In this document: one piece after another, positions 1-64,000 of the stretch
How positions within the stretch are numbered: the first letter of the stretch is position 1
Layout of the letters: every line of letters begins with the position of its first letter
NCBI GenBank assembly: GCA_021736785.1
Contig: JAIPFF010000022.1
Span: 1 to 64,000, forward strand
DNA from: Thiohalocapsa sp.
GTDB taxonomy: Bacteria; Pseudomonadota; Gammaproteobacteria; Chromatiales; Chromatiaceae
Direction: 5' to 3'
Length of the DNA stretch: 64,000 bases
The notes under the pieces: generated by a model
Seen by the model: the letters and a program-made list of their open reading frames with translations, nothing else
What the model was told of the DNA's origin: nothing
Database searches by the model: none
Translations under genes and position numbers: made by a program

Positions 1-467
1 ACTTCCGCGATCTGCTGCATGCCTTCGGCGTACAACGCAGCTACTCCCGACCCCGCGTGAGCAACGACAACGCCGCCAGCGAATCGCTGTTCAAGACGCT
101 CAAGTACAGCCCCGGCTATCCCGGTCGCTTCCGCGTCATCGACCACGCCCGACACTGGATGGCCGCGTTCATCGCCGACTACCAACAGCGCCCGCATGAG
201 GGCATCGCCTTCTACACCCCGGCCGATGTCTTCCACGGCCGCATCGAGACCATCCACGCCCGCCGCCAAGGCGCACTCGATGCCCACTACGCGGCCCACC
301 CGCAGCGCTACCCCAACGGCGCGCCCGTGGCCAAACGACCGCCCGCGGTCATGGCGATCAATCCGAAGGACGCACTGCAGGCCGCCGAGCAGATCGTGAC
401 CACCGCTCGCATCGAAACCGTCAACGAGACGCCGGTGCATCTCTCCGACGACGACAATGTTCATTAG
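1..467 (+). mobile_element. IS3-family transposase (orfB), 3' part only
   Basis: The reading frame is open from the window edge (codons in phase with base 3) to a TAG at 465-467, so only the last ~154 residues are seen. It holds the end of the DDE integrase core: the segment SYSRPRVSNDNAASESLFK carries the catalytic Glu in the usual N-A-x-x-E-S context, followed by the Y-x-x-x-R-P-H-E-G and TP-A-D-V motifs of the rve_3 domain. The C-terminal PPAVMAINP resembles the tail of many IS3 transposases. The last 47 bp overlap the convergent NRPS-like gene, which suggests that the right end of the insertion sequence lies inside or at the end of that gene. The terminal repeat could not be fixed because the left end is outside the window. 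Family assignment is solid; subgroup is unknown. Confidence 0.85.
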
Positions 468-3400
468 CAAAAGCATCGGCGAGTGTCGGAATCACATTGA
501 CATGTTCCGGCACGCTCTGCCCGATGCCTTTCTCAAGCTCCAAAAGTAATCGAATCGCCGAGAGAGAATCGCCTCCTATGTCGGAGAAGCTCGCATTTGG
601 GTTGTAGCGCTGCGATCCGAAAACCTTCTCTAGCGCCATGGCGACAACGATCTCCATCGGCGAATTGACTTCACCGACGACGCCCCCGGTTTCGATATCC
701 GGATTAAAGCTCGGCTCAGGCAGCGCTGCTCGGTCAACCTTGCCGTTCTTGTTCAGCGGAATCGCTTCCAAAAGGGCGACGTGACGAGGGATCATGTATG
801 CCGGCAGTACCGTTTTCAGACGTCGTAGTACAGTATCGGGATCCACCCCTGATGGTTCCGCGACGTAATAAGCGGCTAACTCCTTGGCGTCCGCCGAGGA
901 AACGCGATCGGCAGTCATCGCCGCTTCTCGCACGTAATTAGTCACAACAACAACGGCTTCTCTCACGTCCGGTTGTTGAACAATAGCCCGCTCGATCTCG
1001 CCTAGTTCGACGCGAAAACCGTTGATCTTCACTTGGCCGTCGGAGCGACCATGGTAGAGCAACCGACCGCTCTCCGTAAACGAGGCGCGATCCCCGGTGC
1101 GGTACATCATCGGCGAGGTAAGTGCCCCCCTTTTATCCTTGCGGATAGCGTTGGACGACGCGCTCCCCCCTGCGTCGGTACCAGTGAAAGGGTTCGGCAT
1201 GAAAGCTTCCGCTGTCTTCTCCGGGCGATTGAGATAACCTTTCGAAACGGGCTCGCCCGCAATGAAAAGATCGCCCACGATGCCCGGAGGACAAAGCCCT
1301 CCGAAGGAATCCAGAACGTAAGTCTCGCAATTGGCGATCGGCCCCCCGATGGTCGTCAAATCCTCGCTCATCGTGGCGATGATCGTGGTCTCGGTCGGAC
1401 CGTAGGTGTTAATTAAGCGCACATCCTCGGTTTTCTCTGACCAGCGTAGATAATGGGTCTCCGAGGCCTTTTCGCCGCCGATCACCACAAGTCGGATATT
1501 CTCCGGAAGGTTCTCCGATTCCAGCATGCCGACCAATGCATGCCAGTACGCTGTGGGTAGATCCAGCATGGTGACGCCTTCTCGACGAAGGAATTCAAAA
1601 AAATCCCGAGGGGACTCCTTTAAACCCTCTTCGAGCAGGACGAGTGTTCCACCCGTCAGTAGAATCGGGAATATTTCTTCAACAGAGAGGTCGAAACCGA
1701 GCGCGCCGAATTGCAGCACACGATCGTGCTCGGTCAATTCAAAGTCATCAATGACAGCCAAGTTATGGTTGACAAGATTGCGCTGCGAAATCATAACGCC
1801 CTTCGGCGTGCCGGTAGAACCTGACGTGTACATCAAGTAGGCGGTGTTCCGCGGATCTTGCGCGCGATCGCACGAGGCTAAGACGGTTGCATGGTCGGCC
1901 GCATACGCGTCTGCTTCGACGAAGAGGTCGTGGATAGTAAGACACGTCGCCGGGGAAACGTCGCTCTCCTCGGCAGGCGCTTCCGCGTCCAGCATCAACA
2001 CATATGAAACGCCGGCATCCGCGAGGATCTGCTTCAGGCGCGCGGCGGGGTACCTCCCGTACTCCAACGGCAGGTAGCCGTGACCGGCACCGTGGATGCC
2101 GAGCAACGCGGGTACCAGGGCGAGGTTGCGCTGCGCCATGACGGCGATGACGCTGTTTGGCGGTAGATCGAGTCTTATGAGCGCGCCCGCGATGCTGATC
2201 ACCCGAGCGAGAAGCTCGCCGTAAGTCAGCTCGACGCCTTGGAATCGGACAGCGGTGCGTTCTTTGAAGCGAGGGACGCGTTGGAGGAAATGCTGAAAGT
2301 GGGTTTTTTCAAGATCGTACGGTCTAAAGGTCGCGTTCCACTCTCGCATGATGCGAATTCGATCTCGCTCCGACGTAAGAGGGATATCGCCCAGCTTGGG
2401 AGCGTCTTCCTCAGCCGTCGCCACCGCTTGTTGCGCGTTGGGGATCTGGGGCGTTGAGAGGCTGGAGAGTGCCCGCTTCAGATTGGTCCGAAAATCTTCA
2501 AGACCCTTTGCAAACCTCTGAGCGAGCCCCCGGTCGGCGAAGACAACCGTGGTTACGCGATCGCTCGCCTCGACCAGGAAGGGCGCCGGAGGAAGAGGGG
2601 AAACGCCTGCGAACCTGCAGAAAATATCTGCGATGGGCGGCTGTCGGCGCAACGTTTTCGATAAAGATTCGTCGGTTCGCGCAATCAGCTCGGATACCCG
2701 CATATCGAAATCGCAGCGGATATGCAGCGGAAGGGGTTTCACGAAACACGAGCCTAAAACGCCGCCGGGCCACGTGCCGTGTCGATAAGGGATATCGAAG
2801 GTATTACGGTGAGTGAGCCGCGCGAGAAATAGAGCCAACAGCGTCAATGGCCGGATACCCGAGTCGTCCTCCCGAATGTCAATGGATGCGTGCGAGCAGC
2901 CCGCGGCAACCCCGTCATGGTCGACAGTCGTATCGCGTATATCAACGGTTTTGAGCAACCGCCCGCTGCCGAGCAATGGCAGTTCGAGCGCCTCTGCGTC
3001 TCTCAGTCTGTTGATCCAGAAACCCTCGGACCGCACTCCGACACGGTAGATGCTCTCCAACGAATCCAAATCAAACGGGTAAGAAAGGAACAGCGTCGGC
3101 AACTTCTTCTCCCCGAAACCCGGCTGCTCGCTCGCCTCGTCAGCGTCTTCGGAGCCGAGCAGTTCGACAAGCGACAGCCCATCGGGGTCGACGCAGTAAA
3201 CATCCTTCAGCCTAAGCCATCCGTCTTTGCAGCGAACGACTATCGTCGGCGGCCGGGCCTGCTCTACAAATCCTTGTCCGGGCTCTGACGATGCGTCGGC
3301 GTGGCTGTGCTCGAGTCCCTTTGCATGCTCGACCGAACGAAAGCTGAAAATCTGCTGCCGGAAGAGAAATTTGGGCAGACATAAGGGGTTGTCGGTCGCT

Positions 3401-4113
3401 CCGAACAATAGCCCGCGAGACAAACGGCACGACTCGTCCACCGAGTCGGTCCAGCGCAGGAATCCCGCGCCATACGGTCGGTCATAGAGTCCGAAATAGG
3501 ATCTGCCGGTCACGCGCTGGGGAGTGCGAGCCAACTGGGATTGCACGAGATCGTCAACTAGACTGTCGAAGATCTGAATAGCGATCTCGGTGCACCGCAA
3601 GTTGAGTGTCTGCGCTGTGTCGTCGTGCTGGATTGGGACTCGCCCCGACTTGACGATGTCGCCGGTATCGATACCCGACTCCATCAAATGCCAAGAAACC
3701 CCGTGCTCTCGCTCGCCGTTGATGATGGCCCATGACGTTGCATTAAGCCCCGCGTAGGCCGGAAGCGGGGAGTCGTGGTAATTGATGGCCGCGAGTCGCG
3801 GCAATGCGAGGATTTCCTGGGCGAGGATGTGGCTATTGATAACGCTAAAAAGCAGATCGAACGGCTGTGCCGCAAGCACTGCCCGTATATCGTCGTCTTT
3901 GGGGTGGTAAACGCAGAGATCCAATTGCCGCGCCGACCTCTCCACGAGTGGGTCGTCGCTGATGACTCCGCGAACCCCGAGGCCTTTGGCGAGCAGAATT
4001 TCAACGCACCTGACTGCCATGCCCGTTTCTCCAATGACGAAGCAGTTCACGGCGTGTTCGCGGACGTCGTGCGTCGGGCAGGCAAGCGACTGGGGACTGA
4101 CTCGGCGTTGCAC
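421..4113 (-). CDS. NRPS-like protein: formyltransferase-partial condensation-adenylation-carrier
   Basis: 1230 residues. About 23-320 form a 10-formyl-THF-dependent formyltransferase (catalytic N111, H113, D149) with its C-terminal subdomain. About 365-550 resemble only the C-terminal lobe of a condensation domain (SCFVKPLPL); no HHxxxDG motif is present. About 600-1130 are an adenylation domain: YTSGSTGTPKG at ~762-772, NTYGPTETT at ~902, YRTGD at ~1004, NGFRVELGEIE at ~1031, NKNGK at ~1121. Asp808 in the FDLS motif is the position that binds the alpha-amino group in GrsA-type domains. About 1150-1217 are a carrier domain with Ser1183 in GGDSL. There is no thioesterase. The GTG start has GGAGG 8 nt upstream. 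It lies 42 bp after a GT4 gene on the same strand. The F-A-T order recalls the LgrA initiation module; a role in N-formyl-aminoacyl decoration of a glycan is inference. Its last residues appear to be encoded by IS DNA. Confidence 0.9.
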   Translation of the reverse strand: MQRRVSPQSLACPTHDVREHAVNCFVIGETGMAVRCVEILLAKGLGVRGVISDDPLVERSARQLDLCVYHPKDDDIRAVLAAQPFDLLFSVINSHILAQEILALPRLAAINYHDSPLPAYAGLNATSWAIINGEREHGVSWHLMESGIDTGDIVKSGRVPIQHDDTAQTLNLRCTEIAIQIFDSLVDDLVQSQLARTPQRVTGRSYFGLYDRPYGAGFLRWTDSVDESCRLSRGLLFGATDNPLCLPKFLFRQQIFSFRSVEHAKGLEHSHADASSEPGQGFVEQARPPTIVVRCKDGWLRLKDVYCVDPDGLSLVELLGSEDADEASEQPGFGEKKLPTLFLSYPFDLDSLESIYRVGVRSEGFWINRLRDAEALELPLLGSGRLLKTVDIRDTTVDHDGVAAGCSHASIDIREDDSGIRPLTLLALFLARLTHRNTFDIPYRHGTWPGGVLGSCFVKPLPLHIRCDFDMRVSELIARTDESLSKTLRRQPPIADIFCRFAGVSPLPPAPFLVEASDRVTTVVFADRGLAQRFAKGLEDFRTNLKRALSSLSTPQIPNAQQAVATAEEDAPKLGDIPLTSERDRIRIMREWNATFRPYDLEKTHFQHFLQRVPRFKERTAVRFQGVELTYGELLARVISIAGALIRLDLPPNSVIAVMAQRNLALVPALLGIHGAGHGYLPLEYGRYPAARLKQILADAGVSYVLMLDAEAPAEESDVSPATCLTIHDLFVEADAYAADHATVLASCDRAQDPRNTAYLMYTSGSTGTPKGVMISQRNLVNHNLAVIDDFELTEHDRVLQFGALGFDLSVEEIFPILLTGGTLVLLEEGLKESPRDFFEFLRREGVTMLDLPTAYWHALVGMLESENLPENIRLVVIGGEKASETHYLRWSEKTEDVRLINTYGPTETTIIATMSEDLTTIGGPIANCETYVLDSFGGLCPPGIVGDLFIAGEPVSKGYLNRPEKTAEAFMPNPFTGTDAGGSASSNAIRKDKRGALTSPMMYRTGDRASFTESGRLLYHGRSDGQVKINGFRVELGEIERAIVQQPDVREAVVVVTNYVREAAMTADRVSSADAKELAAYYVAEPSGVDPDTVLRRLKTVLPAYMIPRHVALLEAIPLNKNGKVDRAALPEPSFNPDIETGGVVGEVNSPMEIVVAMALEKVFGSQRYNPNASFSDIGGDSLSAIRLLLELEKGIGQSVPEHVNVIPTLADAFANEHCRRRRDAPASR

Positions 4114-4155
4114 CGGCGTTCCTCCGCAGCGGCGTGAGACGAAGAGGTTAGGGCG

Positions 4156-5325
4156 CTAGTCTGCGGGCCGGCGATCGGCTGCACGCTCGAATGTGGACAT
4201 GAGGCCGCCGAGAAAACGCTCGTGACGGTAGTTTTCCTTGACGATACGCGCTGCTTCGGCGCCCAAGCGCTCCGCTAGCGCAGGCTCGGAGAGGAGACGA
4301 TCGAGATGGGTGGCCAACATCGCGACGTCCGCCGGCGGGGCAAGCAACCCGTTTACTTCATGGAATAACCAGTCTGTGATACCTCCGGCAGCGAATCCCA
4401 CGACCGGCCGACCTCTTGCCATCGCTTCGATACCTACCATGCCGAAGGGCTCCGGCCACCGTGACGGTACAACCGCCACGGCAGCTCCCGCGAAGTACGA
4501 TTCGAGTGATTCGTGATCGACCCATCCAACGAAACTGACGCGCTCCGATACCCCCAACTGCCTTGCGAGTTGCTTGCACGCCTCGAGGTGGTTCCCTGTT
4601 CCGACGATCGTGGCATGCCACGCGCGGTGTAGGCGTGCCAGTGCACGCAGCATCAAGTCAACTCCCTTACCACGGATGACTTGGCCGACGTACAGCACTT
4701 CTGCCGTTCCAGGGGCGGGTAAAGCGACAGCCGATTGCAAGGATCTCGGGATCGGCGGATGGATATCGACGCGCTCCTTGTCGACGCCGTTCACCACCAG
4801 TTCCTGCCGCATCCAACGACTACCCACGACGAAACGGCGCACATCGCGATGAGCGAATATCGCGCGCTTGCGATCCGATACGCGGCGAAATTCGACGGGC
4901 CACCGGCTTCCCGAAGGTGCGCGTGTCACGAAGCACAACCGGGTGTAGCAAGAGATCCCGGCCGGCAGATCGCAAATGCCGTCGCTGATGGGGAAATACT
5001 TGTGTCGACGTAAACACACCAGATCATGGTCGTGAATCATACGCACCGTCGGACATGCCCGGCTCAACAGTGGGATCACTTCGTCGTCGGCCACCTTATG
5101 CACCAGAAGCACATCCGGCCCGAATGCTCCAATCGTACTCTCTACGTCCTCATGAAGTGTCCCTACACTCTCAAATGGTGTGCAGAACTTGCGGTCGGCG
5201 TCCGGCTCTCCGTGCAGCAACGCTTGCGGGTGGCCTTCGGCGCACAGCCCCGAGGCGATATCGTAAAGAATGCGCTCGACGCCGCCAAAAAAGCCGGCCT
5301 TTTGGTTTACATGCAAGACTCGCAC
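4156..5325 (-). CDS. GT4-family glycosyltransferase
   Basis: 389 residues starting at a GTG. The N-terminal MRVLHVNQKAGFFGGVERIL is the usual first strand and Gly-rich loop of GT-B, family 4 retaining transferases. The C-terminal half has the nucleotide-sugar part: LYVGQVIRGKGVDLMLRAL, then VVPSRWPEPFGMVGIEAMARG, the E-x7-E motif that contacts the donor. It probably adds a sugar to a lipid-linked polysaccharide unit on the cytoplasmic side of the inner membrane; donor and acceptor cannot be read from sequence. It sits upstream of the NRPS-like gene on the same strand (42 bp gap) and is divergent from the polymerase-like gene. In the 275 bp divergent gap, a TATACT hexamer on the minus strand (5399-5404) may be its -10, but no good -35 is placed. 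Confidence 0.88.
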   Translation of the reverse strand: MRVLHVNQKAGFFGGVERILYDIASGLCAEGHPQALLHGEPDADRKFCTPFESVGTLHEDVESTIGAFGPDVLLVHKVADDEVIPLLSRACPTVRMIHDHDLVCLRRHKYFPISDGICDLPAGISCYTRLCFVTRAPSGSRWPVEFRRVSDRKRAIFAHRDVRRFVVGSRWMRQELVVNGVDKERVDIHPPIPRSLQSAVALPAPGTAEVLYVGQVIRGKGVDLMLRALARLHRAWHATIVGTGNHLEACKQLARQLGVSERVSFVGWVDHESLESYFAGAAVAVVPSRWPEPFGMVGIEAMARGRPVVGFAAGGITDWLFHEVNGLLAPPADVAMLATHLDRLLSEPALAERLGAEAARIVKENYRHERFLGGLMSTFERAADRRPAD

Positions 5326-5600
5326 TATGAAAACCGTCGGTGCGTGATGAGGTTACTACGCCTTGATCCGGCCATGAGTCGTGTAGCGTACATGCTAGAG
5401 TATACGCGTTTCCCCGCGGCATTCGATGTCGACTCCATCACGAAACCGGCGGGGCCTTTTGCCGACGTGTTGCTTCGCAGGACACCGGTTCCGGCGTAAG
5501 CCGCCCGGCCGCGTCGCCGCGACATATGCGGGTCAGCACTTGTGTGCACTCTCCGAGCCGTAGCAAACGAACACCAGCCGCCCGCGTAGGTACTGGACTC

Positions 5601-7085
5601 ATGCCGTTGCCAGCCGAACTTTTCCCCGAGCCGATCAGCTTTAAGCAAATCGTGTTCGTGCTGATGACGCTAGGCTTTCTCGTCGTGGCGATCCCCGCGG
5701 CGATTCGATTCGCTTGGTTCGAGCGTGCCTGCATCGCCGGCATCATGTTTATGGCCATCAACCCCGTCGACGTGACGTTTTTCAGCTACACGAACTACCG
5801 TGGTGATATTCGCGGAATCGAATTCGGGGTCACCGATTGGTTCATTATTACGCTGATCGTCAGCATGGCAACCTCACCACGATGGAAAAAGCGGCGCCTG
5901 TACGGCAGAAACCCAAACGAAATACCCATGGCGCTTTATCTGGGCTGGTGCCTCATTTCCATCGTGACGGCCACAGTCCCACAATTCGCTTTCTTCGGAG
6001 TGACGCGTCTCTTGCGCGCCTACGCGCTGTTTTGGATCGCTTACAATTATCTTCGCTCGGAAGACGATCTGCGCTTTGTGATCTGGTGCGTCGTCGGTTT
6101 GACGTTCTATAGCTTCTTCGGAGTGCTAATGGACAAGTACGTGCGCGGCGTTTTTCCGCCGCGCGGCTCGTTCCCCCACCAGAACTCTCTTGTCACCTTC
6201 CAAAACTTCATGAATTTCATCGTCTTTGCCATGGTGATGGGTGACACCAAAAAAGTTTTCGACAGAACCACTTTGATCTACTGGGGAGCGTTGGGCGCCG
6301 GTTCTCTCACCAGCGTGGCGACGCTCTCCAGAGGCGGCATGGCGACGATGGTCATGGGCTATATGCTGTTGGTGCCGGTAATGATGTGGCTCAGGCAAAA
6401 ACGGGTAAAACTGAAAAAAAAGGGACTCGCGCTCTTGGTCATGTTCGTCGGGGCACTTCCAGCGCTGATCGTCGTGCTGCCGCAAATCATCAAGCGGTTC
6501 CAGACGGCCCCTGAAGCGTCCGCTCATGCTCGGGACGTATTCAACGAAGTCGCCAGACAGATTGGCGATACGCATTTCTTCGGTATCGGGCTGAACAACT
6601 ATTCCTATGCCGGCGCTTATATGGAGTATAAAGATCAATTACCCGGAATCGATCAAGGTGGCCTCGCGCACCACATCTACTGGCTGCATTACGCCGAGCT
6701 CGGTTTGTTCGGGGTCATTTTCTTCCTGCTTCTCATGGGCGGTTTTATGCTGGCAATGATACGGTTCGTGTTGAAGCGAAAGGAGAGTGTAGAGCGCTTG
6801 TTTTGTGCTGCCGTGCTTGTCGGCTTCCTGATTGCGATGCTGATCGGCAAACTCGAGTGGAACTGGCGGCAAACTCAGCTACTGATGACCTACTTCATGT
6901 TCGCCGGATTCGCCCTTTCGTTACCCCGCCTCGAGCAGCAACGTGTGATCGAGGAAAAGCGTCGTCGAGCGCGCCTGGCGCAAATATATTCACTGCATAT
7001 TCAAGGAACGAGAGGCAGACAATCAAGCGGCGCCGCCGCCGTCGCCCACGCTCCGTCCGATAGGCGCGGGGCCGCCGATAGCTAA
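5601..7085 (+). CDS. O-antigen polymerase/ligase-like membrane protein (Wzy/WaaL type)
   Basis: The ATG at 5601 is preferred over an upstream in-frame ATG at 5526 because the protein then begins just before the first hydrophobic helix; it gives 494 residues. The sequence has about ten membrane segments, one long soluble stretch before HDVFNEVARQIG-type residues, and HFFGIGLNNY followed by HHIYWLHYAELGLFGVIFF, typical of the Wzy_C/O-antigen ligase superfamily. Such proteins polymerise or transfer undecaprenyl-linked glycans on the periplasmic face. Polymerase and ligase cannot be told apart here. The neighbours are glycosyltransferases and a flippase. Its last 4 bp overlap the stop of the convergent GT4 gene. 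Confidence 0.82.
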   Translation: MPLPAELFPEPISFKQIVFVLMTLGFLVVAIPAAIRFAWFERACIAGIMFMAINPVDVTFFSYTNYRGDIRGIEFGVTDWFIITLIVSMATSPRWKKRRLYGRNPNEIPMALYLGWCLISIVTATVPQFAFFGVTRLLRAYALFWIAYNYLRSEDDLRFVIWCVVGLTFYSFFGVLMDKYVRGVFPPRGSFPHQNSLVTFQNFMNFIVFAMVMGDTKKVFDRTTLIYWGALGAGSLTSVATLSRGGMATMVMGYMLLVPVMMWLRQKRVKLKKKGLALLVMFVGALPALIVVLPQIIKRFQTAPEASAHARDVFNEVARQIGDTHFFGIGLNNYSYAGAYMEYKDQLPGIDQGGLAHHIYWLHYAELGLFGVIFFLLLMGGFMLAMIRFVLKRKESVERLFCAAVLVGFLIAMLIGKLEWNWRQTQLLMTYFMFAGFALSLPRLEQQRVIEEKRRRARLAQIYSLHIQGTRGRQSSGAAAVAHAPSDRRGAADS

Positions 7086-8341
7086 TCGCGGTCTAGTCCA
7101 CTGCGGTTTCGTGCGCCGCTAATCAAATCCTCGTAGAGATCAATGAGTCGCGCCCCGATCGCTCGCCAGTCGTACTGCTGCACTGCCTTGGCACGTCCCT
7201 GCTCAGCGAGCCGTCGGGCGAGTTGGGTGTCGTTGAGGACCGTTTCCATCGCTCGAGCGAGCGATTCAGGCGACCCTGGCTCCGCGTGCAGCACGTCGAG
7301 CCCATCACATGTAAAGGAAGGAATGCCGCCGATACGGGAGGCGACAACCGGCAGGCCGGCGGCCCAAGCCTCCAGTATCACGATGCCGAATGGCTCGTGT
7401 AGCGACGGCAGGCAAAAGAGGTCTGCGGCGTGGAACGCACCGAATAGGAGCGGATCGTCGTGCTGAAGACCGGGAACGAGCGTAACGTGCTGTGCTAATC
7501 CCAGCTCGTTGATCCGCGCGAGCAGGCGATCTCGATACCCCGCGACTGTCACGGGCCCGAGGAGAACAAGGTGGAGATCGGAATAACGCGCAGCGAGATC
7601 GCCAAATGCGTCGACGAGTCCGATTTGGTTCTTTTGATAGTCGATACGGCTGACGCACAGGATAACTCGCCGCGCCGCCGGAATACCGTACGCGTCCCGA
7701 AAGGCTGCGCTATCGCCTTGGGCGAAAGCCGAGCAGTCGACCCCGTTCGGCATCAGCTCAACACGTTTTCCGGGCAATCGTTCGCGCGCCGCCGAAAGCT
7801 CGTCCGCGCCGACGCAGAGCACTGCCGACGCGTCCGAAAGTACTGATCGAGACCCGAGTACCAGTCCGGCGAGCCTGCCCCATTCGATGGCGTCTTCCTG
7901 CGGCGTGAGCATTTGCTTCATTTCCGCCTCGGGTACGGCGAAGTGTCCGCCGTGCAGGGTGACCACGTAGGGAATGCCGCGCAGTCGGGCGGCGGTGCGT
8001 ACGGACGCGCCCAAGCGTTTGCCCGTATGCGCGTGCAGAATGTCGACACCAGGCTCGCGTAGAAGCGCCCACAAAAGCGGCAGCGACAACATGTTGCCGC
8101 CTTTCTTGTCCATCTCCAAGCGCGCACGCTCGCTGAGGCCGAAAAAGGGGTAGGAATAGGCAAAGCGACGGACGGGAACCCGCTGCATGGTGTCGGCTAC
8201 CTGATCCGACAGCGCGAGACTGGTGAATATCTGTACGTCCGCCCCGGCTGCCCTCAGCGTCTTACTGGTTTGGAGAATCGTGGTTTCCGTACCGCCCCAT
8301 TCGGTGGCAACGAAGCGCCGGGGAACTTGGATGACTTTCAC
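7082..8341 (-). CDS. GT4-family glycosyltransferase
   Basis: 419 residues with a GTG start. N-terminal MKVIQVPRRFVATEWGGTET carries the Gly-Gly loop of GT-B folds. The donor-binding half has ILCVSRIDYQKNQIGLVDAF and CLPSLHEPFGIVILEAWAAG with the E-x7-E motif. It should act in the cytoplasm on a lipid-linked glycan. Translation is probably coupled to the flippase upstream on the same strand: the start and the flippase stop share GTGA (8338-8341). Substrate is unknown. It is distinct from the other GT4 gene in this region and not a recent duplicate by eye. Confidence 0.88.
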   Translation of the reverse strand: MKVIQVPRRFVATEWGGTETTILQTSKTLRAAGADVQIFTSLALSDQVADTMQRVPVRRFAYSYPFFGLSERARLEMDKKGGNMLSLPLLWALLREPGVDILHAHTGKRLGASVRTAARLRGIPYVVTLHGGHFAVPEAEMKQMLTPQEDAIEWGRLAGLVLGSRSVLSDASAVLCVGADELSAARERLPGKRVELMPNGVDCSAFAQGDSAAFRDAYGIPAARRVILCVSRIDYQKNQIGLVDAFGDLAARYSDLHLVLLGPVTVAGYRDRLLARINELGLAQHVTLVPGLQHDDPLLFGAFHAADLFCLPSLHEPFGIVILEAWAAGLPVVASRIGGIPSFTCDGLDVLHAEPGSPESLARAMETVLNDTQLARRLAEQGRAKAVQQYDWRAIGARLIDLYEDLISGARNRSGLDRD

Positions 8342-9867
8342 GCGCCGCCCTCTGCAACTGGTGCACGTCCGCGTCGCAGCGCGCTCAGCTTGGCTCTCGC
8401 GAATGCGCGCTCCTCGGGGCTAAGTGCTGTGGCGGCGAATACCGTGAAGTAGACCAGCGCCGCTGCACCTCCCTCGAGCAGGAGCCATAGGAAATTACTC
8501 GGAGGCTGTAGCTCTGCGAGGCCCCATGCGACGGCCAGCGACGGCAGCAACGGCGGAATCGAAGGGCCTACGGCGTGAGTGAAGAAGCGCAACGCGGGAA
8601 TGTTCCTTGCGCGGCAAGCCCGAGGAACGATGACCAGCATCTCAATGGTGAAAGCTGCGATCAGCGTCGCGAACGCAACGCCGTTCAGTCCGAAGAACTG
8701 GATGAAAATCAGGGAGAGGACAAGATTAATCGCTGCAGACGACAGCATGGCGTAAGCGGTGAATCGATGATCACCGTTCATGGCAATAACGTTGGCGGCA
8801 TTCAGCTGAACAGCGGTGAAAAATATTGCCACCAACAGGATACGAAGCACCGGAATCGACCCGGCAAACTCATCTCCCATCCAGAGCAGAATCACGTCGT
8901 CGGCATAGAAGAAAAGCAGCGAGACGAACGGCACTGCGATCGACAAGCTGAACCTTGTGCCATCCATGAGCACGCGAGTGATCACCTCTTCTTTTCCGCC
9001 ACCCTTGGACTGCGACACCAATGGCATAAGCGCGTTGGAAAACTGCTTGTTGAGATAATAGGCGTATTCTGCGATTTTCGCGCCGATCGCGTAAACCGCA
9101 ACAGCGGTGAGCGGCAGAAAGGACTTGATGACGACGGGGTCGATGCGCAGAATCAATAGAACGGCGACATTGGCCAGGAAAAAGAATAGGGAGAAATCCA
9201 TCACTTCGCGAACACGTTTTCGCGAGAAAAGCACCGGGTTTAAGGAAAGCCCCGGCGTATAGTGGAAGGCAAACGGGATCATTACAACATTGGCTAGGAC
9301 CATTGTCGTCGCCGTTGTTACGATCAACCCGAGCATGCCGTAGCCTAAATGCAGCGTGAGCGCAATCACACTTGCGTTGACTAGAGTAACGACGATCTCG
9401 ACGGTATTTGTAACGGCCATATGTCCGCCGCCGTTGAGGATGGCGCGGACCAAGTTGAGCGGAAGATTAATGGCGACTGCGCATCCAAGCATCCACAAGG
9501 CAATGGTGAACAATTGTTCGGTCTGAGAGGTCAAATTGAACCAGTCGCCGGCGTGATTGGAGACCACGGCAACCGTGGTGATACAGACCAAGCCAAGTCC
9601 GGTATAGACCACGAACAGCGTCGCCAAGACTTCGTTCCGCCCCTTGCGATCGTCGCTGCCGGCGAACTCTCCCATGTACTTGACCGCCGCGGTCGCAAAA
9701 CCGAGGTCGAGCATGCCGAACATCGCGACGATCGCGAATATCAGCGACCACAGGCCAAATAGGTCCATGCCGATCTTCGAGACGATGAAGGGCGTCAGGA
9801 AGAAAACGGCGACGATCGAAACGACGAAGCTAAGATAACTCGTCGCGATGTTGACGATCCAGCGCAT
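8338..9867 (-). CDS. polysaccharide flippase, Wzx/MOP family
   Basis: 509 residues with 12 to 14 predicted hydrophobic helices and the N-terminal YLSFVVSIVAVFFLTPFIVS typical of oligosaccharide-lipid flippases of the MOP superfamily. FGLWSLIFAIVAMFGMLDLG matches the conserved second helix region. It would move undecaprenyl-linked repeat units from the cytoplasmic to the periplasmic leaflet. An AGGAG sits 8 nt upstream of the ATG. It is followed with 4 bp overlap by a GT4 gene and preceded by the phosphatase-superfamily gene (62 bp gap), so the three are probably co-transcribed. Confidence 0.88.
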   Translation of the reverse strand: MRWIVNIATSYLSFVVSIVAVFFLTPFIVSKIGMDLFGLWSLIFAIVAMFGMLDLGFATAAVKYMGEFAGSDDRKGRNEVLATLFVVYTGLGLVCITTVAVVSNHAGDWFNLTSQTEQLFTIALWMLGCAVAINLPLNLVRAILNGGGHMAVTNTVEIVVTLVNASVIALTLHLGYGMLGLIVTTATTMVLANVVMIPFAFHYTPGLSLNPVLFSRKRVREVMDFSLFFFLANVAVLLILRIDPVVIKSFLPLTAVAVYAIGAKIAEYAYYLNKQFSNALMPLVSQSKGGGKEEVITRVLMDGTRFSLSIAVPFVSLLFFYADDVILLWMGDEFAGSIPVLRILLVAIFFTAVQLNAANVIAMNGDHRFTAYAMLSSAAINLVLSLIFIQFFGLNGVAFATLIAAFTIEMLVIVPRACRARNIPALRFFTHAVGPSIPPLLPSLAVAWGLAELQPPSNFLWLLLEGGAAALVYFTVFAATALSPEERAFARAKLSALRRGRAPVAEGGA

Positions 9868-9929
9868 GCCGGCAGCTCCTGGCGAGACGAGAGACCCGCG
9901 AGCCGCGGGCAGCGGCGCTCGGCGCCGGG

Positions 9930-11081
9930 CTAAACGCCCGCTTCCGCGCGCATCAGATGAAAGATGTCCGTGATCGCCCCGGGATTCGTGCTCGGCTCCA
10001 CGTTCGACAACAAGCTCGCATCGGAGTCCGGATCATCCGGGTGATAGCCGTGCATACCGGTAATGGGCTTGAGGCCCATGTGGCTCGGCACGATGATCAC
10101 GCCGGGATTGGTCAGAAAGATCAGCTGGCCGTATTGGTCGCCTTCGAAATCGCAGCCGAGCTCCTGCAGTTCTTCGTCCGAGAGGATGCGTCCGTGCGGC
10201 TCCTTCAGCAGCGCTTCGGTGATGGCGTGACGCGCGGACTCGTTCTTGAGCCAGAAACGGCCCATGGTGGAATCGTAGGTGGCGACATAGTCTCGGTCGA
10301 AGACCAGGCCCAGGGCCTCGATGCGCGACATCAGGTCGATATGAGTGTGCACCGTGGCCATGCCGTGGTCCGAGCAGACATGGAGCCTGACCTCGGGATA
10401 GTGAGACTCGGCGACTTCGAGCAGCGAGGTCAGCTCCTGCTCGTACCAGGCCAGCTTCTCGTCCACCAGCGGACTCTCCTTGCCGACCTGGTGCAGCAGC
10501 GCATCCATCGACGCCATGTAGAGGAACGCGAAGCGGATCTCGCCGCGGACGATGTCGGCCTTGAGCGCGGCCAGATTGTTCTCTTCGCTGTCGCGCCAAT
10601 TCGAGACATGGTAGGGGACCCGCTCGCGCTCGAGCAGGTCGAAGATGTTTTCGCCGCGGTTTAGCCCGCCGGGCCGGAACAGATCCTTCTTTTCACAGTA
10701 GTCGAACTTGTCGATGTGCTGGAACGGGATGTTGTATAGCTGAAAGTAACCGGTGAATCCGTAGGCTTTCTTGACGGCCTTGCTGATCTGGTTGCGCACC
10801 CGCCCGCGGTCGACGAGTCCGCTCGGCAGCCAACCGAGCGGCTTCAGCGGCCTGAACGGGGAGGTTTCCGGCGAGTAATAGAAAAATGACCAATGCCGAT
10901 GCTCGCGCGGCGTCAGGCCCGATAGGATCGAGGGCACGCAAGCCGAAGAAAAGCCGAACGTAGAGCGCAGCTTGCGTCGAACCGGCAGCCGATCCTCCAT
11001 AAAGCTACGCCCGCGCAGAACCTCCCAGCCCAATGCATCGATGAAGCATACGATCGAGAGTGTCTGTTGGCTGGACGGCAT
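9930..11081 (-). CDS. alkaline-phosphatase-superfamily phosphodiesterase/pyrophosphatase
   Basis: 383 residues. Metal-site motifs of the type I phosphodiesterase/nucleotide pyrophosphatase group are visible: FIDALGWEVL near the N-terminus, a nucleophile region FGFSSACVPSILSG, HVCSDHGM in the middle and ITGMHGYHPDDPD near the C-terminus. No signal peptide or membrane helix is seen, so it appears cytoplasmic. Relatives often occur in polysaccharide or phosphonate gene clusters and cleave phosphodiesters or sulfate/phosphate esters. The exact substrate is unknown. It stands between the flippase (62 bp away) and the STAS gene (116 bp away), all on the minus strand, so it could be the first effector gene of the partner-switch operon. 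Confidence 0.8.
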   Translation of the reverse strand: MPSSQQTLSIVCFIDALGWEVLRGRSFMEDRLPVRRKLRSTFGFSSACVPSILSGLTPREHRHWSFFYYSPETSPFRPLKPLGWLPSGLVDRGRVRNQISKAVKKAYGFTGYFQLYNIPFQHIDKFDYCEKKDLFRPGGLNRGENIFDLLERERVPYHVSNWRDSEENNLAALKADIVRGEIRFAFLYMASMDALLHQVGKESPLVDEKLAWYEQELTSLLEVAESHYPEVRLHVCSDHGMATVHTHIDLMSRIEALGLVFDRDYVATYDSTMGRFWLKNESARHAITEALLKEPHGRILSDEELQELGCDFEGDQYGQLIFLTNPGVIIVPSHMGLKPITGMHGYHPDDPDSDASLLSNVEPSTNPGAITDIFHLMRAEAGV

Positions 11082-11197
11082 TCGAATGCTGCCTCGGGTG
11101 CTGGCGCGAATACGCGCGGATTCCGGGAGATCGATTTCGCGCGGTTGGTTTTCGGCGCTACGTCGCGTTTATGCCGGGGTCGGTCGCCCCGGCGCGC

Positions 11198-11533
11198 TCA
11201 TGCGAACGCCGCAACCGCGTCGGCCTCGTCGTCGAAAATTTGAAAAACGGTATGCAGGCGCGTCAGCTCGAACAAGGCGCGAATGGTGTCGCTCATGTGC
11301 GCGAGATGGACATCGCCGTTCATCTTGCGTGCTGCCTGCAGGCCAGCGACTACGACCGCCAGCCCGCTCGAGTCCATGAATTCGGTCTGCGAGAGGTTGA
11401 TGACCACGCGGCCGCTGCCCTGTTGAATCACCTGCTTCAGGTCCGAGCGCGCCTCCGCCGCGTTCGCCATGACCAAGCGGTTCGGCAACGCGACGATGTC
11501 GACATTGTTTTCGGTACGGTGTTCGAGTTTCAT
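11198..11533 (-). CDS. STAS-domain anti-sigma factor antagonist (RsbV/SypA-like)
   Basis: 111 residues, a single STAS domain. The motif TEFMDSSGLAVVV contains the serine that is phosphorylated by the partner kinase in RsbV/SpoIIAA. A GGAGA lies 6 nt before the ATG. In partner switching the dephosphorylated form binds the HATPase kinase and releases its other target. It is third in the cluster response-regulator/PP2C, kinase, antagonist, all minus strand, and precedes the polysaccharide-related hydrolase and flippase genes. No sigma factor is encoded nearby, so the output is unknown. Confidence 0.87.
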   Translation of the reverse strand: MKLEHRTENNVDIVALPNRLVMANAAEARSDLKQVIQQGSGRVVINLSQTEFMDSSGLAVVVAGLQAARKMNGDVHLAHMSDTIRALFELTRLHTVFQIFDDEADAVAAFA

Positions 11534-11588
11534 TGCTGTCTCCGGGGACTACAACGCGCATGCGTGGTTGTTGCGGCGAAAAGTACCC

Positions 11589-12020
11589 TTACGCGTCGGA
11601 TAACGCATCCGCCAGCGGGCGGGTGAGGGTGAGTAAGTTCTCGTCATTCACCCGCTCGTAGGATACCTGCGTGAATGCGGCACGAATGATTTGCCACCCG
11701 CGGCCGGAAGTCGCCATCACGTCGGCGGGCGTGCCGGTGGGCAGCGGCAACGGCATCGGTTTGCCGCGATCGCGCAGCTCGATCTTCAGAGAGGTCTCTT
11801 CGTGCGTGCCGGCGATCTTGATCGGCTTGCCTTTCTCGCCCTCGTAGGCGTGCTCGATGATGTTGTTGACCGCTTCGACCACGGCGCAAAGCACGGCCAT
11901 CGCGGCCATGTCTTCGAGACCGGCGGTTCGCGCCAATGTCATCAGTTCTTTCTCCAGCAAGGCATACCACGTCAGGTCTTCCGGGTCGCTTTCGAAATCG
12001 ATTCGCAGAATAGCGGTCAT
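11589..12020 (-). CDS. HATPase serine-kinase/anti-sigma regulator (RsbW-like)
   Basis: 143 residues from the ATG at 12018-12020; an in-frame start 87 bp upstream is less likely because the extension has no recognisable fold. ATP-site boxes of the GHKL superfamily are clear: AVVEAVNNIIEHAYEG (N box), LRDRGKPMPLP (G1) and SGRGWQIIRAAFTQV (G2). Such proteins phosphorylate the STAS partner and hold a sigma factor or another target. The gene lies 55 bp upstream of the STAS gene and about 250 bp downstream of the phosphatase gene, completing a three-part module. Confidence 0.85.
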   Translation of the reverse strand: MTAILRIDFESDPEDLTWYALLEKELMTLARTAGLEDMAAMAVLCAVVEAVNNIIEHAYEGEKGKPIKIAGTHEETSLKIELRDRGKPMPLPLPTGTPADVMATSGRGWQIIRAAFTQVSYERVNDENLLTLTRPLADALSDA

Positions 12021-12266
12021 TGCGGGACTTTCAACGCATGCGTGAACGGCCAAACAGTCGGTCGGCTGCGCGCTCGCGATGCCGATTGCCTCTGCCAGGG
12101 TTTTCAACCGCGTGGAGTCTATCGGCTTTTGCGTCGCTTGTGCATTGGCGCCGGCGACTCGTCAAAGGATCATCGACCAATGCCGGACAGGGGCATTTGC
12201 CCGCACCGAGCACATCGGACCGCTGGGCCGCGCCTGCTCGGCCACTCGCCGCGCGCCCGGCGCCCA

Positions 12267-13589
12267 TCAATCCGCCTGCCGCTCGATGACAAGCACGGAG
12301 ATGTCGTCTTCGAACTCGGTTTCTCCGCGCCAAGCGGTCACGCTGCGGCGTAATTCTTCGGCCATTTCCGCCGCCGTACAATGCCGATGGCGGACCAGAA
12401 GCGACTGGAAATGGTCGATGTCGAAAGCCTGCCCGTCGGCGTTGAAGCAGTCCGTGATGCCATCCGAATAGGTAATCAGCCGATCGCCCGGATAGAGCCG
12501 GAAGCGCTGGGCCTCGTATTGCGCTGCTTCGAACATGCCCACCGGCAAGCCGCCGGCCGTAAGGCTCTCGACGCTGCCGTCGCTGCGCAGCAGCATCGGC
12601 TGAGGATGGCCGGCGGAGGCAAGCCGCCCTTCGCCGGTATATTTGTCGAGCACGCCATAGACGACCGTGGCGTAGTTGGTGACCTCGCCGTCGGGGCTGC
12701 AAAGCTCGTGATTCAGCGTCGTCAGAAAGTCCGCGGGTACCAAATAATCACCGGCGGGCGTACCGACGCCGGTATGCGGCACCAGCGAGCGGCTGAGACT
12801 GGTCGAAAGCAGGGCGGCGGGAATGCCGTGGCCGGAGACGTCGAGGTGATAGAAGCCCACTTCCTCCTGCGAGACCGGGAAAAAGTGAAAGCTGTCGCCG
12901 GAAATCTTCGCCGCCGGCAGGAACAGCCAGCCGGCGCACAGGGGCGCGATACTGTCGTCGGAGACGGGCAGCGATTCGCGTTGAATACGCGCCGCTGCAG
13001 CAAGGTCGTTCTGAATTTGCGTGTAGGCGCGGTCGAGCTCGTCGTGGTGCTCTTGCAGGCGCCGGTTCTGCTCCGCCAGCGTCTCCTCCAGTCCGAGGAT
13101 ACGCACGCCGACCTGCAGGCGCGCACGCAGCACCTGTGCATCGAACGGCTTGCCGACGAAGTCATCGGCGCCGGAATCGAGCCCGTAGACCAGGTCGGTG
13201 TCCTCGGTGCGCCCGGTCAGCAGCATGACGTAGACGTAGTGCCCGAAATCCTCGCGACGAATCGCGGCGCAAACCTCGGGCCCCGACATGCCGTCCATCA
13301 TCCAGTCGCAAATGACCAGCCGAATGCCGCCCTGGCGCATCCGTTCCAGGCCCTCCGCACCGTTGCTCGCGAGTACCGCTTCGTAGCCCCACTTGCGCAA
13401 CAGCGCACGCACGTAGATGCGCACGTCCGGCGCATCGTCGATCACAAGCACCTGCAGTGTCTGGGTCAACATCGACGCGCGCTGCACGCGGCCGCTGTTC
13501 GGCGCATCGTCGCGAGTACGGTCGGGCTCTGGCATTGTCGAATCCGGCATTGAAGCGTTGCCTGTCGGGCTCTGTTTTTTCTCGCGCAT
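12267..13589 (-). CDS. response regulator fused to PP2C (SpoIIE/RsbU) phosphatase
   Basis: Up to 440 residues; the true start may be an ATG nearer 13469, just before LQVLVIDDAPDVR, since none of the candidate starts has a strong ribosome site. A receiver domain (phospho-acceptor Asp in LVICDWMMDG, Lys in GKPFDAQ) is followed by a coiled-coil linker around EQNRRLQEHHDELDRAYTQI and a PPM-type phosphatase domain with SGDSFHFF, DVSGHGIPAA, YSDGITD and EDDISVLV supplying metal-binding aspartates. It should dephosphorylate the STAS protein encoded two genes on, in response to phosphorelay input. The cognate histidine kinase is not in the window. HsbR of Pseudomonas and SypE of Vibrio are functional parallels. 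Confidence 0.88.
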   Translation of the reverse strand: MREKKQSPTGNASMPDSTMPEPDRTRDDAPNSGRVQRASMLTQTLQVLVIDDAPDVRIYVRALLRKWGYEAVLASNGAEGLERMRQGGIRLVICDWMMDGMSGPEVCAAIRREDFGHYVYVMLLTGRTEDTDLVYGLDSGADDFVGKPFDAQVLRARLQVGVRILGLEETLAEQNRRLQEHHDELDRAYTQIQNDLAAAARIQRESLPVSDDSIAPLCAGWLFLPAAKISGDSFHFFPVSQEEVGFYHLDVSGHGIPAALLSTSLSRSLVPHTGVGTPAGDYLVPADFLTTLNHELCSPDGEVTNYATVVYGVLDKYTGEGRLASAGHPQPMLLRSDGSVESLTAGGLPVGMFEAAQYEAQRFRLYPGDRLITYSDGITDCFNADGQAFDIDHFQSLLVRHRHCTAAEMAEELRRSVTAWRGETEFEDDISVLVIERQAD

Positions 13590-13925
13590 CGGCCACGGCG
13601 GCGCGGGGGAGGACTCGATGCCGTTGCCGCGCAGCAGGCGATTCTACCGTCACGACGGCCGTGGGTGCGCCTGCAGACTTGCACCGATCCAAGCGCGGCC
13701 CGGCAGCCGGGCCGCGCCGGTTCTGCTTGGCATTGGCGGGCCGGCCGAACGTGCGCGGCCGTCGTACGCGGCGTATTGACCTAATGATGTCCACAAAGCG
13801 CTGCGCACACTGTGACAATCATCTCAGACTTGCTCGCGCCATCGACAAAAATCGACGATCGAAGGATGATGCACGCGGGCCGGCGCGCGGCGCTCCGGCG
13901 TCTGAATTCCACTTGCGGAGTCTAC
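13590..13925. other. divergent intergenic region between the phosphatase regulator and gmhA
   Basis: About 336 bp (more if the regulator starts later). It must hold promoters for both directions. I see an AT-richer stretch with TTGACC at 13776-13781 and GACAAT near 13812, but they are not at a standard spacing. GGAG at 13917-13920 is the ribosome site of gmhA. No hairpin with a T run and no small gene was recognised. Confidence 0.4.
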
Positions 13926-14504
13926 ATGCAGAGATCCATCGGCGATGTGCTAACCGAACATATCGCGGTGATCCGTGGCCTCGACGCACTGGTGCCGGAT
14001 ATCGAACGGCTCGCGGACCGCTGCCATGCATCCCTCGCCGCGGGCGGGCGGGTGTTCTGGATGGGCAACGGCGGTAGCGCCGCCGACAGCCAGCACTTGG
14101 CCGCCGAATTGGTCGGACGTTTCGAGCGCGAGCGCCCGGGCCTGGCGTCGATCGCGTTGACGACCGACAGCTCCATACTGACCTCGGTTGCCAACGATTA
14201 CGGCTTCGAGGCGGTCTTCGCGCGCCAGGTCGAGGCCCTCTGCCGGCCCGGCGACGTCTTGGTCGGCCTGTCCACGTCGGGCAACAGTCCGAATGTGCTG
14301 CTTGCCATGCAGACGGCCGAAAGCTTGGGCGTTTTTCGCGCCGGCATGACCGGCGAAGGCGGCGGCAAGCTCGCCGCGCAGTGCGAGTTGTGCCTGCGCG
14401 TGCCTTCGCGCAGCACCGCGCGCGTTCAGGAGGCGCATATCGTGGTGGGACACCTGCTTTGCGATCTGGTCGAGGCCCGGGTCGCGGGCTTGGCCGCGGA
14501 TTGA
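13926..14504 (+). CDS. gmhA: phosphoheptose isomerase
   Basis: 192 residues from the ATG at 13926, which has GGAG five bases upstream. A single SIS domain is seen: FWMGNGGSAADSQHLAAELVGRF binds the sugar phosphate, and VGLSTSGNSPNVL is the second phosphate loop; a late E/H pair occurs in VQEAHIVVGH. The enzyme turns sedoheptulose 7-phosphate into D-glycero-D-manno-heptose 7-phosphate, first step to ADP-heptose for the LPS inner core. hldE follows after 9 bp, so the pathway is nearly complete here (gmhB not seen). Confidence 0.93.
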   Translation: MQRSIGDVLTEHIAVIRGLDALVPDIERLADRCHASLAAGGRVFWMGNGGSAADSQHLAAELVGRFERERPGLASIALTTDSSILTSVANDYGFEAVFARQVEALCRPGDVLVGLSTSGNSPNVLLAMQTAESLGVFRAGMTGEGGGKLAAQCELCLRVPSRSTARVQEAHIVVGHLLCDLVEARVAGLAAD

Positions 14505-14513
14505 GGGGCAACC

Positions 14514-16004
14514 GTGTTTCAGGATCCTCATGCGGTCGGCCAAGCGGTCCAATCCGGCTTCTCGGGCCGCCGCATCTTGGTGGTCGGCGATCTGATGCTC
14601 GACCGCTACCTCTGGGGCGACGTCAAACGCATCTCTCCCGAGGCCCCGGTGCCTGTGCTGCACCTGAGCCGCGAGAGCGCGGTGGCCGGCGGTGCGGCCA
14701 ACGTCGCCCGTAACCTGGTCGGTCTCGGGCTGGATGTCCGGCTCGCCGGTGTCACCGGCGATGACGCCGAGCGTCGCCTTCTGCTGGAACTGCTTGCGGA
14801 GCAGGGCATCGGCACCGACGCAGTGCTGGCGCTCGGCGAGCGCCCGACGACGACGAAGACGCGCGTGGTCGGCAATCATCAGCAAATGCTGCGTATCGAT
14901 GCCGAGCGCAGCGCGCCGATCGCCACGGATGTCGCCGAGGCGCTGCTGGCCGCAGTCGGGCCGGCACTGTCGGATGCGCGGATCTTGGTGCTCTCGGACT
15001 ACGCCAAAGGGGTTCTGACGCCGACGCTTTGCGCACGCCTGATCGCGGCGGCCCGCGCCCGCGGCGTGCCGGTGCTGGTCGACCCCAAGGGGACCGACTT
15101 CGCACGCTATCGGGACGCGACGCTGATCACGCCGAACCGCGTCGAGCTGGCTGCCGCCGTCGGCGCCGATGCCGACGACCTGGACGCACTGTTGGACGCC
15201 GCCGCTGCCATGCGCGACGGGCTCGGGCTGGAGCGGCTCGTGCTCACGCTCGGCGACCTCGGTATGGCCGTCGCCGATGCCGCCGGTCTGCGGCGTATAC
15301 CGGCGCTCGCGCGCGAGGTGTTCGACGTCTCGGGCGCCGGCGACACGGTGATCGCCGCCATTGCGGCGGGCATGGCCGCGCGGCTGGATTTCGCCGACAC
15401 CGTCCACCTGGCCAATCTCGCCGCCGGCGTCGTCGTCGGCAAGGTGGGCACGGCGGCCATCGCGCGCGCCGAGCTGGCCGCCGCCGTGGCGGGCGAATCG
15501 GCGCTGGAGCAGGCGGCCAAGATCGCCCCCCCCGAGGAGATCGCCGCGCGCATCGAAGAATGGCGCGGCAACGGCGAGCGGGTTGTCTTCACCAATGGCT
15601 GCTTCGACTTGCTGCATGTCGGCCACGTCACCTATCTCGAGCGCGCGCGCCGTTACGGTCAGCGGCTGGTGGTGGGCCTCAATACCGATCGCTCGGTGCG
15701 CGCGCTCAAAGGCCCGTCCCGTCCGCTGATCGCAGAGGACGACCGCGCGCGGGTGCTCGCGGCGCTGGCCGCCGTGGATGCTGTCGTTCTGTTCGACGAG
15801 GACACGCCCCTCGGCCTGATCCAGGCGCTGCGCCCGGACGTGCTTGCCAAGGGCGCCGACTACCGCGAAGACGATGTCGTCGGCGCCGCCGAGGTCAAGG
15901 CCCGCGGCGGTCAAGTGGTGCTGGTGCCGCTGGTGGATGACCGCAGCACCAGCGGCATCATCGCCCGCATGCAGCCATCGCCGGATTCGGAGAAAGAGGC
16001 ATGA
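14514..16004 (+). CDS. hldE: bifunctional heptose 7-phosphate kinase / heptose 1-phosphate adenylyltransferase
   Basis: 496 residues with a GTG start. Residues ~15-320 are a ribokinase-fold kinase (ILVVGDLMLDRYLWGDV at the start; DVSGAGDTVIAAIAAG with the catalytic Asp). Residues ~350-490 are a nucleotidyltransferase with FTNGCFDLLHVGHVTYLERA, giving the HxGH signature. Together they make ADP-D-glycero-D-manno-heptose in the cytoplasm. Length fits E. coli HldE (477 aa). The stop overlaps the next gene by 4 bp (ATGA). Confidence 0.95.
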   Translation: MFQDPHAVGQAVQSGFSGRRILVVGDLMLDRYLWGDVKRISPEAPVPVLHLSRESAVAGGAANVARNLVGLGLDVRLAGVTGDDAERRLLLELLAEQGIGTDAVLALGERPTTTKTRVVGNHQQMLRIDAERSAPIATDVAEALLAAVGPALSDARILVLSDYAKGVLTPTLCARLIAAARARGVPVLVDPKGTDFARYRDATLITPNRVELAAAVGADADDLDALLDAAAAMRDGLGLERLVLTLGDLGMAVADAAGLRRIPALAREVFDVSGAGDTVIAAIAAGMAARLDFADTVHLANLAAGVVVGKVGTAAIARAELAAAVAGESALEQAAKIAPPEEIAARIEEWRGNGERVVFTNGCFDLLHVGHVTYLERARRYGQRLVVGLNTDRSVRALKGPSRPLIAEDDRARVLAALAAVDAVVLFDEDTPLGLIQALRPDVLAKGADYREDDVVGAAEVKARGGQVVLVPLVDDRSTSGIIARMQPSPDSEKEA

Positions 16005-16792
16005 ACTGCCCCAAATGCGGTGCGGACCAACCCGACGGCGGCGCGATCTGTTCCGCCTGCGGCGTGGTGTACGAGAAATACTGGAAATATCACCCGCGGC
16101 CGGGGCAGGAGGGGCACAACGTGTCGGTCGCTGCCGCCGCCGATGACGCGTCCGCCGGCGCTGTCGCGGCAGCGCCATCGGCGCCATGGCGCGAGCTGAT
16201 TCTGCCGAGCGACATCCGGGCGGACCCGGTCGCGGCTTGGGCGCGCGGCGTCCTGCTGATCGTCATCACCGTCTGGGGTCTCGGACTGATCGGCGCGTCG
16301 GTGGAGAGCAACGCGGCCGGCAAGTCGGTGCTGCACCTGGTGAATCTGCCTTTCCACGAGGCCGGTCACGTGCTTTTCAGCCCTTTCGGGGATTTCATCG
16401 GATCCTTGGGGGGTACGCTCGGCCAACTGCTGATGCCGCTGATTTGCCTCGGCGTGCTGCTGATCAAGACCCGCGATCCCTTCGGCGCCTCGGTTGCGCT
16501 CTGGTGGCTCGGCCAGAACTTTCTCGATATCGCGCCCTATATCAACGACGCCCGCGCCGGTCAGCTGCCGCTGATCGGCGGCAATTTCGGCCATTCATCT
16601 CCCTATGGCTTCCACGACTGGGAGTATCTGCTCACGGAAACCGGGCTGCTGCGCATGGATCACACGCTGGCGCAGGCAAGCCACTTGCTGGGCTCCGCGA
16701 TCATGCTGCTTGCGATCGGCTGGGGCGCCACGCTGGTCTACCGCCAGCTCACCGCGGACAATCACCGCCGCACCCCGCATCGGCACCGCTGA
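16001..16792 (+). CDS. membrane protein with N-terminal zinc ribbon and HEAGH motif (M50-like)
   Basis: 263 residues. The first 25 residues carry two CxxC pairs (CPKCG, CSACG) like a zinc-ribbon. A low-complexity Ala linker follows, then about four membrane helices. The second hydrophobic region opens with LPFHEAGHVLFSPFG, the HExxH zinc-protease signature in the membrane setting typical of site-2 proteases, and WWLGQNFLDIAPYIND supplies a possible third ligand Asp. Homologues are usually annotated as hypothetical or M50-related. It is translationally coupled to hldE (ATGA overlap), suggesting a link to envelope biogenesis, but no substrate can be proposed. Confidence 0.7.
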   Translation: MNCPKCGADQPDGGAICSACGVVYEKYWKYHPRPGQEGHNVSVAAAADDASAGAVAAAPSAPWRELILPSDIRADPVAAWARGVLLIVITVWGLGLIGASVESNAAGKSVLHLVNLPFHEAGHVLFSPFGDFIGSLGGTLGQLLMPLICLGVLLIKTRDPFGASVALWWLGQNFLDIAPYINDARAGQLPLIGGNFGHSSPYGFHDWEYLLTETGLLRMDHTLAQASHLLGSAIMLLAIGWGATLVYRQLTADNHRRTPHRHR

Positions 16793-16988
16793 GCGGACCG
16801 CCCGGACTCGGGCTACGGCCCGGCGCAAACCCGCCCCGGAACCTCTGCCGCCCGGAACTCCTGCCGCCCGAGGTCCCCTGGCGCGCGCGGCCCGGGCAGT
16901 GCGGGCTTTCGGCCCCGCTCGACGTCGCGGCCGAGGGCGCGACGGCGCGCGCGCCGAGGCGCACGACCCGGCGCCCACGAGCGCACCC

Positions 16989-19397
16989 TCAGGCGGTTCG
17001 GATCGGCTTGCTCTTCGCGGTCTTGAACAGCAGCGGGACAACGTCGACAAAGCGGCTCGCGAAATGAACGTCTAGCCCTTTGCGAATATGCTCGGGGACC
17101 TCTTCGAACTCGCCCCGGTTGTCCTCGGGGAGGATGATTTCCTTGATGCCGGCACGGCGCGCGGCGATCAGCTTCTCGCGCACGCCGCCGATGGGAAACA
17201 CTTCGCCGGTGAGCGTCAACTCGCCGGTCATCGCAATCTGGCGCACCGGCTCGTCGCGGGCCAGCGACAGCAGCGCCGAGGCCATCGTGATGCCGGCGGA
17301 CGGGCCATCCTTCGGTGTTGCGCCCGCCGGCACGTGCAGATGCACGAAGGCCTTCTCGAAAAAGCCCGGATCGGTGCCGAACTCGTAGGCGTGGCTGACG
17401 ATGTAGCCGTAGGCGATATCGGCGGACTCGCGCATCACTTCGCCCAGTTGTCCGGTCAACTTGAAGCCCCGGGCGTACTCATGCGTGCGCACGGCCTCGA
17501 TCGACAGCGTTGCCCCTCCCATGGCGGTCCAGGCGAGGCCGGTGACCACGCCCGGTCCGGAGAGCTTGCGCTCGTCGCGGAACACCGGGCTGCCCAGATA
17601 CTCGCGCAGATCATCGGTGCTGACCTTGATCGGCAGCTCCGCGTGCTCGAGCAGCTTGACTGCCGACTTGCGCACGATCTTGCCGAGCTGCTTCTCGAGC
17701 CGGCGCACGCCCGCGTCCCGCGCATAGCCCTCGATCAGGGCGCGCAGCGTCTTGGTGTCGACCTTGACCGCGCCCTTATCGAGGCCGGCGCGCTCGATCT
17801 GGCGCGGCAGCAGGTATTTCTTCGCGATCTGCAGCTTTTCGTTGGCGATATAGCCCGACAGCTGGATGATCTCCATGCGGTCGAGCAGCGGCCCCGGAAT
17901 GGTATCCGTTTGATTCGCCGTGCAGACGAACAGCACCTTCGACAAGTCGAAGCGCAGGTCGAGGTAGTGGTCGAGGAAGTCCACGTTCTGCTCCGGGTCC
18001 AGGACCTCCAGCAGGGCGGAGGCCGGGTCGCCATGGTAGCTCGCGCCGATCTTGTCCATCTCATCGAGCATGATGACCGGGTTCTCGGTGCCGGCGTCCT
18101 TCATTGCCTGAATGAACTTGCCCGGCATGGCGCCGATGTAGGTGCGCCGGTGGCCCTTGATTTCGGCCTCGTCACGGATGCCGCCGACGGAGAAACGGTA
18201 GAAGCGCCTGCCCACGGCGTCGGCGATGGATCGCCCGATCGAGGTCTTGCCGACGCCGGGCGGGCCGACCAGCAGGATGATGGAGCCCGCGATCTCGCCC
18301 TTGTGGATGCCGACGGCGAGGAATTCGAGGATGCGCTGCTTGACGTCGTCGAGGCCGTAATGATCGCGATCGAGGATGCGCCGGGCCCGTTTTAGATCCA
18401 GCTTGTCCGGGGAATGCCGGCCCCAGGGCAATAACGTGATCCAGTCCAGATAGTTGCGGGTGACCGCATACTCCGGCGACCCGGTCTCGAGGATGGACAT
18501 CTTGTCCAGCTCGTCGTCGACGCGCTTTTTCGCCTCGTCGCTCAACGTCAGCTTGGCGACGCGCTCGCGGAACTTGTCCATCTCGGCGGTGCGGTCGTCC
18601 TTGGCGATGCCGAGCTCTTTCTGGATGGCCTTGAGTTGCTCTCGCAGGAAAAACTCGCGCTGCTGCTTCTGCATCCGCTCCTCAACGGAGGCGCGAATCT
18701 GCTGCTGGGCGCGCGCCAGCTCGAGCTCGTTGTTGAGCAGCACCAGCACCTTCTCCATGCGCTTCATCAGCGGCACCGCCTCCAGCACCTCCTGCAGCTG
18801 CTCCTTGCTGGATGTGGTGAGGCTGGCGGCGAAGTCGGCCAGATGGGACGGATCGTCGGGTCCGAAGCGGTCGAGGAACATGCGCAGCTCCTCGACATAG
18901 AGGGGATTGAGCGGCAGTAACTCCTTGATGGTGTTGATCACCGCCATCGCATAGGCCTTGACCTCGGACTCGGGCTCATGCCGTGGCTCGGGCAGGTATT
19001 CGACCCGCGCCGAGTAAGGGATCTCGCGGGAGACGAAACGATCGATGCGAAAGCGCTGAAGGCATTCCACAAGCACCTGCAGCTTGCCGTCGTCCTCGTT
19101 GACCCGGTGCACCCGGCAGGCCGTGCCGACTTCGAAGAAATCCTCCGCCGTCGCCGCTTCCGATGTCTCGGAGCGGCTCAGAGCAACGCCGAGAATCTTG
19201 TGCTCCGTTTCGCCCACCGCGCGGATCGTGCTGCGCCAGTGCTCGGCATCCATCAGCAGCGGCACGGCCTGTCCGGGAAAGAACGGGCGCGACGCCACCG
19301 GCAGCATCGCAATCAGCGCCGGCAACACCTCGTTGGCCCTCGCCAGAGCGCTCTGTTCCGGCTCGTCGCTTTCGGGCCGCGTCGCGGTATCGTTCAT
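16989..19397 (-). CDS. lon: ATP-dependent protease La
   Basis: 802 residues, typical Lon-A length. N-terminal substrate-binding LON domain to ~215, coiled coil ~220-270, AAA+ module with Walker A GPPGVGKT at 378-385 and Walker [10 protein letters not shown] at ~441, and the Ser-Lys protease domain with Ser700 in [10 protein letters not shown] and Lys742 in [10 protein letters not shown]. It degrades misfolded and regulatory proteins in the cytoplasm. GGGAG lies upstream of the ATG. The nearest upstream gene is rsmA on the same strand, 61 bp away; a heat-shock-like promoter is proposed separately. This is not the usual clpX-lon-hupB context. Confidence 0.96.
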
Positions 19398-19437
19398 AGC
19401 TGCTCTCCCGTCGATACTCGGTCAAATGCCCGATGAA

Positions 19438-19465
19438 ACTCAGGGTTTGAAACAGCGATTACAAG
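19438..19465 (-). promoter_or_regulatory. possible sigma-32-type promoter of lon
   Basis: On the minus strand CTTGTAA (19459-19465; 6 of 7 to CTTGAAA) is followed after 13 bp by CCCTGAGT (19438-19445; partial match to CCCCATNT). It spans the rsmA stop codon and lies 40 bp upstream of the lon ATG. lon is a heat-shock gene in many proteobacteria, which fits. The -10 match is weak. Confidence 0.3.
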
Positions 19466-20262
19466 CGCTCGCGAGTCCCTTGCGCGGCGGCATGGTTGGC
19501 GAGGGAGACGAAGTCATCCACCCCCAGTTGCTCGGCCCGCGCGGCGGGATCGAGCCCGGCAGCTCGGATCAACTGCGGGTCGATCAATCCGCTCAGGCTG
19601 TTGCGCAGCGTTTTGCGCCGCTGCGAGAACGCGGCGGCAACCACGCGCGCATGCAGCGCCGTATCCCGCAGCCGGTAACGGGGCGGGTCGTCGGGCGTCA
19701 ACCGCAGCATGGCCGAATCGACTTTCGGCGCCGGCGAAAACGCGCCGGGACCGATGACGAACAGTCGCTGCGTGCTGCAAACCGTCTGCACCATCACCGA
19801 GAGTCGCCCGTAGGTCTTGTTGCCGGGATCGGCGCAGATGCGGTCCACGACTTCCTTTTGCAGCATCAGGTGCAAGTCGGCGATGCAGCCGGACTGATCG
19901 AGGAAGCGGAATAGCAGCGGGGTCGAGATGTTGTAGGGCAGATTGCCGACCAGGCGCAGCCGCTGATCCGGGCTCACCAGCCCGCAAAGATCGAAATGCA
20001 GCGCATCGGCATTGTGCACCCGCAGGTCGCCGGAGCCACCGAGGCGCTGTTGCAGCGGGCCGACCAGATCCCGGTCGAGCTCGATCACGTCGAGCGCACC
20101 GGCTCCCTCGAGCAGCCCCTCGGTCAGCGCGCCGCGCCCCGGTCCGATCTCGACCAGGTGCTGGCCGGGGCGCGGGTCCACGGCACCGAGAATGCGCCGA
20201 ATGGTGCCGGGGTCATGCAGAAAGTTTTGGCCGAAGCGTTTGCGGGCCCGGTGCTCGCTCAT
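19459..20262 (-). CDS. rsmA: 16S rRNA (adenine1518/1519-N6)-dimethyltransferase
   Basis: 267 residues. GQNFLHDPGTIRRIL at the N-terminus, IGPGRGALTEGLL (SAM motif I) and GNLPYNISTPLLF (catalytic N-L-P-Y motif IV) identify RsmA/KsgA. It dimethylates two adjacent adenines in the 3' hairpin of 16S rRNA during 30S assembly. The usual partners pdxA, surA and apaG are absent here; it sits between a DEAD-box helicase (51 bp upstream) and lon (61 bp downstream) on the same strand. Confidence 0.95.
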   Translation of the reverse strand: MSEHRARKRFGQNFLHDPGTIRRILGAVDPRPGQHLVEIGPGRGALTEGLLEGAGALDVIELDRDLVGPLQQRLGGSGDLRVHNADALHFDLCGLVSPDQRLRLVGNLPYNISTPLLFRFLDQSGCIADLHLMLQKEVVDRICADPGNKTYGRLSVMVQTVCSTQRLFVIGPGAFSPAPKVDSAMLRLTPDDPPRYRLRDTALHARVVAAAFSQRRKTLRNSLSGLIDPQLIRAAGLDPAARAEQLGVDDFVSLANHAAAQGTRERL

Positions 20263-20313
20263 ATTGCGGCGCGCCGCGGGGCCGGTACGCGGCGGCCTTC
20301 GTGGGCCATGCCG

Positions 20314-22302
20314 TCAGTCCCGCGGCTTGCGCTTGCCCGGCGGCTTGCCGGACGGACGAGCGTCGCTGCGCTCGGTCGGACGCGGGCCGCGGCCGGGCGG
20401 CTTGCCGCGGTCGCCGGCGCGCACGCGATCCCGATTCGGCGGACGGCCGCTGCCGCCGCCGGGGCGCGCACCACCCTCGCCGGACGGCCGATGTGCGGTG
20501 TGGCCCCGCGGCGCGCCGGAGGGCGGGGAACCGCCGGGGCCGCCCGCATTGGAGATCCGCAGCGCCTGACCGCGCACATAGACGCGCTTGAGATGCTGGA
20601 AGATCTCCTTCGGCATGCCGGAAGGAAGCTCGACGATGGAATGATCGTCCTGGATATCGATACGCCCGATGTAGCGGCCTTCGAGGCCCGCCTCGTTGGC
20701 GATGGCGCCGACGATCTCGCGCGGCGTCACCGCATGCGCATGGCCGACCTCGATGCGGTACCGCTCCAGGCCTTCGGACGAGCGACCGCGCGGAGGACGG
20801 CCGTCGCCGTCCTGATCGGCCCGAAAGCGGCGGCGCTGGTCGCCGCCGTCGCGCGGACCGCGGGACTGGCGATCGGGCGGCCCGGCACGGCGCGGCGGGG
20901 GCGGCAGCTCTTCGACTTCGAGCGGGCGGTCTTGCTGCAGCTGGAAGGCCAGCGCCGCGGCGATGTCCATCGGCTCCAGTTCCTGCTCCCTTGCGATATT
21001 CGATATCAGGCTGTAGAAGAAATCCAATTCCTCACCGGAGAGCGTCTTGCGCATGTCGGCGACGAAGCGGTCGATGCGCGAGCTGCTCAGCGCCTCCGCG
21101 GACGGCGGCTCCATTTGCGGCACCGGCCGGCGGATGGTGCGCTCGATGGCGCGCAGCAGACCGCGCTCGCGCGGTTCCACCAGCAGGATCGCCTTGCCGG
21201 TGCGCCCGGCACGCCCGGTGCGGCCGATGCGATGGATATAGGCCTGGGGATCGCTCGGGATGTCGTAGTTGACGACATGGCTGACACGCTCGACGTCGAG
21301 GCCGCGCGCGGCCACGTCCGTGGCCACGACGATATCGAGCGCGCCGCGCTTGAGGCGCTCCACGGTGCGCTCGCGCATCTCCTGGCTCATGTCCCCGTTC
21401 AGGGGCTCGGCGGTGAAGCCGTGGGCCTTCAGCGTATCCGCCAGCTCGACGGTGGCGTTCTTCGTGCGCACGAAGATCACCATGCCGTCGAAGGGCTCCA
21501 GCTCCAGGATCCGCGTCAGCACGTCGATCTTGTGGAAGCGCGTGACGATGCAGTGCTGCTGCTCGATGGTGTCGACGGTCTCGGATTGTCCGCGCACGCT
21601 GATCTCGACCGGGTCTTTCAGGCGCCCGTGCGCGATCTTGCGGATCGCCTGCGGCATGGTCGCCGAGAACAGCGCCACTTGGCGGCCGTCCGGGGTGTGG
21701 TCGAAGATCCAGTCGATGTCCTCGGCGAAGCCCATGTTCAGCATCTCGTCGGCCTCGTCGAGCACCAGCACGCGCAGCTCGGCGAAGCTCAGCGTGCCGC
21801 GGCGGATGTGGTCCATGATCCGCCCCGGCGTGCCGACGATGACCTGCGGGTTGTGCTTCAACTGCCGGATCTGCAGCGTGTAGCTTTGGCCCCCGTAGAT
21901 CGGTACGACGTGGAACCGGGGCAGATAGCGGCCGTAGAGCTGAAATGCCTCCGCCACCTGCAGCGCGAGCTCGCGCGTCGGCGTCAGCACCAGCACCTGC
22001 GGCGTGCGCAGATCGGGGTCCAGGGTATTCAGGCACGGCAATGCGAAGGCGGCGGTCTTGCCCGTGCCGGTTTGAGCCTGGCCGAGCAGATCCCGGCCGG
22101 CCAGCAGTGGCGGGATGCACTGTGCCTGAATCGGCGTCGGGCTCTCGTAGCCCAGCTCGGCGGCCGAGCGGGTCAGCGCGGGCAGCAGGGCCAGGTCGGC
22201 GAAGGACAACTGTGCGGGCGCACCGTCGGGTGCGTCGCGGTCGTCGGGGGCGGAGACGGACGTATCGTTGCCGGTCTCGGTATCGGGGTGCAGGGTGTCC
22301 AT
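20314..22302 (-). CDS. deaD: DEAD-box RNA helicase, DeaD/CsdA type
   Basis: 662 residues. Helicase motifs: AQTGTGKTAAFALP (I), PTRELALQ (Ia), VLDEADEMLN (II), FSATMP (III) and HRIGRTGRAGRTGKA (VI). After the core, around residues 515-590, a DbpA-type RNA-binding domain is seen (RYRIEVGHAHAVTPREIVGA). The tail is a low-complexity Arg/Gly/Pro stretch, as in cold-shock CsdA. It unwinds structured RNA in ribosome assembly or mRNA decay. It precedes rsmA, so both may serve ribosome biogenesis. The ATG has a long upstream region. Confidence 0.9.
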   Translation of the reverse strand: MDTLHPDTETGNDTSVSAPDDRDAPDGAPAQLSFADLALLPALTRSAAELGYESPTPIQAQCIPPLLAGRDLLGQAQTGTGKTAAFALPCLNTLDPDLRTPQVLVLTPTRELALQVAEAFQLYGRYLPRFHVVPIYGGQSYTLQIRQLKHNPQVIVGTPGRIMDHIRRGTLSFAELRVLVLDEADEMLNMGFAEDIDWIFDHTPDGRQVALFSATMPQAIRKIAHGRLKDPVEISVRGQSETVDTIEQQHCIVTRFHKIDVLTRILELEPFDGMVIFVRTKNATVELADTLKAHGFTAEPLNGDMSQEMRERTVERLKRGALDIVVATDVAARGLDVERVSHVVNYDIPSDPQAYIHRIGRTGRAGRTGKAILLVEPRERGLLRAIERTIRRPVPQMEPPSAEALSSSRIDRFVADMRKTLSGEELDFFYSLISNIAREQELEPMDIAAALAFQLQQDRPLEVEELPPPPRRAGPPDRQSRGPRDGGDQRRRFRADQDGDGRPPRGRSSEGLERYRIEVGHAHAVTPREIVGAIANEAGLEGRYIGRIDIQDDHSIVELPSGMPKEIFQHLKRVYVRGQALRISNAGGPGGSPPSGAPRGHTAHRPSGEGGARPGGGSGRPPNRDRVRAGDRGKPPGRGPRPTERSDARPSGKPPGKRKPRD

Positions 22303-22751
22303 GTTGGATCTCGAACGGGTTGGCCCCGGGCAGCCCGAGGCGGTCGAAGCGCCGCCGCGATAGGTGCGGCGCCGAACAAGTCAGTATGCGCTACCGGGAC
22401 GCTATGCCGCAATGTGCCCGCAGACCGGATGTCCGCGGGGTGATCCCGCGCGGCACCCAGTTCGGTCGGCTATCCGGCCGGCGGCCGACCGAGCCGCGGC
22501 AGCGCGCCGAGCCCGATGCCCGCAAGCCGACGTAATGCCCGTCGGGGTTGCGTGAGCCCGATACTGCATGCAGTCCTTGTTGTAGTCCATTTGGACGATG
22601 CGCGTTGCGTCGATCCGCGACACACTTAAAAAGGCGCAAGGCAGCGCGCTGCTAAGGATAGTAGGAGACAGGGAGCCTGCTCAGGGACGGCGGGCATGGA
22701 GTCGCGCCCCCCCGCGCGACGGCATCCACGATCCAATCGATCCTCTCTCCC
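22303..22751. other. 449 bp leader/intergenic region upstream of the DEAD-box gene
   Basis: Both flanking genes are read leftward, so this should hold the promoter and a possible long 5' leader of the helicase mRNA as well as the end of a separate promoter region. Two short palindromes occur: ACTGCATGCAGT (22563-22574, perfect 12 bp) and GTCCA-TT-TGGAC (22585-22596). GCAGCGCGCTGC near 22642 is a third. No T-run terminator, RNA gene or convincing small protein was found. Confidence 0.45.
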
Positions 22752-23576
22752 TCACCCGTTGTCGGCGGCAGACGGCCGATAGACCAGCGCCACCAGTTCC
22801 AGTTGGCTGTGCGTTTGCGTCTTCGCCATGATCGAGCGCAACTGCGCCCGCAAGGTGTTGTAGCTGCGGGAGAGACGCTGTGCACTCTCACGCAGATCGC
22901 CTGCTTCGAGCAGCAGTCCTATCAGGCGCAGCTCCGCGCATGTGAGCCGATAGCGACGGGCGAAAGCGTCCAAATCCGGTTCCGAGCCATCCGCAGATAA
23001 CGCCGCCTGTAAACGCATCGCACGAAAGATGTGCCTCAGGTAACCGTTGAAGCGGTCGATGTCGGCACGCGCGAACGGGCCGGTTTCCAGTGATCGGGTC
23101 AGCAATGCGTGAAAACGGGCACGCCCATGATCGGAGAAGTGCGCACCGACGGCATAACCGATTCCGTTGGGACGCCAAAACTCATGATAAAACGCACTGC
23201 GATACAAGGTCTCGGACGCTACCATTTCGCGTTCCGCCAGTGCCGTCGCCGCGGGGACGCGGCCGCCGCGGATGGCTTGCGCAATGGGATCGATAGCCGC
23301 GAATTCGGCTTGGTAGCTGTGCCAAACGGCCTCGTCGCGACCCCATAGGCATGTCTTCGCCGGCTGCGTGCCGGGAGCGGTGTCGGTCATCAGCACGCCG
23401 CAGTCGGCTCCGATCTCGCGCGCCAATCCGGCGAGCAGCCCGTCCCAAGTGGTTTCGCCCACCGGAACGCCGTAGATCTCCTCGATCAGGGCGACATCGA
23501 TCGGGATCGGCGCAGCGACACTCAAGTAGCCTGTCCTTCGGTTGCTGGTTATCCGGCATGACGCGGCCGGGCGCAT
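22752..23576 (-). CDS. LuxR-type helix-turn-helix regulator
   Basis: About 274 residues. The C-terminal ~65 residues (RYRLTCAELRLIGLLLEAGD, then AQRLSRSYNTLRAQLRSIM) fit a LuxR-type HTH, as the T-x-x-E and N-T-x-x-x-x-L positions are kept. The N-terminal ~200 residues lack the autoinducer-domain Trp/Tyr/Asp pattern and match nothing I can name. The start is uncertain: the most upstream ATG is given, but an in-frame TTG about 50 bp downstream has AGGACAGG before it. It is divergent from the ABC1-family gene 235 bp away. Target unknown; the palindromes upstream of deaD are candidate operators. Confidence 0.72.
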   Translation of the reverse strand: MRPAASCRITSNRRTGYLSVAAPIPIDVALIEEIYGVPVGETTWDGLLAGLAREIGADCGVLMTDTAPGTQPAKTCLWGRDEAVWHSYQAEFAAIDPIAQAIRGGRVPAATALAEREMVASETLYRSAFYHEFWRPNGIGYAVGAHFSDHGRARFHALLTRSLETGPFARADIDRFNGYLRHIFRAMRLQAALSADGSEPDLDAFARRYRLTCAELRLIGLLLEAGDLRESAQRLSRSYNTLRAQLRSIMAKTQTHSQLELVALVYRPSAADNG

Positions 23577-23811
23577 CGGCGCGTGCGATCGGCCGCGACA
23601 CTGCCGAAACAGAGGCCATCTCCGGCAGCGGCGTCACGCCTGCCGTCGAGCACAAAACTTACCGCATGTCGTGCGCGCTGTCGTTGCGGATTCGATATCG
23701 GCCCGCGCACATCGATGCGCGTCCTCAACCGCGGCGCGGGTTGCGAAAGTCCCGTGCGCGTACCACTTTTCAGCGATCAGCCGACCCGACGATGGGCAAG
23801 GGAACGATCTC

Positions 23812-25149
23812 ATGAGCGAAAAAAACCCCGACGGCACGTTCGGTGCCGGAAGCAGCGTACCCAGCCGGCGACTGTCGCGCCTTTGGCATCTGGGCCGCGC
23901 GACCACCGATCTCGCGGCCGGCATCGGGCTGCGCGGAATGATCGACATGGCGCGTGCCCGCGGGGATGCGGGCGGCCGTATTCAACTGACGCCGGAGGCC
24001 ACCCGGCGCTTCACCGACCGGCTCGGGCGCATGCGTGGGGCGGTGATGAAGATGGGCCAACTCATGTCCATGGACGGTGCCGATGTGTTCACGCCCGAGG
24101 CGGCGGAGATCATGGCGACACTGCGCGATCGCGCCGAGCCGATGCCGATGAGCCAGTTGGTCCAAGTGCTGGAGAGCGAGTGGGGCTCGGATTGGAACAA
24201 GCACTTCAAGCGCTTCGAATTCAAGCCCGTGGCAGCGGCATCCATCGGCCAAGTGCACCGAGCCGAGACCCGCGACGGCCGCCGCTTGGCGCTGAAGGTC
24301 CAGTTCCCCGGCGTGCGCGAGAGTATAGACAGCGACATCGACAACATTCGGTTCCTGTCCAAGTCGTTCGGCATGATGCCGTCCGGTCTTGATCCGGCGC
24401 CGCTGTTCGACGAGGCGCGCAGGCAATTGCATCAAGAGGCGGACTACCAGGCGGAGGCCGCTGCCCTCGAGGCCTACAGCGCAAAGATCGGCGCCGATCC
24501 GGATTTCTTCGTGCCCGGCGTGCATCGCGACCTGTCCACATCGCGCATTTTGGCCATGGACTTCGCCGACGGCGTCTCCGTGGACCGGCTCGACGACGTC
24601 GCCTATACCCGGGCGCAGCGAGATGCCGCGGCGCAGCGTCTGACACGCCTCCTGCTGCGGGAGTTGTTCGAATTGGGCATCGTGCAGACCGATCCGAACT
24701 TCGGCAATTATCTCTTCGACGCCGACAGCGGGCGCATCGTGCTGCTGGATTTCGGTGCAACCAGTTCGGTGTCGGACACCTTGGTCGAGCGCTACCGCAC
24801 GCTGGCGCGCGCGGCGATGGCCGACGACCGCACGGCCATGCGCGACGGCGCCGTCGCGCTGGGCTACCTGGCCGAGGATGCGGAGCCGACGCGGGCCGCG
24901 GCACTGGTGGAACTGATGCGGTTGTCGGGCGAGATCCTGCGCCATCACGGCCCCTACGACTTCGCCGCGTCGGACCTGTTCGAGCGCGTCTACAACCGCG
25001 GCCGCGAGATGTTCTTCAACGACGCATTCACCCGCTATCCGGAGCCCGAGAGCCTATTTCTGCATCGCAAATTCGTCGGCATTTTCATGCTCTGCCGGCG
25101 TCTGCGTGCTCGCGTGGATCTGCGCGGCATGCTCGAGCACTATCTCTGA
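23812..25149 (+). CDS. ABC1/UbiB-family atypical kinase
   Basis: 445 residues from the ATG at 23812. Family marks: MRGAVMKMGQLMSM (the K-x-G-Q motif), PVAAASIGQVHRAE (Ala-rich nucleotide loop), LALKVQFPGV (Lys), TDPNFGNYLF (in place of D-P-H-P-G-N) and VLLDFGAT (metal Asp). Such proteins have ATPase or kinase-like activity and support ubiquinone or other isoprenoid-lipid metabolism; the N-terminal region lacks the UbiB C-terminal membrane pair, so it is probably not UbiB itself. No coq/ubi neighbours are present. The 209 bp after it, up to the convergent SDR gene, shows no recognisable element. Confidence 0.85.
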   Translation: MSEKNPDGTFGAGSSVPSRRLSRLWHLGRATTDLAAGIGLRGMIDMARARGDAGGRIQLTPEATRRFTDRLGRMRGAVMKMGQLMSMDGADVFTPEAAEIMATLRDRAEPMPMSQLVQVLESEWGSDWNKHFKRFEFKPVAAASIGQVHRAETRDGRRLALKVQFPGVRESIDSDIDNIRFLSKSFGMMPSGLDPAPLFDEARRQLHQEADYQAEAAALEAYSAKIGADPDFFVPGVHRDLSTSRILAMDFADGVSVDRLDDVAYTRAQRDAAAQRLTRLLLRELFELGIVQTDPNFGNYLFDADSGRIVLLDFGATSSVSDTLVERYRTLARAAMADDRTAMRDGAVALGYLAEDAEPTRAAALVELMRLSGEILRHHGPYDFAASDLFERVYNRGREMFFNDAFTRYPEPESLFLHRKFVGIFMLCRRLRARVDLRGMLEHYL

Positions 25150-25358
25150 GCCCCCGCCCATGCCGGTGAAGGCCGGCCGTCGACCGATAGGGACCCCGAT
25201 CACCGGCGACGCCGCTCGTGGGCGCTCGGTGGGGGTGGAATTCACCGCAACGTCCCCCGCGCCCGCGCGCGGCCATGGCGGGCGGAAACGTGGCAGTACG
25301 GTGAGCCGACTTATTCCGAGACGCCGGCGCGGTGCACGGCGAGCCGGCGCTCGCCGCC

Positions 25359-26879
25359 CTAGCGTGCCAGCCGAGCGAGCCTGCGCTGATAGAGGCGCAT
25401 GACCATGCGATGGGCAAAGGCCTGCGTCGGCAGATACACGTACCAGGGCAGGGCGGGCGCGTAGTCGTGAATCGCGGTCATGGTATAGCGTCCGTCGAGC
25501 AGGGCCTGGAACTCGAAGCGAGGATTTCCCGCGGCCTGTCGACGCGCCAGCAAACCGCCGGCGATGCGATAGACCTGACGCGCGGGTGTGCTCTGCTCGC
25601 CGAGACGCACGAGCGAAAGCAGGGTCAGACGCGGGAAGCGCAGGCCCACCTGCACCGACCCCTGCGCGTCGATACGGGTTGTCACCAGCGGCCAGCAACA
25701 GCCGCCGAGCCAGCGGAAATAGTTACCGGCTACCCATGCCGCATCCTGTCCCGGCGGCAGAATCACGCGCTGCACGGAGCGCACCAGCGATTGGCTGCGC
25801 ATCAGGTCCAGATCCCGCGGCCGGACGGCCCGGCGCGGATTCGGGCGCATCCGTCCGGTGCCGTGATCGATGCTCGCCGCCAGCGCTTGTCGGAACGACA
25901 ACGAGCCTTGGGCAATCGCCCGCTGCAGCTTGTTGTCGCGCATGACACTGTCCTGAGGCAGGCTCTCCACGATGGCCCCGACGGTCTGTGCCGGCGCGCC
26001 GCTCACCAGCTTGGCGGTCAAGGAGGCCAGCCGCACCGGCATCAGCGGTAACCGCACCACCGCGCGCTCGACACCCAGCACCTCGGCAGTGGTGCGCAGC
26101 ATCTGCTCGTAGCTCAGCTCCTCGGCGCCGCCCACGTCGAAGGCGCCGCCGTAGTGCTCCGGGCGGCCCAAGACTTCGAGAATCGCACGCACCAAATCCT
26201 GCAGCGCGATCGGACGCGTGCGCGAGCCGGCCGATGCCGGCAGCAGGAAGAACGGCAGCTTGCGCACCAATTCGACCATCAGCGACGGACCGGTGCCGCC
26301 GGGCCCGACGACCAGGCTTGCGCGGAGTGCCGTCAGTGCGCTGCCGCGGGATGCGAGCGCCATCTCCACTTCGCGCCGGCTCCAAAGCAGCGGCGAGAAA
26401 CGAAATCCTTCCGGCATGACGCCGCTGATGAATACGATCTGCCTGACGCCGTTGGCGGCGGCCGCCTCGGCAAAGTTATCGGCCAGCACCAGATCCAGGT
26501 CGCGGCCGCGTGCCTGCGTCAGCCGGGAGGAGGGCGCCAGGGAGTGGATAAGGTAGACCGCGTAGTCCACACCGCGCAGCGCCGCCGAGAGATCCGACAG
26601 CGAGAACAGATCGCAGTGGCGCCAAGTGATGTGCCCATGGGGGTCGGGGGCCGCCGCCCGCGCCGGAGAGCGTGTCAGCGCGAGGACGCGATAATGCTCC
26701 GCGAGCCGCGGGCAGAGCGCCGAGCCGAGGAACCCGCCGGCCCCGGCGACGGCGACCACCGGACGCTCATCGCCGGCACCGCCGCGGGGCGGTCCTTGCG
26801 ACGAGGACGGTCCATGACCCGGCGCTTGCGGGCCGCCGGGCGCCGGCGGCTCATCGGCCGACCGGCCGGGCAGAATCAT
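25359..26879 (-). CDS. NAD(P)-binding SDR protein with C-terminal DUF2867-type domain
   Basis: 506 residues from the ATG at 26877-26879, which has AAAGGA upstream; an earlier start would overlap yebG. After a Pro/Gly-rich leader, VVAVAGAGGFLGSALCPRLA is the Rossmann GxxGxxG loop of atypical SDRs (NmrA/NDUFA9-like). FISGVMPEG and SRREVE follow at the usual places. From ~residue 340 a second domain begins, with the pattern WVAGNYFRWLGGC and a C-terminal WYVYLPTQAFAHRMV, as in DUF2867 lipid-handling proteins. Function is not established; a role in lipid or quinone metabolism is only suggested by the family. Confidence 0.78.
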   Translation of the reverse strand: MILPGRSADEPPAPGGPQAPGHGPSSSQGPPRGGAGDERPVVAVAGAGGFLGSALCPRLAEHYRVLALTRSPARAAAPDPHGHITWRHCDLFSLSDLSAALRGVDYAVYLIHSLAPSSRLTQARGRDLDLVLADNFAEAAAANGVRQIVFISGVMPEGFRFSPLLWSRREVEMALASRGSALTALRASLVVGPGGTGPSLMVELVRKLPFFLLPASAGSRTRPIALQDLVRAILEVLGRPEHYGGAFDVGGAEELSYEQMLRTTAEVLGVERAVVRLPLMPVRLASLTAKLVSGAPAQTVGAIVESLPQDSVMRDNKLQRAIAQGSLSFRQALAASIDHGTGRMRPNPRRAVRPRDLDLMRSQSLVRSVQRVILPPGQDAAWVAGNYFRWLGGCCWPLVTTRIDAQGSVQVGLRFPRLTLLSLVRLGEQSTPARQVYRIAGGLLARRQAAGNPRFEFQALLDGRYTMTAIHDYAPALPWYVYLPTQAFAHRMVMRLYQRRLARLAR

Positions 26880-26910
26880 CCGCGTGTCCTTTGCCGACTC
26901 GGGGCGGGGC

Positions 26911-27210
26911 TCAGCCGGCCGCCTTGATGGGGGCAACGTTCTCGGCCGCCGGCGTTTCCGACGCCGGGCGCTCCGGCTGTTTGCCCTTCAGCACGCGCTC
27001 GACGTTCTTGGCATTGCGCACCAGATAGACAGTCAGCTCCTCGAGCTGCGCCTCGGGCAGGTCCGGCAGCACCCGGTCCTCGCGCAACATCTCCGCCAAG
27101 CGGTCCGCATTCTCCAGCACCTTGTCGTACGCATCGGCCGCTTTCTTGTCGGGTGTCCGCAATCTTTCGACTCCGTTTCGGTCTTTGACGATATATTCGA
27201 TCTCGATCAT
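26911..27210 (-). CDS. yebG: YebG-family protein
   Basis: 99 residues. The pattern EYIVKDRNGVERLRTPDKKAA then DAYDKVLENADRLAEML follows E. coli YebG, a small SOS-regulon protein of unknown biochemical role. The C-terminal Pro/Ala-rich tail is variable in the family. It is read leftward toward the SDR gene (31 bp gap), and away from ferritin. No canonical CTG-N10-CAG LexA box was found upstream; a different inverted repeat lies between its proposed -35 and -10. Confidence 0.82.
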   Translation of the reverse strand: MIEIEYIVKDRNGVERLRTPDKKAADAYDKVLENADRLAEMLREDRVLPDLPEAQLEELTVYLVRNAKNVERVLKGKQPERPASETPAAENVAPIKAAG

Positions 27211-27245
27211 GTCTCGGCGCTCCGCGCGTTTCGATCCGGCGCGGC

Positions 27246-27274
27246 AGTATAGCCTCCTCGTTCGAGGACTTGAA
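27246..27274 (-). promoter_or_regulatory. candidate yebG promoter with an inverted repeat in the spacer
   Basis: On the minus strand TTCAAG (27269-27274) and TATACT (27246-27251) are 17 bp apart, a plausible sigma-70 pair with a good -10. The spacer contains CCTCG-2bp-CGAGG (27256-27267), placed as an operator would be. The ATG of yebG is 36 bp downstream of the -10. Confidence 0.45.
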
Positions 27275-27464
27275 AAACGTCATCGGATTGTCAACCTACA
27301 CTGCATCGCCGGGGGACGCGCAGAAGGCGTCGCGGCCCATTCGGTCGCCGACCTGCACGCCGCCGCACCCATTAAGCCGATGCGCACCGAGCCGCGTCGT
27401 TTCCGACAGTTCCGATATCCCCATCTGTCCAATCAGTGCCGAGTCGTCCAGAGGTGCAACACGC

Positions 27465-28001
27465 ATGATTTCCCAAGACACAGCAGCGCTCATCGGCGCG
27501 CAGATCAACCGCGAGCTCTACTCCGGCTATTTCTATCTCGGCCTGTCGGCGCAGGCCGAAATCGCCAATCTGAAGGGCGCGGCCTCCTGGTTCATGGCCA
27601 AACATTCCGAAGAAATGGCCCACGCCATGAAGATGTACCGCTACCTGCTCGATCAGGATGCGCCCTTGCGTCTGGAAACGATCGCCGCGCCGCCGCCGGA
27701 GAGCGGCAGCGTGCTGCAGATGTTCGAGGCTACGCTCGCCCATGAGCGGGAGGTCACCTCCGCGATCAACGACCTGGTCGATCACGCGCTGTCGGAGAAG
27801 GACCACGCGACCGGCATTTTTCTGCACTGGTTCGTGACCGAGCAGATCGAAGAAGAGGCGACCGTCAACGACATCCTGGGGCGGCTGCGACTGTTCGGCG
27901 AGAAGAGCGAGGGCCTGCTGATGATCGACAACGAATTGGGCCAGAAGGCAAAGCAGATGGCACAAAGTGCCGCTGTCGACTCGGCAGCGGGGGCCGGCTG
28001 A
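27465..28001 (+). CDS. ftnA: non-heme bacterial ferritin
   Basis: 178 residues from the ATG at 27465 (GAGGTG upstream). All FtnA iron ligands are present at E. coli numbering: E17, E50, H53, E94, Q127 at the ferroxidase centre and E49, E126, E129, E130 at site C. A 24-mer cage protein storing ferric iron in the cytoplasm is expected. Its upstream region (27275-27464) lies between divergent yebG and ftnA; no Fur-box match was recognised. A 26-codon Cys-rich frame follows 8 bp after the stop. Confidence 0.94.
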   Translation: MISQDTAALIGAQINRELYSGYFYLGLSAQAEIANLKGAASWFMAKHSEEMAHAMKMYRYLLDQDAPLRLETIAAPPPESGSVLQMFEATLAHEREVTSAINDLVDHALSEKDHATGIFLHWFVTEQIEEEATVNDILGRLRLFGEKSEGLLMIDNELGQKAKQMAQSAAVDSAAGAG

Positions 28002-28009
28002 TCGGCGCC

Positions 28010-28090
28010 ATGAGCAAGAAGTCAGGAAAGTGCTGCAAGAAGTACAAGCAGGGCAAACGGTGCAAGGACTGCCCCAAACGTGTGTCCTGA
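28010..28090 (+). CDS. 26-residue Cys-rich basic peptide downstream of ferritin
   Basis: ATG at 28010 to TGA at 28088-28090. The peptide starts MSKKSGKCCKKYKQG and ends KRCKDCPKRVS; cysteines are C8, C9, C18, C21 (CC-x8-C-x2-C) and nine of 26 residues are lysine. The frame begins 8 bp after the ferritin stop, so it could be translated by coupling; no independent strong ribosome site is seen. The C-x2-C pair and the Cys-Cys pair could bind Zn or Fe. A metal-related role with ferritin is inference. It could be a chance frame, but the Cys/Lys pattern is not what random high-GC sequence gives. Confidence 0.55.
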   Translation: MSKKSGKCCKKYKQGKRCKDCPKRVS

Positions 28091-28211
28091 TCCGGCTTCG
28101 GCGCGCCGAACGGCGACGCGGGCGGGTTCTGTGGCAATGCGACAACTGCCTAGGCCGAGCGTAGGGCCGAAGCGATAGCGGCGCCCCCGGCGCCCGCATC
28201 CGGGAGGAACC

Positions 28212-28955
28212 ATGTCTCTTGCAAAATCCGCGACGAAGATCGGGCTGTTGACGGGGGTAGCCCTGGCCTGCTGTGCCGCCCTCGCCGCAACCGACGACGA
28301 ATTGTTCGATCAGATGGAGGCCGAATTGGATCTGATGACCAGGACCGCGGCGGTCAACGGCGGCGACTTGGAATTCATCAGCGCCGAGGCCGCGCTGGGC
28401 GCCCACGCCCACCTGAACAAGATCCAGATCAGCGCCGACAGCCTCACCGAGGGCTGGGTGAGACTCGAGCAGTGCCACGAGAACATCGATGCCGTGCCCG
28501 CGGCACAGATCATGTTCCGCGCCGGCGGCGTGCGCGACTTGGAGATCGCGACGGCGGAGAATATCGGTAAGGCTTGGGTCGAGGATCACACCGTTCAGTT
28601 GGAAGACATCGCCGCGGGCGCGCGGCTTTGCATTCGCGGTGAAAGCCGGGCGATGTACCAGATCGGCGACGGCCACTATCGGCTTCGCAACGGGCCTTAT
28701 ATGCGCCGGTTCCTCGACGGTTACTACCCGATGCGGGTGGCCATGAGCATCGACTATCCCGCGAACCTGATCCGACTGGTGGGGCAATCGCCCGAAGCCC
28801 AGCCGGGCTTCGCGGTCAGCGCACAAGGCGACGGGGTGCAGGTGGATGCCACGTTCGAAGGCCGGCTGGTCACCTGCTTCGATTTCTGTGATCGGGATGC
28901 GGGCGACTGCGGCGTCATGATCCCGGAATGCGCCACGGCATCGGCAACGCAGTAG
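28212..28955 (+). CDS. secreted protein of unknown function
   Basis: 247 residues. Strong ribosome site GGGAGG before the ATG. The first 25 residues are a typical Sec signal (Lys, then LLTGVALACCAALA, cleavage after ALA), so the product should be periplasmic. The mature part is acidic, with two Cys pairs late in the chain (CFDFCDRDAGDC and PEC), suggesting disulfides. No domain was recognised. Between the small Cys-rich frame and this gene (28097-28110) lies TTCGGCGCGCCGAA, a perfect 14 bp palindrome. Confidence 0.7.
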   Translation: MSLAKSATKIGLLTGVALACCAALAATDDELFDQMEAELDLMTRTAAVNGGDLEFISAEAALGAHAHLNKIQISADSLTEGWVRLEQCHENIDAVPAAQIMFRAGGVRDLEIATAENIGKAWVEDHTVQLEDIAAGARLCIRGESRAMYQIGDGHYRLRNGPYMRRFLDGYYPMRVAMSIDYPANLIRLVGQSPEAQPGFAVSAQGDGVQVDATFEGRLVTCFDFCDRDAGDCGVMIPECATASATQ

Positions 28956-29006
28956 CCGCCCAGACGGCCGCGGCATGCTGGCGCGTGCCGCGCCCGCCCG
29001 ACGGGC

Positions 29007-30023
29007 TCACACCATCACGCCCGGGGCGAAGCTGTAGCTATCGATGATGTTGACGTAGTTGGCGCGCTCGAACTCGGCCGGGTTGGCCACCGACAGGGCA
29101 CTGACTCGCCCGCGGACATCGGCGACGGATTCGAAGCCTTGCTGCTCCATCCATTCCTCGAGTCCGGTCAGGATACGGGCCACTTGTGGGGCGCCGTTGC
29201 GCAGCAGGGTGCTGCACAGGTGCACGACGTCGGCTCCGGCCAGCAGCAGCTTGATGGCATCGTCCGCGGTGTGGATGCCGCTGGTTGCGCCCAGCGACAG
29301 GCCATCGATGCGTCCATACAGAATCGCGATCCAACGCATCGCGAGCAGTGCCTCCGCCGAGGTGGACGGGTGCAGGCTCGGCTGCAGGCGCATGCTGTCG
29401 ATATTGATGTCCGGCTGATAGAAGCGGTTAAACAGCGCGACGCCGTTGGCGCCGGCGTCCGAGAGTCGGTGCACCATGTTGCCCACCGAACTGAACGACG
29501 GCGACAGCTTCATGTTGATCGGAATACCGATCTCGGCCTTGAGCAGCTTCAGGACATCCAGGTAGCGTTTTTCCACCTCGTCGCCGCTCTGGTTGATGTC
29601 CGCCGCGACGTAGTAGACATTGAGCTCCAGCGCATCGGCGCCGGCCTGCTCGAGCAGCTTGCCGTGCTCGATCCAGCCGCCGGGCGTGACGCCGTTGAGG
29701 CTCGCGATGACGGGGATGTCGAGGGAGTCCTTGAGCTGGCGCACGTTGTCCAGATACTGGTCGAGGCCGGTGCTGAAGTCCTGCCAGTCCGGCAGGAAGC
29801 CGTCGTCCACTTCGGCAAAACCCGTGTCCTGCTGATGCAGAAAGCGGTTCATGTTCTCCGTCTCGGCCGTGATGGCCTCCTCGAACAGGGAATACATGAT
29901 CAGCGCCGCGGCGCCGTTGTCTTCCAGTTCCTTCGCTTGGTCGACACTCTTCGACAGCGGCGAAGCGGACGGAACCAGCGGATTCTTGATCTCGAAGCCC
30001 AGGTAATCGGTACTCAGGTCCAT
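29007..30023 (-). CDS. dihydroorotate-dehydrogenase-like protein associated with NifJ
   Basis: 338 residues from the ATG at 30021-30023, which has GGAGA 7 nt upstream. The TIM-barrel FMN pattern of class 1 DHODH is seen: YLGFEIKNPLVPSASPLS at the start, IPVIASLNG, NMKLSPSFSSVGN and TSGIHTADDAIKLLLAGAD (FMN phosphate). The usual active-site N-x-S-C-P-N is replaced by ELNVYYVAADIN, so the catalytic Cys is absent and pyrimidine synthesis is unlikely. The gene is 73 bp downstream of nifJ on the same strand, a recurring pair whose function is unknown; a flavin role with pyruvate:ferredoxin oxidoreductase is inference. Confidence 0.85.
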   Translation of the reverse strand: MDLSTDYLGFEIKNPLVPSASPLSKSVDQAKELEDNGAAALIMYSLFEEAITAETENMNRFLHQQDTGFAEVDDGFLPDWQDFSTGLDQYLDNVRQLKDSLDIPVIASLNGVTPGGWIEHGKLLEQAGADALELNVYYVAADINQSGDEVEKRYLDVLKLLKAEIGIPINMKLSPSFSSVGNMVHRLSDAGANGVALFNRFYQPDINIDSMRLQPSLHPSTSAEALLAMRWIAILYGRIDGLSLGATSGIHTADDAIKLLLAGADVVHLCSTLLRNGAPQVARILTGLEEWMEQQGFESVADVRGRVSALSVANPAEFERANYVNIIDSYSFAPGVMV

Positions 30024-30096
30024 GGGTATCTCCGGCAAAAGGGATAAGCGGGGCTCGGGCAGCGTCCGCCGGGCCTCGGGCCCGGCGGTCCATGGC

Positions 30097-33690
<3,594 letters not shown>

Positions 33691-33774
33691 TGGTTTGTCC
33701 CGCAAAAAATGACTAAACGGAAGAAAGGGATGGCGGCCGCGAGCCCGGCCGGCATCGGAAGACTTGAAGTACGA

Positions 33775-33912
33775 CTATATCCGCTTTCTCCACGTCATCG
33801 ACTGATCTGGGTCCATCTCGTTACCGGAATCGGCGCGAAGCATGATCGGGGTCAGCAAAATTACGGCCGGAAGCATGAAGAGTATTGCTCCGATAGTCTG
33901 ACCCTTTTGCAT
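33775..33912 (-). CDS. possible 45-residue single-span membrane protein upstream of nifJ
   Basis: ATG at 33910-33912 to TAG at 33775-33777. The peptide starts MQKGQTIGAILFMLPAVIL, giving one hydrophobic helix through LLTPIML, then an acidic/polar tail (SGNEMDPDQS) ending in WRKRI. GGGT lies about 8 nt before the ATG. It is 84 bp upstream of nifJ on the same strand and divergent from rimI, 30 bp from its ATG. No homologue is recognised. Codon use is poorer in G/C third bases than in neighbours, so the call is tentative. Confidence 0.4.
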   Translation of the reverse strand: MQKGQTIGAILFMLPAVILLTPIMLRADSGNEMDPDQSMTWRKRI

Positions 33913-33942
33913 CAGCGTACCCGCCTGGTTTTCAATCCCGCC

Positions 33943-34419
33943 ATGTCAGCCGTCGCCCGAGATACCAGTATTGCCCTGCGCACCATGCAGGAATCCGACT
34001 TGCCCGGTGTCATGCTCGCGGAGCGGGCGGCCTACGCGGCGCCTTGGAGCGAAGGCATTTTTCGGGACTGTCTGCGGGTACGTTACTGCTGCCTGGTGGC
34101 GGAAGACGCCTTGGGCATCATCGGCCACGGCGTGATGTCGGTCGCCGCCGGCGACTGCCACATCCTCAATGTCTGCGTGCACCCGGACTTCCAGCGTCGA
34201 GGCATCGGCCGGCGTATGCTGCGCCGGCTGATCGCGCTCGCGCGCCGCCAGGACGCCGATTCCGCGTTTCTCGAGGTGCGCGAGTCGAACGCCGGCGCGA
34301 TTGCGCTGTATCGAAGCGAGGGATTCGACGAGATCGGGATGCGCCGCGCTTACTACCCGCCGTCCATCCCCGGCAGAGAAGAGCGCGAAGACGCCCTCGT
34401 GATGGCACGCGCGCTGTGA
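33943..34419 (+). CDS. rimI: ribosomal protein S18-alanine N-acetyltransferase
   Basis: 158 residues from the ATG at 33943. GNAT fold with LNVCVHPDFQRRGIGRRMLR (motif A, the acetyl-CoA loop R-R-G-I-G-R), LEVRESNAGAIALYRSEGF and RRAYYPP, the last typical of RimI. It would acetylate the N-terminal alanine of S18. The usual neighbour tsaB is not present. Other small GNATs cannot be fully excluded, but the YY-P motif near the C-terminus supports RimI. Confidence 0.85.
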   Translation: MSAVARDTSIALRTMQESDLPGVMLAERAAYAAPWSEGIFRDCLRVRYCCLVAEDALGIIGHGVMSVAAGDCHILNVCVHPDFQRRGIGRRMLRRLIALARRQDADSAFLEVRESNAGAIALYRSEGFDEIGMRRAYYPPSIPGREEREDALVMARAL

Positions 34420-34643
34420 AACTGCGTCCGTCAGCCGCGGGCGCGCCGCGCAACCCGCCCGTGCCGGGAAATTGCGGTAGGGCACAGGAAAGCGAACTCG
34501 TTCACAGAAGGGTGTACCCCTGTTGCCTCTAATATGAAGGGTCGCGGCAATGCGATGGCTCGGCGGCACGCCGTGCGCCGGAACTGCCGACGCGGAACCG
34601 CTGAGGTCAAGTTACGAAAACGACAAGCAAGGGCCGAACGGCA

Positions 34644-36074
34644 ATGAGAACGAGGGATCCTCTGGACATCCCGGGGCCGCTGGGCAGCCGGGGCCGGCAC
34701 CGTCGCCGCTCGTGGCTGCGGCGGGCGTTTGCGCCCCTGCGGCTGATGCTCGCCGACCTGCTCTCGCGGCTGTTGGATCTGGCGGCGGCGTCGGCCCTGC
34801 TGCTGTTGCTGTCGCCGCTGCTGGCGCTGCGCGCGGCACTGAGTCTTTTTCAAGCACGCCGCTTGTTCGACGCCGAGCCCTTGGTCGGGCGCCTGCGCGC
34901 ACCGTTCGAGCGGTTGCGCTTCGCCGGGCGGGGTCCGTTGCGTGGCCTGGCGGTCTGGCTGAACGTCCTGCGCGGCGATATGGCCGTGGTCGGCCCGCGC
35001 GCCCTAGTGGAAACCGAAGCGGCGCGGGTTCCGGTCGGCGACTTGGTCCGGTTCGCGGTGCGCCCGGGCCTGATCTCGCCGTTCTCGCTGCGCAAGCAGG
35101 TAGGTATTGCCCATGCCGGCGAGTCGGCGCTGGATCGTGAGTTCGTCTATGCACAGTCGCTGCGCGGAGATGTCGGACTAGCGGCACGATCGATGATCAC
35201 CGGCGTGCTCGGCGGCGGCGAGCAGCCCAAGGAGATGCCGCCGGTGCTGAACTTTTTCGGCGTCCCGGTCGTGAACACCAGCATGGCGCAGGCGGTCGAT
35301 TGGCTCATCGACGCCAGTGCTCCGGGGGCAGCGCCGTCTCAGCTCGCGTTCGTCAATCCCGACTGCCTGAATATTGCCTGGAGCAACGAGCCTTACCGGC
35401 AGGCACTGGTGCGCGCGCAGCGCGTATTGCCCGATGGAATCGGGATCCACATCGGCTGCCGGATGCTGGGTCAAGCCCTGCGCGAGAACGTCAACGGCAC
35501 GGACATGTTCCCGCTACTGTGCGAGGCCGCGGCCGGCGCCGGACGGTCCATCTACCTACTCGGCGCGCGCCCCGGAATAGCCGCGGCGGCTGCCGAGAGT
35601 ATGCGCCGGCGCTACCCGTCTCTGCGAATAGCCGGCACCCGCGACGGCTATTTCGACGCCGACACGCAAGCGGCCGTTATCAAGGCCGTCAACGACAGCG
35701 GCGCCGACATCCTGCTGGTGGCGTTCGGCGCGCCGCGCCAGGATCTCTGGATCGCCGAGCATCGCGACGCCCTTGCCCCGCGGGTGTGCTTCGGCGTCGG
35801 CGGCCTGTTCGATTTCTATTCCGGGCGCATCGCACGCGCACCGGTCTGGATGCGCGAGATCGGGCTCGAATGGCTCTATCGGCTGCTGCAGGAGCCAGGA
35901 CGTATGTGGCGGCGCTACGTCGTCGGCAACCCATTGTTTCTGTTTCGCGTCTGGCGTCAGGTCATGCGGCCCGAGCGCTTCGCGCTTGCGGCCGCCACCG
36001 GCGCGGCGCAGGCCGGCGCCTCGGACGGGCCTTGCCTGCCGGCGGCCCCGGGGACACGAGGCTGCGGGTCATGA
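34644..36074 (+). CDS. WecG/TagA/CpsF glycosyltransferase with N-terminal sugar-transferase-like domain
   Basis: 476 residues. Residues ~35-205 resemble a bacterial sugar-1-phosphate transferase (membrane helix, then WLNVLRGDMAVVGPRALVE), but the catalytic Asp-Glu of D-E-L-P-Q-L is replaced (PLRGLAVWLNVLRG), so this part is probably inactive. From ~225 a GT26 domain follows: NFFGVPVVNTSMAQAVDWL, FVNPDCLNIAW, RVLPDGIGI (conserved Asp), DILLVAFGAPRQDLWI and CFGVGGLFDFYSG. GT26 enzymes transfer ManNAcA, ManNAc or glucose onto a lipid-linked sugar. The stop overlaps the next gene's ATG. In the 224 bp upstream, TAATAT at 34530-34535 may be a -10. Confidence 0.85.
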   Translation: MRTRDPLDIPGPLGSRGRHRRRSWLRRAFAPLRLMLADLLSRLLDLAAASALLLLLSPLLALRAALSLFQARRLFDAEPLVGRLRAPFERLRFAGRGPLRGLAVWLNVLRGDMAVVGPRALVETEAARVPVGDLVRFAVRPGLISPFSLRKQVGIAHAGESALDREFVYAQSLRGDVGLAARSMITGVLGGGEQPKEMPPVLNFFGVPVVNTSMAQAVDWLIDASAPGAAPSQLAFVNPDCLNIAWSNEPYRQALVRAQRVLPDGIGIHIGCRMLGQALRENVNGTDMFPLLCEAAAGAGRSIYLLGARPGIAAAAAESMRRRYPSLRIAGTRDGYFDADTQAAVIKAVNDSGADILLVAFGAPRQDLWIAEHRDALAPRVCFGVGGLFDFYSGRIARAPVWMREIGLEWLYRLLQEPGRMWRRYVVGNPLFLFRVWRQVMRPERFALAAATGAAQAGASDGPCLPAAPGTRGCGS

Positions 36075-36805
36075 AGGTACGCACCCACGACCAAGCACTG
36101 CGCGAGGTCTTGATCGAGCGCTACGGCAACCTCCGTGGCCTGAGCCGCCGCCAGCGGCTGCGCTTTCATCTCAAGCGTGCCGGCTGGGTGTTGGTGGTCC
36201 GCGGCTCTTACTTCATCAAGCGGGCCTTCGACATCGTCGTCTCCGGTGTGATGCTGTTGCTGCTGCTGCCGGTGTTCCTGGCCGTTGCGCTGGCCATTCG
36301 GCTCGAGTCGCCGGGACCGGTCTTGTTTCGCCAGACACGGGTCGGGCGCTGGGGCACCCTGTTTACCATGTGGAAGTTCCGCTCCATGTACGTCGACGCG
36401 GAGGCGCGCAAGGCGCAGCTGATGGCGCGCAACGAAATGGCCGGCGGCGTGCTGTTCAAGATGAAGGATGATCCGCGCGTCACCAAGGTGGGGAAGTTCA
36501 TTCGCAAGACCTCCATCGACGAACTGCCGCAGCTATGGAACGTCCTGATGGGCGACATGTCGTTGGTCGGCCCGCGGCCGCCGGTGCCGGCGGAAGTGGA
36601 TCAGTACTCGCCATCGGATCGACGCCGGCTGGAAGTCATTCCTGGCATTACCTGCATCTGGCAGGTCTCCGGCCGCTCCGAGATCCCGTTCGATCAACAG
36701 GTCGAGCTGGACGTGGCCTACATTCACTCCCAGTCGTTCTGGACGGACGTCAAGATTCTGCTGAAGACCGTCCCGGCACTGTTGTTCGGGACGGGGGCGT
36801 ATTGA
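36071..36805 (+). CDS. undecaprenyl-phosphate sugar-1-phosphate transferase (monotopic PGT)
   Basis: 244 residues from the ATG in the ATGA overlap at 36071. A re-entrant membrane helix (FDIVVSGVMLLLLLPVFLAV) is followed by the PGT core: FRQTRVGRWGTLFTMWKFRS, then TSIDELPQLWNVLMGDMSL and VGPRPP. Asp-Glu in S-I-D-E-L-P is the catalytic pair known from PglC. It starts glycan assembly by moving a sugar phosphate to undecaprenyl phosphate on the cytoplasmic face. It is the only intact copy among three PGT-like modules in consecutive genes. Length matches single-domain WcaJ C-terminal/PglC-type enzymes. Confidence 0.93.
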   Translation: MKVRTHDQALREVLIERYGNLRGLSRRQRLRFHLKRAGWVLVVRGSYFIKRAFDIVVSGVMLLLLLPVFLAVALAIRLESPGPVLFRQTRVGRWGTLFTMWKFRSMYVDAEARKAQLMARNEMAGGVLFKMKDDPRVTKVGKFIRKTSIDELPQLWNVLMGDMSLVGPRPPVPAEVDQYSPSDRRRLEVIPGITCIWQVSGRSEIPFDQQVELDVAYIHSQSFWTDVKILLKTVPALLFGTGAY

Positions 36806-36885
36806 TGCGAAGACGGACGACGCGCCGCGCTTTTGGCGTGCCGCCTACGACAGCCGGCCCCCGGGCCGAAAGGAGCTTCTGAAAA

Positions 36886-38433
36886 ATGCGTGCCCTGGTC
36901 TTTGCCGATCGCGCGTCGTCGGCGCTTGCGCCGCTCGACAAGCAATATGCCGTGCCTTTGCTGCCGATCGCGGGCAAGGAACTGATTCTGTATACGGTCG
37001 AAGAACTGATCGGCGCCGGGGTGAGCGAAGTGGTCTTCGTGCTCTCGGAGCAGGCGGACAAGCTCGAAGCGCTGCTTGGACAGGGACAGCGTTGGGGCGC
37101 GACGTTCCGCTATGCACTCAGTCGCGGCGCGGAAAAACCGAGCGCGGTTTGGCCGCGGGTCAAGATAGCGCACGACGGCCCACTGCTGGTGCTGCGCGGT
37201 GATTTGCTGCGCACACCCGCCGTGGCCGATCTGCTGAGTGCCGCCCAAGGGCACGCCGGGCGCAGCCTGTGCGGCGCCGCGGCGGATCCGCGGGCGTCGC
37301 TGCTGCTGCTGCGCCCCGGACACGAGGATCCGACGCGACTGCTCGACCGGTTGTATTGCAATGCGCCGACCGATGCCGATGCCGATGCCGATGCCGATGC
37401 CGGGGACACGTTCGATCTTCCGGACGGCGACCTCAACCTGCTCGACAGCCTCGCGGCCTACCATCGGGCCAACCTCGATGTGGTGGCGGGACGCTTCCGC
37501 GGGCTGCATCCCGTCGGGCGCGAGATCGCACTCGGTCTTACCGCCGGGCGACGAGCGATGGTCTCCCCGCGCAGCCTGAAGCAGGGCCAGGCCTACGTGG
37601 GCGACAACAGCCGGGTGAGTCCGCAAGCCGAGTTGATCGGCGAGGTGATGATCGCCGACAACGTGGTCGTCGATCGCGCGGCGACCATCTACGACAGCGT
37701 GATTCTGCCGCACAGCTATGTCGGCGAGTTGGTGGAGATCGGCAACGCTATCGTCTCCATGGATCTGCTCATTCGCGTCGACACCGGCGCGGTACTCAAC
37801 GTCAGCGACGCCTTCCTGCTCGGGCGCTTGAGCGGCGAGCAGCGTGCACCGGAGGGCCCGGCCGGCCTCGATCGGGCCGCCGGTGTCGCGCTGCTCCTGC
37901 TTTCGTTGCCGCTTTGGCCGGTGGCCTTGGCCGCCTCGGCCCTGGCACAGCCGCGAGGCGGCGGCAAGCTGACCCACACCGAGATGCTGATCGGCAATCG
38001 CCGCCGCGAGCATCCGACGACGACGGCGGCGGAGCGCGCCTTCTTCAGCCGGCGCTTCAATACCGCGATTCCGGTCTTGTCGCTGCTGCCGCGCATTCTC
38101 GCCGTCGTGCGCGGCGATCTGCGCCTGATCGGCGTCTCGGCGCTCACGCCACGGGAGTCCGAAGCGCGTACCGAGGACTGGCAGTATGTCAGGGATACGG
38201 CGCCGGTGGGCCTGATCGGTCCGACCCAGCTTACGCTGCCGCCGGGGGCACCGCTCGAAGAGCGTCTGATGAGCGACGCCTTCTATGCCGGCCAAGCACA
38301 ACGCGGCGGCCACCTGCGCTACCTCTGGCAGGGACTCGCGGCACTGTTTCGCGCGCGCACCTGGCAGCGCAGCGCCGGCGACGCGGTTCCGGCCGCATTC
38401 GTTCCACCCGCAGCCGAGGAGGTCGATCGATGA
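36886..38433 (+). CDS. fusion: NTP-transferase-like, left-handed beta-helix, sugar-transferase-like
   Basis: 515 residues. N-terminus (PLDKQYAVPLLPIAGKELIL) has the fold pattern of sugar-nucleotidyltransferases, but the G-x-G-T-R and P-K-P residues are lost. Around 235-320 hexapeptide-like repeats are seen (VSPQAELIGEVMIADNVVVD). From ~330 a hydrophobic helix and a PGT-like tail follow (RILAVVRGDLRLIGVSALTP), without the catalytic Asp-Glu. The protein may be a scaffold or regulator rather than an enzyme; this is inference. It holds a (GATGCC)5 repeat encoding Asp-Ala pairs. The stop overlaps the ATG of the GT2 gene. Confidence 0.75.
   Translation: MRALVFADRASSALAPLDKQYAVPLLPIAGKELILYTVEELIGAGVSEVVFVLSEQADKLEALLGQGQRWGATFRYALSRGAEKPSAVWPRVKIAHDGPLLVLRGDLLRTPAVADLLSAAQGHAGRSLCGAAADPRASLLLLRPGHEDPTRLLDRLYCNAPTDADADADADAGDTFDLPDGDLNLLDSLAAYHRANLDVVAGRFRGLHPVGREIALGLTAGRRAMVSPRSLKQGQAYVGDNSRVSPQAELIGEVMIADNVVVDRAATIYDSVILPHSYVGELVEIGNAIVSMDLLIRVDTGAVLNVSDAFLLGRLSGEQRAPEGPAGLDRAAGVALLLLSLPLWPVALAASALAQPRGGGKLTHTEMLIGNRRREHPTTTAAERAFFSRRFNTAIPVLSLLPRILAVVRGDLRLIGVSALTPRESEARTEDWQYVRDTAPVGLIGPTQLTLPPGAPLEERLMSDAFYAGQAQRGGHLRYLWQGLAALFRARTWQRSAGDAVPAAFVPPAAEEVDR
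37372..37401 (+). repeat. (GATGCC)5 tandem hexanucleotide repeat
   Basis: Five perfect copies of the 6-mer encode (Asp-Ala)5 in the linker after the NTP-transferase-like domain. Copy changes would be in frame and only lengthen or shorten the linker. Confidence 0.85.
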
Positions 38434-39368
38434 CTGCGAGCCCAGTGCCCGATCAAGACGGATCCCGGCCGAGCCCGGCGAGCACCGAGAGCAGCGACAC
38501 TGCACCGCGCGTCGCCATCGCGATGCGCTCGCGCAACGACATCGGTGTCATTCGCGGGACGCTGGAGATGGTCATGCGTCAGCGCTACCCGAACTTCGCG
38601 CTGTGGAATTTCGATTCCGGCTCGACGGACGGCACCCTCGAGGTTATCCGCGAGATCAACGACGCTGAGCGCATTTTTCAGAACGACCCCAAGCAATACA
38701 ATCCGGGCCGCGTCCTGAATCAGGCGGTGCGTACAGTCGGCGCGGATGTGGTGGTGTTCCTCAACTCGGACGCGACGCCGGAATCGGAGCATTGGCTGCA
38801 ACGGCTGGTCGCGCCGCTGGCCGACCCGGCCGTCGGCGCCGTCTACGGGCGTCAGACTGCCCGGCCGGACTGCCGCTCCCTGTTCAAAAAGGATACCGAG
38901 CGCGCGTTCGGCGACGGTCGCGAGGCCGCCGGTTGGCTGCACTTCTTTTCGATGGCCAACTCGGCGGCCCGCCGCGATGTGCTCGAGCAGTACCCCTTCG
39001 AGACGCGGGTGCAGTACTCGGAGGACATCGAGTGGTCCTACCGCTTGCGAAAGGCGGGCCTGCGGATTCACTACGTCGCCGAAGCCGCCGCGACGCACTC
39101 GCACAACTACACGTTGAAAGAGTCCTACAAGCGCCAATTCGGCGAGGGCAAGGCCGAGGCATGGATTTTCAGCGACGGCGAGCTCGGCACCGGCTTTCTG
39201 CGCTACGTCGCGCTGCCTGCCGGCATGGAGGTACTGCGGGACTGGCGCTGGGCCGCAGGCGAGGGCTCGCTGGACGCGCTGTTGCACAGCGTGCCGCTGC
39301 GCGTGACGCAGAAATGGGGCCGCTGGAAGGGCTTGCAGGCGGGCAGGCGCGACTATGGGCATGCCTGA
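38430..39368 (+). CDS. GT2-family glycosyltransferase
   Basis: 312 residues from the ATG in the 4 bp overlap at 38430. RVAIAMRSRNDIGVIRGTL opens the GT-A fold; NFDSGSTDGTLEVI and VVFLNSDATPESEHWL carry the DxD-type Asp pair (S-D). EDIEWSYRLRKAG is the E-D-x-E/W acceptor region with the catalytic Asp. It should add a sugar to the lipid-linked unit made by the upstream PGT. The C-terminal basic region has no extra domain. It is followed by the nucleotidyltransferase gene with a 14 bp overlap. Confidence 0.87.
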   Translation: MTASPVPDQDGSRPSPASTESSDTAPRVAIAMRSRNDIGVIRGTLEMVMRQRYPNFALWNFDSGSTDGTLEVIREINDAERIFQNDPKQYNPGRVLNQAVRTVGADVVVFLNSDATPESEHWLQRLVAPLADPAVGAVYGRQTARPDCRSLFKKDTERAFGDGREAAGWLHFFSMANSAARRDVLEQYPFETRVQYSEDIEWSYRLRKAGLRIHYVAEAAATHSHNYTLKESYKRQFGEGKAEAWIFSDGELGTGFLRYVALPAGMEVLRDWRWAAGEGSLDALLHSVPLRVTQKWGRWKGLQAGRRDYGHA

Positions 39369-40551
39369 GCCCGTGGCAGCCCCGGAGGTCGTCGCTTCGC
39401 CGGCGCAACGCTATACGCTCGACGGCGACGATGCCGTGGAGGCACGCATTGCCCGCGACCAGACGCTGATCGCCGATGCGGTCACCGAAGCCGTCGACCG
39501 CTCCCATTTCGTCGCGTTGGTGATGATGGGCGGCTACGGCCGCGCCGAGGGCGGCTATGTGATGACCGCCGACGGGCCCGCGCCGTACAACGATTACGAC
39601 TACTTCGTCGTCGTGCGTCATGCCGGACGCGGCGTGCGAGCAAAAATCCAAGCACGCCTGCAGCAGGTGGCGCACGAATTGGAGCACCGCGTCGGCGTCG
39701 AGGTGGACTTCGCGCTGTTGCGCGAGGAGCGTCTCGCGCGTGCCGAGCACTCGCTGATGAACACGGAAATGCGGTGGGGCCATCGCGTCGTCGCCGGACA
39801 GGCAGACGTGCTGCTCGCCATGCCGCCGATGTCCTTCGATACATTGCCGCCGGGGGAGATCACGCGGCTGATGCTCAATCGAGGCACGCTGCTGCTGATG
39901 AACCAGCAGCGCCTCAAACAGGGCGGTCTCGATGCCGCCGCGCGCGAGGTCTTCTTCAAATACCTATTCAAGGCAGTGCTCGCCTGCGGCGATGCGCGCC
40001 TCGCGCTGGCCCGGCGGTATCATCCATCCTATCCGGTGAAGCTGCAGCGCCTCGAGGCGGCGGCGGGCGGGATACAAGCCGCGGGACTGCAGGATTTCGA
40101 TCAGTTCTTGGCGCTGTACCGGCTCGCCTACCGGCACAAGTTCCACCCGGACTACGCCGAGTTTGCGAACGAGGCTCCGGGGGATTGGCAGGCACGGGTG
40201 CTGCGTATGTGGCTGACCACGCTGCGCGCTTTCGAAATCCATCGGCTCGGCAGCGCGTTTGCGAACTGGACAGCCTACTGTCGGTGCGATGTCGGTAAGG
40301 GACAGGGCGGGGGGGTGATGCGCAATCTGGCCGTGAACGCGCGCGACTTCGGCCCTGCCGAGCTTTTGCGTCGACCGGGACGCTCCGTGCGCTATCCGCG
40401 CGAGCGCCTGATCGCAGCTCTGCCCATGCTGCTCAGCGAATTCGGCTCACTGCTCGATCCCTGCACGGCGAGCGCGCTTGCCGTTCCGCCGAAAACACGC
40501 TGGACCAGCGCCGTCGAGACCTATCTGGCGCTTTGGCGCAAATACGCCTGA
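39355..40551 (+). CDS. nucleotidyltransferase-fold protein of the polysaccharide operon
   Basis: 398 residues. MMGGYGRAEGGYVM, then YNDYDYFVVV and VGVEVDFALL give the G-G, D-x-D and third Asp marks of the polymerase-beta nucleotidyltransferase fold. The rest (to the C-terminus) is helical with no recognised domain. It overlaps the GT2 gene by 14 bp and ends the operon. Homologues in surface-glycan clusters are known to me only as uncharacterised; it may modify a sugar or protein with a nucleotide. Substrate unknown. Confidence 0.68.
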   Translation: MGMPEPVAAPEVVASPAQRYTLDGDDAVEARIARDQTLIADAVTEAVDRSHFVALVMMGGYGRAEGGYVMTADGPAPYNDYDYFVVVRHAGRGVRAKIQARLQQVAHELEHRVGVEVDFALLREERLARAEHSLMNTEMRWGHRVVAGQADVLLAMPPMSFDTLPPGEITRLMLNRGTLLLMNQQRLKQGGLDAAAREVFFKYLFKAVLACGDARLALARRYHPSYPVKLQRLEAAAGGIQAAGLQDFDQFLALYRLAYRHKFHPDYAEFANEAPGDWQARVLRMWLTTLRAFEIHRLGSAFANWTAYCRCDVGKGQGGGVMRNLAVNARDFGPAELLRRPGRSVRYPRERLIAALPMLLSEFGSLLDPCTASALAVPPKTRWTSAVETYLALWRKYA

Positions 40552-40647
40552 GCCTAAATGCCCCCGCCGCGCGCATCGATCGCGGCGCGATGGCGAAGAC
40601 CGCCCCAGAGCAGCGCATCGTCAGCCCCGCGCCGCATCGGGCCGCGG

Positions 40648-41112
40648 CTACTCCAAGCCCAGGATGAACTCCCACTGCCGGGGCGTTACCGGCATGATCG
40701 AGAGCCGGTTGCCGCGGCGCACCAGCGGAAACCCGTCCAACGCAGCTGCGTCGCAGGCTTTGAGCTCGGCCAGCGTAATGGTGCGCTTCAAGTGACGGAC
40801 GTAGCGCACGTCCACCATGTACCAGCGCGGGTTGTCCGGATCGCTCTTCGGGTCGAAGTACTTTGCGTCCGGATCGAAGGCGGTATGATCTGGACAGCCC
40901 TCGCGAGCCACTTCGGCGATGCCGACAATGCCGGGCTCCGCACAATTGGAGTGATAGAAGAACACCTGATCCCCGGGCTTCATCTCGTCGCGCATCATGT
41001 TGCGTGCCTGGTAATTGCGCACGCCGTCCCAAGGCTCGGTTTGTTCCGGACGGGCGGCGAGATGGTCGATGCCGAAGACATCGGGCTCGGATTTCATCAG
41101 CCAGTAGGCCAT
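40648..41112 (-). CDS. EVE-domain protein
   Basis: 154 residues from the ATG at 41110-41112. The start MAYWLMKSEPDVFGIDHL and WDGVRNYQARNMMRDEMKPGD followed by FFYHSN are classic for the EVE (PUA-like) family, which binds modified bases such as 5-methylcytosine derivatives in nucleic acids. Function in this organism is unknown. In many proteobacteria the gene lies near zapA and 6S RNA; neither was seen here. It is divergent from the patatin-like gene. Confidence 0.9.
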   Translation of the reverse strand: MAYWLMKSEPDVFGIDHLAARPEQTEPWDGVRNYQARNMMRDEMKPGDQVFFYHSNCAEPGIVGIAEVAREGCPDHTAFDPDAKYFDPKSDPDNPRWYMVDVRYVRHLKRTITLAELKACDAAALDGFPLVRRGNRLSIMPVTPRQWEFILGLE

Positions 41113-41260
41113 TGCGTGGTCGGCTCCTGAGGTCGGTTGCGATCCGGGTGCGAATAGGGCCCGCATAGTACTACGCCGGGCGCGTCGAACGGATCCGGGC
41201 CACAAGCCCGTCGCCGCGGACGTGGCCTCGTCTCACCGTCCGCCGAACCAGGTTTTCGCA

Positions 41261-42214
41261 ATGTCGGACACAACACAAGACGATCGGCGCCAAGGGCCCG
41301 GTGTCTCCCTCGTGCTGGGGAGCGGCGGTGCCCGCGGCCTCGCCCATATCGGCATCATCCAGTGGCTGATCGAGCACGGCTACCGGATCGAGTCCATCGC
41401 CGGTGCGTCCATGGGGGCGCTGGTCGGCGGGATCCATGCCGCCGGAGAGCTCGATACTTACCGCGACTGGATCTGTGCCTTGCGGCGCTCCGACGTGTTG
41501 CGCTTTCTCGATCTGGCGTTCCGGCCGGGCGGGCTGATCAAGGGCGAGCGCATCATCGGGACGCTGCGCGAAATGGTGGGCGAGCACGACATCGAATCGC
41601 TGCCGATCTCCTATACAGCCGTCGCCACGGACATCGACCGCCAGCGTGAGGTCTGGATCTCCGAGGGGCCGCTGTTCGACGCCATTCGCGCCTCCATCGC
41701 CGTGCCGACGGTGTTTACGCCCCATGAGTACCTCGGGCTGACGCTGCTCGATGGCGGCTTGCTGAATCCGGTGCCCATCGCGCCGACGTTCCGCGATTTC
41801 ACGGATATGACCATCGCCGTCAATCTGAACGCGGAGCCGAGTCCGTTGGCCGCGCCGCGCAAGCCGGTGTTGCCGACATCCGAAGCGCGCCGCGAAGACG
41901 ACTTGCGCTCGCGCATTCTGCAGTTTCTCGATGGGCTGATGGATGGTGGCAATGCCGAGCAAGAGGACGAGCAGCTCGGCATGCTCGAACTGGTCACTCG
42001 CTCGTTCGAGACGATGCAGAACGCGATTTCGGCGGCCAAGCTTGCCGCCTATGCGCCGGATGTGGTGATCAACGTGCCGCGGGACGTGTGCGGGGCCCAT
42101 GAGTTCCACCGTGCCCGCGAGCTGATCGCACTGGGGCGGGAACTGGCCGAAGAGGCGATGTCGGCACAGCGCGCGAGCATCGAGCGTGTGACGAGGCGCC
42201 CGCGGCGGGCCTGA
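41261..42214 (+). CDS. patatin-like phospholipase (RssA-type)
   Basis: 317 residues from the ATG at 41261 (an in-frame ATG at 41222 is possible). LVLGSGGARGLAHIG is the oxyanion loop, IAGASMGALVGG holds the nucleophile Ser (G-x-S-x-G), and LLDGGLLNPVP carries the dyad Asp. Patatin-like lipases hydrolyse membrane or storage lipids; E. coli RssA is similar in length. Substrate unknown. No signal peptide is seen. Two hairpins lie in the 250 bp gap to the convergent rsgA. Confidence 0.88.
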   Translation: MSDTTQDDRRQGPGVSLVLGSGGARGLAHIGIIQWLIEHGYRIESIAGASMGALVGGIHAAGELDTYRDWICALRRSDVLRFLDLAFRPGGLIKGERIIGTLREMVGEHDIESLPISYTAVATDIDRQREVWISEGPLFDAIRASIAVPTVFTPHEYLGLTLLDGGLLNPVPIAPTFRDFTDMTIAVNLNAEPSPLAAPRKPVLPTSEARREDDLRSRILQFLDGLMDGGNAEQEDEQLGMLELVTRSFETMQNAISAAKLAAYAPDVVINVPRDVCGAHEFHRARELIALGRELAEEAMSAQRASIERVTRRPRRA

Positions 42215-42237
42215 AGGCTGTGCGCGAAGCAAAAGAA

Positions 42238-42273
42238 AACGCGACCGGCTTCCGCCAAGATGCCGGTCGCGTT
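42238..42273 (-). terminator. intrinsic terminator downstream of rsgA
   Basis: AACGCGACCGGC (42238-42249) pairs perfectly with GCCGGTCGCGTT (42262-42273) across a 12 nt loop. Read leftward, the stem is followed by TTCTTTTGC, a U-rich run, so it fits a Rho-independent terminator for rsgA (about 190 bp beyond its stop). On the plus strand it is followed by AAGGAGG, not by T. Confidence 0.7.
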
Positions 42274-42286
42274 AAGGAGGCGCACA

Positions 42287-42310
42287 TGACGCGATGTGCC
42301 TATCGCGTCA
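42287..42310. repeat. second hairpin next to the rsgA terminator
   Basis: TGACGCGAT (42287-42295) and ATCGCGTCA (42302-42310) form a perfect 9 bp stem with a 6 nt loop. A Shine-Dalgarno-like AAGGAGG (42274-42280) and an ATG at 42286 sit between the two hairpins. No T run follows on either strand. Confidence 0.5.
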
Positions 42311-42464
42311 CGAATAAATGTAGGCGAAAATATTACAGCATGTCAGAGGTGATATGCCCTCTGGGCCATGGGGGATTCCCTGATTGTCCATCGGGGAGCC
42401 ACGCGGGGCCGGGGGCGACCGCAGTTCCGGCAGCGACGGCGCCTTACGGCTCGCCGAGACTGGC

Positions 42465-43466
42465 TCAGGTTTGGGCTTGCGCGGCGAGGTGGTGGAAGTT
42501 CTCCAACCGGCAGCGCGCGATTTTACCCGCCTCCACGGCGGCGCGCACGGCGCACTCGGGCTCGTGCAGATGCCGGCAATTGTTGAAGCGGCAATGTTGC
42601 AGATACGGCGCGAATTCCCGGAAGCCGCGCTCGAGATCGGCGACCGCGATCTCGCCGAGGCGGAAACTGCGCACGCCCGGTGAGTCGATCAATCGGCCGC
42701 CGTTTTCCAACGTGTAACAGGTGGCTGCCGAAGTGGTATGCCTGCCGAGTCCGGTCGCTGCCGACAGCCGCCCCACCTGAACCTCCTGGCTCGGCAGCAG
42801 GGTGTTGACCAAGGACGATTTGCCGACGCCGGATTGCCCGAGCAGAATACTGGTCTGCCCCGCGAGACGCGGCATCAGCGGCTCGAGCGCGGGCATCTCG
42901 CGAACGCTGAGGGCAAGCAGCGGATAGCCGATCCGCTCGTAGTGGGAGAGCCGGGACAGAAAGCCGGCGCGCTCGGTCTCCTCGAGCAGATCCATTTTAT
43001 TGACCAGGATAATCGTCTCGACGCCGATCAGCTCGGCCGTGACCAGATATTGGTCGATCAGATAGCTGCTCGGCTCGGGCCGAGTCGCGATGACGACAAC
43101 GATGAGGGAGATATTGGCCGCCAACGGCTTGTCGCGGCCATCGTAGCCCGGTCGGCTCAGCACGGTCGTGCGCGGCAGCAGCGCCGTGACGACGCCGCAG
43201 TCCGGCCCGGTGGGCTGCCACACCACGCGGTCTCCGCAGACCGGATGCCCGATATTGCGCCGGGCCAGGCAGCGCTTGACGCCCCCGTGGTCGCCCGCCA
43301 CGGCCAAGTTGGCGCCGTGGCGAACGATCACCTGCCCATGCCGGGGCTCGTTGTCGTCCAATTGCTCGAGCACGCGCTCCGTGCGCTGCTCGAGCCGTTG
43401 ACGGCGGCGCTCCTGAATCGCTTGGATGCGCTGGACCTGCCGCTCCGACAGACGCCGCCGCGGCAT
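42465..43466 (-). CDS. rsgA: small-ribosomal-subunit biogenesis GTPase
   Basis: 333 residues. Circularly permuted GTPase: NKMDLLEE (G4) comes before LGQSGVGKSSLVNTLL (G1) and DSPGVRSF (G3). C-terminal zinc site in CRFNNCRHLHEPECAV. An OB-fold N-terminus (GVVTALLPRTTVLSRP) precedes. It acts in late 30S maturation. Its neighbour orn, separated by a small cytochrome gene, is the usual partner in gammaproteobacteria. Confidence 0.95.
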   Translation of the reverse strand: MPRRRLSERQVQRIQAIQERRRQRLEQRTERVLEQLDDNEPRHGQVIVRHGANLAVAGDHGGVKRCLARRNIGHPVCGDRVVWQPTGPDCGVVTALLPRTTVLSRPGYDGRDKPLAANISLIVVVIATRPEPSSYLIDQYLVTAELIGVETIILVNKMDLLEETERAGFLSRLSHYERIGYPLLALSVREMPALEPLMPRLAGQTSILLGQSGVGKSSLVNTLLPSQEVQVGRLSAATGLGRHTTSAATCYTLENGGRLIDSPGVRSFRLGEIAVADLERGFREFAPYLQHCRFNNCRHLHEPECAVRAAVEAGKIARCRLENFHHLAAQAQT

Positions 43467-43533
43467 CGTCAGGCGCGGCGGCCGATCGCGGCCGGGAGAG
43501 CGGCCGCGAGGGGGGCCGGCTGAGCCGCCCGTC

Positions 43534-43818
43534 TCACTGCTCGAATCCGTAGTATTCCTCGTTCAGCAGTGTTGCGACCGCATTGACCTCGTCGTCGAAC
43601 CACTTGAGGCCGAGGTTCTGCTCGCACATGCGCACCTGCGCTTTCAGCTGATCGAGCGATTGCACCCTGCGATCCTCGCGTGTATAGACCTCGGTGCCGT
43701 GGCAACTGGTGCAGTTGGCGCCGTACAACGTGTGCGCATCGGCGGATTCCTCTGCCGCAAGCGGGGCGGCCGCGATAACCAGGGCCGAGGTCAACATGGC
43801 GGTCTTGAAGGCGTGCAT
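43534..43818 (-). CDS. small c-type cytochrome
   Basis: 94 residues from the ATG at 43816-43818, which has GGGAGA upstream. Signal peptide of ~22 residues ([15 protein letters not shown]), then [19 protein letters not shown] with one heme-binding CxxCH. A Met ligand could come from RMCEQ. It should be periplasmic and carry electrons, but the partner is unknown. It lies 68 bp from rsgA on the same strand and is divergent from orn. The lone extra Cys (in MCEQN) is unusual for such a short monoheme protein. Confidence 0.85.
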
Positions 43819-43924
43819 TGGCGATCTCCCGAATAGGCTGGATACAAGTCTACAGGAGGGCCGAACGCCGCGCCGGCCCCTCGCGTTACCATGGCGCAAA
43901 TCGTGGTCATGACTGGAGAAGCCA

Positions 43925-44467
43925 ATGGCAAAAGCAGACAATTTGATTTGGATGGATCTGGAGATGACCGGGTTGGACCCGTTCCGCGACCAGATCCTGG
44001 AGATCGCGACGGTGGTGACCGATGCGCAGCTCAATATCCTCGCGGAGGGGCCGGTGATCGCCCTGAGCCAGCCCGAGCACGTGCTTGCGGCCATGGACGA
44101 TTGGAACACCCGTCATCATGGCGAATCCGGGCTGCTCGAGCGAGTGCGCAGCAGCGTCCACGACGAGCAGCACGCCGAGCGCGAGACGCTGCGGTTCCTC
44201 GAGCAATGGTGCGAGGCCGGCAGCTCGCCGCTGTGCGGCAACAGCATCTGTCAGGACCGGCGATTCCTCGCCCGCTGCATGCCGACGCTCGAGTCCTTTC
44301 TGCACTATCGCAACCTAGACGTCAGCACCCTCAAGATTCTGGCCAACCTTTGGGCACCGGACATCGCCGAGGCGTTCAAGAAGGAGAGCAGGCATCTGGC
44401 CCTGAACGACATCCGCGAGTCGATCGACGAGCTGGCGCACTACCGGGCCGAGCTGTTGCGGGTCTAG
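43925..44467 (+). CDS. orn: oligoribonuclease
   Basis: 180 residues. DEDDh exonuclease marks: [20 protein letters not shown] (first Asp-Glu), [14 protein letters not shown] (Asp) and [17 protein letters not shown] (His and last Asp). It degrades 2-5 nt RNAs, including the pGpG product of c-di-GMP breakdown, in the cytoplasm. Length matches the E. coli enzyme (181 aa). Confidence 0.96.
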
Positions 44468-44594
44468 CGCGGAGTCGGGTCACGACGACCGCGGACCGCA
44501 CCCATCCCACAGCCTGCGATGCCCGAGGCCGCACCGGCGAGTCGGCGGCCTTGGTCGGCGGCCTTGGTCGGGGTGCCGGATCCGGTGCGGGCCC

Positions 44595-45743
44595 TTAGTC
44601 GGCATGCCCTTCATCGCTGCCCTCGCACGACATGCCGGCAGCCAAGCCGAGGCCCTGCATCTGCATGGCCAGCGCCCAGCGCACGTGCTCGCCGACCAGT
44701 GCGCTCGGATGCGACGCGCGCCGGCGCAGGGCGTCACGGACCCGTGTCGATGGCGGCGCATTGCCGAGCGCAACGGCGATATTGCGCAGCCAGCGCTGGT
44801 GACCGATTCGCCGCACCGCGGAGCCTTCGGTGCGGCGCAGAAACTCGTCTTCCTCCCAGGCGAACAGCGACAGCAGCGCGGCCGTGTCGAGCCCGTTGCG
44901 CGGCAGGAAGTCCGCTTCCCGGGTCAGCGTCGCGAAGCTGTTCCAGGGACAGACGATCTGGCAGTCGTCGCAGCCATAGATGCGATTGCCGAGCCGGGGC
45001 CGCAGCGGCTCGGGAATCGACCCCGGGTGCTCGATGGTCAGGTAGGAGATACACAGGCGCGCATCCAGCACGTAGGGGGCGACGATCGCGTCGGTCGGGC
45101 AAATGTCGATACACGCCTTGCAGCGCCCGCAATGGTCGGAGGCGGGCGTATCCACGGGCAGCGGCAGGTCGCAGTAGATCTCGCCGAGAAAGAACCAGGA
45201 GCCGGCCCGGCTGTTGATGACATTAGTGTGCTTGCCGATCCAGCCCAGTCCTGCCTTGGCCGCGAGCGGCTTCTCCATCACCGGCGCCGAATCGACGAAC
45301 ACGCGATAGCCGAAGGCGCCGATGCGCGATTCGATGCGTTTGGCGAGCCGCTGCAGGCGTTGCCGCAGCAGCTTGTGATAGTCGCGCCCGAGGGCGTAGC
45401 GCGACACGAAGGCCTTGGCCGGATCTTCGAGGACGTGGTCCATGCGCCGGCGGTGCTCCGGCAGATAGTCCATCCGCGCAGAAATCACCCGCAGTGTCCC
45501 CGGCACGAGCTCGGACGGGCGCGTGCGCTTGCTGCCGTGGCGGGACATGTAGCCCATCTCGCCGTGCATGCCGTCGTCGAGCCAGCGCTTGAATCGCTGC
45601 TCGGCGAGCGATAAGTCACAGTCGGCGATCCCGATCTGCTGGAAGCCGAGCTCCTCCCCCCATTGCTTGATGACGCGCGCGAGCTGCTCGGCGTCATCGG
45701 CGGAGAAGTCGGCGGCCGGCTTTGTTTTGGACTGTTGCGTCAT
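44595..45743 (-). CDS. queG: epoxyqueuosine reductase
   Basis: 382 residues from the ATG at 45741-45743. FVDSAPVMEKPLAAKAGLG is the QueG signature around the catalytic Asp, and two 4Fe-4S sites are visible in CGRCKACIDICPTDAI and YGCDDCQIVCPWN. The C-terminus has HEAT-like helices. It is cobalamin-dependent and performs the last step of queuosine formation on tRNA. It is divergent from the nnr-tsaE-amiC-mutL-miaA operon, its usual location. Confidence 0.94.
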   Translation of the reverse strand: MTQQSKTKPAADFSADDAEQLARVIKQWGEELGFQQIGIADCDLSLAEQRFKRWLDDGMHGEMGYMSRHGSKRTRPSELVPGTLRVISARMDYLPEHRRRMDHVLEDPAKAFVSRYALGRDYHKLLRQRLQRLAKRIESRIGAFGYRVFVDSAPVMEKPLAAKAGLGWIGKHTNVINSRAGSWFFLGEIYCDLPLPVDTPASDHCGRCKACIDICPTDAIVAPYVLDARLCISYLTIEHPGSIPEPLRPRLGNRIYGCDDCQIVCPWNSFATLTREADFLPRNGLDTAALLSLFAWEEDEFLRRTEGSAVRRIGHQRWLRNIAVALGNAPPSTRVRDALRRRASHPSALVGEHVRWALAMQMQGLGLAAGMSCEGSDEGHAD

Positions 45744-46077
45744 GTGAGCGGTGCGTTTCGAAAGGCTTCCACGGGCATGCCGCGGCCGGGGTTGTGGTTG
45801 CAGGAAAGCCGTCGGGCGCTGGTTTTGCCGGCGCGCCGGATTTATGGTTACGTCATCGCAACGGTGGTTCGCGCCCGCGATGCGGGCCGAAACGCCGGCC
45901 CGATTCAAGCACCGGGGATGAACGAGCGCGACATCGTGCCCTCGGCGCCGCACCGGCAGTCGCCGGCAAGGCCGCTCGCTCGAGTCGTGCTCGGCAGGCG
46001 GGTCGTCGGGCTTCTTTGAGCAGGCTGCCGGCGAGAGCGCCTACGGTGAGCCGAACAGGTATTGTACAGGTCATAAC
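45744..46077. other. 334 bp divergent region between queG and nnr
   Basis: Promoters for both directions should lie here. Near the right edge, TATTGT and CATAACT (about 46063-46078) are AT-rich candidates for a -10 of the nnr operon. No hairpin with T run, RNA gene or credible small frame was seen. Confidence 0.4.
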
Positions 46078-47588
<1,511 letters not shown>

Positions 47589-47592
<4 letters not shown>

Positions 47593-48065
47593 CGCAGTAT
47601 TATCTCGATGGCGAGGCGGCCCAGATCGACTTCGGCCGGGCGCTGGCCAAACGCCTGCACGGGCGAAGCGCGCTGGTATTTTTGCGCGGCGACCTCGGCG
47701 CGGGCAAAACGACACTGGTGCGCGGACTGCTGCGCGGTCTCGGTCACGATGGGCACGTGCGCAGCCCGACCTATACCCTGATCGAGCCCTACGAGGCGAA
47801 CGGCCTGCAGGTCTACCACCTCGATCTCTACCGGATCGCGGATCCCGACGAACTGGACTATCTGGGGTTGCGTGAGCTTCTCGGCGGAGAAGGGCTGGTG
47901 CTGATCGAATGGCCCGAGCGTGGTGCCGACGTGCTGCCGGAGCCGGATCTGGACATCCTGATCGAGCACGCCCCTCCCGGACGGCGCATCACCGTGCAGG
48001 CGATCAAGGCCTGCGCCGACCTCTTCCCCGGGGCCGCCGACGACCCGCCGCCGGCGCCGGAATAG
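47589..48065 (+). CDS. tsaE: tRNA threonylcarbamoyladenosine biosynthesis ATPase
   Basis: 158 residues. Walker A LRGDLGAGKTTLVRGLLRGL, SPTYTLIEPYE (Thr), HLDLYRIADPDELDYLG and LVLIEWPER are all TsaE signatures. It joins TsaB/TsaD in making the t6A base of tRNAs that read ANN codons. Coupled to nnr by an ATGA overlap; amiC follows in the operon. Confidence 0.94.
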
Positions 48066-48214
48066 GGTGCATGCGGCAGCCACCGATACTGTTGTGCCGG
48101 CGGATCAAGAACCTTTTCCAACAGGCGGTTATCATTTGGAATCCCAGCTTCTCCGATGCTATGCTTAAGCGAGTAAGCGATGCGGAAATCGGGGAGTCGA
48201 ACGGGGGACGCCTG

Positions 48215-49579
48215 ATGAGGGGGGGAATCGCAGCCTTGGCCGTGCTCGCCGCGATCATGGCGGCACCGGCAGCCATGGCCGACCAAGTCGAGGTCCACGG
48301 CGCGCGCATCTGGAACGCGCCCGAGCACACGCGAATCGTCATCGACACCGCGTCACCGGTGCGACACAAAATTTTCTCGCTGGACGGTCCGGAGCGCTTG
48401 GTCGTCGACCTGACGGATGCCCGCATGAGCGGCGGTCTGCCCAAGGCGCGCGCCGGCGACCTGCTGGTTTCCGGTCTGCGCAGCGGCGTCAGAAACAACG
48501 ACGACCTGCGGATCGTCATGGACCTGAAGCAGCCCGTTAAGGCGAAGAGCTTCCTGCTGGCCCCCAACGAGCAATACGGTCATCGCTTGGTGATCGACCT
48601 GGAGCCGAAATCCGGCCCCGGCCCCGTTTCCATCGCGGCCGGCGGTGCAGCACCGCCTGCACGCCACCTGTCGGTGCAGCCCAAAGGCACGCGCTCGCGG
48701 GAGATCATCATCGCCATCGACGCCGGCCACGGCGGCGAGGATCCGGGCGCCATCGGCTCCGGCGGGACGCACGAGAAAGACATTACGCTGGCCATCGCCC
48801 GGCGGCTCGCCAAGCGCGTCGACGCCTCGCCGGGCATGAAGGCGTTGCTGATCCGCGACGCGGACTACTACATCGCGCTGCGCCAGCGCATCAACAAGGC
48901 GCACCGCCACAACGCGGACCTATTCATCTCCATCCATGCCGACGCCTTCAAAGATCCGCGCGTGCGCGGTTCCTCGGTGTTCACGCTCTCGCGCGGCGGC
49001 GCCACCAGCGAAGCCGCCAAGTGGCTGGCGGACCGCGAGAACAAGGCAGACTTGATCGGCGGCGTACAAGTCGACGACCAGCACCCGGAATTGGCGCCCG
49101 TGCTCATCGACATGATCCAGAATGCGACCATCGAGCACAGCGGGATCGTGGCCACGCGCCTGCTCGGCGAACTGAGCGGTCTCGGCCATGTGCATCAGCC
49201 CCATGTGCAGAAGGCGGGCTTCGCGGTGCTCAAGTCGCGCAGCATGCCCTCCGTGCTGGTGGAGACCGCTTTCATCTCGAATCCCGAAGAGGAAAAGCGC
49301 CTGCGCAGCGCCCGCCACCAAAACCAGATTGCCGACTCGCTGCTGGCCGGCATCATCGCCTACTTCCGCGAATATCCGCCACCCGGCACCTATTTCGCGC
49401 GTCGCCCCGGCGAGACACGGGACGCAGCCCGCGACGCAAGCACCGGTCCTGCGCACGGCGACACGCTGTCCCAGATCGCTGACAGCTATGCCTTGCGGCT
49501 TGCCGCGTTGCGCAATGTCTATGCGACTTCGCGCGACTCGGCCTGGCCCGCCTACGCCCGCTACGTGCCCGAGAGCTGA
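48215..49579 (+). CDS. amiC: N-acetylmuramoyl-L-alanine amidase, AmiB/AmiC type
   Basis: 454 residues from the ATG at 48215, with GGGGGA upstream and a signal peptide directly after it (GGIAALAVLAAIMAAPAAMA). An earlier in-frame ATG at 48161 would add 18 polar residues. N-terminal AMIN domain (VEVHGARIWNAPEHTRIVID) binds the envelope, then the zinc amidase_3 domain with IAIDAGHGGEDPGAIG, FISIHADAF and VLVETAFISNPEEE. The C-terminus (HGDTLSQIADSYALRLAAL) looks like one LysM, diverged at its end, as in AmiB. It splits septal peptidoglycan during cell separation. The symbol amiB is equally possible. Confidence 0.9.
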   Translation: MRGGIAALAVLAAIMAAPAAMADQVEVHGARIWNAPEHTRIVIDTASPVRHKIFSLDGPERLVVDLTDARMSGGLPKARAGDLLVSGLRSGVRNNDDLRIVMDLKQPVKAKSFLLAPNEQYGHRLVIDLEPKSGPGPVSIAAGGAAPPARHLSVQPKGTRSREIIIAIDAGHGGEDPGAIGSGGTHEKDITLAIARRLAKRVDASPGMKALLIRDADYYIALRQRINKAHRHNADLFISIHADAFKDPRVRGSSVFTLSRGGATSEAAKWLADRENKADLIGGVQVDDQHPELAPVLIDMIQNATIEHSGIVATRLLGELSGLGHVHQPHVQKAGFAVLKSRSMPSVLVETAFISNPEEEKRLRSARHQNQIADSLLAGIIAYFREYPPPGTYFARRPGETRDAARDASTGPAHGDTLSQIADSYALRLAALRNVYATSRDSAWPAYARYVPES

Positions 49580-49800
49580 GTCCGGCCTCGAGCGCCTTGC
49601 GCTTTGTGGCCGTACTCGGCCATCGCGACGCCGGCCTGTCCTGCATACCCTGCCTTTCGATGCCCCGGCGCATGTCGCCGGGCGCCGTGTCGGCGTCCAA
49701 GAACCACCCGTGCAGTCGTGCGCGGGACCGAAGCCGAGACAGGCCGCCGCATCGGGCCGCGACCTTGCGGGGCAGGTTCGTTTTTGGTTCCATCCGGGGA

Positions 49801-51609
49801 ATGTCTTCCATCCGCATTCTCGGGCCCCAGCTGATCAACCAGATCGCCGCCGGCGAAGTGGTGGAGCGCCCGGCGTCTGTCGCCAAGGAACTGATCGAGA
49901 ACAGCCTCGACGCCGGTGCCGGCCGCATCGAGGTGGACTTGGCGCAGGGCGGCGTCAAGTCGATCCGCATTCGCGACGACGGCGCCGGCATGTCGCGCGA
50001 GGAATTGCCGCTCGCCGTGTCTCGTCATGCCACCAGCAAAATCGGCAGCCTTGCCGACCTCGAAGCCGTCGCCACGCTCGGTTTTCGCGGCGAGGCGCTG
50101 CCCAGTATTGCGTCCGTCTCGCGCCTGGAGATCGTCTCTCGCAAGGCCGGCGAGCCGCACGGCTGGCGGCTGGCGAGCGACGGCAGCGACCGGCTCGGCG
50201 ACCCGGAGCCTGCTTCGGCCGCTGACGGTACGACGGTGGAGGTCCGCGACCTGTTCTACAACGTGCCCGCCCGGCGCAAGTTCCTGCGCACCGACAAGAC
50301 CGAGCTAGGTCATATCGAGCAACTCGTGCGACGCATGGCGCTGGCGCGCCCGGACGTCGCACTGCGTCTCGCGCACAACGGGCGCACCCTGCTCGATCTG
50401 CCGGCGCAAGGCAACGCCGGGCCGGCCCCCCGGCTCAAGGCGCTGCTCGGCAATGGATTCATCACCAACAGCCTCGATCTGCAGGCCGAGGCAGTGGGAC
50501 TGCGCCTATTCGGCTGGATCGCCCGGCCCGCGTTCGCGCGTGCGCAGGGGGATATGCAGTATTTTTTCGTCAATGGCCGGCTGGTGCGCGACAAGCTCGT
50601 CGCCCATGCCGTGCGCCAGGCCTACCGCGACGTTCTGCACCACAGCCGCCATCCGGCCTACGTGCTGTTTCTCGAGCTGCCGCCGCGCCAGGTCGACGTC
50701 AACGTGCATCCGGCCAAGCAGGAGGTGCGTTTCAGGGAATCGCGCCAAGTGCACGAGTTCATCTTCCGATCATTGCACCGGCGCGTCGCCGATGGCGCGG
50801 GCGGCATGCCCGCGGATGCGGCGGCGGCCGCGCCGGGATCGCCTCCGGAGCCGTTCCCGCCGAGCGATGCCGGCGAAGGCCGGCGCCCGATCGGCGCACC
50901 CCCCGGGCGCCTGTCGCTGCGCGTGGATGACGGGCGCGCGGCCTACGCGGCGTCGTTCGATATGCAGCGACCGGGCGCAGCGCCGTCGCAGTCATTGCCG
51001 CCGGCCGCGGCGTCCGACATGGACGCGCCGCCGCTCGGGTTCGCCATCGGCCAGTTGCACGGCATCTACGTGTTGTCGCAGACAGCGGACGGCCTGGTGC
51101 TGACCGACATGCACGCGGCCCACGAGCGCATCGGTTACGAACGACTGAAGGCGGGACTGCAAGCGGGCGCCTTGCGCCGCCAGCCCTTGTTGGTGCCCGT
51201 CGTGGTCCATGTCAGCCCGGCCGAGGCCGAGATTGCCGAAGCGCGGGCGGAGGAACTGGAGCGTCTGGGGCTCGGCATCGGGCGCATCGGCGAAGCGAAT
51301 CTGGTGGTTCGCGAGATTCCGTCGCTGCTGCAGTCGGCAGATCCGGAGCAACTGCTGCGGGACGTCCTGTCCGACCTCGGCGCCGACGGCAGCAGCGAGC
51401 GCGTTCGCGACGAGGTCAACAGCGTGCTGTCGACAATGGCCTGCCACGGCGCTGTGCGCGCAAACCGTCGGCTGACCCTGGCCGAGATGAATGCCCTGCT
51501 GCGGGACATGGAGCGAACCGAGCGCTCCGATCAGTGCAATCACGGCCGTCCGACCTGGATCAAGCTCTCCCGCGGCGAGCTCGACGGCCTGTTCATGCGC
51601 GGGCGCTGA
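49801..51609 (+). CDS. mutL: DNA mismatch repair protein MutL, endonuclease-type
   Basis: 602 residues from the ATG at 49801. GHKL ATPase marks: LINQIAAGEVVERPASVAKE, ELIENSLDAGA, IRDDGAGMS and LGFRGEALPS. The C-terminal dimerisation domain carries TDMHAAHERIGYERL, near the DQHAx2Ex4E metal-endonuclease motif (Q replaced by M), and CNHGRPTW. This suggests a nicking MutL rather than the E. coli MutH-dependent form. The 221 bp before it contain no recognisable element apart from GGGGA right before the ATG. Confidence 0.95.
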   Translation: MSSIRILGPQLINQIAAGEVVERPASVAKELIENSLDAGAGRIEVDLAQGGVKSIRIRDDGAGMSREELPLAVSRHATSKIGSLADLEAVATLGFRGEALPSIASVSRLEIVSRKAGEPHGWRLASDGSDRLGDPEPASAADGTTVEVRDLFYNVPARRKFLRTDKTELGHIEQLVRRMALARPDVALRLAHNGRTLLDLPAQGNAGPAPRLKALLGNGFITNSLDLQAEAVGLRLFGWIARPAFARAQGDMQYFFVNGRLVRDKLVAHAVRQAYRDVLHHSRHPAYVLFLELPPRQVDVNVHPAKQEVRFRESRQVHEFIFRSLHRRVADGAGGMPADAAAAAPGSPPEPFPPSDAGEGRRPIGAPPGRLSLRVDDGRAAYAASFDMQRPGAAPSQSLPPAAASDMDAPPLGFAIGQLHGIYVLSQTADGLVLTDMHAAHERIGYERLKAGLQAGALRRQPLLVPVVVHVSPAEAEIAEARAEELERLGLGIGRIGEANLVVREIPSLLQSADPEQLLRDVLSDLGADGSSERVRDEVNSVLSTMACHGAVRANRRLTLAEMNALLRDMERTERSDQCNHGRPTWIKLSRGELDGLFMRGR

Positions 51610-52605
51610 GTGGAGCAGGGCGCGCACTCGACCGACGCACGCCCGCCGGCCATCCTGCTGATGGGCCCGACGGCGTCGGGCAAGACCGACCTGGCGCTGC
51701 GGCTGGCCGAGCAATTTCCCTGCGACATCGTCAGTGTCGACTCGGCGCTGGTCTATCGCGGCATGGATATCGGCACCGCGAAGCCGCCGCCCGATATCCT
51801 GGCACGGGTTCCGCATCGGCTGATCGACATCTGCGATCCGAGCGAGACTTACTCCGCCGCCCGCTTTCGCGAGGATGCGCTGACGGCCATGTCCGAGATC
51901 ACGGCCCGCGGGCGAGTACCGCTGCTGGTCGGCGGCACCATGCTTTACTTTCGGGCGCTGCAGCGCGGCCTTTCGACCTTGCCCGAGAGCGACCCGGCGC
52001 TGCGCACGCGCCTCGCCGAGCGGCTGCGCCGCGACGGCGCCGAAGCAATGCACCGCTGGCTCGCCGACGTCGATCCGGCCTCCGCCGCGCGGATTCACCG
52101 CAACGACCCGCAGCGGGTCTCGCGTGCGCTCGAGGTTTTTCTGATCAGCGGCGAGCCCATGAGCCGCCTGTGGCGCGCCGACGCCGAGCAGGCCTTGCCT
52201 TATCGGGTGCTCAAGCTGGTGCGCTCGCCGCGCGAGCGCACCGTCCTGCACGCACGCATCGCCGCGCGTTTCGACGCCATGCTCGCCGAGGGCTTCGAGG
52301 CGGAGGTCCGCGCTCTGTGGCGGCGCGCCGACCTGAGCCCGGAATTGCCCGCCATGCGCTGCGTCGGCTATCGGCAAATGTTGCAATACCTGCGGGGAGA
52401 ATATAGTTTCGCCGACATGACAGAGCGCGCCTTGGCCGCCACCAGGCAGTTGGCCAAGCGCCAGTTCACTTGGCTACGCGCGGAGCCGCGGTGCCTTTGG
52501 ATCTACGACGATAGCGACACCGTTGCAACGTCCGCGCGAGCCGTCGAACGCTTTCTGTTTGCGCAAGGCTCGGCGTCGGCGACAAATTCCGGCGCCGATC
52601 ACTGA
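51610..52605 (+). CDS. miaA: tRNA dimethylallyltransferase
   Basis: 331 residues. The GTG start follows the mutL stop directly. [19 protein letters not shown] is the P-loop; [19 protein letters not shown] and [21 protein letters not shown] and [17 protein letters not shown] are family hallmarks. It puts a dimethylallyl group on A37 of tRNAs reading UNN codons. mutL-miaA-hfq order is standard. Confidence 0.95.
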
Positions 52606-52830
52606 AACGAGCGTCGGAGACGACGGCGTGATGATCTGGCAGACCTCGGGACTGCGCATGAAAGGGGCGCCGGCTTGCCGCAGCCGGTGCATGCGCAGCA
52701 CTTTTCGGACAACGGCCGGCAACCGCTGGTCGCGACTCTGTGCTATTTTCTTCGTTTCGATATCATCCATTCAGTTCAGCCCGGCGGCCGCGGAACTACC
52801 CGTCGGGTACAACAACAAGGAGACTGAACA

Positions 52831-53082
52831 ATGTCTAGGGGCCAGAGCCTTCAAGACCCATTTTTGAATACGTTGCGCAAGGAACGCGTTCCGGTATCGA
52901 TCTTCCTGGTCAACGGAATCAAGCTCCAGGGGCAGATCGAGTCGTTCGACCAGTTCGTGGTCTTGTTGAAGAACAATGTCAGCCAGATGATCTACAAGCA
53001 CGCGATATCCACCGTCGTGCCCGCACGCAACGTGAAACTGCCACCGGTCCAGGATGGACCGGCCGAAGAGGGTAACGCCTGA
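52831..53082 (+). CDS. hfq: RNA chaperone Hfq
   Basis: 83 residues. [20 protein letters not shown], then [18 protein letters not shown], and the Sm2 motif [12 protein letters not shown] give the proximal and distal RNA faces. AAGGAG is 8 nt before the ATG. The C-tail is short. It forms a hexamer pairing small RNAs with mRNAs. The 225 bp upstream may hold its own promoter (for example TATTTT near 52744), but I could not fix a -35. Confidence 0.96.
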
Positions 53083-53145
53083 CTTTGATGCCCCGCCCCC
53101 CGACACCGAATCTCCGCCACGACCCCGCGCAAGGGGTTCCCAGCC

Positions 53146-54528
53146 ATGTTTGAGCGCCCCCGCTCGGGCGAGCGCGCGGTGCTGGTTCAGCTCGCGCTCG
53201 GCCAGCCCGTGGATGCCGATGCGAAGCTGGAACTGCAGCTGCTGGCGGCCGCCGCCGGCGCGCTCGAGGTCGGCTATCTCACAGGCAGCCGCGATCGGCC
53301 CGACCCCGGGCTGTTCATCGGCACCGGCAAGGCCGACGAGCTCAAGGCGCTGGTGGACGCCAGCGAGGCCGAGCTGGTGATTTTCGATCATGCCTTGAGC
53401 CCGGCCCAGGAGCGCAACCTCGAGCGGCGCCTGCAGTGCCGGGTGATCGAGCGCAGCGGACTGATCCTCGACATCTTCGCCCAGCGAGCCCGGTCGTTCG
53501 AAGGCAAGCTGCAGGTGGAACTGGCTCAGTTGCGTCACCTGTCGACCCGTCTGGTGCGTGGCTGGACTCACCTCGAGCGCCAGAAGGGCGGTATCGGTCT
53601 GCGCGGGCCGGGCGAAACACAGCTCGAGACGGACCGCCGGCTGCTCGGCGCGCGCATCGCGCTGCTGCGCTCGCGCCTGTCGCGTATCGAGACCCAGCGC
53701 GCCCAAGGCCGCAGGGCCCGGGACCGGGCAGAGATCCCGACCGTTTCGCTGGTCGGCTACACCAACGCCGGCAAGTCGACGCTGTTCAATCAGCTGACGC
53801 AGGCCGGTGTCTTTCAGGCCGACCAGCTATTCGCCACGCTCGATCCGACGGTGCGCCGGGTCGACCTGCCGGACGCACCGAGCGTCCTGCTCGCCGACAC
53901 CGTCGGCTTCGTCAGCCAACTGCCCCACGAACTGGTTGCGGCGTTCCGAAGCACGCTGCAGGAGACACGCTCGGCCGATTTGCTGCTGCACGTGGTCGAT
54001 GCGGGTAGTGAGCAGCGCGAACGTCGCATGCAAGACGTAGACGCCGTGCTGCAGGAAATCGGCGTAGAAGACACGCCCTGCATCCACGTCTTCAATAAGA
54101 TCGATACTCTGCCCGGTACCGGCGCCCGCGTCGACCGCGACGCCGATGGATTGCCGAGGCGCGTGTGGCTGTCGGCGCGCAGCGGCGAAGGACTGGAGCT
54201 GCTGGCTGCGGCGCTCGCCGAGCATTTCCGCGGCGAGTCGGCACGCGAGCGCTTGTTGCTCGGCCCCGCCGATGGCGGTCTGCGCGCATGGCTGTTCGCC
54301 AACGCGCGCATCGTTTCCGAAGCCTCCACGGAACAGGGCGGATGGGAGATGGAAGTCGAGCTCTCGCGCGCGCAGCGCGAGCGTCTGCTGGGCGACCGCG
54401 GCGAATGGCGTGGCCGTCTGCTCGAGCCCGCCGCGACGCTCGAGGACGGTGGCGACGGCGACGGCGACGGCGCGGAATCCGACAGTTCAGGTCAACGATC
54501 ATTGCCGGGCTGCGTGCCGAGCCCGTAG
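53146..54528 (+). CDS. hflX: ribosome-associated GTPase HflX
   Basis: 460 residues. N-terminal HflX domain with LSPAQERNLERRLQCRVIER, LAQLRHLSTRLVRGWTHLE and the Gly-rich GGIGLRGPGETQLETDRR; G domain from ~200 with LVGYTNAGKSTLFNQLT, ADTVGFVSQLP and HVFNKID. It splits stalled 70S ribosomes under heat stress. It follows hfq by 63 bp. The C-terminal tail contains an acidic Gly/Asp run (DGGDGDGDG). Confidence 0.95.
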   Translation: MFERPRSGERAVLVQLALGQPVDADAKLELQLLAAAAGALEVGYLTGSRDRPDPGLFIGTGKADELKALVDASEAELVIFDHALSPAQERNLERRLQCRVIERSGLILDIFAQRARSFEGKLQVELAQLRHLSTRLVRGWTHLERQKGGIGLRGPGETQLETDRRLLGARIALLRSRLSRIETQRAQGRRARDRAEIPTVSLVGYTNAGKSTLFNQLTQAGVFQADQLFATLDPTVRRVDLPDAPSVLLADTVGFVSQLPHELVAAFRSTLQETRSADLLLHVVDAGSEQRERRMQDVDAVLQEIGVEDTPCIHVFNKIDTLPGTGARVDRDADGLPRRVWLSARSGEGLELLAAALAEHFRGESARERLLLGPADGGLRAWLFANARIVSEASTEQGGWEMEVELSRAQRERLLGDRGEWRGRLLEPAATLEDGGDGDGDGAESDSSGQRSLPGCVPSP

Positions 54529-54683
54529 AATGCACGGCTGTACAGCGGACGGCTGCCGCGGCCCGCGCCCGTCTGCTTGATATCGAATCATCAGGGCGGC
54601 ACCTTTCCCCCAGCACTGTGGTCTCAGGTATCTGAAGACCATCAAGCCACTCACAACGACAGACAATCTCTTGCGGAGAAACT

Positions 54684-55856
54684 ATGGCCTGGAACGAGCC
54701 GGGAGGCGGTAATAAAGACCCTTGGGGCGGAAGCTCCGGCAATCAGGGACCACCCGACCTCGACGAGATCGTGCGCAAGCTGCAGGAGCGGGTTAAATCG
54801 CTGCTCGGCGGTGTCGGAAAGCCGAACGGATCGGGCGGTGGGTCAGGCGGCGGCTCGGGCGGCCAAGACATCAGCATGCGAACCATCGGCGTCATCGTCG
54901 CCGTTGTTTTCGTTGGCTGGCTGTTCACGGGCATCTACATCGTCGACCCGGCCGAGCGGGGCGTGGTGCTGCGATTCGGGAGCTACAGCAAAGTGACCGA
55001 GCCCGGCCCGCATTGGCGCATTCCATGGCCGATCGAAACCGTTCAGATCGTCAACGTCGACGAGATCTCGTCGTTCAGCCATAAGGCCGCGATGCTGACA
55101 CAGGACGAAAACATCGTCGACGTCGAGCTCACGGTGCAGTCGCGCATACAGGATGCCGCGAACTACCTGTTCCAGGACCAGACCCCGGAAAAGACGCTGC
55201 GTGATGCCACGGAGACGGTGGTTAGAAAAACCATCGGCGGCAGCAAGCTGGACTTCATCCTGACCGAGGGCCGCAGCGCCATCGCGGCGACGATTCAGCA
55301 GCGCGTCCAGAATCTAATGGACAGCTATAAGACCGGCCTGCTGGTGACATCCGTGAACATGCAGCCGGCCAAGCCGCCGGAGCAGGTCAAGGAAGCCTTC
55401 GACGATGCCATCAAGGCGCGCGAGGATAAGGAGCGTCTCGAGAACCAGGCCGAAGCCTACGCCAACGAGATCCTGCCCCAGGCACGAGGCGAGGCCGCGC
55501 GCGCCGTCGCCGACGCCAAGGCCTATCGCGATCGGGTCATCGCGGAGGCCGAGGGTGAAGCATCCCGCTTCAAGGCCGTTCTGTTCGAATACGCGAAGGC
55601 GCCGAGCGTCACCCGCGAGCGCCTGTACCTCGAGACCATGGAACAGGTGCTCGGCGAAAGCAACAAGGTGCTGATCGACGTGCCGAGCGGGAACAGCCTG
55701 ATGTATTTGCCGCTGGATCAGCTGATGAAGCAACAACCACCGTCGCCGCGAACCTCTATGATGCCGTCGTCCGAATCGACGCCGACGGGCACGCGCTCGG
55801 GCAGTGGCGCTCAAGCGCGCGTGCGCGACACCTCGCGTGAGAGGGGGGTCCGCTAA
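54684..55856 (+). CDS. hflK: HflK, FtsH-modulating SPFH protein
   Basis: 390 residues. Gly-rich soluble N-terminus (MAWNEPGGGNKDPWGGSS), one membrane helix (TIGVIVAVVFVGWLFTGIYI), then the SPFH/band-7 domain with VDPAERGVVLRFG and coiled-coil region. It forms the periplasmic HflKC cage around FtsH. GCGGAG is 6 nt before the ATG. The stop TAA shares a base with the hflC ATG. Confidence 0.95.
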   Translation: MAWNEPGGGNKDPWGGSSGNQGPPDLDEIVRKLQERVKSLLGGVGKPNGSGGGSGGGSGGQDISMRTIGVIVAVVFVGWLFTGIYIVDPAERGVVLRFGSYSKVTEPGPHWRIPWPIETVQIVNVDEISSFSHKAAMLTQDENIVDVELTVQSRIQDAANYLFQDQTPEKTLRDATETVVRKTIGGSKLDFILTEGRSAIAATIQQRVQNLMDSYKTGLLVTSVNMQPAKPPEQVKEAFDDAIKAREDKERLENQAEAYANEILPQARGEAARAVADAKAYRDRVIAEAEGEASRFKAVLFEYAKAPSVTRERLYLETMEQVLGESNKVLIDVPSGNSLMYLPLDQLMKQQPPSPRTSMMPSSESTPTGTRSGSGAQARVRDTSRERGVR

Positions 55857-56803
55857 TGGATGATCTGAAGAAAGTCTTGCTGCCCGTCGCGATCGCGCTG
55901 CTGGCGCTGTTGATCTACGCCTCGACATTCATCGTCAACCAGTGGGAAACCGCTATCAAGCTGCGGCTGGGCGAGATCGTCGGCAGCGACTACGAGCCCG
56001 GGCTGCACTTCAAAGTCCCGTTGCTGAATCGCATCATCAAGTACGATGCCCGCATTCAGACGCTCGACTCCCGTCCGGAGCGCTTTCTGACCATCGAGAA
56101 GAAAGACGTGATCGTCGATTCCTATGCCAAGTGGCGGATCCAAAACGCGGCACAGTTCTTCCGTTCCACCGGCGGCGACAGCGGGCGTACCGCGCGCCTG
56201 CTCTCGGAGCGGATCAACACTAGCCTGCGCGACGAGTTCGGTAAACGCACGATTCAGGAAGTGGTCTCGGAAGACCGCCTGGAGTTGATGACGGCGCTGA
56301 CCAAGCAGATCGACGCCAACGCCGCGGAGCTCGGCGTCGAAGTGATCGACGTGCGAGTCAAGAAAATCGACCTACCGCCGGAAGTCAGCGAGTCGGTCTA
56401 TAACCGGATGCGCGCCGAGCGTGAGCGTGTTGCCCGCGACTTGCGTGCGAAAGGCTCGGAGGCCGCCGAGCGAATCCGCGCCGATGCCGACCGCCAACGC
56501 ACGGTGACCATTGCCGACGCCTACAAGGAATCGGAAGAGACCCGTGGTGTCGGTGACGCGAAGGCCGCGGAGATCTACGCCGAGGCGTTTCAACAAGACG
56601 CGGAATTCTATGCGTTCTACCGCAGTTTGAACGCTTATCGGTCGTCGTTCGCGTCGACGGGCAGCACCCTGGTGCTATCTCCCGACTCCGAGTTCTTCAA
56701 ATTCTTCAATCAACAGTATTCGAATGGCGGCTCCGGGCCATCGTCGCGCTCCGGCGACCCGACGGCCGCGCCGGGACCCAACCTCGGGGCGCAGTTGGAC
56801 TGA
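55856..56803 (+). CDS. hflC: HflC, FtsH-modulating SPFH protein
   Basis: 315 residues. N-terminal membrane helix (LLPVAIALLALLIYASTFIV), band-7 domain (VNQWETAIKLRLGEIVG), then a coiled coil (RMRAERERVARDLRAKGSEA) and the C-terminal segment YRSLNAYRSSFASTGSTLVL typical of HflC. Partner of HflK; 1 bp overlap supports coupling. Confidence 0.95.
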   Translation: MDDLKKVLLPVAIALLALLIYASTFIVNQWETAIKLRLGEIVGSDYEPGLHFKVPLLNRIIKYDARIQTLDSRPERFLTIEKKDVIVDSYAKWRIQNAAQFFRSTGGDSGRTARLLSERINTSLRDEFGKRTIQEVVSEDRLELMTALTKQIDANAAELGVEVIDVRVKKIDLPPEVSESVYNRMRAERERVARDLRAKGSEAAERIRADADRQRTVTIADAYKESEETRGVGDAKAAEIYAEAFQQDAEFYAFYRSLNAYRSSFASTGSTLVLSPDSEFFKFFNQQYSNGGSGPSSRSGDPTAAPGPNLGAQLD

Positions 56804-56889
56804 GCGACGGACTCGGCGGCCCGGCGCCCCACCGCCCCGGGCCGCGAATACCAACGCGTTGTTTTTGAAGAATAATAAAACGTCTTCTT

Positions 56890-56918
56890 GGTGTGGCCTG
56901 CCATCGGCCGGCCACACC
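56890..56918. repeat. hairpin in the hflC-DUF2065 gap
   Basis: GGTGTGGCC (56890-56898) pairs with GGCCACACC (56910-56918) over an 11 nt loop. No T run follows on the plus strand, so it is not a normal terminator. It lies in the 290 bp gap after hflC, where an AT-rich patch (GAATAATAAAACG, near 56869-56881) precedes it. It could be an RNA-stability element at the hflC mRNA end or a protein site. Confidence 0.5.
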
Positions 56919-57093
56919 GAGCCGGCGCAGCCATCCTCTCTCTGCGCGCTTGCGCTTCGGTTAGCCGAGCTCCCGCGCCATGCCCGGACATTGTCCCCCC
57001 TCAATGGACAATGCCTACATCATCTGCAATGATTCGGCGCTTTGTGGCTGCCGGAGCCCGTCATCGACCCGATCGGTCCGTTACCGTTCAACC

Positions 57094-57279
57094 ATGTGGC
57101 ACGACTTACTGGTCGCCGTGGCGCTGCTCCTCGTCATCGAAGGAGTGATGCCGTTCCTGGCTCCGAGCGCGATGCGCCGAATGCTGCTCGAGGTGGCAGG
57201 CCAGAGCAACCGCAGCCTGCGCATTGCCGGGCTCGCGAGTATGATCGGCGGCGTCGGACTCCTCTATCTCATCAATTGA
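57094..57279 (+). CDS. DUF2065 small membrane protein (YjeT-like)
   Basis: 61 residues from the ATG at 57094. MWHDLLVAVALLLVIEGVMP, then PSAMRRMLLEVAGQSNRSLR and a second helix ending GGVGLLYLIN match DUF2065, a two-helix inner-membrane family found between hflC and purA in many gammaproteobacteria. Function unknown. hisZ starts 10 bp after its stop. Confidence 0.9.
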   Translation: MWHDLLVAVALLLVIEGVMPFLAPSAMRRMLLEVAGQSNRSLRIAGLASMIGGVGLLYLIN

Positions 57280-57289
57280 AGACGCTCGG

Positions 57290-58489
57290 ATGAATGACGA
57301 ACGCTGGTTGTTGCCGGCCGGTATCGAGGAGGTGCTGCCCCCCGAGGCCGCCGAAATCGAAACGCTGCGGCGACGCTTGCTCGACCTCTATCAGAGTTGG
57401 GGTTACGAGCTCGTTATTCCGCCGTTCATCGACTACCTGGAAAGCCTGCTGACCGGCACCGGCCACGACTTGGATCTGCAGACATTCAAGCTGACCGACC
57501 AACTCAGCGGCCGTCTGCTGGGCGTGCGCGCGGATATGACGCCGCAGGTCGCCCGGATCGATGCCCATCAGTTGCGCCGGGACGTGCCGACGCGCCTGTG
57601 CTATCTCGGGACGGTGCTTCACACCAGAACCGATGGCTTTGCCGGCTCCCGCAGTCCGTTGCAGATCGGCGCGGAAATCTACGGACACGACGGCGCCGAG
57701 AGTGATGTCGAGATGCTTCGGCTGCTGGTCGCCACGCTGCAGACCGCCGGCATCGAGTCAGTCTCCATCGATCTGGGCCACGTCGGCATTTACCGTGGCT
57801 TGGCGCGTCAGGCGGGTCTCGAGCGCGACGACGAAATGGCGTTGTTCGAGGCGCTGCAGCGCAAGGCGGAAGCCGAGATCTCCGAGTTGATCGAGACGCT
57901 CGGCGTCACTGCGCAGGTCGGCGACATGCTGCTCGCGCTGGCCGAACTGAACGGCGAGGACGCCCTCGATCGCGCGGGCGCCGCGCTCGCGGCCGCCGAC
58001 CGGCCCGTGCACCGAGCGCTCGAGCGGCTGCGGCGGGTCGCCGAAGAGACCGAGCGCTGGCTGCCCGGGCTGCCGGTGCATTTCGATCTCGCTGAACTGC
58101 GCGGCTACACCTATAAGACCGGCGTCGTGTTCGCGGCTTTCGTTCCCGGCTGGGGCCTGGAGATCGGACGCGGCGGACGCTACGATGACATCGGGCGCGT
58201 GTTCGGGCGGGCCCGTCCGGCAGTCGGCTTCAGTACCGACCTGAAAGGTTTGATTGCGTTGGCGGCCGATGGGGACGAAGTGACGCTCGACGTCAACGGC
58301 ATTCTTGCGCCCTGGGATGCCGATCCGGCCCTTCAGAACGAGATCGCGCTTCTGCGCGCCGGCGGCCGCCGCGTGATTCAGCGCCTGCCGGGCGGCGAAG
58401 ACGACGCGGCAGCGCTCGGCTGCAGCGAGATCCTGGACAAGGTCGAGGGCGTCTGGCGCCTGCGCGCGTTGCCCGGCGGTGGCCGATGA
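57290..58489 (+). CDS. hisZ: ATP phosphoribosyltransferase regulatory subunit
   Basis: 399 residues. HisRS-like fold without the charging role: WLLPAGIEEVLPPEA start, GVRADMTPQVARIDA, and FAAFVPGWGLEIGRGGRYDD near residue 285. HisZ allosterically completes short-form HisG in histidine synthesis. It suggests that a short HisG is encoded elsewhere in this genome. The gene lies in its usual hflC-DUF2065-hisZ-purA setting. Confidence 0.93.
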   Translation: MNDERWLLPAGIEEVLPPEAAEIETLRRRLLDLYQSWGYELVIPPFIDYLESLLTGTGHDLDLQTFKLTDQLSGRLLGVRADMTPQVARIDAHQLRRDVPTRLCYLGTVLHTRTDGFAGSRSPLQIGAEIYGHDGAESDVEMLRLLVATLQTAGIESVSIDLGHVGIYRGLARQAGLERDDEMALFEALQRKAEAEISELIETLGVTAQVGDMLLALAELNGEDALDRAGAALAAADRPVHRALERLRRVAEETERWLPGLPVHFDLAELRGYTYKTGVVFAAFVPGWGLEIGRGGRYDDIGRVFGRARPAVGFSTDLKGLIALAADGDEVTLDVNGILAPWDADPALQNEIALLRAGGRRVIQRLPGGEDDAAALGCSEILDKVEGVWRLRALPGGGR

Positions 58490-58569
58490 GCGCGGCGTTC
58501 GGCAGCGGGCGCCGCATTAGCGCGGCCGTCCGGCCAGGGCAGGGCGGCGAGCCGGCCGCGGCATCCTTA

Positions 58570-58600
58570 GCTGAAGCGCAACCAGGCGGATGGCTTCAGC
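58570..58600. repeat. hairpin before purA
   Basis: GCTGAAGC (58570-58577) pairs with GCTTCAGC (58593-58600) over 15 nt, ending about 32 bp before the purA ATG and just upstream of its GAGG ribosome site. It may be a 5' leader structure. No T run. Confidence 0.45.
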
Positions 58601-58626
58601 GCTTCCCAAACAGCGAGAGTGCGTGA

Positions 58627-59928
<1,302 letters not shown>

Positions 59929-60189
59929 TTCACCGTCCGAGCAGCGCTACCGCGCGCGCGGCGCATCGGTCGTTGAATCAACGGCGGCCGCAAAGGCCGT
60001 AGGTGCCGGCAAGGCGCGTTTATTGTCCGATATTCGGTTGAGGCTCCGCGGCGGTGCGGCATTGGTCCCCTACTGTCAGGATAAGTGAGGCCTGCACGGT
60101 GGCCGCCGCCGTTGAAGGCCGTGTATCGGGTAGCCGGGCCCAAGGCGGCGAGCGCTACCGGGGGCCGCGAGCGACTAGGAACAGACCCT

Positions 60190-60441
60190 ATGGGCGAAAA
60201 CGACTTGATCATCGAAAGCCTGCGCTTGATGGGCATCGGCATGGGTATCGTGTTCAGCTTCCTGCTGTTGCTGATCGGTCTGCTGCGCGTCATGTCCGCG
60301 GTGGCGATCCGCCTTGCGCCGGCCGAGCCACAACCCCCGCAGATGCCTTTGACGGCAGGCGTCTCACCGGCAAGCAGCGCCGACGACGACGTCATCGCCG
60401 TCATCGCCGCCGCCATCGGCCGTTATCGCGCGCGGCGCTGA
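60190..60441 (+). CDS. oadG: oxaloacetate decarboxylase gamma subunit
   Basis: 83 residues. One membrane helix (GIGMGIVFSFLLLLIGLLRV), Pro-rich linker and DDDVIAVIAAAIGRYRARR, the C-terminal signature of OadG. It stabilises the Na+-pump complex and binds Zn2+. First gene of oadGAB, 78 bp before oadA. Confidence 0.92.
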   Translation: MGENDLIIESLRLMGIGMGIVFSFLLLLIGLLRVMSAVAIRLAPAEPQPPQMPLTAGVSPASSADDDVIAVIAAAIGRYRARR

Positions 60442-60519
60442 CCCGGCACCGGGTCGGCGCCGGGCTGGCCGGAGCCCCCTGATCACCCCACTTTTCACGC
60501 GGATTCCCGGGACGTGACT

Positions 60520-62322
60520 ATGAACGAGAACAAGCCGCTCGGCATTACCGAGGTCGCCCTGCGCGACGCTCATCAGTCGCTGTTGGCCACGCGTATGCGC
60601 ATCGAGGACATGCTCCCGATCGCGGACAAGCTGGATCGGGTCGGTTATTGGTCCTTGGAGAGCTGGGGAGGCGCCACCTTCGACGCCTGCATCCGCTATC
60701 TCGGTGAAGATCCCTGGGAGCGCTTACGCCAACTCAGCGCAGCGATGCCCAACACGCCGCAGCAGATGCTGCTGCGCGGGCAGAATCTGCTCGGCTACCG
60801 CCACTACGCGGATGATGTCGTGGAGAAATTCGTCGAGCGCGCCGCGTTCAACGGCATCGGCGTTTTTCGGATCTTCGACGCCATGAACGACCTGCGCAAC
60901 TTGGAGCAGGCCATCCGCGCGGCGCTCGCCACCGATGCCCATGCACAGGGCACGATGTCCTATACCGTCAGCCCGGTCCACGACCTCGGCTACTGGCTGG
61001 ACATGGGCCGGCGGCTCGAAGACCTGGGCTGCCACTCGATCTGTATCAAAGACATGGCCGGACTGTTGCGCCCCTATGTGGCCGAGCAGTTGGTCGGCGG
61101 GCTGAAGGAAAGCTGCTCCATTCCGATCGCGATGCATTGTCATGCCACCACCGGGCTCAGCACCGCGAGCATCCTGAAAGCGGCAGAGGCGGGCGTCGAT
61201 ATGATCGACACGGCCATCTCGTCCATGAGCATGACCTATGGCCACTCGCCCACCGAATCCGTCGTCGCGATCCTGCAGGGGACCGGCCGCGACACCGGCC
61301 TCGACCTCAATCTGCTGGAAGAAATCGCCGCCTATTTCCGCGAGGTGCGCAAGCGCTACACGCGTTTCGAGGGTTCGCTGAAGGGTGTCGACTCCCGCAT
61401 TCTGGTGGCACAGGTGCCCGGCGGCATGCTCACCAACATGGAAAATCAGCTGCGCGAGCAGGGTGCGGAAGACCGGCTCGACGAAGTACTGGAAGAGATC
61501 CCGAAAGTGCGGGAAGACCTTGGCTACATCGCATTGGTCACGCCCACTTCGCAGATCGTCGGCAGTCAGGCGGTGCTCAACGTGCTGATGGGCGAGCGCT
61601 ACAAGAGCATCACCAACGAGACGGCCGGCGTGCTGAAGGGCGCCTACGGCTCTACGCCGGCGCCGGTCAACAAGGAGTTGCAGGCACGCGTGCTCGGCGA
61701 GGGCGGCGTACCGATCACCTGCCGCCCGGCCGACGAACTGTCGCCGGAAATGGACAAGCTGACCGGCCAGCTCGAAGAGATCGCCGAAGAGCGCAAGCTG
61801 AAGCTCGCCGACGTGGTTATCGACGACGTGCTGATCTACGCCATGTTCCCGCAGATCGGCCTCAAGTTCCTTGAGAACCGCGGCAATCCGGAAGCCTTCG
61901 AGCCGCCGCCGTGGACTATCGCCGACAAGCCCGCCGAAGCCCCGGCGGCGGTGCCGGCCGTCGCGCCCGTCGCCGCGGGACCGGAGTCCTATCGCGTCGA
62001 AGTCAACGGCAAGAGCTACGACGTGCGCGTTTCTCCGCAAGGGGAAATGGAGAGCGTCGTCGCCGCCGCCAGCCCCGCGACCGCGCCTGCCGCAGCGCCG
62101 CCGGCGGAACAACGCGTCATCGACTCGCCGCTGGCCGGCAACATCGTCCGAGTCAGCGTCTCGGTCGGGCAAACCATCGCCTCCGGCGATGTCGTGCTGG
62201 TCCTCGAGGCCATGAAAATGGAGACCGAGGTTCGGGCACCTGCGTCGGGCACGGTCAGCGAGATCCGCGTCAAGGAAGGCGACGCCGTCGCCCTCGGCGC
62301 GCCACTGTTGGTCCTGGGCTAA
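60520..62322 (+). CDS. oadA: oxaloacetate decarboxylase alpha subunit (biotin carrier)
   Basis: 600 residues from the ATG at 60520; GGGA sits 9 nt upstream, whereas the GTG at 60514 lacks spacing. Carboxyltransferase domain: [41 protein letters not shown] and [10 protein letters not shown] (metal His). After a Pro/Ala linker, the biotinyl domain ends with [11 protein letters not shown] (Lys biotinylated) near residue 565. It decarboxylates oxaloacetate to pyruvate and passes CO2-biotin to OadB. Confidence 0.95.
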
Positions 62323-62326
62323 GCCA

Positions 62327-63460
62327 ATGGAACAGCTGCTGCAGCTGTGGCAATCGATGGGGATTGCCAACTTGGAATGGGGGCAGGCGCTGATGATGGC
62401 CGTCGGCTGCCTGCTGATCTATCTCGCCATCGCGAAGAAATTCGAGCCGCTGCTGCTGGTTCCGATCGGCTTCGGTACACTGCTGAGCAATATTCCGGTC
62501 GCCGGAATCGGCGGGCCGGACGGCATGATCGGCATGATCTACAGCGTCGGCGTCGAGACAGGCATCTTTCCGCTATTGATCTTCATGGGCGTCGGCGCGC
62601 TCACGGACTTCGGTGCACTGATCGCGCGACCGTCCACATTGCTGCTCGGGGCCGCCGCCCAGTTCGGCATCTTCGCGACGCTGATCGGTGCCGTGGCGCT
62701 GAACTTCGTGCCCGGCTTCGACTTCACGCTGCAGCAGGCCTCGGCTATCGCCATCATCGGCGGCGCGGACGGACCCACGGCGATCTTCCTCGCATCGCGC
62801 CTGGCTCCTGAGCTGCTCGGCGCAATCGCCGTCGCCGCTTACTCCTACATGGCGCTGGTGCCCATCATCCAGCCGCCGATCATGCGCGCGCTGACGACCA
62901 AGGAGGAGCGGGCGGTCGTCATGCAGCAACTGCGTCCGGTCTCGCAACTGGAGCGCATCCTGTTTCCGTTCGTCGTGCTGATTCTGTGCGCGCTGCTGCT
63001 GCCGTCCGCCGCGCCGCTGATCGGCATGCTGACCTTCGGCAACCTGCTGCGCGAATGCGGCGTGGTGGAACGCTTGAGCCGTGCCGCGCAAAACGAAATC
63101 ATCAACGTCGTGACCATCATGCTCGGTCTCGCCATCGGCTCCAAGCTCTCGGCGGAACAGTTCCTGTCCGTGGAAACGCTGGGTATTCTGGTACTGGGCG
63201 CGCTGGCGTTCTGTATCGGCACCGCCACCGGTGTGCTGATGGGCAAGATCATGTACCGGACCAGCGGCGGCAAGATCAATCCGCTGATCGGCGCGGCCGG
63301 CGTCTCGGCCGTACCGATGGCGGCGCGCGTGGTCAATCGCGTGGGGCTGGAAGAGAATCACCACAACTTCCTGCTGATGCATGCCATGGGTCCGAATGTC
63401 GCGGGCGTGATCGGGTCCGCCGTGGCCGCGGGCGTGCTGCTGGCGCTGGCCGGCAATTAG
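62327..63460 (+). CDS. oadB: oxaloacetate decarboxylase beta subunit (Na+ pump)
   Basis: 377 residues, about nine to eleven membrane helices. [19 protein letters not shown] is the hallmark with the Na+-binding Asp; [19 protein letters not shown]-like text ([20 protein letters not shown]) and [19 protein letters not shown] also match. It decarboxylates the biotin carrier while exporting Na+. Starts 4 bp after oadA. Confidence 0.95.
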
Positions 63461-63481
63461 GCCGGGCAGCCACCCGCTTCG

Positions 63482-63511
63482 TTGACAGATCAATCGCCGC
63501 ACAGGTATCCT
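63482..63511 (+). promoter_or_regulatory. sigma-70 promoter of yceD
   Basis: TTGACA (63482-63487), 18 bp, TATCCT (63506-63511). The -35 is consensus. Expected transcription start about 63518, only a few bases before the yceD ATG at 63521. Confidence 0.6.
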
Positions 63512-63520
63512 TGTCTGCTT

Positions 63521-64000
63521 ATGTCCGATGCGCTGCCAGAGCTGCTGGATCCCCGCCGGGCCGTTGCCTCGGGGGCCAAATTCGAGGGCAGTCTGCCGCT
63601 GGCGAAGCTGCGGCGGCTCAGTGCCGTGCTCGAGAACGACGCCGGAGAAGCCCATTATTGGCTTCGATTCGGCCGGGACGAGCACGGGCGCGGCACGGTC
63701 ACCGGCGAAATCGAGGCGAAGCTCGCATTGCGCTGCCAGCGCTGTGTCGGGATCTTTTGGCTCGACGTACACGCGAAGCCCGTCCTGGCGCTGGTCGAAG
63801 GCCCGGACGAAGCGGCTGATTTGCCGGAAGAATACGACCCGCTGTTGCTGGAGGACCGCCTAGTGCGGTCCGATGCGCTGATCGAGGATGAATTGCTGCT
63901 TGCGGTGCCGTCCATTCCGCGTCACCCGGAGGGCACTTGTGCCTCGCCACCGACGCCGGACGACGGCGGCGAGCCGCAACAGCAGCATGAAGAGGGCAGC
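63521..64000 (+). CDS. yceD: YceD (DUF177) protein, C-terminus cut by the window end
   Basis: The frame is open from the ATG at 63521 to the last base (160 codons, no stop). LPELLDPRRAVASGAKFEGS at the start, CQRCVGIFWLDV (C-x-x-C) in the middle and IEDELLLAVPSIPRHPEGTC near the end fit YceD, a factor for 23S rRNA accumulation. rpmF normally follows. No Shine-Dalgarno is visible before the ATG. Confidence 0.9.
   Translation, partial: MSDALPELLDPRRAVASGAKFEGSLPLAKLRRLSAVLENDAGEAHYWLRFGRDEHGRGTVTGEIEAKLALRCQRCVGIFWLDVHAKPVLALVEGPDEAADLPEEYDPLLLEDRLVRSDALIEDELLLAVPSIPRHPEGTCASPPTPDDGGEPQQQHEEGS

Follow-up and report, generated by a model that had tools for sequence, protein, structure and literature searches.

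According to a 2022 review (PMC8949500), formylation domains are very scarce in NRPS, are known from three products and always lie in an initiation module. The initiation module of linear gramicidin, LgrA, was the best PDB match by sequence to the synthetase gene described here, and in both a formyltransferase is followed by adenylation and carrier domains in cis, the carrier of our gene being complete only with a second contig, C66. However, LgrA has its adenylation match from about chain residue 200 and continues into elongation, whereas our gene interposes a formyltransferase C-terminal subdomain and a condensation C-lobe, and ended in a thioesterase with no downstream condensation partner. 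The free-standing enzymes Fmt and ArnA share with our formyltransferase the N/H/D catalytic residues and the C-terminal subdomain; they act on a tRNA or a nucleotide sugar, whereas ours is fused to an NRPS and its substrate is expected on the carrier. DltA and the exosortase-A-associated ligase (TIGR03098), which belong to envelope or EPS settings, are AMP-forming ligases like our adenylation domain; identity with either was rejected, as the scores were 246.9 bits for DltA (cutoff 559.85) and 186.3 bits for TIGR03098 (cutoff 592.35). In the reports consulted, the thioesterases of ObiF and SulM, likened to ours by their Cys nucleophile alone, close four-membered rings (beta-lactone or beta-lactam) on other substrates.

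The window, that is, the whole stretch of 64,000 nucleotides analysed, belongs to a contig of Thiohalocapsa sp. (C44 below). The following features were assigned:

1-509, plus strand: end of an IS3-family element, 3' part of the transposase ORF at 3-467 (rve_3; other genomic copies)
510-513, no strand: GCAC (GTGC on the gene strand), one copy of a likely target-site duplication, partner at C66 1576-1579
510-4113, minus strand: NRPS gene, 5' part, residues 1-1201 (similarity to IS copies ends at 509, judged by the C66 copy)
511-666, minus strand: carrier domain, first part, with Ser1183 (PF00550)
739-2283, minus strand: adenylation domain, residues 611-1125 (PF00501, 3.7e-73; TIGR01733, 5.4e-111)
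2371-3060, minus strand: condensation C-terminal lobe, residues ~352-581, without HHxxxDG (family profile and structure model)
3082-3516, minus strand: formyltransferase C-terminal subdomain, residues ~200-344 (family profile and structure model)
3514-4056, minus strand: formyltransferase catalytic domain, residues ~20-200, with N111, H113 and D149 (PF00551, 1.5e-20)
4156-5325, minus strand: GT4 glycosyltransferase GT4a, adjoining GT4c in relatives (Pfam; synteny)
5526-7085, plus strand: Wzy_C polymerase/ligase (PF04932)
7082-8341, minus strand: GT4 glycosyltransferase GT4b (Pfam)
8338-9867, minus strand: Wzx-type flippase (MatE/Polysacc_synt)
9930-11081, minus strand: type I phosphodiesterase-like protein, kept in the EPS locus of relatives (PF01663)

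The ORF spans 421-4113, as the initial annotation had it, and lies on the minus strand. Its final 29 residues (1202-1230) are read through from the element stretch at 421-509; the NRPS 5' part comprises the N- and C-terminal formyltransferase subdomains, the condensation C-lobe, the adenylation domain and the start of the carrier. The annotated formyltransferase with N111, H113 and D149 was recovered, while the subdomain at residues ~200-344 had been overlooked. Among 74 aligned modules, those of the window and of L149 included, the N and H are present in all 74 and the D in 73. A family profile of residues ~200-344 matches the C-domains of Fmt and ArnA, and residues 1-145 of the structure model compare with Fmt at Z 9.7-10.1; the window protein itself did not reach the thresholds of Pfam Formyl_trans_C or Pfam Condensation. 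The profile of the condensation region matches SrfA-C 200-455 (E 3e-13) and model residues 153-382 show the C-lobe fold (Z up to 11.9), in agreement with the first description as a C-terminal lobe only; the N-lobe and HHxxxDG are absent from the window protein, and HHxxxD was found in none of the 74 modules within the region matching residues 260-600. The adenylation domain is full and carries D808, also as annotated. Its code, read by alignment column at ten positions taken to be those of GrsA, would be DLEDVGTIIK, which makes a diamino acid the probable substrate. A text search with six Lys-type code strings returned no paper containing them. As for the carrier, Ser1183 is in place, but the domain is cut, the PF00550 match stopping at position 52 of 67.

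The window starts at the contig edge, and further copies of the element exist elsewhere in the genome; the copy on C66 scores 167.6 bits with the IS3 transposase model NF033516 (cutoff 160), and IS481 was rejected as its family with a score under the cutoff. Beyond the opposite end of a copy of this element, C66 carries the remainder of the carrier, then a thioesterase (PF00975, 1.3e-23) and then a GT4 gene. GTGC is found on both flanks, which lie on different contigs, and the two NRPS pieces abut when placed on intact relatives: 1091-1159 then 1159-1229 on L145, and 2057-2125 then 2130-2196 on L077. The joined gene comes to ~1,510 residues as the sum of the two parts. The nucleophile elbow of the thioesterase reads GWCYGG, with Cys replacing Ser, and the Cys in GWCxGG is common to our gene and its nearest relatives. 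It is well supported, from sequence comparison, that the NRPS gene was cut within its carrier domain by an IS3-family element, although the assembly leaves C44 and C66 unjoined; the gene is probably inactive now in this genome. The protein had been described as standalone and without thioesterase; it is instead one part of a cut gene, the thioesterase seeming absent because of the insertion and the contig end. A contig edge together with a mobile element can in this way imitate a new domain layout.

Contigs break in repeats, and the other end of the C66 element matches contig C58, not C44, so either the assembly mixes element copies or copies have recombined. An assembly error at the junction, leaving the gene whole in the organism, is nevertheless very improbable: at each junction an element end adjoins one site of the gene, and the two have a 4-base repeat in common, which a genuine insertion would be expected to leave. 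The element-bearing end of contig C22 was rejected as a candidate for the continuation, since inspection by eye of its listed part showed neither NRPS nor glycan genes.

The glycan genes annotated around the synthetase are confirmed by Pfam matches for the GT4s, Wzy_C and the flippase. Flippase, polymerase, glycosyltransferases and a chain-length protein (the latter on C66) make up a Wzx/Wzy-type EPS locus, in which the synthetase gene begins 42 bases past GT4a. We found GT4a in 16 other genomes and fetched the loci of nine; in eight of them GT4a and GT4c (on C66 in our genome) are direct neighbours with no NRPS match, and the ninth, L216, has GT4a without GT4c within the 11 kb taken. This adjacency marks the synthetase as an addition to a conserved Wzx/Wzy locus. 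Moreover, the formyltransferase plus C-lobe region had no match at 1e-25 in nine of nine congeners. A circular C44, an idea that arose as both its ends carry same-orientation ends of one element, was set aside because of apparent housekeeping ORFs and the GT4a-GT4c synteny from C44 to C66. The ORFs of C44 read by eye as housekeeping were Lon, KsgA and DEAD-box.

A single-sequence scan of genome contigs gave no relative, and an alignment-based scan gave 179 related stretches, the best 80 of which were examined and fall, by record title, into 13 phylum-level groups; this is to be set against the scarcity stated in PMC8949500. Some relatives have the formyltransferase inside the protein, and some are located in capsule loci. 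The initial annotation knew of no described pathway with this layout; the passage from formyltransferase to adenylation is in fact common in genomes, while for its glycan setting no paper was found, as judged by title and start of abstract. In a tree of 68 rows (stretches are missing through contig ends or ORF picking) the window copy nests with three Lentisphaerota rows (support 100/96) and groups with Cloacimonadota (100/97), its four nearest being L069, L073, L077 and L089. That a synthetase gene with Lentisphaerota-like ancestry was added to the EPS locus is likewise well supported.

These four, together with L078 and L086 (Lentisphaerota, Cloacimonadota, Kiritimatiellota and Verrucomicrobiota among them), resemble our gene in wider clade, adenylation code and Cys thioesterase. 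The formyltransferase is N-terminal in the window, whereas it is internal in L069, L077, L078, L086 and L089, which have enough sequence there and in which a condensation domain or module precedes it. In L069, L077 and L089 a full condensation domain lies directly 5' of the formyltransferase, at which the window copy starts, 42 bases past GT4a; the gene could thus be a 5'-truncated leftover of a two-module synthetase (A-T-C-F-C'-A-T-TE, compare L077), dead before the element arrived. We consider this quite unlikely, as the frame stays open for 1201 residues and the catalytic residues are preserved, and other lineages have intact single-module forms beginning at the formyltransferase; formyltransferase, adenylation, carrier and thioesterase are also in a single gene in L145, L094, the cyanobacterial L102, L088 and L118.

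The reading that we prefer, to which we give about even weight for and against, is that a single-module NRPS with Lentisphaerota-like ancestry entered the conserved Wzx/Wzy locus between two of its GT4 genes, was later split by the IS3-family element, and once decorated a glycan with formylated amino acids. When intact it would have run from both formyltransferase subdomains through the condensation C-lobe, adenylation and carrier domains to the Cys-type thioesterase. The adenylation domain would charge the carrier with an amino acid, which from the code is probably a diamino acid, and the formyltransferase would formylate it with N10-formyl-tetrahydrofolate as donor; the thioesterase cysteine would then take the acyl group and hand it to an acceptor, which we infer to be a sugar, most likely through an amino or hydroxyl group on a precursor of the same locus. 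If formylated amino acids do pass to sugars, this would be an NRPS-to-surface-glycan route not found in the literature searched.

The condensation C-lobe may act only as support for the adenylation domain; it is probably not a transferase, because it lacks HHxxxDG and the catalytic N-lobe, and the thioesterase is the likelier domain for transfer or release. The initial annotation had proposed a complete standalone protein of formyltransferase, half condensation domain, adenylation and carrier, with the half domain as the route by which the amino acid reaches a sugar. That half domain is real, but it has no HHxxxD in 74 of 74 modules, and the gene is cut by the element with its thioesterase on C66; we regard this proposal as almost certainly wrong.

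The intact gene may otherwise have yielded a small free product, be it the formylated amino acid itself or a lactam formed by the Cys thioesterase, its place in the EPS locus being incidental. Such an origin would agree with the ring closures of ObiF and SulM, with the further NRPS genes that adjoin some relatives, and with the lack of any glycan gene in 58 of the 80 relatives within the sequence examined, the four nearest in the tree included (L073 and L077 are short contigs). It is at odds with the position of our gene between two GT4 genes, with L119, where the NRPS gene shares bases with the end of a GT2 gene, and with four acidobacterial loci in which the gene lies among NeuB/NeuC/NeuA capsule genes; we hold a free product to be doubtful, yet a serious contender.

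Glycan genes were detected in 22 of the 80 relatives' loci against 1 of 20 control loci, all from the window's class (Fisher p 0.037-0.038, kinship ignored); the seeds came partly from the relatives' own loci L088, L115 and L119, so this count favours the relatives, some of its matches score low (GT2 at 21-30), and Pfam checks cover a minority of them. Without those three loci the counts were 19 and 13 of 77 (p 0.06); seeds from this genome's own locus only gave 14/80 in one round (p 0.29) and 19/80 in three (p 0.07), both versus 1/20. The enrichment over this small control is not firm. Still, judging by the relatives' neighbourhoods, a glycan setting recurs in some of them, and not every homologue belongs to an ordinary peptide cluster.

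Among 15 hand-picked loci with single-module, thioesterase-bearing genes (L070, with two such genes, L088, L094, L097, L102, L106, L111, L112, L117, L118, L128, L131, L134, L140 and L145; L135, a longer protein with one A match, and L148, with its module over two ORFs, were left out), four are glycan loci. These are the acidobacterial L070, L088, L097 and L111, where the capsule setting is clearest: they contain NeuB/NeuC/NeuA, the NRPS, Wzc and ABC export, assigned with Pfam on L088 only. Relatives in capsule clusters hint at an undescribed decoration of surface sugars. L070/L097 and L088/L111 form separate acidobacterial lineages in the tree and have different adenylation codes, and they sit at equivalent positions in NeuB/NeuC/NeuA capsule loci of one kind, as if swapped. 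We tentatively suggest, as a generalization rather unlikely to hold, that single-module formyltransferase-adenylation-carrier-thioesterase synthetases could be exchangeable decoration genes of capsule or EPS loci in several phyla, putting formylated amino acids on glycans. The second synthetase of L070 comes from the wider clade of the window gene.

The single-module formylating NRPS corresponds to one ORF in the window:

421-4113, minus strand, NRPS ORF

Its product matches the Pfam models Formyl_trans_N, AMP-binding, AMP-binding_C and PP-binding, and the residues pointed out for this ORF in the initial annotation (N111, H113, D149, D808 and S1183) were all found in place. The Pfam models of the formyltransferase C-terminal subdomain and of the condensation domain gave no match in the window's NRPS protein; both do match relatives (loci L034/L081 and L102). 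Structure prediction had been proposed for residues 340-560, and residues 200 to 600 were modelled with 40 sequences (mean pLDDT 80.2, pTM 0.80). The model contains two domains. Its residues 1-145 are a formyltransferase C-terminal subdomain, with Z 9.7-10.1 versus Fmt, and its residues 153-382 form a condensation-domain C-terminal lobe, with Z up to 11.9. A motif search found no HHxxxDG in the NRPS protein, and HHxxxD was present in the corresponding region of 0 of 74 aligned modules, the window's own among them. Since the C-terminal lobe alone is modelled and the motif is absent, the half condensation domain described initially is correct.

The start of the window is the edge of contig C44, and positions 1-509 are a repeat with more copies elsewhere in the genome, encoding the end of a transposase. 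A full copy on C66, another contig of this genome, has a transposase scoring above the IS3 cutoff and is similar to the window up to 509 and no further; the ORF thus ends in 29 residues (1202-1230) of element sequence. The ORF, initially read as one gene, stands as such up to residue 1201 and not beyond, the Pfam carrier-domain match being incomplete (ending at position 52 of 67). The missing part was found on C66, where an open frame directly beyond the left end of the element encodes the remainder of the carrier and a thioesterase (PF00975, 1.3e-23), contrary to the earlier view that the protein has no thioesterase; a GT4 and then a Wzz-domain protein follow. The gene strand enters the element after ...GCGTGC and leaves it before GTGCCGG..., GTGC being common to both, and the two NRPS pieces, aligned separately to five intact relatives, end and start at the same or adjacent residues. 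The C66 and C44 copies differ in 17 of 509 columns. The main loose end of the split is the far end of the C66 copy, which has the flank of contig C58, either because the assembler mixed copies or because copies recombined. Both ends of the 83-kb contig C44 (1-509 and 83092-83236) bear same-orientation ends of one element.

Independent support for the split came from the synteny of the EPS locus, whose conserved content is a phosphodiesterase, Wzx, GT4b, Wzy, GT4a, GT4c and Wzc (GT4a to GT4c being GT4 glycosyltransferases). GT4a is strongly matched in 17 of 204 family genomes, own genome counted, and GT4c comes next after it in 8 of the 9 relatives' loci fetched, spaced from a small overlap to about 450 bases, with no NRPS match in the stretch. 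In this genome the two are on separate contigs: C44 carries GT4a, C66 carries GT4c, and either gene adjoins one half of the NRPS. Judging from gene order, the NRPS is thus evidently additional to the conserved content of the locus and was split later. The G+C of the NRPS gene is 0.58, close to the 0.55-0.64 of those locus genes that were measured and lower than in window 14000-64000 (0.664). The formyltransferase and C-lobe region was matched in 0 of 9 congeners at 1e-25. A response regulator with a SpoIIE phosphatase domain (window 12267-13589, minus strand) lies upstream of the EPS locus, as in relatives G027 and G440 (L219, L220), and is a possible switch for it.

Scanning genome contigs with an alignment identified 179 related stretches; the analysis used the best 80. 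Where both were seen in these 80, the adenylation motif lies 588-761 residues past the start of the formyltransferase match, so that something always separates the two. In six rows from Verrucomicrobiota and Kiritimatiellota (L074, L076, L078, L079, L086, L095) the intervening part has 267-282 residues versus 401 here, and the C-lobe there is perhaps not whole. By Pfam, formyltransferase, adenylation, carrier and thioesterase share a single gene in L145, L094, L102, L088 and L118, whereas in L069, L071, L077, L078 and L089 the formyltransferase is internal, behind a full condensation domain. The latter layout contrasts with a 2022 review that places formylation domains in the initiation module without exception (PMC8949500). 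In close relatives the formyltransferase follows a condensation domain, where the alpha amine is consumed, so a side-chain amine may be what it formylates in the window gene's clade. In a tree of 68 rows, the NRPS lies together with rows of Lentisphaerota (three, 100/96) and Cloacimonadota (one, 100/97), which suggests transfer between phyla; its position beside L069/L073 (96/41) is not firm.

Glycan genes were scored with home-made profiles around the best 80 of 179 relatives and 20 control NRPS loci. At least one was found in 22/80 versus 1/20 (Fisher p 0.038), and at least two in 16/80 versus 0/20 (p 0.037). As three relatives' loci had supplied profile seeds, the comparison was repeated: removing them gave 19/77 and 13/77 (p 0.06 each), and own-genome seeds gave, among the same 80, 14/80 versus 1/20 after one round (p 0.29) and 19/80 versus 1/20 after three (p 0.07). 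The enrichment is thus only suggestive; with these profiles, 58 of the best 80 loci, including the nearest four relatives (L069, L073, L077, L089), had no glycan gene. Individual cases nevertheless stand. Four acidobacterial loci all have the NRPS, NeuB, NeuC, NeuA, Wzc and Wzm (by Pfam for L088 only), with Wza and AsnB each in three of the four. The NRPSs of L070 and L097 and those of L088 and L111 are tree-separate lineages with differing adenylation codes, occupying the same place in one type of acidobacterial nonulosonate capsule locus. Alphaproteobacterial loci such as L119 have PKS, GT2, NRPS, PPTase and Wzz consecutively; in L119 the type I PKS, GT2, NRPS and PPTase genes overlap at their ends, with the Wzz gene also adjoining, and a luciferase-like monooxygenase domain interrupts the NRPS adenylation domain (L119 10028-14662; Pfam for L119 only), similar split adenylation matches being seen in other alphaproteobacterial loci. 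GT2 and GT4 lie next to a PPTase gene in L078 and were also found in L086 (home-made profiles).

The adenylation code, read by alignment columns, is DLEDVGTIIK, with DLEDVGSIIK (L077), DIENVGTVIK (L069, L073), DIENVGTIIK (L089) and DGEDIGTVVK (L074, L076, L078, L086, L095) in relatives. Codes with an acidic residue at the third position and either an acidic residue or Asn at the fourth are probably those of lysine-like amino acids; a text search of the open-access literature for six such strings gave no match. At the position of the thioesterase nucleophile, 14 of the 47 rows with a letter there have Cys, and GWCxGG is read in this NRPS and in nine rows from its wider clade. Cys thioesterases are described as less common and, for ObiF and SulM, are connected with ring closure (PMC6668435; PMC11298585). 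Domain content, element junctions and locus setting are established here; beyond these, we propose that the NRPS would load a diamino acid, formylation would occur on the carrier, the condensation C-lobe would play a structural role and the Cys thioesterase would transfer the product to a glycan precursor. Among open-access papers, judged by title and the opening of the abstract, none was found that deals with a formylating NRPS together with a polysaccharide, nonulosonate or roseobacter glycan. Entotheonella peptide clusters are reported to have loading modules with a formyltransferase, which is an ordinary setting (PMC12858407), and the formyltransferase-domain literature also includes PMC1894796, PMC517821 and PMC10587159.

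Two further genes were observed. L091, a MAG contig whose title, Chlamydia trachomatis, is probably wrong, carries the gene of a formylating NRPS of 3,772 residues, truncated where the locus ends. Another NRPS gene of the own genome (L038 9116-13186, contig C18) begins with a carrier-like stretch, and the ORF after it is carbamoyltransferase-like by eye.
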